Assembly: GCA_026394715.1 (NCBI GenBank)
Contig: JAPKXR010000178.1
Location: 1 to 45,382, forward strand
Length of the DNA: 45,382 nucleotides
Direction: 5' to 3'
DNA from: Methanomicrobiales archaeon
GTDB taxonomy: Archaea; Halobacteriota; Methanomicrobia; Methanomicrobiales; Methanospirillaceae
The position numbers and the translations under genes were made by a program. The notes under the pieces were generated by a model that was not told the origin of the DNA, did not search any database, and saw only the letters and a list, made by a program, of their open reading frames with translations. This document shows positions 1-45,382 of the stretch, piece after piece (position 1 is the first letter of the stretch; every line of letters starts with the position of its first letter).

Positions 1-587
1 AACTGGTTGATCATGACGGCAATCGCATCCGGCGGTAGAATATAGTCCACTGACCCGGTGGCGATGGCCGCGAGTGGCATACTCCTGATGGCACAGGTCC
101 CGGGGTCCTGGACCACCGTAACACCACCGTTTTTTTTTATATGGTCGGTCCCTTTCGCACCATCCACTCCCATTCCGGTGAGCAGAATACTCATGCACCT
201 GCCACCTAATCCAGGAAGCAGCGATCTCATGGTACTATCGATGGACGGTCTGACCCCGTTGACTTTTTCGGCGTCAGAGAAGGAAAACACCCGGTTGTTC
301 CTTAACATAAGGTGCCGCCCGGCTGGTGCGAGGTATATCGTCCCGCTACAGGCTGAGTCCCCATCAGACGGGATAACGACAGGCGCTCCGCACGCCTCGT
401 GTATATGGACGCCAAGCAGGGGCACAAATGAATGGGAAAGGTGCTGGACGATGATGATGGCAGCAGCAGGCACCCGTACCACCCGGGAGAAGATCTCTTC
501 AAGGACCTGTGGCCCTCCTGTCGAGGACCCGATAATGATAATCGGGCAGGGACCCCCTGCCTGCATGATGGGACCCGTAACGCTCAT
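1..587 (-). CDS. cheB: CheB-type protein-glutamate methylesterase catalytic domain (C-terminus truncated by window edge)
   Basis: Manual reverse-strand translation (not in ORF track because it runs off the window): MSVTGPIMQAGGPCPIIIIGSSTGGPQVLEEIF...QHLSHSFVPLL...LTGMGVDGAKGTDHIKKNGGVTVVQDPGTCAIRSMPLAAIATG; SSTGGP, TGMGxDGAxG and DPxTCxxxxMPxAA motifs. ATGA overlap with upstream response regulator. Confidence 0.9.
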   Translation of the reverse strand, partial: MSVTGPIMQAGGPCPIIIIGSSTGGPQVLEEIFSRVVRVPAAAIIIVQHLSHSFVPLLGVHIHEACGAPVVIPSDGDSACSGTIYLAPAGRHLMLRNNRVFSFSDAEKVNGVRPSIDSTMRSLLPGLGGRCMSILLTGMGVDGAKGTDHIKKNGGVTVVQDPGTCAIRSMPLAAIATGSVDYILPPDAIAVMINQ

Positions 588-1015
588 CCTCTCAGGTATT
601 TACTGTACAGCCGGACCTTGCTGACCAGTTCTTCGGGTTCAAACGGCTTGGTAATATAGTCAAAGACGTACTCCTGGAGGCCATTCATTTTCTCGTCCGG
701 TGAATCTCTGGCGGTCAGCATCGCAATAAGAACGTTTCCTCCCAGCCCCCCGCTGTGAATAGCACGGATCGTATCCCACCCGTCCATTTCAGGCATCATG
801 ATATCAAGCAGGATGACCCCGGAAAACCCCTGCTTCAGGAGAAGGACACATTCATCACCACTCTCCGCCATTTCTACCGGAAAACCCGCGTCGTTGAGTA
901 CGGTCTTCACTGCCACCAGGATATGCCGGTCGTCATCGACAACCATCACCCGTTCTGTTGTAGCCAGATTACCAGAAGCAGGGATATCGTTGCCGGGAGT
1001 CACTCTCATGTACAC
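584..1015 (-). CDS. Stand-alone response regulator receiver (CheY-like)
   Basis: VMVVDDDRHILVAVKTVL, VILLDIMMPEMDGWDTI, MLTARDS, DYITKPF: Asp, Thr/Ser and Lys receiver signatures. Confidence 0.92.
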   Translation of the reverse strand: MYMRVTPGNDIPASGNLATTERVMVVDDDRHILVAVKTVLNDAGFPVEMAESGDECVLLLKQGFSGVILLDIMMPEMDGWDTIRAIHSGGLGGNVLIAMLTARDSPDEKMNGLQEYVFDYITKPFEPEELVSKVRLYSKYLRG

Positions 1016-1097
1016 CCCTTCTTATCCGATTGGTGATAAAGATTCCCAGGGGAAGTCCGGCAACAAAGGTTGTGGTGGGTAATGCCATTTTTCCCGA

Positions 1098-4000
1098 TCA
1101 GGACCGCCTGGGAAGGGTAACGGTGAACGTTGAGCCACAGCATTTTCCCGGGCTTTCTGCTTTAACAGATCCCCCGTACAGGTGGGCAATGCGGCTCACG
1201 ATGGAGAGGCCAAGACCTGACGAGTCGCGCTGGTGCCGTGACGTATCAGCCTTATAAAATACATCAAATATACGGACCGTCTCTTCAGGGGTCAGGCCGA
1301 TCCCGGTATCAGTGACAGAGATCGCGATAAATTCTTCAGTCACGCAGGAAGAGATGGTGACCGTTCCCCCGTCCGGCGAATACCTGATCGCGTTACCGAT
1401 GAGGTTATCGAGGAGGCTCTCGAGGTGGAGTGGTATAATCCATATCCTGGTATCAGGACTGACGGTATTTTCAATGGTACTTCCCTGCTTTTGCGCCATC
1501 CAGGTATGCATTGCAATTGCTTTTTCTACCTCGGCTGCCAGTACCAATTCCCTGGCATCAACCGCGGTATAGAGGGTATTGAGCTTTGCAAGGGTGAGAA
1601 TATCCGTGATGAGATGTTTCATCGCCGCTGCATCACTCATCACCATGGCAAGGAGTTCGCGGAGCTCGGGGTCCTGTTCCTTATTAAGAATGTGGGGGAG
1701 CAGTGCGATGATCGGTGTGAGCGGCGTCTTGAGGTCATGGCCGGCCTGGGCGATAAACTCATCTTTCTGGCGGAGGAGCTGTTCCACCTGGTCAGTCCTC
1801 TCCCTGACCTGCCGGTCGAGTTTTTTCAGTTCCGTAATATCACGGAGGGACACCACACTCTTTTGTGTACCTGGGATTAATGTAACGGTCAGGGCGGCAT
1901 CCCGTAACTCGCCGTTTTTATGGACAAACCGGAATTCATAATCACTGGGCGCGGCACCAGGACCGTTCCGCCTGGCCCTGTGGAATTTTTGCATCTTCCC
2001 AAGGTCTTCTTCTGCAACCAGGGTCTGCCATTTCACCAGGCCTTCAATCTCTTCCTTTGAATATCCCCAGATTTTTTCCATCTCTTCATTGATATGTGAT
2101 ATTATTGAGTCTTCTTCAACGAAAACCATCGCAGTCCCGGTATTTTCAAAGATCGTCTGGTACAGTGCTTCTGCCTGTTTCCGACCTGTGATATCCAGCA
2201 GGGACGCGATACTCTTCTTCGTTCCGGGAATGATATCCACGGACAGGTAAATATTACGGATATCCCCGGTTTTTGTAACAAAACGGAATTCATAACTGGT
2301 AAGCGCCTTCTGTAAGTCCTGCCTGCGCATCTGGTGCTGTACACGCATCCGCCCCAGGTCTTCCGGGACTACAAATTCCGTCCAGCTCTTCTTTCCTTCA
2401 ATCTCGTCTTTGGAAAAACCGCTGAGTTGTGCGAACCCGAAATTTGCCAGTTCAATAATAGCGTTCTCGCCCAGAACAACGGTTGCATTGCCGGTATTTT
2501 CAAAAACTGTGCGGTATTTTCCCTCACTTTCCCTCATTGCCGTCTCCGCCTGTTTCAGCCCGGTGATATCAACAATGGAGGCGACACTCTGGGCGGTTCC
2601 GGGAATCAAGCCGATATTATTCAGGCAATGCCTGATTTCACCATACCGATCGACAAACCGGAATTCGTAGACACCTGGTGCACCCGACGGGCCATTACGA
2701 CGGTCATGGTGGTACCGTTTCATCCGTTCCAGGTCCTCCCGGGTTACAAATTCAGTCCAGCTTTTCTTCCCTTCGATTTCATCGATGGAAAAGCCGGATA
2801 ATTTGGCAAATCCCGAGTTAGCCAGGGTAATTGTCATATCACTGCCAATAATAATCGTCGCGGCCCCGGTCGTTTCAAAAATAGCCCGGTACAGGTTCCG
2901 TGATTTTTCGAGGGCAATTTCTACCATTTTTCGGTCGGTGATGTCGCGGATCGACTCAATCGCCCCGACTACCTCGCCAGAGGAATTTGTAAACAGGACC
3001 GACTTCCCCCAGAGACAGACATCTTTTCCACCCACGTGGGCCCGGTCGGTCTCTGCCGTAAGGGCATCGCCGTTCTTTTGCACCGCCGAGTAATTATTTA
3101 ACACCCCGGGATCCTGCATCATGACAAGATCGATCAGTATTGGGCGACGTTCACCATAGAAAGGAATTGCGTACTCATAGTTACCTTTCCCGAGCATGGC
3201 TTCCGCCCTGACACCCGTCATTTCTTCGATTGCCCGGTTCCATGCAATCACCCGGCCCTCATCATCGATTGCAAACGTGGCATCGGGTAGGAAATCGATG
3301 ATATCTGCCAGTCGCCGTTCTGTCTCGCGGAGTACCTCTTCCACCTGTTTGCGGTCGGTGATGTCCCTGCCTTCAGGAATGAGATAGAGTATCCGGCCGG
3401 TGTCGTCAGTGACCGGTGTTAATGAAAAATCTATCGCATGGAAACTTCCATCGATTGCGGGATGACTGGCCTCGAAGCGTATGAACAATCCCTGCGCCGC
3501 TGAGATCACGGCGGATTTCAGTTTCTCCTGGAGTTCCGGTGAATGTGCCCACCAGGGTGTTTCCCAGAAGGGTTTACCGATGACCTCATCCCTGGTAATG
3601 CCCAGGGATGAAATAGCGCTCTGGTTTGCATCGATAAGTGTACCATCCAGCGTCATCAGGCCGATAAACTGGAAGGTCTGGTTGAAGATTGCACGGAATT
3701 TCTGTTCGCTCACGCGGAGTGCGTCCTCCGCCTGTCTGCGCTCGGTAAGATCCGTCGCGATGCTCAGCAATACCTTCCTGCCACCCCAGTCCACAATTTT
3801 TCCGTTTACATGGAGAGAGAATATGGAACCGTCTTTCCGGAAATGCTGCACTTCAAACTCAGCCACTCCCGATTCAAGGATCTGCTGTACATGTTTTGCA
3901 ATTAACTGCTCGCTCTCCGGCACATCGATCTCATGGAGGTTCTTTGCCAGATACTCCTCGCGTGTATACCCATGAAGCCGGAACGTCTCCTCGTTGGCAT

Positions 4001-5651
4001 AGAGGAAGTTCCCGCGCAAGTCATGAATCGTGATGGATGCCGGGGCATCGTCGGAGATCCGGGCAAGGACCCTTACGAAATCCTCTGCCCGCTTACGCTC
4101 GGTGATATCTCTGACGAAAGCGCAATACCCGAAAAAAGATCCCGATCTATCAGCCACCCGATATGTCTGGACCTCAATCGGGAAGGTTGTCCCATCTTTC
4201 CTTACATATTCCTTTTCATAAAGATCAGAATAGCCGCGGACATTGACCTGGTCCGAAAGGATACCGCACTCCATTTCATGCCATTGGGACGGCGTGATAT
4301 CCTCATAACCCAGAAGTGCAACCTCCTCAAATGTGTACCCGAGCATATTCAAAAATTGCCTGTTACAACTCGTGATCCTGCCTTCTTTATCCACGGTTGC
4401 ATATCCGTCCCTTGAATTTTCGTACAATTCCCTGTAGCGTCCCTCGCTCTCCCGCAGCGCCTCCTCCGCCTGTTTGCGCCCGGTAATATTGATCCCGACA
4501 CCTACGAAGAAATCGGGTTTTTTACCGTCATTTTTCACATTTCTGCCATGCCATTCAACGAGGTACACTTTTCCGGATTTGCTGATAATCCGGTTCTCGT
4601 TGACCATGGCCTTCCCATCAACAATAATCTCCCGGAATACACCCAGAAGCCTCTGGCGGTCCTCTTCCGGAACAAAGGTCGTGAGGTAATCGGTACCCGG
4701 GATTTCTTCAGGGCTGTATTCCAGTGCATCAACCAGGGCCTTGTTCATCGTGATCGTCCGGCCGTCCGCTCCAATGGCGACAAAATATGCCGGGGTGGTG
4801 TCCAACAGCAGCCGGTTAAACTCCTGCTCGTTTTTCAGCGCCTCTTCCGCCCGCTTGCGCCCGGTAATATCCCGGAATGTCCAGGTCCTCCCGTGGTAAT
4901 GCCCCGTGCGGTCAACGACCGGTGCTGAATAACGGTCAAATACTCTCCCGTCTATAAATTCAACGATGTCCTGGCTTTCCTCTTCAGGATGTTCATAGAG
5001 GTCCCTCACCTTTTTAATGAACAATTCCGGGTATTTTGTCTGCCTGACCACGTACTCAAGGAGCGCTTCATCATGGGGATCATCCAGGATTGCATCCGGA
5101 ATTTCCCACATGTCGATAAGCCGGCGGTTGATGAGGATACGTTCGTTCTGGTCGTTAACAACAAGCATGCCGTCAGGAGAGGTTTCTACCTGGGCTTCTA
5201 AAAATGCGGCCCTCTTACGTGCTTCATCTGCCCGTTTCCATGATGCCACCGACTTAATCTTATCCGAGAGTTCAGAAAACTGTGCCTCCGGTTCACCGCC
5301 TTTCTGGAGGTAGAAGTCCACTCCGTTATTAATCGCCTGGATGGCCACCTCTTCACTGCCCCTGCCGGTGAGCATGATGAACGGGACCTGTCCAAACCGT
5401 GACCGTACCTCCACGAGGAACTGGACCCCGTCCATTTCCGGCATCTGGTAATCAGAGATAATGACCTCAAATTTTTCCCTGCCAATGAGGTCTAAGGCAG
5501 CGGGTGCCGAACCAGCAGTCGTAACAGAAAAGTCCCCGGATTCTTCAAGAAACTGCTTACCAATGTCAAGGAGGTCAGGTTCGTCATCGACATACAGCAC
5601 ACGGATCACGTCTTGCATTACACGTCTTCCGTTGTATGTCTGGTAACTCAA
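1098..5651 (-). CDS. Hybrid sensor histidine kinase: N-terminal receiver, about nine PAS domains, HisKA and HATPase_c
   Basis: VLYVDDEPDLL...ISDYQMPEMDG receiver; repeated PAS/PAC units ending DITxRK/DLTERR; HDLKTP H-box; NLIGNAIRYSPDGG N-box; DTGIGLTPEE; GLGLSIV G2 box. Confidence 0.93.
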   Translation of the reverse strand: MSYQTYNGRRVMQDVIRVLYVDDEPDLLDIGKQFLEESGDFSVTTAGSAPAALDLIGREKFEVIISDYQMPEMDGVQFLVEVRSRFGQVPFIMLTGRGSEEVAIQAINNGVDFYLQKGGEPEAQFSELSDKIKSVASWKRADEARKRAAFLEAQVETSPDGMLVVNDQNERILINRRLIDMWEIPDAILDDPHDEALLEYVVRQTKYPELFIKKVRDLYEHPEEESQDIVEFIDGRVFDRYSAPVVDRTGHYHGRTWTFRDITGRKRAEEALKNEQEFNRLLLDTTPAYFVAIGADGRTITMNKALVDALEYSPEEIPGTDYLTTFVPEEDRQRLLGVFREIIVDGKAMVNENRIISKSGKVYLVEWHGRNVKNDGKKPDFFVGVGINITGRKQAEEALRESEGRYRELYENSRDGYATVDKEGRITSCNRQFLNMLGYTFEEVALLGYEDITPSQWHEMECGILSDQVNVRGYSDLYEKEYVRKDGTTFPIEVQTYRVADRSGSFFGYCAFVRDITERKRAEDFVRVLARISDDAPASITIHDLRGNFLYANEETFRLHGYTREEYLAKNLHEIDVPESEQLIAKHVQQILESGVAEFEVQHFRKDGSIFSLHVNGKIVDWGGRKVLLSIATDLTERRQAEDALRVSEQKFRAIFNQTFQFIGLMTLDGTLIDANQSAISSLGITRDEVIGKPFWETPWWAHSPELQEKLKSAVISAAQGLFIRFEASHPAIDGSFHAIDFSLTPVTDDTGRILYLIPEGRDITDRKQVEEVLRETERRLADIIDFLPDATFAIDDEGRVIAWNRAIEEMTGVRAEAMLGKGNYEYAIPFYGERRPILIDLVMMQDPGVLNNYSAVQKNGDALTAETDRAHVGGKDVCLWGKSVLFTNSSGEVVGAIESIRDITDRKMVEIALEKSRNLYRAIFETTGAATIIIGSDMTITLANSGFAKLSGFSIDEIEGKKSWTEFVTREDLERMKRYHHDRRNGPSGAPGVYEFRFVDRYGEIRHCLNNIGLIPGTAQSVASIVDITGLKQAETAMRESEGKYRTVFENTGNATVVLGENAIIELANFGFAQLSGFSKDEIEGKKSWTEFVVPEDLGRMRVQHQMRRQDLQKALTSYEFRFVTKTGDIRNIYLSVDIIPGTKKSIASLLDITGRKQAEALYQTIFENTGTAMVFVEEDSIISHINEEMEKIWGYSKEEIEGLVKWQTLVAEEDLGKMQKFHRARRNGPGAAPSDYEFRFVHKNGELRDAALTVTLIPGTQKSVVSLRDITELKKLDRQVRERTDQVEQLLRQKDEFIAQAGHDLKTPLTPIIALLPHILNKEQDPELRELLAMVMSDAAAMKHLITDILTLAKLNTLYTAVDARELVLAAEVEKAIAMHTWMAQKQGSTIENTVSPDTRIWIIPLHLESLLDNLIGNAIRYSPDGGTVTISSCVTEEFIAISVTDTGIGLTPEETVRIFDVFYKADTSRHQRDSSGLGLSIVSRIAHLYGGSVKAESPGKCCGSTFTVTLPRRS

Positions 5652-5717
5652 ACCTTTCGCCTTAACATTTCAAGAACAAGATGGTCCCCCTGGTAACAGT
5701 GGGAAACCATCACCAGT

Positions 5718-6443
5718 TCAGGTTGGGAAATTCCGGCCGGCAGTAATCAGGCCTGCTTTCACATGCGCCCTTACAAGCGGCGGCAGCGTGCCATAACTTC
5801 CGGTCCATTCACCGATCACCGAAAAAACGCCGGTCACTTCCTCCGGGTTGATACGGAGGAGGACCGAGGTATCATCCGGGCGTATCTCGTTGCAGACCGC
5901 TGTCGCCCAGGCATCAGCGAGCGCAACGTCAGGTGAAAAGACCGTGACTGCATCGGCAATCCCAAACGAGATTGACGGTCCGACGGTCGCAGATGAAGTA
6001 CAAATCCCAAGCACCCCGCTCGTCGGCGGGACCGCGAACGCTACCCGGTCACTTATAGGTGAACTACCCGCATGCACCCCGATAAGGAGCTCATGGTCAG
6101 AAAAGAGTGCGATATCCCCGCCGTTATCAATGACACCGTAGCTGGCGCCGGTCTCCTGCATCGCCTCGGCCCCGGACCAGGCAATTGCCCCGGCAACCGC
6201 CGCCATCGGGCCGACACCCGCCTTCTTCGCAGCCGAAACCATCCGTGACACCACAAGTTCATCGGATTCCGGTGTATAGGGCTCAAACGTTGCACCAAAA
6301 AACGGGTCCCCTGCAATGCACCGCTCCACGGCCTGCCGGGCCCTGACTATCCCATCCACTGCCGCATCGATATGGGACTGCTCTTCGGCAAGGATGGTGG
6401 TAATTGTTTCACGCAATTCGAAGTGGTGGCGGATCATACACAT
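5718..6443 (-). CDS. UPF0280 family protein (ApbE-like)
   Basis: GVGPMAAVAGAIAWSGAEAM...VIDNGGDIAL...GVHAGSSPISDRVAFAVP...GICTSSATVGPSISFGIADAVTVF typical of archaeal UPF0280. Confidence 0.8.
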   Translation of the reverse strand: MCMIRHHFELRETITTILAEEQSHIDAAVDGIVRARQAVERCIAGDPFFGATFEPYTPESDELVVSRMVSAAKKAGVGPMAAVAGAIAWSGAEAMQETGASYGVIDNGGDIALFSDHELLIGVHAGSSPISDRVAFAVPPTSGVLGICTSSATVGPSISFGIADAVTVFSPDVALADAWATAVCNEIRPDDTSVLLRINPEEVTGVFSVIGEWTGSYGTLPPLVRAHVKAGLITAGRNFPT

Positions 6444-6695
6444 TTCCAGTACCTACCTGTTCACAACCAGGACTATTGTAGGTTTGGGAACTCCGGTGCC
6501 CGGGACTGATGCTACCGGTTCAATAGCGTACTTTTGGTTACCACGCGGGTTAACCAAAACCTGCATCACGGCTCCAAAGGCTGTATATGTAAATAGCTAT
6601 ACGATGAAAGGACTTCTGAAACAGCGATGGTTAAGGGCGAAAGGTGCCGTCCGTTGAAGAGATGGGGGCACCAGTACAGGGAGCGGGACGAATAC

Positions 6696-8000
6696 ATGCT
6701 GATGCTCCGGGCCGATGACTGGAAGCTTGCCCGGAAATCAGAGGTCTTCCGTTCGCTGGTAACTGACCACTATGCATTCCCCTCTTTTCAGCACATCACC
6801 TTATTCGGGCCTTTCCGGACAATCAGTGGGAAGGTACCGGTTGCGGTGTTCAACGCGATAGAATCCGCATCAGAACAAATTCACGGCCTTTCATTCAACC
6901 TTTTTGGATATCTCCGCTTACAAGGCATGAGAGGGCAGGCGGTCACCCACCGGGTCGTCCCCTCCGAAGAATTCGCCAGGTTTCATCATGATCTCCTGCA
7001 CTCACTCAGAACAGTTGCACGCAGTGGCAGCTGGATCGACCGCGACCCATCGTTACGGCAGTTCCACATCACCCACGCGTATAACCTCAGGACCCGTGAT
7101 GCCGACCTGATCTGTAACGCGGTGAAACGGTGCATGGTTACCATAAAGGAGGAGAACGTCCCGGATAGTCCGGGTGAAAATAATGCAGGGACTCTTCCGG
7201 CCATGGAAAAAAAGCCAGTTGTTCTGCCCGACTATGCCCCGCTCACCTCGCTCCGGGTGATGGTCCTGAAGAATGGGATTATCGAATGGGAGTTCGATCT
7301 CCCTGCCCGTGAATGGCTCAACCGGCAACGGGTATTTGACCGGGACCGGACCGCGGTATCCCTGGCGCAGTACCGTAAACTCGCCGGGCTGGAACTTGCT
7401 ACGCACCCTGGACCAATGGAAACCCCCCCGTTCATGTTATCAGACCTGCACCTCGGCCATAATAATATCATCCGGAACTGCAGGAGACCGTTTAATAACG
7501 CGGGGGAAATGGACCGTGTGCTCATCCACAACTGGAACCTGACCGTTGGAAAGTCTGATGAGGTCATCTACCTGGGGGACTTCCGCTATGGCAGCGAGGC
7601 CCATCCGGCATCAGAATACCGAAATCATTTGAATGGGAATATCACATTCATCCGTGGAAACCATGATACCGATATCCCGGATGCAATTCCATCGTTGCAG
7701 GTCAGTTACCAGGGAGATAATTTCCTCTTCATCCATGACCCGATCGAAGCACCACCGGGGTTTAACGGATGGACCGTGCATGGGCATTATCATAATAATG
7801 ACCTGAAACGGTTCCCTTTCATCAACTTCGGGGAACGGCGGGTCAATGCCAGCTGCGAGCTGACGGGGTACCGGCCCATCAGTCTTAAAACTATTCACAC
7901 AATGATTCGGAACTATGCTGGCACCGGTGACGTGGCAGTAATGCCGGGGCCGGAAGAGGCAGTAACAAATAAATCGTCCGCCGGGACAATCACGAAATAA
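6696..8000 (+). CDS. Fusion of 2'-5' RNA ligase/2H phosphoesterase-like domain with calcineurin-like metallophosphoesterase
   Basis: Two HxTx motifs (HITLFGPF, HITHAYNL) in the N-terminal half; C-terminal metallophosphoesterase motifs SDLHLGHNNII, YLGDFRYG, IRGNHD, HDPIE, VHGHYH. ORF track start 6627; ATG at 6696 is a more natural start. Confidence 0.82.
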   Translation: MLMLRADDWKLARKSEVFRSLVTDHYAFPSFQHITLFGPFRTISGKVPVAVFNAIESASEQIHGLSFNLFGYLRLQGMRGQAVTHRVVPSEEFARFHHDLLHSLRTVARSGSWIDRDPSLRQFHITHAYNLRTRDADLICNAVKRCMVTIKEENVPDSPGENNAGTLPAMEKKPVVLPDYAPLTSLRVMVLKNGIIEWEFDLPAREWLNRQRVFDRDRTAVSLAQYRKLAGLELATHPGPMETPPFMLSDLHLGHNNIIRNCRRPFNNAGEMDRVLIHNWNLTVGKSDEVIYLGDFRYGSEAHPASEYRNHLNGNITFIRGNHDTDIPDAIPSLQVSYQGDNFLFIHDPIEAPPGFNGWTVHGHYHNNDLKRFPFINFGERRVNASCELTGYRPISLKTIHTMIRNYAGTGDVAVMPGPEEAVTNKSSAGTITK

Positions 8001-8439
8001 TCACGTTTTCTCACATTTTTGACACTGATTACCCCAAAAACAGGGCAGAAAGGAGTTGTTGGGATCCATTTTTTTGTAAAAAAAAACATTGCAAACTACG
8101 CCCACCGGCAATAATATTTCACAAATCAGGTGGTATTTCATCCCCGACATTCACAAAAATGACGCTTCGAAAAGAGGCGAAGACAAAACGCCCCGCCCCC
8201 AGGTCCCACCCATAATTCAACGTTCTATGGGCAGGTTCCTTTCAGGTAGTTTTTGTCAACAGGCCCGGGAGTATTCCCGCCGGGCATCCATGCCAACCAG
8301 GGCCGACACAGCGGTTTTGTAAAAATCCACCAGGCAAAACCGATTGTTAAGAGAAAAAAAGAGAACCACAGTACCCCCGGGCTTCGGCTCTTTTTCAGTA
8401 TTCCAAATTCCCGCCCAACCAAAAAAACCAGCATCCCAT

Positions 8440-8900
8440 TTCAGACCTTCACGCATGTTTCGATCCCGGGTCTGCCTGGAGAAGAATCGGGGCATTTTCC
8501 GGCCTCTTTATCCCAAAAATAAGAGGGGTATTCGGTATTGGGCCGTCCACTGCTAACCTCCTTCCTGACCGTGCCCGTATTTTGAGTCCTAACAGGCGTG
8601 ATTATGGCCCGTTTATTAAAATACCTGCGCACCAGCCATATTTTAAAACAACCCCGTTATTTTGTTATTTTATCCGGATCCGGGACCGTAATGGGCCGGG
8701 ATTAGTTACATTCTACCGTTACCAGGCATGGGAATGACCGGAAACGAATTCGTTGGCGGAAGCGGGAAATTTTACCATTGCATCCCTTCTGTCAACGGTT
8801 ACAAATTTATCAGGGTCCTATTAACTACTGCATCAACAAAAAAGGATATTTCCGGGCACCGAACCGTGCCATACACTCCTTTTCAGGCAAGGGTGCAGAG
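8440..8900. repeat. Copy A of a long diverged intergenic repeat (non-coding)
   Basis: Collinear by-eye alignment with 15630-16090, e.g. ttccggcctctttatccc/ttccggcctcattatccg, accgtaatgggcc/cccgtaacgggcc, tttccgggcaccg/attccgggcaccg. Confidence 0.7.
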
Positions 8901-8936
8901 TCTTTGTCCTTTGGTAAAATTAGAGAAATGATTCCT

Positions 8937-9338
8937 TCAGAACTCGTCTTTATGGTAGAGGGCATGGTGCGGACATGCATCCATACACCGGCCACAGAGA
9001 ACGCAACGGCCTTCCCGAACGCGGATTGCCCATTGATCGTCGAAGTAGAAGACTTCATGGGGGCAGACACTCACGCAGGCACCGCAGTCCACGCACTCGG
9101 TCTCATCAAGAATGATCCCATGTTCCAGTACCCTGACGGTCGCCCCGAGACTTGCCAGTTTCTCCTTGATGATCTTACAGGACTCATCCGGGATATCTAT
9201 CAGTGCCTCGCCTTCGGATGAATCAATAATTGCCCGCTCAACGTTGATCAGCACCCCGGTATCCTTTACCACCTGTGCAATGATCGGTTTCTGGCCGGCT
9301 TTTTTTGAAAAGTTGACAAGGAGTTTCATTTCAGCCAC
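8937..9338 (-). CDS. NIL domain plus 2x[4Fe-4S] ferredoxin (MA1822-type partner of homocysteine biosynthesis protein)
   Basis: CVDCGACVSVCPHEVF and CVLCGRCMDACPHHAL clusters after an N-terminal NIL-like domain; adjacent to the DUF39/HcyBio gene. Confidence 0.85.
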   Translation of the reverse strand: MAEMKLLVNFSKKAGQKPIIAQVVKDTGVLINVERAIIDSSEGEALIDIPDESCKIIKEKLASLGATVRVLEHGIILDETECVDCGACVSVCPHEVFYFDDQWAIRVREGRCVLCGRCMDACPHHALYHKDEF

Positions 9339-10834
9339 CTCCCGCCGATCAACTTGCCCAGGTTAATCGCGGTGAGCATTGCCACCACGTGCATGTCCTG
9401 GTCAACAACCGGCATCGCACTGATATTATGACGTTCAAGTTTCTGAACGGCAATATCCACCGGTTCATCCTGCGTGGTCGTCACTACCTTCTTTTTCATG
9501 ATATCCCGGACCAGTGTCGCTTTTCCCGGGTTCGCTACCGCTTTCGAAATATCGTAGGTCGTCACAATTCCAACCAGCAGCCCGTTACTGTTGATCACGG
9601 GGAGGTGATTGGTCTCCCCTTTCAGAAGTTTCTGCGCTGCTGCCCTGATCTCCTCGGTCTCCCCGACCGAGACCACCCGCTTGTCCATGATATCCAGTAC
9701 ACGCGGTCCGAGCACGGACTCATGCATGGGCTTCACCCGTGTTTCAGGGCTTATTGGTCGCGTAGGTAATACAAGGGCCATCTTCCCCTGCTCCACCCAG
9801 GATTTGAGTAGTTCTGCAACTCCTTTCGCCTTCCGGTAACTGGAGAGCGATGAAGTCCGTATTTCTTCACCATTAATCTCGACGGCGCCACTCCGGAGTT
9901 CTGCATAATTCACTTTCCTGATGACGGGCCGGTTCCTGCTCGGTATACCATAATCAAGGAGGTCAACCGCGATATCCTCGTCCCGGACAGCAGTGCTCCG
10001 TACTACATCCAGGTCGATGACCGGGATCGGGATCCCGACGCCCAGATACAGGGTCACACCGTACCCCTGCATCGTTGCAGCCCGGACGAAGTCCGGTGAC
10101 ATCTCCTTCATATTGCCGGTGACCATCAGCGTACCAAACCCACCTGCAGGTGAGTTCTGGGTCCCTTCGCCGACCACCATCCCCTGCGCACCCCCGATAA
10201 ATATCGGCACGCCACTCCCGATCATGCGGAGTTTCGGGTCATTGGATAGGGGGTTTAACACCCCTGCTCCTGAAAAGGTAATATTTCCTGAATTCGGAAG
10301 GAGCATCCCCATGTAGGTATGGAGGACACGGTCGGTCGTATTAATCGCCGCGTTATATCGCTGGTAGGCATTCCGGGGGTTACACATGATCGCCTGGTTC
10401 AGGTGCTCGAGGAGCAGGTCAGTCGTAATAGTCCTCCGTGGGTAACAGTCAGTCCCCCGTGACATCGCCCTGAGTTCGACCGATTTTCCTGCGATAAAGT
10501 CCTCAATAACATGGGCCCCGCCATACTGGTCCTCCCGCGTTGTTGACTGCTGGGTAGCCCCGATATAGGTATCCACCGCCGCAAGCCCGCCGTATGCCTC
10601 GACATCGTTTAACCAGATCCGCTCCATGCGGATGGGAGGTTCTGCATGGCCAAAATTAAAAAACGCACCTGATGAACACATCGCACCAAAAGTCCCGGTG
10701 GTCACGACATCCACTTCGCGGAGCGCTTCATCCTCCCCTAATTCGGCGACAATTCCGGGCATCGCATCAGCAGTGACCACCCGTGCATTGCCATCCCGTA
10801 CCCGTTCATTGATCAGGTCGATGGACTTCTTCAT
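9326..10834 (-). CDS. Homocysteine biosynthesis protein (DUF39/HcyBio, L-aspartate semialdehyde sulfurtransferase, MA1821-type) with C-terminal CBS pair
   Basis: TTGTFGAMCSSGAFFNFGHAEPPIRM, AYGGLAAVDTYIGATQ, GSGVPIFIGGAQGMVVGEGTQNSP, then two CBS units (VLDIMDKRVVSV..., LVRDIMKKKVVTT...). Confidence 0.88.
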   Translation of the reverse strand: MKKSIDLINERVRDGNARVVTADAMPGIVAELGEDEALREVDVVTTGTFGAMCSSGAFFNFGHAEPPIRMERIWLNDVEAYGGLAAVDTYIGATQQSTTREDQYGGAHVIEDFIAGKSVELRAMSRGTDCYPRRTITTDLLLEHLNQAIMCNPRNAYQRYNAAINTTDRVLHTYMGMLLPNSGNITFSGAGVLNPLSNDPKLRMIGSGVPIFIGGAQGMVVGEGTQNSPAGGFGTLMVTGNMKEMSPDFVRAATMQGYGVTLYLGVGIPIPVIDLDVVRSTAVRDEDIAVDLLDYGIPSRNRPVIRKVNYAELRSGAVEINGEEIRTSSLSSYRKAKGVAELLKSWVEQGKMALVLPTRPISPETRVKPMHESVLGPRVLDIMDKRVVSVGETEEIRAAAQKLLKGETNHLPVINSNGLLVGIVTTYDISKAVANPGKATLVRDIMKKKVVTTTQDEPVDIAVQKLERHNISAMPVVDQDMHVVAMLTAINLGKLIGGRWLK

Positions 10835-10926
10835 ACCAGTATCTTTGATTTTTAAGAATATTTATAGGTTAAGTATATTACTTGTAGTAATATAGAGTAT
10901 TTAAACTCACCAACCCAAACCGGATT

Positions 10927-11634
10927 ATGGACATTCGCGGGTTTATTTCCGGGATGGAGGTGGTGGCACCTCCCGGCCTTGCAGAAGAATTCGATACGGG
11001 CCGTATTGGCCTTATTATTGAAGGAAAAAAGGATATTAACCAGGTCTGTTGTGCTCTTGATGCCAGTTTCCGGGTAGTTGAAGAAGCAGTACGACAGCAG
11101 GCAGATATGCTTGTGGTGCATCACACCCCGATCTTTCACCCGGTAACTGCCGTAAGGGGGCCACTGGTATCGTTGCTCCGGCCCGTGCTGGCTTCCGGGA
11201 TGAATATTTTCGTAATGCACACAAACTTCGACCATGCCCCACTGGGTGTCAACGATTCCCTTGCCGGACTCCTCGGGCTCACTAATACCACCCCGATGGC
11301 CCTCGGCCTTGTCGGGGACTGCCAGCTGGTCCCTGAGCAGATTGGAAAAATTCTCCATTCACCGCTCAGGGTCTGGGGTGAACTGCATCCCATCCGCCGC
11401 CTGGCCGTTGTTGGCGGGAGCGGTTTTGATACCGGTTTACTCCAGGAGGCGTTGAGTCTCGGGGCAGATGCCTTCCTTTCGGCAGAGGCAAAACACTCAG
11501 TCATCAGGGAATCGCCTCTCCCCCTGATTGAAGCAACACATTATGCACTTGAAGCACCTGCCATGCAGATGCTTTCGTCACGCATGGGGTGGCACTATAT
11601 CGATGACCCGCCTGACATGGTCCCGTACCCATGA
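10927..11634 (+). CDS. Nif3-like dinuclear metal center protein (DUF34)
   Basis: VVHHTPIFHP, HTNFDHAPLGVNDSLAGLLGL, VVGGSGFDTGLLQEALSLGADAFLSAEAKHS, IEATHYALEAPAM. Confidence 0.88.
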   Translation: MDIRGFISGMEVVAPPGLAEEFDTGRIGLIIEGKKDINQVCCALDASFRVVEEAVRQQADMLVVHHTPIFHPVTAVRGPLVSLLRPVLASGMNIFVMHTNFDHAPLGVNDSLAGLLGLTNTTPMALGLVGDCQLVPEQIGKILHSPLRVWGELHPIRRLAVVGGSGFDTGLLQEALSLGADAFLSAEAKHSVIRESPLPLIEATHYALEAPAMQMLSSRMGWHYIDDPPDMVPYP

Positions 11635-11969
11635 GCAGCAAACCGGAACAGGATGGGCAGGAGATCTGGGACGCTCTGGAAAGGGACCATGCACTTTCGA
11701 TCGATCTGCAGGAAAGGATCCTCCGGGTATATGGCGAGCGGGGGAGGAAGGCGATCCTTGCCGTGGATGAATCCCGTATCAAGAAATACCTGGATTTCTT
11801 TGTCGTCGTAGGCACCAGCGATGAATATGTAGTAGAAGATGAGTTCTGTGCCTGCCGTGCCCAGGTATATCGCGGCGGCTCCTGCTGGCATGTGCTGGCA
11901 GCAAAGATTGCACATCTTACCGGCCAGTATGAAGTGGTCGATGAATGGTACATGGAGACGCTGAAATGA
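11631..11969 (+). CDS. SWIM zinc-finger domain protein
   Basis: CACRAQVYRGGSCWHVLAAKI = CxC...CxH SWIM pattern; ATGA overlap with Nif3-like gene. Confidence 0.75.
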   Translation: MSSKPEQDGQEIWDALERDHALSIDLQERILRVYGERGRKAILAVDESRIKKYLDFFVVVGTSDEYVVEDEFCACRAQVYRGGSCWHVLAAKIAHLTGQYEVVDEWYMETLK

Positions 11970-12039
11970 TCGCGATCCCCGAATCCCAAACACTATTTAT
12001 CGGAAAAACTCCAATATTTAAAGAGTAACGTGGTTTTTC

Positions 12040-14787
12040 ATGCTCGAAGAAGAATACCAGCTTGATTATTTTAAACAGAACGGGCTTGTCAGGAAGGTCT
12101 GTACGAAGTGCAGCTCTGGGTTCTGGACACGTGACCCTTCCCGCGGGATATGCGGCGATGCCCCCTGCGAACCGTATAGTTTTATTGGAAACCCGGTGTT
12201 CCGGCGGCATTCCATGGAAGAGATGAGGGAAGCGTACCTCTCGTTCTTCGAACGAAACGGGCATACCCGCATCGGAAGGTACCCGGTTGTAGCACGGTGG
12301 AGGGATGATATCTACCTGACGATCGCGTCAATTGCCGATTTCCAGCCGTACGTTACCGCAGGGATCGTCCCTCCGCCGGCAAACCCGCTGACTATTTCCC
12401 AGCCTTGTATCAGGTTAAACGACCTGGATTCTGTCGGCAGGTCGGGCCGGCACTTAACCCAGTTCGAGATGATGGCACACCACGCATTCAACAGCCAGGA
12501 CACGGAGATATACTGGAAAGACCGCACGGTTGAACTCTGTGATGAGTTTATAAAATCCATTGGCGGCGACCTGCTAAAGGTCACCTACAAGGAACACCCG
12601 TGGATAGGCGGGGGGAATGCCGGGCCCAGTGTCGAGGTGCTGATCGGCGGCCTCGAAGTCGCCACCCTCGTGTTCATGAACCTCGGACGCACGAAGACGG
12701 AGGCCCCCGGGATCGACCTGAACGGGGAGATGTACTACCCGATGAAGGGCAGGATCGTGGATACCGGCTACGGGCTTGAGCGTTTTGTCTGGGCGTCCCG
12801 TGGCTCCCCGACCATCTACGATGCGGTCTTCCCGGAAATGGTCTCCCGGGTCATGGAGGCGGCAGGGATGGAACACCTGCTCGAAGATGCTGAGTACACA
12901 AAAATTCTTTCCCTCAATGCCCGCTATGCAGGCCTGCTCGGAGATATTTCGGGAGCAAACCTCTTCCAGCTCAGGAACAAGGTCGCTTCTGCAATTAACG
13001 TCCCCCCTGACAAGCTCGACCGCATGATCGGCCCCATCGAGAAGGTCTATGCAATCGTGGACCATACCCGCTGTCTCGCCTACATGCTTGGCGACTGCAT
13101 CGTCCCTTCCAATGTCCGTGAAGGTTATCTCGCACGGCTTGTCATCAGGAGGACACTGCGGATGATGAACGACCTGAACATAAAAGACGGGCTTGCCGAC
13201 CTGGTAGAGGAACAGATTAAAATTATCGGGCCCCGGCAGTTTGAACAGGACGTCCTGGTGATCCGGGAGATCATCGACCGCGAAGTGGAGAAATATGCCC
13301 ATACCCTCGAACGCGGATCAAAAATTGTCCAGAGGGTCGCCCGTACCTACAAGGCAAAATCAGAACGGGTGCCCCTGAAAGAGGTTATCACACTCTACGA
13401 TTCCCATGGTATCCCACCGGACATGATCAAGGAGATCGCACAGAAAGAGGGGGCCGTCGTTGACCTGCCGGACAATTTCTACTCCCATATCGCGGACATG
13501 CACTCGGAATCAGTAGTTGAGGCCGCAAAAGACCCGTTCGCAAAGTACCATGTCCGTATCAGGGGACTCCCTGCTACCGGGAAGCTCTACTACGACCAGC
13601 CGTGCGATACCGAATTCGAAGCAGTAGTCATCGTTTTCTTTGATGGATTTGTCGTAATGGACCAGACACTCTTCTACCCCGAGGGCGGGGGCCAGCCTGC
13701 CGATAACGGGATGCTCATTACCCAGGAGAACATGGCCAGGGTCAACGGGGTTGTCAAGATCGGCGATGTGATCCTCCATAAACTGGAAGGGGGTCTTCTC
13801 AGGCGGGGAGACCGTGTGAAAGGGATCGTCGACGAGGAACGACGCTGGTCCCTGATGCGCCACCATACGGCAACTCACCTGCTGCTCAAGGCATCAAAAG
13901 AGGTGCTCGGGGCCCATATTCACCAGGCCGGTGCACAGAAAGGAGTTGAGAGTTCGAGGATCGACATCCGTCATTTCCGGCATATCACACCCGACGAGTT
14001 GCATAAAATCGAGATGACCGCCAACCGGATGGTCCTTGCCGATACCTGTATCGATATCCGGTTCGAGGACCGGGTCAGGGCCGAACAGTTGCACGGGTTC
14101 TCCCTCTACCAGGGTGGCGTCCCACCAGGGAGGGAGCTCCGGATCGTTTCCGTCGCTGGAGATATCGAGGCATGTGCAGGGACTCACTGTGTGAGCACGG
14201 GACAGATAGGCCTGATCAAGATCATGCGGGTCGAGCATATCCAGGACGGGATCGAACGCATGGAATTTTCTGCCGGACTTGCCGCCCTTGCATGGATGCA
14301 CCACCTCGAGGAGATCGTGAATCGTTCAGCGGGGGTGTTCTCAGTCCAGCAGGACAACCTGCCTGCCACATCGCAGCGGTTCTTTAACGAGTGGAAAGAC
14401 CAACGGAAGGAGAATGAAAAACTCGCCCTGAAACTTGTTGAACTCGAGACCGCACAGATCAGGCCGGAGATGATGAACGGGGTACCGGTCGTGGTCAGGC
14501 GCCTCGACCTCCCGGCAAAGGACCTGGTGGCAATTGCCGCCGGGGTATCAGGGAAGGGAGGTGTTGCCTTCTTCCTGTCGAAAAGCGGTGAACGCGTGGA
14601 TGCCGTAATTACCTCAGGGGTCGCTACAGTGAATGCCGGGGAGATTATCGGGCAGGTCGCCGGCCTCCTGGGTGGGAAAGGCGGGGGTACGCCTGCTCTC
14701 GGACGAGGGGGAGGACCTGCCATTGAACAGATGGACCTTGCCATCAAAGTCGGGCGTGAGAGGATCACCGCCGCACTCAACAGTTGA
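12040..14787 (+). CDS. alaS: Alanyl-tRNA synthetase, archaeal type
   Basis: 915 aa; CTKCSSGFWTRDPSRGICGDAPCEPYSFIGNP, LERFVWASRGSPTIYDAVFP, RHHTATHLL, IEACAGTHC. Confidence 0.96.
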   Translation: MLEEEYQLDYFKQNGLVRKVCTKCSSGFWTRDPSRGICGDAPCEPYSFIGNPVFRRHSMEEMREAYLSFFERNGHTRIGRYPVVARWRDDIYLTIASIADFQPYVTAGIVPPPANPLTISQPCIRLNDLDSVGRSGRHLTQFEMMAHHAFNSQDTEIYWKDRTVELCDEFIKSIGGDLLKVTYKEHPWIGGGNAGPSVEVLIGGLEVATLVFMNLGRTKTEAPGIDLNGEMYYPMKGRIVDTGYGLERFVWASRGSPTIYDAVFPEMVSRVMEAAGMEHLLEDAEYTKILSLNARYAGLLGDISGANLFQLRNKVASAINVPPDKLDRMIGPIEKVYAIVDHTRCLAYMLGDCIVPSNVREGYLARLVIRRTLRMMNDLNIKDGLADLVEEQIKIIGPRQFEQDVLVIREIIDREVEKYAHTLERGSKIVQRVARTYKAKSERVPLKEVITLYDSHGIPPDMIKEIAQKEGAVVDLPDNFYSHIADMHSESVVEAAKDPFAKYHVRIRGLPATGKLYYDQPCDTEFEAVVIVFFDGFVVMDQTLFYPEGGGQPADNGMLITQENMARVNGVVKIGDVILHKLEGGLLRRGDRVKGIVDEERRWSLMRHHTATHLLLKASKEVLGAHIHQAGAQKGVESSRIDIRHFRHITPDELHKIEMTANRMVLADTCIDIRFEDRVRAEQLHGFSLYQGGVPPGRELRIVSVAGDIEACAGTHCVSTGQIGLIKIMRVEHIQDGIERMEFSAGLAALAWMHHLEEIVNRSAGVFSVQQDNLPATSQRFFNEWKDQRKENEKLALKLVELETAQIRPEMMNGVPVVVRRLDLPAKDLVAIAAGVSGKGGVAFFLSKSGERVDAVITSGVATVNAGEIIGQVAGLLGGKGGGTPALGRGGGPAIEQMDLAIKVGRERITAALNS

Positions 14788-14796
14788 ATTTGCCAT

Positions 14797-15594
14797 ATGC
14801 CAGACGACACGATACCGGGAGCAGATGGTCCGGGCGGGACTGAAATAAGCCCGCTTCCTGACATCAGGGGCGTTATCGTCCTCGAGCCCGGGGGTGAGCA
14901 GGCACAGAAGATCGCAAAGGCGATGGGGAGCCAGACGGCAGGCGATATCCTCCAGCTCTTAAAGACCGGGCCGAAAACATCCACCGAGGTGACCGACCAG
15001 CTCGGGATCCCCATGGGTACCGCGAAGTACCATATTGATAACCTCCTCGATGCCGGCCTGATAGAGGTCACAAAAACTAAATACAGCGTGAAAGGGAGGG
15101 AAGTAAAAGTATACGGGCTCAGGGACCAGCTCCTCATCGTCGCGCCAATGGTCACCAATGTTCGGGCACTGCTCCTGAAGTATGCATCACTCTTTGGAGT
15201 TGTTGCCGTTGCAACGGTGGTGATCGGTGCAGTCCTGCAGGTACTGTCACTGGCAGGAACATCCACACCACTCACGATGGAAATAAAAAAATCAGGAATT
15301 GACGCGCTACCTGCTGCAACATCAGCCCCGTTCATCGCAGGCAATGCCGGGACGCAGGGGATGGGACTAGTCGCAGAAAACAGCTCAAGGGCGATGGATA
15401 TGAAAGAGATGGCAGCGAGCCTGCCCACGTACCCACCTGAAGCCGTTTATTCCCAGGTCCGGGTCGAGGTGGGTGCACCTGCAGTGTTCCCTCTCCAGGA
15501 AGTCCTGATCGCGTTTTTCCTCGGCGGATGCCTGGTCATCGCAGTACTCATCCTCTATGAACTGATCCAGAAGAGAAAGAACCCGGGCCACTGA
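14797..15594 (+). CDS. Winged-helix (ArsR-like) regulator with C-terminal membrane segments
   Basis: QTAGDILQLLKTGPKTSTEVTDQLGIPMGTAKYHIDNLLDAGLIEV wHTH; hydrophobic segments FGVVAVATVVIGAVLQVLSL and VLIAFFLGGCLVIAVLILYEL. Confidence 0.8.
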   Translation: MPDDTIPGADGPGGTEISPLPDIRGVIVLEPGGEQAQKIAKAMGSQTAGDILQLLKTGPKTSTEVTDQLGIPMGTAKYHIDNLLDAGLIEVTKTKYSVKGREVKVYGLRDQLLIVAPMVTNVRALLLKYASLFGVVAVATVVIGAVLQVLSLAGTSTPLTMEIKKSGIDALPAATSAPFIAGNAGTQGMGLVAENSSRAMDMKEMAASLPTYPPEAVYSQVRVEVGAPAVFPLQEVLIAFFLGGCLVIAVLILYELIQKRKNPGH

Positions 15595-15629
15595 ATGGAT
15601 GTACTTCCCCGTTCTGCCCTCTTAAAAAA

Positions 15630-16090
15630 TGGTCCTTCATGCCAGCCCTTGATACCGGTTCACTATCAGGTCTGCCGGGAAAAAATCCAACCTTGTTCCG
15701 GCCTCATTATCCGTAAAATAAGCAGGGTATTATCATTATGCCACTTCGTATTACCTCCCTTCCTGGCAGTACCCGGATTTTCGGTTTATACAGGCGATAT
15801 TCCTCTCCGTTTATGAAAATATTCAATTATCAGGCATATTTTTAAATAACCCCAATTTAACCGTGTTTTGCCTGGATTCGCGCCCGTAACGGGCCTTAAT
15901 TCACCGTACCCTGCCTCACCTGGCACGTAGTATAACGGGAAACGTGAGTAAGCCCGCCAGGAATGTCGACTCCACCCCATTCGATACATGAATGAAGAAT
16001 CAGGCTGCTATTCATTCAATGCAACCATCATCTTTTAGAGAATTCCGGGCACCGTATTGAAAATTATACCCCTACGTTGGAGTTTTTGGT
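15630..16090. repeat. Copy B of a long diverged intergenic repeat (non-coding)
   Basis: See copy A at 8440-8900; same orientation, no convincing conserved ORF. Confidence 0.7.
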
Positions 16091-16109
16091 GTGGAGTCAC
16101 CAGGGCAAT

Positions 16110-16134
16110 AAAAAAATAATCCCGGTAATCCGGG
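16110..16134 (-). terminator. Hairpin plus oligo-T terminator of the 16159-16986 gene
   Basis: Reverse strand reads CCCGG-ATTA-CCGGG followed by ATTATTTTTTT, just downstream of the stop codon. Confidence 0.6.
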
Positions 16135-16158
16135 GTAATTTAAAATGTTTTAACGGTT

Positions 16159-16986
16159 CTATTTGCGGAGTGCAAAGAACCCGGCAATACCAAGGCCTGC
16201 AATAATCCCGGCCACAGGTGCATCGGATTTGGTCGGGGTTGGAACCTGGGTTTTTGTCTGCACCGGCCGCGGCGTTGTCGGGGTCGGTGTGAACAGGAGT
16301 GTCCCTTCCGTCGTAACAACCGGGACGGGGGTTACCGTTGCTTTTACACCAAATATTTTCTCCCCGATATACCCGGTAGAGTCAGAAAACCGTGCATTAT
16401 AGTTGCCGGGTTCCTCTACGGAGATATATTGAGAAAAGTAACCGTCGGGGTTTCCACTCCGGGAAGCCGTACCAATATACGCCGGCCCGAATGCCTTCCC
16501 AACAGGACCGATCACATCGAGTTTCACCCCTGAATTACCTGCCTTTGAGATATACCCTTCAATAAGGAGTGCATTCGGAATAACCTGGTTAATCGGGCTG
16601 GTGATATGGAGCATATCTGAGCGGTCAATCAATTCGACTACCCGGATTGTTATCGAATCGGAACTGAGCTTGGACTGGTAGTCGCCGCGGGGAATTGCTT
16701 CTACTTTGTACATGCCACCGTTCAAGCCGGTTGTCTCGAAAACGACGTTAAAATTTTTATCCTCTCCAATCGTTACAGGGACCGTGCTTATCATGTTTGA
16801 GGTCTGGCCGGAGCTTGAAAATACCAGGTCTACCGTAGTCCCTGCCGGAAACGTGGTGGTCCCCATGACGGGGAGGGGTGCACCAACCGGGAGTTTCAGG
16901 GGACAATCGATCGTCAGCACATACGCTGATGCGACACCCACAATCAAGACCATCGCGAGTAATGCAATTATTGCGATCTTTTTCAT
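16159..16986 (-). CDS. Secreted/cell-surface protein with signal peptide, Pro/Thr-rich stalk and C-terminal TM anchor
   Basis: MKKIAIIALLAMVLIVGVASA signal; TPTPTTPRPVQTKTQVPTPTKS stalk; APVAGIIAGLGIAGFFALRK C-terminal anchor. Confidence 0.75.
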   Translation of the reverse strand: MKKIAIIALLAMVLIVGVASAYVLTIDCPLKLPVGAPLPVMGTTTFPAGTTVDLVFSSSGQTSNMISTVPVTIGEDKNFNVVFETTGLNGGMYKVEAIPRGDYQSKLSSDSITIRVVELIDRSDMLHITSPINQVIPNALLIEGYISKAGNSGVKLDVIGPVGKAFGPAYIGTASRSGNPDGYFSQYISVEEPGNYNARFSDSTGYIGEKIFGVKATVTPVPVVTTEGTLLFTPTPTTPRPVQTKTQVPTPTKSDAPVAGIIAGLGIAGFFALRK

Positions 16987-17190
16987 ACAGATCAGGTGGC
17001 AGGTGTAAGGGTAAATGGTTTCTGGAGAAGCCCCGGTTCTACATCCACGGTTTTACAATTCTAATACACAAGAGGAATTTTTCAGGGGCCTGTGGCCCTG
17101 TTACATTTTAAAAAAAAATGTGCTCATTCGTGCTATGCGGCTACGGCGGTACCCGGGTATTGTGCCGGCTAACCCTAAAAAAAGGTCCTG

Positions 17191-18492
17191 TCAGAACTCA
17201 ATCGTCATGACCGCTTCTTCCTCTTCCCGGAGTTCTCCGATTAACCGGGCTGTGTCAAATTCGTAGGCAGCCCATGGGTCATAATCTTCGTAGAGCTCAC
17301 ATTTATCGAGTACATCTACAAATTCTTTTAGGAAAATCCTCGGAATGATATCCACCCGCCCCCCGAATTTTCCCGTCACCTTGCTGATCATCGCCCTGAT
17401 AAACCGGTGCGAGATCCGCTCCCGGTCGACCTCTTTATAGGCGACTGAATAGATTTCGCAGACCTTCATGGCGACTTTTTCGAGCTTGTTCGTATTGAAC
17501 CGTGAGAGAATTATCTGCGGCTGCCGCGGGTTCCTGAACTTATCGGTCTGGACAACATTAATCCGATCGAACAGGGCAGGGAGTGAGCGGAAACCGCGAG
17601 GTCCTTCAAAGAGCGAGGGTGTACCGGTAACCAGGAAATAACAGTGGGGCATTTCCCCCCCGTCAAGGGAATCAACCACCGCACGTAAGAGCGAGTACCC
17701 TTTTTCCCGCGTTGCACGCGGGGAAGACTGTGTGATCTCGGCCTCATCAATTGCGACGGCCAGGCCACGGCATCCAGACCCGACAATAATCTTTACAATC
17801 CCTTTCAGGAACACAAATGCAACGGTCTCGTCAATGTCCCCTTTAATCCCGGCCTTCTGTTTGAAATCACGACCAATATTCGGCTCGGCAGCTAACCAGC
17901 CTATCGCAGATTGCGCGAGCTGGAAGTCCCCTGCATTATTCTCCCGGTAGTACGTCCGGAGCGCTGCCGCAAGTGACGAGTTCATCTCGCTTATCCCGGC
18001 GAGGGCGGACTCTATCTCCCGTTCGGTCGCATCTTCGAGACCCTGCTCATCCATTCCATCCCCGGTGACCTGGATAATACGCTCCTCGATAGAATAGAGC
18101 CAGTTGTCGATGACGGTCTTCAGGGCGTGCTCATCTTCCTTCGTCCGTATTGTCCCGCATATCTGCTGGTACATCCCCTTCAGCTTATGGAGGGGGGAAG
18201 ACGGGGAGATAATGACATGGGCGGTGGCAAACCCTTTTTCGCGGGCAATCTCCAGTGACCGTGCGACGAGAAACGTCTTCCCGCTCCCATAATCCCCCCG
18301 TATAAACTTGAGGTCTCCGCCGCCGGAAGAGACATAATCAAGCTGCGTGGCAATAACGTCCTCCTCCACATCGAGACCGACTGCTATCCGCTCAAGCCCG
18401 CTGGCGGGGACCGTACCCCGCCGTAAGGCGTTGATAATATTCAGGCTCTCCAGTTTCTGCTCGTCCATCCGATCACCCACCCGTATACTCAT
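17191..18492 (-). CDS. BrxD-like P-loop ATPase (DUF2791 / BREX ATP-binding family)
   Basis: NALRRGTVPASGLERIAVGLDVEEDV, Walker A RGDYGSGKTFL, HVIISPSSPLHKL, Walker B LAVAIDEAEI, FLVTGTPSLFEGPRGF. Start taken at MSIRVGDRMDEQ (ORF extends to 18561; MDEQ at 18468 also possible). Confidence 0.8.
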   Translation of the reverse strand: MSIRVGDRMDEQKLESLNIINALRRGTVPASGLERIAVGLDVEEDVIATQLDYVSSGGGDLKFIRGDYGSGKTFLVARSLEIAREKGFATAHVIISPSSPLHKLKGMYQQICGTIRTKEDEHALKTVIDNWLYSIEERIIQVTGDGMDEQGLEDATEREIESALAGISEMNSSLAAALRTYYRENNAGDFQLAQSAIGWLAAEPNIGRDFKQKAGIKGDIDETVAFVFLKGIVKIIVGSGCRGLAVAIDEAEITQSSPRATREKGYSLLRAVVDSLDGGEMPHCYFLVTGTPSLFEGPRGFRSLPALFDRINVVQTDKFRNPRQPQIILSRFNTNKLEKVAMKVCEIYSVAYKEVDRERISHRFIRAMISKVTGKFGGRVDIIPRIFLKEFVDVLDKCELYEDYDPWAAYEFDTARLIGELREEEEAVMTIEF

Positions 18493-28367: not shown

Positions 28368-29780
28368 ATGAGTTGGAAGATTGCAGGTATTATTCTCGTA
28401 ATTCTAATCTGTACTGCTGGTTGCGTTACATCACCCATGCCTGGGGAAAGCGGCAGGCAGGCCAGCAATTCCGGTACACCGTCACAACTTACCGGCCAGG
28501 GTGCGGCGGTATCCAAAAACCTTGACGAATACATGACCGCGTTAACTGATGCAGGGCGTTTCAGTGGGACCGTGCTGGTCACCCGGAACGGGACCGTACT
28601 CCTGTCCAAAGGTTACGGGATAGCGAATTACGAGTTCTCCGTACCAAGCTCACCGCAGACCGTCTTCCCCATCGGCTCGAACACCAAGCAGTTCACCGCG
28701 GCGGCCATCATGAAGTTGCAGGAGCAGGGACGGCTCAATGTCACTGACCCCGTCGCATGGTACATCCCGGACGCCCCACAATGGAAAGATATCCGGATCT
28801 ACCAGCTCCTGAACCATACCTCGGGCATCCCGTCCGAGGGAGGTTTCCTGGTCACAGACCCGATCGATTATTCCCTCCCGGAACTCATGGGACGGTTGAC
28901 CCCCCTGCCCCTCACCTTCGAACCCGGAAAGGGTTACACCTACTCGAATAACGGCTATATCACGCTGAGCTACATTATCGAACGTGCCTCGGGCCGGTCG
29001 TATAACGAATACCTGCGGGAAAATCTATTCCTGCCTCTCGGGATGAACAGCACGGGGCAGGACAATGCCCGCAACGTCTTTACCAACCGTGCATCCGGGT
29101 ATACAACGATGGACGGGAAACAGGTCCACTATGATCTCCAGAATATCCATAACACCTACGGTGCCGGCTCACTCCACTCCACGACCGAAGACCTCCTCCG
29201 GTGGGAACAGGCCTTCCATACCCCGGGTGCAATCCTTTCCGGGCAATCGCTTGACACCATGGTTGCCAATGGCTACGGTATTGTACAGGCAAAAATAGGC
29301 AACCGTACTGCCATCGGCCATGGCGGTCGCAACTTCGGGTTTATCTCGTATACTATCTATTACCCGGATGAGGGGGCGACTATTATCTTCCTGTCAAACT
29401 ATGACAGGACACCAATGGTAACGCTCATCAAAGACCTGTCGGCAATTGTCCTGAACGGGTCGTATACCCTGCCGCAGAAGATACAACGCAGTGCTATTCC
29501 CCTGGCCAGGGAACAAACCGTGGAATATGCCGGGATATATGCGCCAGAGTGGGAAAAGACCTGGACCATTACCGTGGTGCCCGACGGTGGCCGCATGGTG
29601 TATACATCGGTTGTGCCCCACGAGACCGTGGAGCTCTTTTTCGAGGGCAATGATACGTTCTTTGTAACCCCGGAATCAGCAGATTCATTTATATTCACAC
29701 GCGACGGGAACGGGAAGATCGACGGCTTCAACATGATCACCATGGAAGGATATTCTGACAGGGTAGTGAAGGTGAAGTAA
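28368..29780 (+). CDS. Beta-lactamase/serine hydrolase family lipoprotein
   Basis: Lipobox-like LICTAGC; SxxK (SNTKQF), YSNNGY, GHGG motifs of class C beta-lactamase/penicillin-binding-like hydrolases. Confidence 0.88.
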   Translation: MSWKIAGIILVILICTAGCVTSPMPGESGRQASNSGTPSQLTGQGAAVSKNLDEYMTALTDAGRFSGTVLVTRNGTVLLSKGYGIANYEFSVPSSPQTVFPIGSNTKQFTAAAIMKLQEQGRLNVTDPVAWYIPDAPQWKDIRIYQLLNHTSGIPSEGGFLVTDPIDYSLPELMGRLTPLPLTFEPGKGYTYSNNGYITLSYIIERASGRSYNEYLRENLFLPLGMNSTGQDNARNVFTNRASGYTTMDGKQVHYDLQNIHNTYGAGSLHSTTEDLLRWEQAFHTPGAILSGQSLDTMVANGYGIVQAKIGNRTAIGHGGRNFGFISYTIYYPDEGATIIFLSNYDRTPMVTLIKDLSAIVLNGSYTLPQKIQRSAIPLAREQTVEYAGIYAPEWEKTWTITVVPDGGRMVYTSVVPHETVELFFEGNDTFFVTPESADSFIFTRDGNGKIDGFNMITMEGYSDRVVKVK

Positions 29781-30046
29781 CATCGCATGACCAAAGGCTA
29801 AATTAAGGGAGAACCTTTCCGGCTCATACCGTGAACCAGTTCGTATCAGGAAGAGAGGCGAACTATGTTGGTATGTTGGAAAGGGAGCTGTTGTCATCCT
29901 GGTGACGCCCCGAAAGGGTACGGGCCACAACCAGATACGGTCCCAGGATAATTCAGTCTCCTGTAATAAACAATTGGAAGACCCGTGTTAACAGGGATAA
30001 CAGATAAAAATTATACGAGTCGTACCTGCCACGCCAGGTAAAAGAG

Positions 30047-31000
30047 TTACCCGGGGCCCGATTGATCAATTTTTGTGATACCAGGAATCAGGCTTGATAT
30101 TTCTTCGACAAGCCGGCTTTTGATTTCTGACCGCCGGCATGAGTCGGTAAAATACTTCACGACCATGAGGACCTGGTACTTATCAACATGAAAATATACG
30201 GTCGGCTGTGTCCCGAAGGCTGGCAGGTATTTCTTATCACCAAGTTTTTCAATTTCCTTTGCCGCCTGTTCCTGGATCTCAATGGTATGCTTATGCACGA
30301 CCTCGAGGACGAGTTTCCGGGCATTTTGCAAATCGGCAGAAAAAGGAAGGCTGATCCGTATCTCATCGCCGGTAACAGACAGGTCCCGGCTGGTATTTGT
30401 GATCATTTCCCTGAAAAGAACGCCATTCGGCATGGTTACTATTTCACCGCGGGGATGGTCGCCTGATTCCTTGTCAAGCTGCATCAGGGTGGTCCTGAAG
30501 ATACCGATATCCATTACAATCCCATATACACCCTTAATTTGTATCCGGTCCCCGATCCTGTACATCCTGGTAGTAAGTAGTGTCAGGCTCCCGACCACGT
30601 TCTGTATAAGGTCACGGAGGGCAACCACGAGAGCGGCCCAGATTATTCCAAGGACCAGGACAATTTGCCCGGGGTCCTGTACCCATTCCATCAAGCCAAG
30701 CAACAGGCCCAGGGCCAGTAATATGGTAATAAAAATCCTGGATGCGGTGAAACGGGACGCTTCATCAGGCATTTTCCTGACGATCAGGTATACCCCGACC
30801 GTATACAACACGAGAATGAAGATCGCAATAATGACCGTTTCGAAGACTTTTTCAACAAGTGGATTTTGAAATGGGCTGTCTATGATAAGGGTCACATGCT
30901 GGGCTACATTTAAAGATGCAACGATCTCTGCAAGGATCATCAGGCCTATGATAAGGAATAAGAATAGGAAATACCTCAGGGGAAGGACATACGATCGCAT
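30047..31000 (-). CDS. Small-conductance mechanosensitive channel (MscS family)
   Basis: N-terminal TM helices; ALRDLIQNVVGSLTLLTTRMYRIGDRIQIKGVYGIVMDIGIFRTTL...EIVTMPNGVLFREMITNTSR. ATG at 31000 preferred over the longer ORF to 31099. Confidence 0.88.
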   Translation of the reverse strand: MRSYVLPLRYFLFLFLIIGLMILAEIVASLNVAQHVTLIIDSPFQNPLVEKVFETVIIAIFILVLYTVGVYLIVRKMPDEASRFTASRIFITILLALGLLLGLMEWVQDPGQIVLVLGIIWAALVVALRDLIQNVVGSLTLLTTRMYRIGDRIQIKGVYGIVMDIGIFRTTLMQLDKESGDHPRGEIVTMPNGVLFREMITNTSRDLSVTGDEIRISLPFSADLQNARKLVLEVVHKHTIEIQEQAAKEIEKLGDKKYLPAFGTQPTVYFHVDKYQVLMVVKYFTDSCRRSEIKSRLVEEISSLIPGITKIDQSGPG

Positions 31001-31187
31001 CAGGTTGGATTTATTACACCCTACCCTATCAACCTGCCTGTTTTGATTCAGTACAGTGGTTAAGTTTACATTAGTAAAACGGAAAAATACAACTCCCAAA
31101 GCAGCAATATGTGCCAGGTTAAGCTTTTTTTAAAAAATCAGGCTGAAATAAAAATTTCTAAAACACTGATAACCGCGAAAAAAGATA

Positions 31188-32189
31188 TTAAAACCATTTA
31201 TCAAGCGTCTTCTGTCCAGCTTTGCCTACAATTCCTTCAAGCGCTTTTTGTACCCGTTCCACCGAGAAATTATACTCCCCGCAGAGCATCTCTTCAATCT
31301 TAACCGTGTCCGGTGGATGCCAGGCGAGGTCATACTCACTGGTGATCGGCGGTTGTAAGAAAAAGTCGATGACAGGTGCGGGATCGAAATCAGGTTCCCT
31401 TTCACGCAGGGTCTTTTCAAAGGATCCTTCTTTTACCAGTTTTAACCCTGTCTTTGGGCCGATACCTTTCAACCCGGGGTTAAAATCGTTCCCGATAAGT
31501 ACCGCAATCTGTATCAGTTGTTCCCGGGTGATCCCCAGTCCTTTCAGCACCCCGGGGAGGGTGACCTTTTCCGGGTTTAATGTAACGCTTCTTCCGTGAA
31601 TTTTTCGTTTTCCACTTATCGTGAGGTTTCTGACCAGCATGGGGACGCCAAAGAGCAGGGTATCGTAGTCCTGCGATACGACATAGGACGCATCACCCTG
31701 CATCACCATGTGTGTTGCCTGTGCTTCCCCTTCGCTTGGCGCCTCGATACAGGGTATCCCCATCAGGGATAAGAGCTTTTTTGAGGTCTCAATGATCTCC
31801 CGATCAACCTTTGATGATGACCGCGCCTGCTTATAGGCTTCTTTCGTATCCCCCTTTGCAAGCGCCTCCTCCCAGCGTACACCCGCCTGAACCCTGACTC
31901 TCCTCCGTTCTTCTATAGTCTTTTGTTTAAAATCCGGCGGAGGTCCATCGAATACATACACCGGCCGGATCCCCCTCTCCAGGAAACTCGCATTCCGAAA
32001 GAGAATACCTGACAGATGGGATGTAACACGGCCATTACTATCCATCAGGGGCGTACCATCTGGCTGGCGGATAATTGAAAGGAACTGGTAGAGCGCGTTG
32101 TGGGCGTCAACTGCCGCTACACCGGGAAGTGCCTCCCACGTAACGGGCACTTTATACTCTACAATAATATCACGTAACGCGACACCCAT
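31188..32189 (-). CDS. fen: Flap endonuclease-1
   Basis: AVDAHNALYQFL, YVFDGPPPDFK, APSEGEAQATHMVMQGDASYVVSQDYDTLLFG, GNDFNPGLKGIGPKTGLKLV, C-terminal PIP box QKTLDKWF. Confidence 0.95.
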   Translation of the reverse strand: MGVALRDIIVEYKVPVTWEALPGVAAVDAHNALYQFLSIIRQPDGTPLMDSNGRVTSHLSGILFRNASFLERGIRPVYVFDGPPPDFKQKTIEERRRVRVQAGVRWEEALAKGDTKEAYKQARSSSKVDREIIETSKKLLSLMGIPCIEAPSEGEAQATHMVMQGDASYVVSQDYDTLLFGVPMLVRNLTISGKRKIHGRSVTLNPEKVTLPGVLKGLGITREQLIQIAVLIGNDFNPGLKGIGPKTGLKLVKEGSFEKTLREREPDFDPAPVIDFFLQPPITSEYDLAWHPPDTVKIEEMLCGEYNFSVERVQKALEGIVGKAGQKTLDKWF

Positions 32190-32212
32190 GGTTACCGTAT
32201 ATGATGTATCCC

Positions 32213-32527
32213 TTAACGATAGATACGTTTCCCGAACTCGTTGACGACGTTATCAAGGCGGGCTGCACTCGCATCGTATTTCTGGACCATATTCGCTGAT
32301 ATTTCCTCAAGATTTACCCTGATTGCCTTGTCACGTACCTGGATACTCCGTTCCAGTGAACGGATCCTGATACTTTGCGACAGGAGAAGCCCCCCGAGTG
32401 AAAGCATCATCAGCGTTGCACCAAGAGCAATCGTACTATCAAACCAGAGGCGCGTGACCAGTACGAACGTGGCGATTACGAGGATGATAATCAGAATAAT
32501 ATCGCGCGCATAATCCCGGATATCCAT
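32213..32527 (-). CDS. Small membrane protein with coiled-coil tail
   Basis: Two hydrophobic segments followed by charged helix; fits between fen and the PSH gene. Confidence 0.65.
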   Translation of the reverse strand: MDIRDYARDIILIIILVIATFVLVTRLWFDSTIALGATLMMLSLGGLLLSQSIRIRSLERSIQVRDKAIRVNLEEISANMVQKYDASAARLDNVVNEFGKRIYR

Positions 32528-32584
32528 GCTTTTAGATAATGAAGATCAACTAATTAACCTACCTATGGTGTATGGAGTTTTATT

Positions 32585-33487
32585 ATGGAGTTAAAACAAC
32601 TGGTCCCGCTGGCGGGGATGCTGGTAATGATGGTCCTCGTCGAAATCGGTGCCGTGCTTCTGTCACTCCCGATGAAAGCGGCTGGATTTTCGGCCTTCGA
32701 AGACCCGTCTTCACTCATAAATCCCCTTTATTTCATCGCGATACTCCTTGTGTTCACTGCCGTGCTCCTGGTCCTTCTTAAGTACCGCTACAAGCACCTG
32801 ATTGTTGCAATCATTGCAATCTCGATATTTTTTACTTTTGTTTATATTTTCAGCTCCATTGTGGCCCCGTTTACCAGTAATGAAATCGTTGCGGTTGTCG
32901 TACCACTCATACTGTCCGGGCTTGCGATTGCCCTCCTGTTCCGGTTCCCGGAATGGTATGTCATCGATACGCTCGGGATACTTATTGCGGCAGGTGCGGC
33001 GTCAATTTTTGGTATCTCGCTGGGTATTGTGCCGGTCATTATCCTGCTCGTCCTCCTCGCGATGTATGATGCCATCTCTGTATACAAGACCCGGCACATG
33101 ATCACCCTTGCTGAAGGTGTAATTGAGATGAAAACACCCATTCTTTTCGTTATCCCGAAAAAAGCAGGTTATTCATATATCAGGGATGGGATAGGAAAGA
33201 TCGGCGAGGGAGAACGGGGCGCGTTCATCATGGGGATGGGGGACCTCATTATGCCTGCGATCCTCGTGGTCTCTGCCAACATGTTCTTAAAACCGGGTAC
33301 GTTGCCGTTTATCAATATTCCGGCACTTGGGGCAATTATCGGATCACTCGCCGGCCTTGTAGTCCTCCTGTGGTTTGTAAATAAGGGAAAACCCCAGGCC
33401 GGGCTCCCACCATTAAACGGGGGAGTAATAATTGGTTTTCTGATCGGGTGTGCACTAAGCGGGAGCTGGGGATGGATAATGCTCTGA
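32585..33487 (+). CDS. Presenilin/signal peptide peptidase homologue (PSH), intramembrane aspartyl protease
   Basis: Catalytic YD (LAMYDAISVYKTRHM) and GxGD (FIMGMGDLIMPAILVVSA) within a multi-TM protein. Confidence 0.9.
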   Translation: MELKQLVPLAGMLVMMVLVEIGAVLLSLPMKAAGFSAFEDPSSLINPLYFIAILLVFTAVLLVLLKYRYKHLIVAIIAISIFFTFVYIFSSIVAPFTSNEIVAVVVPLILSGLAIALLFRFPEWYVIDTLGILIAAGAASIFGISLGIVPVIILLVLLAMYDAISVYKTRHMITLAEGVIEMKTPILFVIPKKAGYSYIRDGIGKIGEGERGAFIMGMGDLIMPAILVVSANMFLKPGTLPFINIPALGAIIGSLAGLVVLLWFVNKGKPQAGLPPLNGGVIIGFLIGCALSGSWGWIML

Positions 33488-33584
33488 TCATGAAAATGAT
33501 GGCCCCAATCTTCCAGAATGGTGGTGTTTAAGGCCCCGGCCGGTTAGTTATCGGTAATAAAAAGATTTCTGACCGGTTACACGA

Positions 33585-34559
33585 TCAGTATTCGTAAGTG
33601 ACGGGGTATGTGACGGGTTCTTCAACCGGTCCCGGTTCCCGCCAGTATTCCAGAAGGGTTGTAAGGACCTCGTCAACCCCCGAGTTCTGGCCTGTTGACA
33701 TCAGGGGGTAACCTTCCAGGCCTTTTATATCTGATTTGTTTGCCACCGCGACAACCGGTACATCGATGGTGCAGGTAATTTCTTCGTAGAGCTTCATCTG
33801 GTCTTCAAGCGGGAACCCGCAATGTTCGCTCGGGTCAATGATAAAGAGGATCACATCGGCAATATTGGTGATAGCAGCCATTGCCTGCCGTTCGATGGGG
33901 TTTCTCTCCCCAGGCAGCCGGTCAAGCACCCCGGGAGTATCGATAAACTGCATCCTTTTCCGCCCGGCCACCCGGTGCCCCACGATAACCCCTTTCGTCG
34001 TAAACGGGTACGATGCGACTTCAGGGTCTGCGGTGGAGACCAGCCTGATAAATGAGGATTTGCCGACATTCGGGTAGCCTGCGATAACCACCGTGAAAAT
34101 GTCCTCAACATGGGGGAGCTTCCGGACCACATTTCTTACTTCATTTAAGAACCGCAGTTCGGAGTCTATCTGGTGGACGACCGAAGCGAGTCGTGCTACT
34201 GCTTTTTTTCGTGCGGCCAGCGGGTCCGCTCCTCTCCGTGTCTCGTATATCAGATCGGGGCCGTGAAGCCTGGCCCACCTGGCGGCCCACCCGATCGCGC
34301 CAAGGGCCTTTTTCAGCCTCGGAATTCCATACAGGATATCAACCGTCTCACGGTAAAACGGGGGAAGCGTCTCGAATTCAGGGAATGTCTGTATCACGTG
34401 CACCAGCCGGTCATGGATAGAGTGACTGACGGCCCGTACGAAATCCTGGTTTGCGCGCTCTTTATTCGCTTTTATTTTCATTTTAGCCGCAGCACGCCGG
34501 AAACACCTGTCAAGGACTTCATCAGCGGTCGGTACGGTAGGGATTCGCTCAAATTCCAC
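33585..34559 (-). CDS. NOG1-family GTP-binding protein
   Basis: IAGYPNVGKSSFIRLVSTADPEVASYPFTTKGVIVGH, FIDTPGVLDRLPGERNPIERQAM, VANKSD. Confidence 0.92.
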   Translation of the reverse strand: MEFERIPTVPTADEVLDRCFRRAAAKMKIKANKERANQDFVRAVSHSIHDRLVHVIQTFPEFETLPPFYRETVDILYGIPRLKKALGAIGWAARWARLHGPDLIYETRRGADPLAARKKAVARLASVVHQIDSELRFLNEVRNVVRKLPHVEDIFTVVIAGYPNVGKSSFIRLVSTADPEVASYPFTTKGVIVGHRVAGRKRMQFIDTPGVLDRLPGERNPIERQAMAAITNIADVILFIIDPSEHCGFPLEDQMKLYEEITCTIDVPVVAVANKSDIKGLEGYPLMSTGQNSGVDEVLTTLLEYWREPGPVEEPVTYPVTYEY

Positions 34560-34605
34560 AGAAGTTCAACCTAACCTATTTATGGTACTCCCATGATTAA
34601 TCATT

Positions 34606-35484
34606 ATGGATCTTTCCCTTATTCAGAAAGACATCCTGATCACGCTGATATCACTCTACCAACAGCATTCCCACCCGATTAAGGGTGAAGATATCGCCGA
34701 TATAATTAAGCGGAACCCGGGTACTGTCAGGAACCAGATGCAGTCCCTTAAAGCGATAGGGTTGGTCGACGGGGTCCCGGGTCCGAAGGGAGGATATAAC
34801 CCGACGGCGCTCGCCTTCCGGGAACTCAACCTCGACAGTTCTGATGTGGACTATGATGTCCATATCTCCCGGAATGGTGAGAAGGTATCAGGGGCAAAAG
34901 TATCCGAGATAGATTTCACTACCCTGTGTCACCCGGATATCTGTCATGCGTTAATAAAACTGATTGGAAGTGCCAGAATCTTCGAGATCGGCGACCAGAT
35001 CACGATCGGCCCTACCCCGGTTAACAAGCTCCTGGTCCGTGGTGAGGTGTACGGAAAGGACGAGATGGAACAGTCCCTGCTGATTTCCACCCAGGAGATG
35101 ATATCACTCCCGAAAAAATCTATCCGGCATTATATGAGTGCCCCGATCCTCTCGCTCCCACCGGACTCTACGCTTCGTGATGCTCTTCATCTCTTCAATA
35201 CCCGTCATATCCACGGTGCCCCGGTGATGGGGGACGCGGGCCTCCTAGGGATTATCACTCTTTCAGATGTGATAAAAGCAATTGACAATGAAATACCCCT
35301 GACTACGAAGGTTGAATCGGTAATGACCGCGGATGTCGTGAAAGCATCAGCGGATGTCCAGCTCTTTGAGGTAATTGGCAGGTTCAAGGAACGAAAAATC
35401 GGCCGCCTGGTTGTCGTTGAGGGGGACGTACCAATTGGGATACTCACCCAGTCTGATATCATCCGGGTATTTCCGTCCCTTTAG
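34606..35484 (+). CDS. HTH plus CBS-pair regulatory protein
   Basis: N-terminal wHTH (GEDIADIIKRNPGTVRNQMQSLKAIGLVDGVPGPKGGY) and two CBS units (YMSAPILSLPPDSTLRDALHLFNTRHIHGAPVM..., VMTADVVKASADVQLFEVIGRFKERKIGRLVVVE). Confidence 0.88.
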   Translation: MDLSLIQKDILITLISLYQQHSHPIKGEDIADIIKRNPGTVRNQMQSLKAIGLVDGVPGPKGGYNPTALAFRELNLDSSDVDYDVHISRNGEKVSGAKVSEIDFTTLCHPDICHALIKLIGSARIFEIGDQITIGPTPVNKLLVRGEVYGKDEMEQSLLISTQEMISLPKKSIRHYMSAPILSLPPDSTLRDALHLFNTRHIHGAPVMGDAGLLGIITLSDVIKAIDNEIPLTTKVESVMTADVVKASADVQLFEVIGRFKERKIGRLVVVEGDVPIGILTQSDIIRVFPSL

Positions 35485-35892
35485 GCCGGATATTTAGGTA
35501 ATGTTAATCCGTTCACGATTCACGGGGGCGGGTTATTTTTTTCACCGGGCAAAAAAACAGGAATACCGCCTGACCGTTTTCAGCATGCCGGCCTGTAATG
35601 AGTGGTGTCGTGTTCAGCCCTGAGTGGCGTTCCCTATATACGGGCCAACCGGTACTGTCCAGGTGACCAGCATTCAGCCGCTCATTCAATTGGCTAATCT
35701 ATTTATGGCTCTGCCCTAAACATTTTTTATTCGTTCCCAAAAAATGCCGGATGACCTGACGCTCAGGCTCATGGAACGAATCTTTGTGAGACGGACAAAA
35801 TTACGGCGTTGCACGCCCGGGAGTCCCTGTGGGATTTCCCCGGGGCAGCTGCCATTCTGGCAGGGAAGAACGAAGAGGAGGAGAAGGATACC

Positions 35893-36102
35893 ATGACTGA
35901 AATCCCGATTGCCCCGGTAATGCGGATTATACGGAAAACCGGCGCTGACCGTGTCGGTAACGAAGCAGGCGAAGCACTTGCAGACCTGATGGAACAATAT
36001 GGCCAGAAAATTGCGAAGGAAGCGTTGAAACTTGCATCCCATGCCGGCCGGAAGACGATTACCGCGCATGATATCAAAATGGCAGCTGATTTCCTCAGCT
36101 AG
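35893..36102 (+). CDS. Archaeal histone
   Basis: MTEIPIAPVMRIIRKTGADRVGNEAGEALADLMEQYGQKIAKEALKLASHAGRKTITAHDIKMAADFL; GGAGGAGAAGG Shine-Dalgarno upstream of ATG 35893. Confidence 0.95.
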   Translation: MTEIPIAPVMRIIRKTGADRVGNEAGEALADLMEQYGQKIAKEALKLASHAGRKTITAHDIKMAADFLS

Positions 36103-36189
36103 ATAAAATTTATTGTTTTACCGTTTTTCTCATCAATCTCTCGAGTTTTTTAAACATCTTTAAATATTAATATATCATCACTTTTTTCC

Positions 36190-36441
36190 ATGACACGTAT
36201 ACTGGCCCGCCAGCTATCAAAAAAGAAAATTATGACCAATGACGGAAAGGTAATTGGTACTCTTAAGAATATTATGGTCGACGATGAGACAGGCCAGGTA
36301 ATAGATCTTATTATCCACCCGGATTCATCCTTTGATACCTCGGGGTACCGTCTTGAAGGCGATAAGCTTTATATAAATTTTGACGCAGTGAAAGACATCA
36401 AGGACTATATTGTCGTTGACCGCTATCTTTCAAAAAAATGA
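36190..36441 (+). CDS. PRC-barrel domain protein
   Basis: KKKIMTNDGKVIGTLKNIMVDDETGQVIDLIIHPD...[20 protein letters not shown]. Confidence 0.87.
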   Translation: MTRILARQLSKKKIMTNDGKVIGTLKNIMVDDETGQVIDLIIHPDSSFDTSGYRLEGDKLYINFDAVKDIKDYIVVDRYLSKK

Positions 36442-37121
36442 GATGAATATTCCTGTACCGCCTCAATAAAACCATCACCATAACTGTTTTTAGCGATATA
36501 TCCGGCAACAGCCTTTGTTTCAGGATGCCCGTTTGAAACGGTGGCCCCGATCCCTGCGGCCTCGAGCATCTCGATGTCGTTGATTGCGTCACCAATAGCG
36601 AAAAACTCTCCGGGCGGGATCCCGAGGTCATTTGCAAGGTCCTTAAACGCAATCGCTTTGTTGACCCCGTTGGCCTGGAGGTGAATAGCAAAACCGGTAT
36701 CAATCACCCGCACATCATTGCCCGCAAGCAGTTTTTCTACTTCTTCCGGGGGGACTACCCGCAAGAAGGCGACATCAGTATACCGGTACTGGGGACTGAG
36801 TAACTGGAGATGTGTCCCGGCATCCCGGAAATGTTCCTGCACTACTGAAAATGCTTCGAGGCAGGCAGGCTGATCACCAAGGATATGGAGCTCTCCAGAG
36901 AATCCAACCCGGTATACCCCGCCATTCTCTCCGATAAAGGTCCCCGATGTACCTATCATACGGCACAGCGCATCCATGAAACACGCGGTATTGCCGCTGG
37001 CAGGCACGACCTCTACGCCTCGTAAAACCAGCTCCCGGATCACCTCGATAGCCCCGGTGTGTAAGGAACGGCCCTGATCTGTGATGGTGCCGTCCACATC
37101 GGTCAGGAGCGCCCTCAGCAC
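36423..37121 (-). CDS. Archaeal phosphoglycolate phosphatase (HAD/Cof type)
   Basis: [75 protein letters not shown]. Confidence 0.9.
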
Positions 37122-38092
37122 GGCTTGAGACCCGCCTCTTCAACCATGAATGGTGCTTCACCCTCGGGCAGGTTCGGACTGTCCACCAGGCGGGCAATTC
37201 TTTTACCTCCTTTGCTCTTCCGGAGATATAACCTGAACGTCGCCGTATGCCCAACGATGTTACCACCGATTGGCTTTGTCGGGTCGCCGAAGAATACTGC
37301 CGGGTTCGACATTACCTGGTTGGTCACGAGCGCTACGGCGTTGTTCTCGTCTACGAGCTTGAACAGTTCGTGCATATGGCGGTTCAGTTTCTGCTGTCGT
37401 GTTGCGAGAGTCCCCCTGCCTGCATATTCTGCACGGAAATGGGCGGTCAGGGAATCGATGATAAACAACCGTACCGGCATATCGGACGTCTTCATCTCGG
37501 CTGCACGTTCCCGTGCCGTATCAATGAGAAGCATCTGGTGATCAGACGTGTGGGCACGCGCGACATGGATATTTTTTAAGAACTCCTGTGGGTCTGTATT
37601 CTCTATTTCAAGACCGTTCACCATCTGCTCAATACGTTCCGGCCTGAACGTGTTTTCGGTATCGATATAGATCGCGCTTCCGTGCAGCCCCCCATCAGAT
37701 TCAGGGAGCTGAACATTTACCGCGAGCTGGTGAACGATCTGGCTTTTACCTGACCCGAATTCACCATACATCTCGGTGATTGCCTGTGTTTCAAGTCCCC
37801 CGCCAAGGAGGGTGTCGAGATCAGGGACCCGGGTCTGCAGTTTCCTGATCTCCTTCCGCTGCTCAAAAACATCCTTTCCTGTTTTGAAGCCCCCAATATT
37901 GACCATTTCGCGGGCGGCCTTGATCATCTTCTTCGCAACGGACTCTCCAATCTCGGCGGTCTCCGCAAGATCGAGCGGTGATGCTGTTGCGATGCTTTCA
38001 ACGGTGACAAATCCGGCTTCCCGGAGTTTTTCGGCGGTGGTTGGACCAACGCCGGGTAAGTCATCAAGTTCCAGTTGACCTGTGGTGGTCAT
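37115..38092 (-). CDS. radA: DNA repair and recombination protein RadA
   Basis: Helix-hairpin-helix [18 protein letters not shown]; Walker [70 protein letters not shown]; no intein. Confidence 0.96.
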
Positions 38093-38222
38093 TTCTTATC
38101 TACCTCTTACTAAAATAACATCTTATACCCTTCGCATATATGCCTCTGGCATGTGCGCAGGGTGAAAGTGATAAAAACAGTTGCGTGGAAATTATGCGTT
38201 CCGTGATGTGGAGGCAGGAATA

Positions 38223-45382: not shown

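Follow-up and report, generated by a model that had tools for sequence, protein, structure and literature searches.

The repeat copies and their neighbors

The window, that is, the whole stretch of 45,382 nucleotides analyzed here, contains an intergenic gap of 936 bp (8001-8936) that is flanked by a metallophosphoesterase gene (plus strand) on one side and a ferredoxin gene (minus strand) on the other. The names given to these neighbors in the preliminary description, 2H-MPE and NIL-ferredoxin, hold in part: the Pfam Metallophos match of the former is only weak (E 2.6e-4), and the latter shows strong Fer4 matches, with the NIL match below threshold. The gap had also been described as collinear, over 8440-8900, with 15630-16090 of the same window. 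This similarity is far beyond chance: the best local (Smith-Waterman) alignment of the gap with the 15.6-16.1 kb region scores 97, whereas 300 dinucleotide shuffles average 22 (standard deviation 2.5) and never exceed 34. A search with the family profile (nhmmer) gives both copies slightly wider extents and detects no third copy in the window. The features placed in the two copies are as follows.

8419..8903, plus strand: copy A of the repeat (nhmmer family profile, columns 4-478 of 480, E 3.9e-99)
8493..8526, plus strand: best-conserved motif block of copy A (TTCCRGCCYCNTTATNNCAAAAATAAG region), with 6 columns invariant in 51/51 aligned copies and many more conserved in at least 90%
8636..8652, plus strand: AT-rich conserved block of copy A (consensus CCATATTTTTAAATAAC, consensus columns 217-228, mean retention 0.83)
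8774..8903, plus strand: right module of copy A, a decayed unit of ~130 bp bounded by an inverted repeat (consensus GACTCCGCACCCTT ... AAGGGTGCGGAGTC), with a lone homologue in the related genome G002
15618..16101, plus strand: copy B of the repeat (nhmmer, profile columns 2-480, E 2.1e-105)
15692..15725, plus strand: best-conserved motif block of copy B, the counterpart of 8493..8526
15968..16101, plus strand: right module of copy B (placed with the family profile)

Comparison of the flanks indicates that family similarity in copy A probably reaches ~25 bp further left of 8419. For the family as a whole, the best-conserved block can be written TTCCRGCC...CAAAAATAAG. The AT-rich block of copy A is TATA-like whichever strand is taken, which suggests a putative promoter. 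Elsewhere in the window, there is an 81-nt direct repeat (41995-42075 and 45014-45094) with 83% identity between the two units, ~3 kb apart.

Size, distribution and genomic setting of the family

The genome from which the window originates (G000; 3.25 Mb in 402 contigs) was compared with those of a sister species (G001) and of other relatives, all of which are fragmented metagenome bins (G003 is 65% complete). Searches for homologues of the repeat revealed dozens of further copies in G000, G001 and G002. In G000, copy A as the query matched 23 places, copy B 16 and the family consensus 39. With iterated profiles, the repeat grew to 480 columns; the E-values go down to 1e-119, and the copies, which are ~480-530 bp long, have common ends. 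A core model built from sequence only detects at least 29 places in G000, 23 in G001, 9 in G002 and a single one in a genome from another genus (G012); the same model has no hit in the remaining 104 genomes of the taxonomic family. The repeat is confined almost wholly to one genus.

Exact matches to the core motif are found elsewhere neither in the GTDB collection, which may omit the genome of the window itself, nor in IMG/VR, and the family consensus has no matches in plasmid and phage collections. An origin from a phage, plasmid or virus was dropped from consideration because phages, plasmids and IMG/VR contain no match. A search of the literature found no account of such repeats in the methanogen order Methanomicrobiales, and we regard this family, which is absent from Rfam and from the plasmid, phage and viral-contig collections, as newly described.

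The family consensus contains 5-12 stop codons in each frame and no period-3 signal, in agreement with the original statement that the similarity is not accompanied by a conserved reading frame. A decayed protein-coding gene is ruled out by the same observations. The copies in G000 are intergenic: none is spanned by a called gene, with the exception of pseudogene fragments on contig C204. For the 30 G000 copies with both neighbors called, the surrounding gene pair is convergent in 12 cases, divergent in 2 and co-directional in 16; among the 38 adjacent gene pairs of the window, the respective numbers are 5, 6 and 27. The copies are enriched between convergent genes. The genes next to the copies are unrelated to each other and often are housekeeping ones, such as those for fibrillarin, a RecQ-type helicase, thioredoxin and a methionine synthase-like protein.

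Filled and empty orthologous sites

At the locus of copy B, the element is present in both G000 and G001 (E 1e-39 for the G001 copy). In G002 and G003, the same locus contains no element, and the alignable flanks are separated by just ~13-20 bp. Because this locus is cleanly empty in two congeners, the copies are insertions. At the locus of copy A, the element is absent from the orthologous sites of G001, G002 and G003. A further locus (L061) carries the element in G000 and G001 and lacks it in G002, and eight more loci, besides these two, are occupied in both of the former genomes. For the full unit of ~500 bp, a target duplication is unreadable even where the sites are clearly empty, because the intergenic flanks are too diverged. 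A candidate on contig C204, an apparent insertion that had duplicated 52 bp, was rejected: its junctions better fit recombination among tandem PKD-gene paralogues, and it was therefore left out of the evidence.

Other repeats were also encountered. In G002, the gap that corresponds to the locus of copy A (L130) is filled by another, GC-rich repeat. This different dispersed repeat, with a hairpin-like GC-rich core of ~68 bp around CTCCCGGGGCTCCGCCCCGCCGCTTTGGCGGCCCCGGTT, is also located at L085 2477-2682 (G002 C108); it occupies more than 35 places in G002, with some further copies in G003, G001 and G000. In one G000 copy of the element (L021, contig C121), an insert of ~270 bp (1219-1488) splits the copy; its inverted ends are imperfect, it is flanked by TTAAT on each side, a second copy with 84% identity is present on C204 (L100 14473-14745), and the G001 orthologue is uninterrupted. 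This insert is a member of a second, younger MITE-like family.

Composite structure and the right module

The full repeat is a composite in which the right ~130 bp are a separate unit. The lone right-module unit in G002 is 86% identical to the family consensus and ends with TGGAGACTCCGCACCC and TGCTCACACCGCACCC, which are inverted with respect to each other and match at 12 of 16 positions. It is flanked on both sides by a 6-bp duplication, TATGGT, and the target is present as a single copy, with no insert, in G000 and G001. The right module is a MITE by its anatomy. In G000, the arms of its inverted repeat have decayed independently (153 paired cells versus 150 expected under independence). 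Comparison of the flanks of the full unit reveals no inverted repeat at the left end that would match the right end. A search of 8 fragmented genomes with the pattern GGAGACTCCGCACCC, at no more than one mismatch, yielded two copies of the repeat and one seemingly unrelated match, and no autonomous transposon with the same ends; the fragmentation restricts the reach of this search.

Origin, age and uneven decay

The mean identity among the copies within G000 is 60%; that between orthologous copies of G000 and G001 is 58% (0.52-0.61), and that between non-orthologous copies is 56%. Orthologues were also aligned pairwise with loose gap settings; since shuffled sequences could likewise attain 73% identity in this way, that alignment was not retained. 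At the four-fold degenerate sites of the flanking orthologous genes, which are an imperfect neutral yardstick, the identity is 0.55-0.61, about 0.57 (one non-homologous gene pair, with 22% protein identity, is left out of this figure). The match between 58% in orthologous copies and 57% at four-fold sites therefore places the burst near the species split and makes the mean decay neutral. The description of the repeat as an ancient element is supported, given the dozens of copies, the shared ends, the empty orthologous sites and the neutral-like mean divergence.

The repeat is probably a dispersed, non-coding, non-autonomous MITE-like insertion element of ~480-530 bp. Under this scenario, the element would have multiplied in an ancestor shared by two sister species, both from an uncultured genus of Methanomicrobiales, the whole unit being moved by a transposase that presumably acted in trans, and the copies would have survived mostly in the gaps between gene 3' ends because insertions there do the least harm. 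A longer ancestral repeat might have taken up the right module, which was then amplified along with it, and the conserved motifs could be sites bound by the mobilizing enzyme or by a DNA-binding protein of the host. Several observations speak against this scenario: the full unit has no matching inverted repeat at its left end and no readable target duplication, the 8 genomes searched yielded no autonomous transposon with these ends, and, in orthologous pairs, the motif columns are kept better than free decay of a dead element predicts.

The conservation of individual columns bears directly on a second, tentative reading, on the unlikely side in our judgment, under which the insertions would have been co-opted by the host, each copy keeping DNA motifs that purifying selection maintains in place, such as a promoter or the binding site of a regulatory or chromosome-organizing protein. 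As many as 18% of the columns are conserved in 90% or more of the G000 copies, compared with 1.6% expected from a star phylogeny with a uniform rate; the uneven retention is seen within every base class and is correlated between G000 and G001 (r 0.44-0.74). In orthologous pairs, the family-conserved columns are 77% identical, above the 57% of the four-fold sites, and the variable columns 41-43%. Because of this difference (77% versus 42% elsewhere), some motifs look constrained in place. Misalignment is not the cause of the unevenness, because invariant columns are interleaved with free ones in a block that contains almost no gaps; furthermore, the length of the 149-bp core is steady (148-150 bp in 45 of 51 copies). 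Such uneven decay is not expected of a dead repeat; selection in place could produce it, but so could gene conversion between copies or repeated independent insertion at the same site. Co-option is further opposed by the mean divergence, which equals the neutral one, by the lack of a common function among the neighbors, and by the absence of copy A from G001, because of which the copies are dispensable. The most far-reaching form of this reading, in which several dozen MITE-like insertions would have become a genome-wide set of host DNA elements, we hold to be unlikely. In this form, the copies of the two species, located chiefly in the gaps between the 3' ends of genes, would differ at most positions and yet retain, at constant spacing, a shared set of motifs for protein binding or promoter function. 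The MITE-like family is best described as largely decayed, although co-option may have affected part of it. The family is of interest because its burst can be dated, because sister species provide both filled and empty sites, and because approximately ten orthologous copies allow direct testing of in-place selection on intergenic repeats.

Short forms and the question of a structured RNA

A short form of the repeat (columns ~50-340) lacks the right module and the left end, and might be a recombination spacer that joins mobile gene cassettes of the toxin-antitoxin type, the dispersed copies being empty cassettes. Short forms in direct orientation surround MNT/HepT, PIN, RelE-like, ATPase_2/DUF234 and AAA_14/DUF4143 genes on contigs C38, C115 and C177 of G002 and C204 of G000, and a short form is present near toxin-antitoxin-type genes on C120 of G012. 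Nevertheless, this origin is improbable: most of the copies in G000 and G001 are solitary and, in G000, often adjoin housekeeping genes, no integrase is found among the cluster genes examined, and local duplication in gene-poor islands would look alike.

Several loci illustrate the arrangement of the short forms. Direct short forms are spaced 1.2-2.2 kb apart in L179, L096 and L097 of G002 and in L181 of G001 (1.4 kb in L181), and in the three G002 loci, MNT/HepT, PIN and AAA/DUF4143 genes are located between or beside them. In L100 (G000 C204:1-16000), tandem genes for PKD-type surface proteins and their pseudogenes are broken by short-form copies; this array is also interrupted by a duplication of 9.5 kb with an ATPase_2/DUF234 gene inside it.

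The initial suggestion that the repeat is a structured non-coding RNA family spread through the genome is very improbable, since it reveals no covarying helix, ordinary folding energy and no Rfam match. Among 55 diverged copies, the top column pair scores 27.3, roughly what independent column shuffles attain (maxima of 22.5-25.5), and no helix is supported; planted helices at 85% fidelity scored 44-85 in 11 of 12 cases, so that the test had power. Watson-Crick pairing is not enriched among the top-scoring column pairs, and the arms of the inverted repeat that bounds the right module, a feature that would suit an RNA, show no compensatory excess. The folding z-scores for both strands of both copies are 0.12, 1.47, -1.34 and -0.29, and Rfam yields no matches, either across the window at gathering thresholds or, with the cutoff relaxed to E 1, over the gap. 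RNAalifold assigns the alignment lower energies, for either strand, than its column-shuffled versions, but this gain is poor evidence because column shuffling destroys the dinucleotide content.

Comparison with known systems

The repeat resembles the structured RNA families of Rfam in being non-coding and in containing conserved sequence blocks, and differs from them in that it matches none and its helices are unsupported. With ERIC, QMITE2 and similar repeats (PMC10969869), it shares the presence of dozens of intergenic copies; QMITE2 is reported to be located mostly in 3' untranslated regions, and MITE transcripts have been described to form stable stem-loops (PMC10969869), whereas the repeat reported here folds no better than shuffled sequences and shows no covariation. 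The closest parallel is with the prokaryotic MITEs, which include archaeal ones in Sulfolobus, Halobacterium and Haloquadratum (reviewed in PMC10969869). The full unit differs from these in having neither a matching inverted repeat at the left end nor an identified partner, and its copies are unusually diverged, with invariant columns interspersed. Like the MITEs, however, the repeat is short, multicopy, non-coding and intergenic, and its right module possesses terminal inverted repeats and a target duplication.
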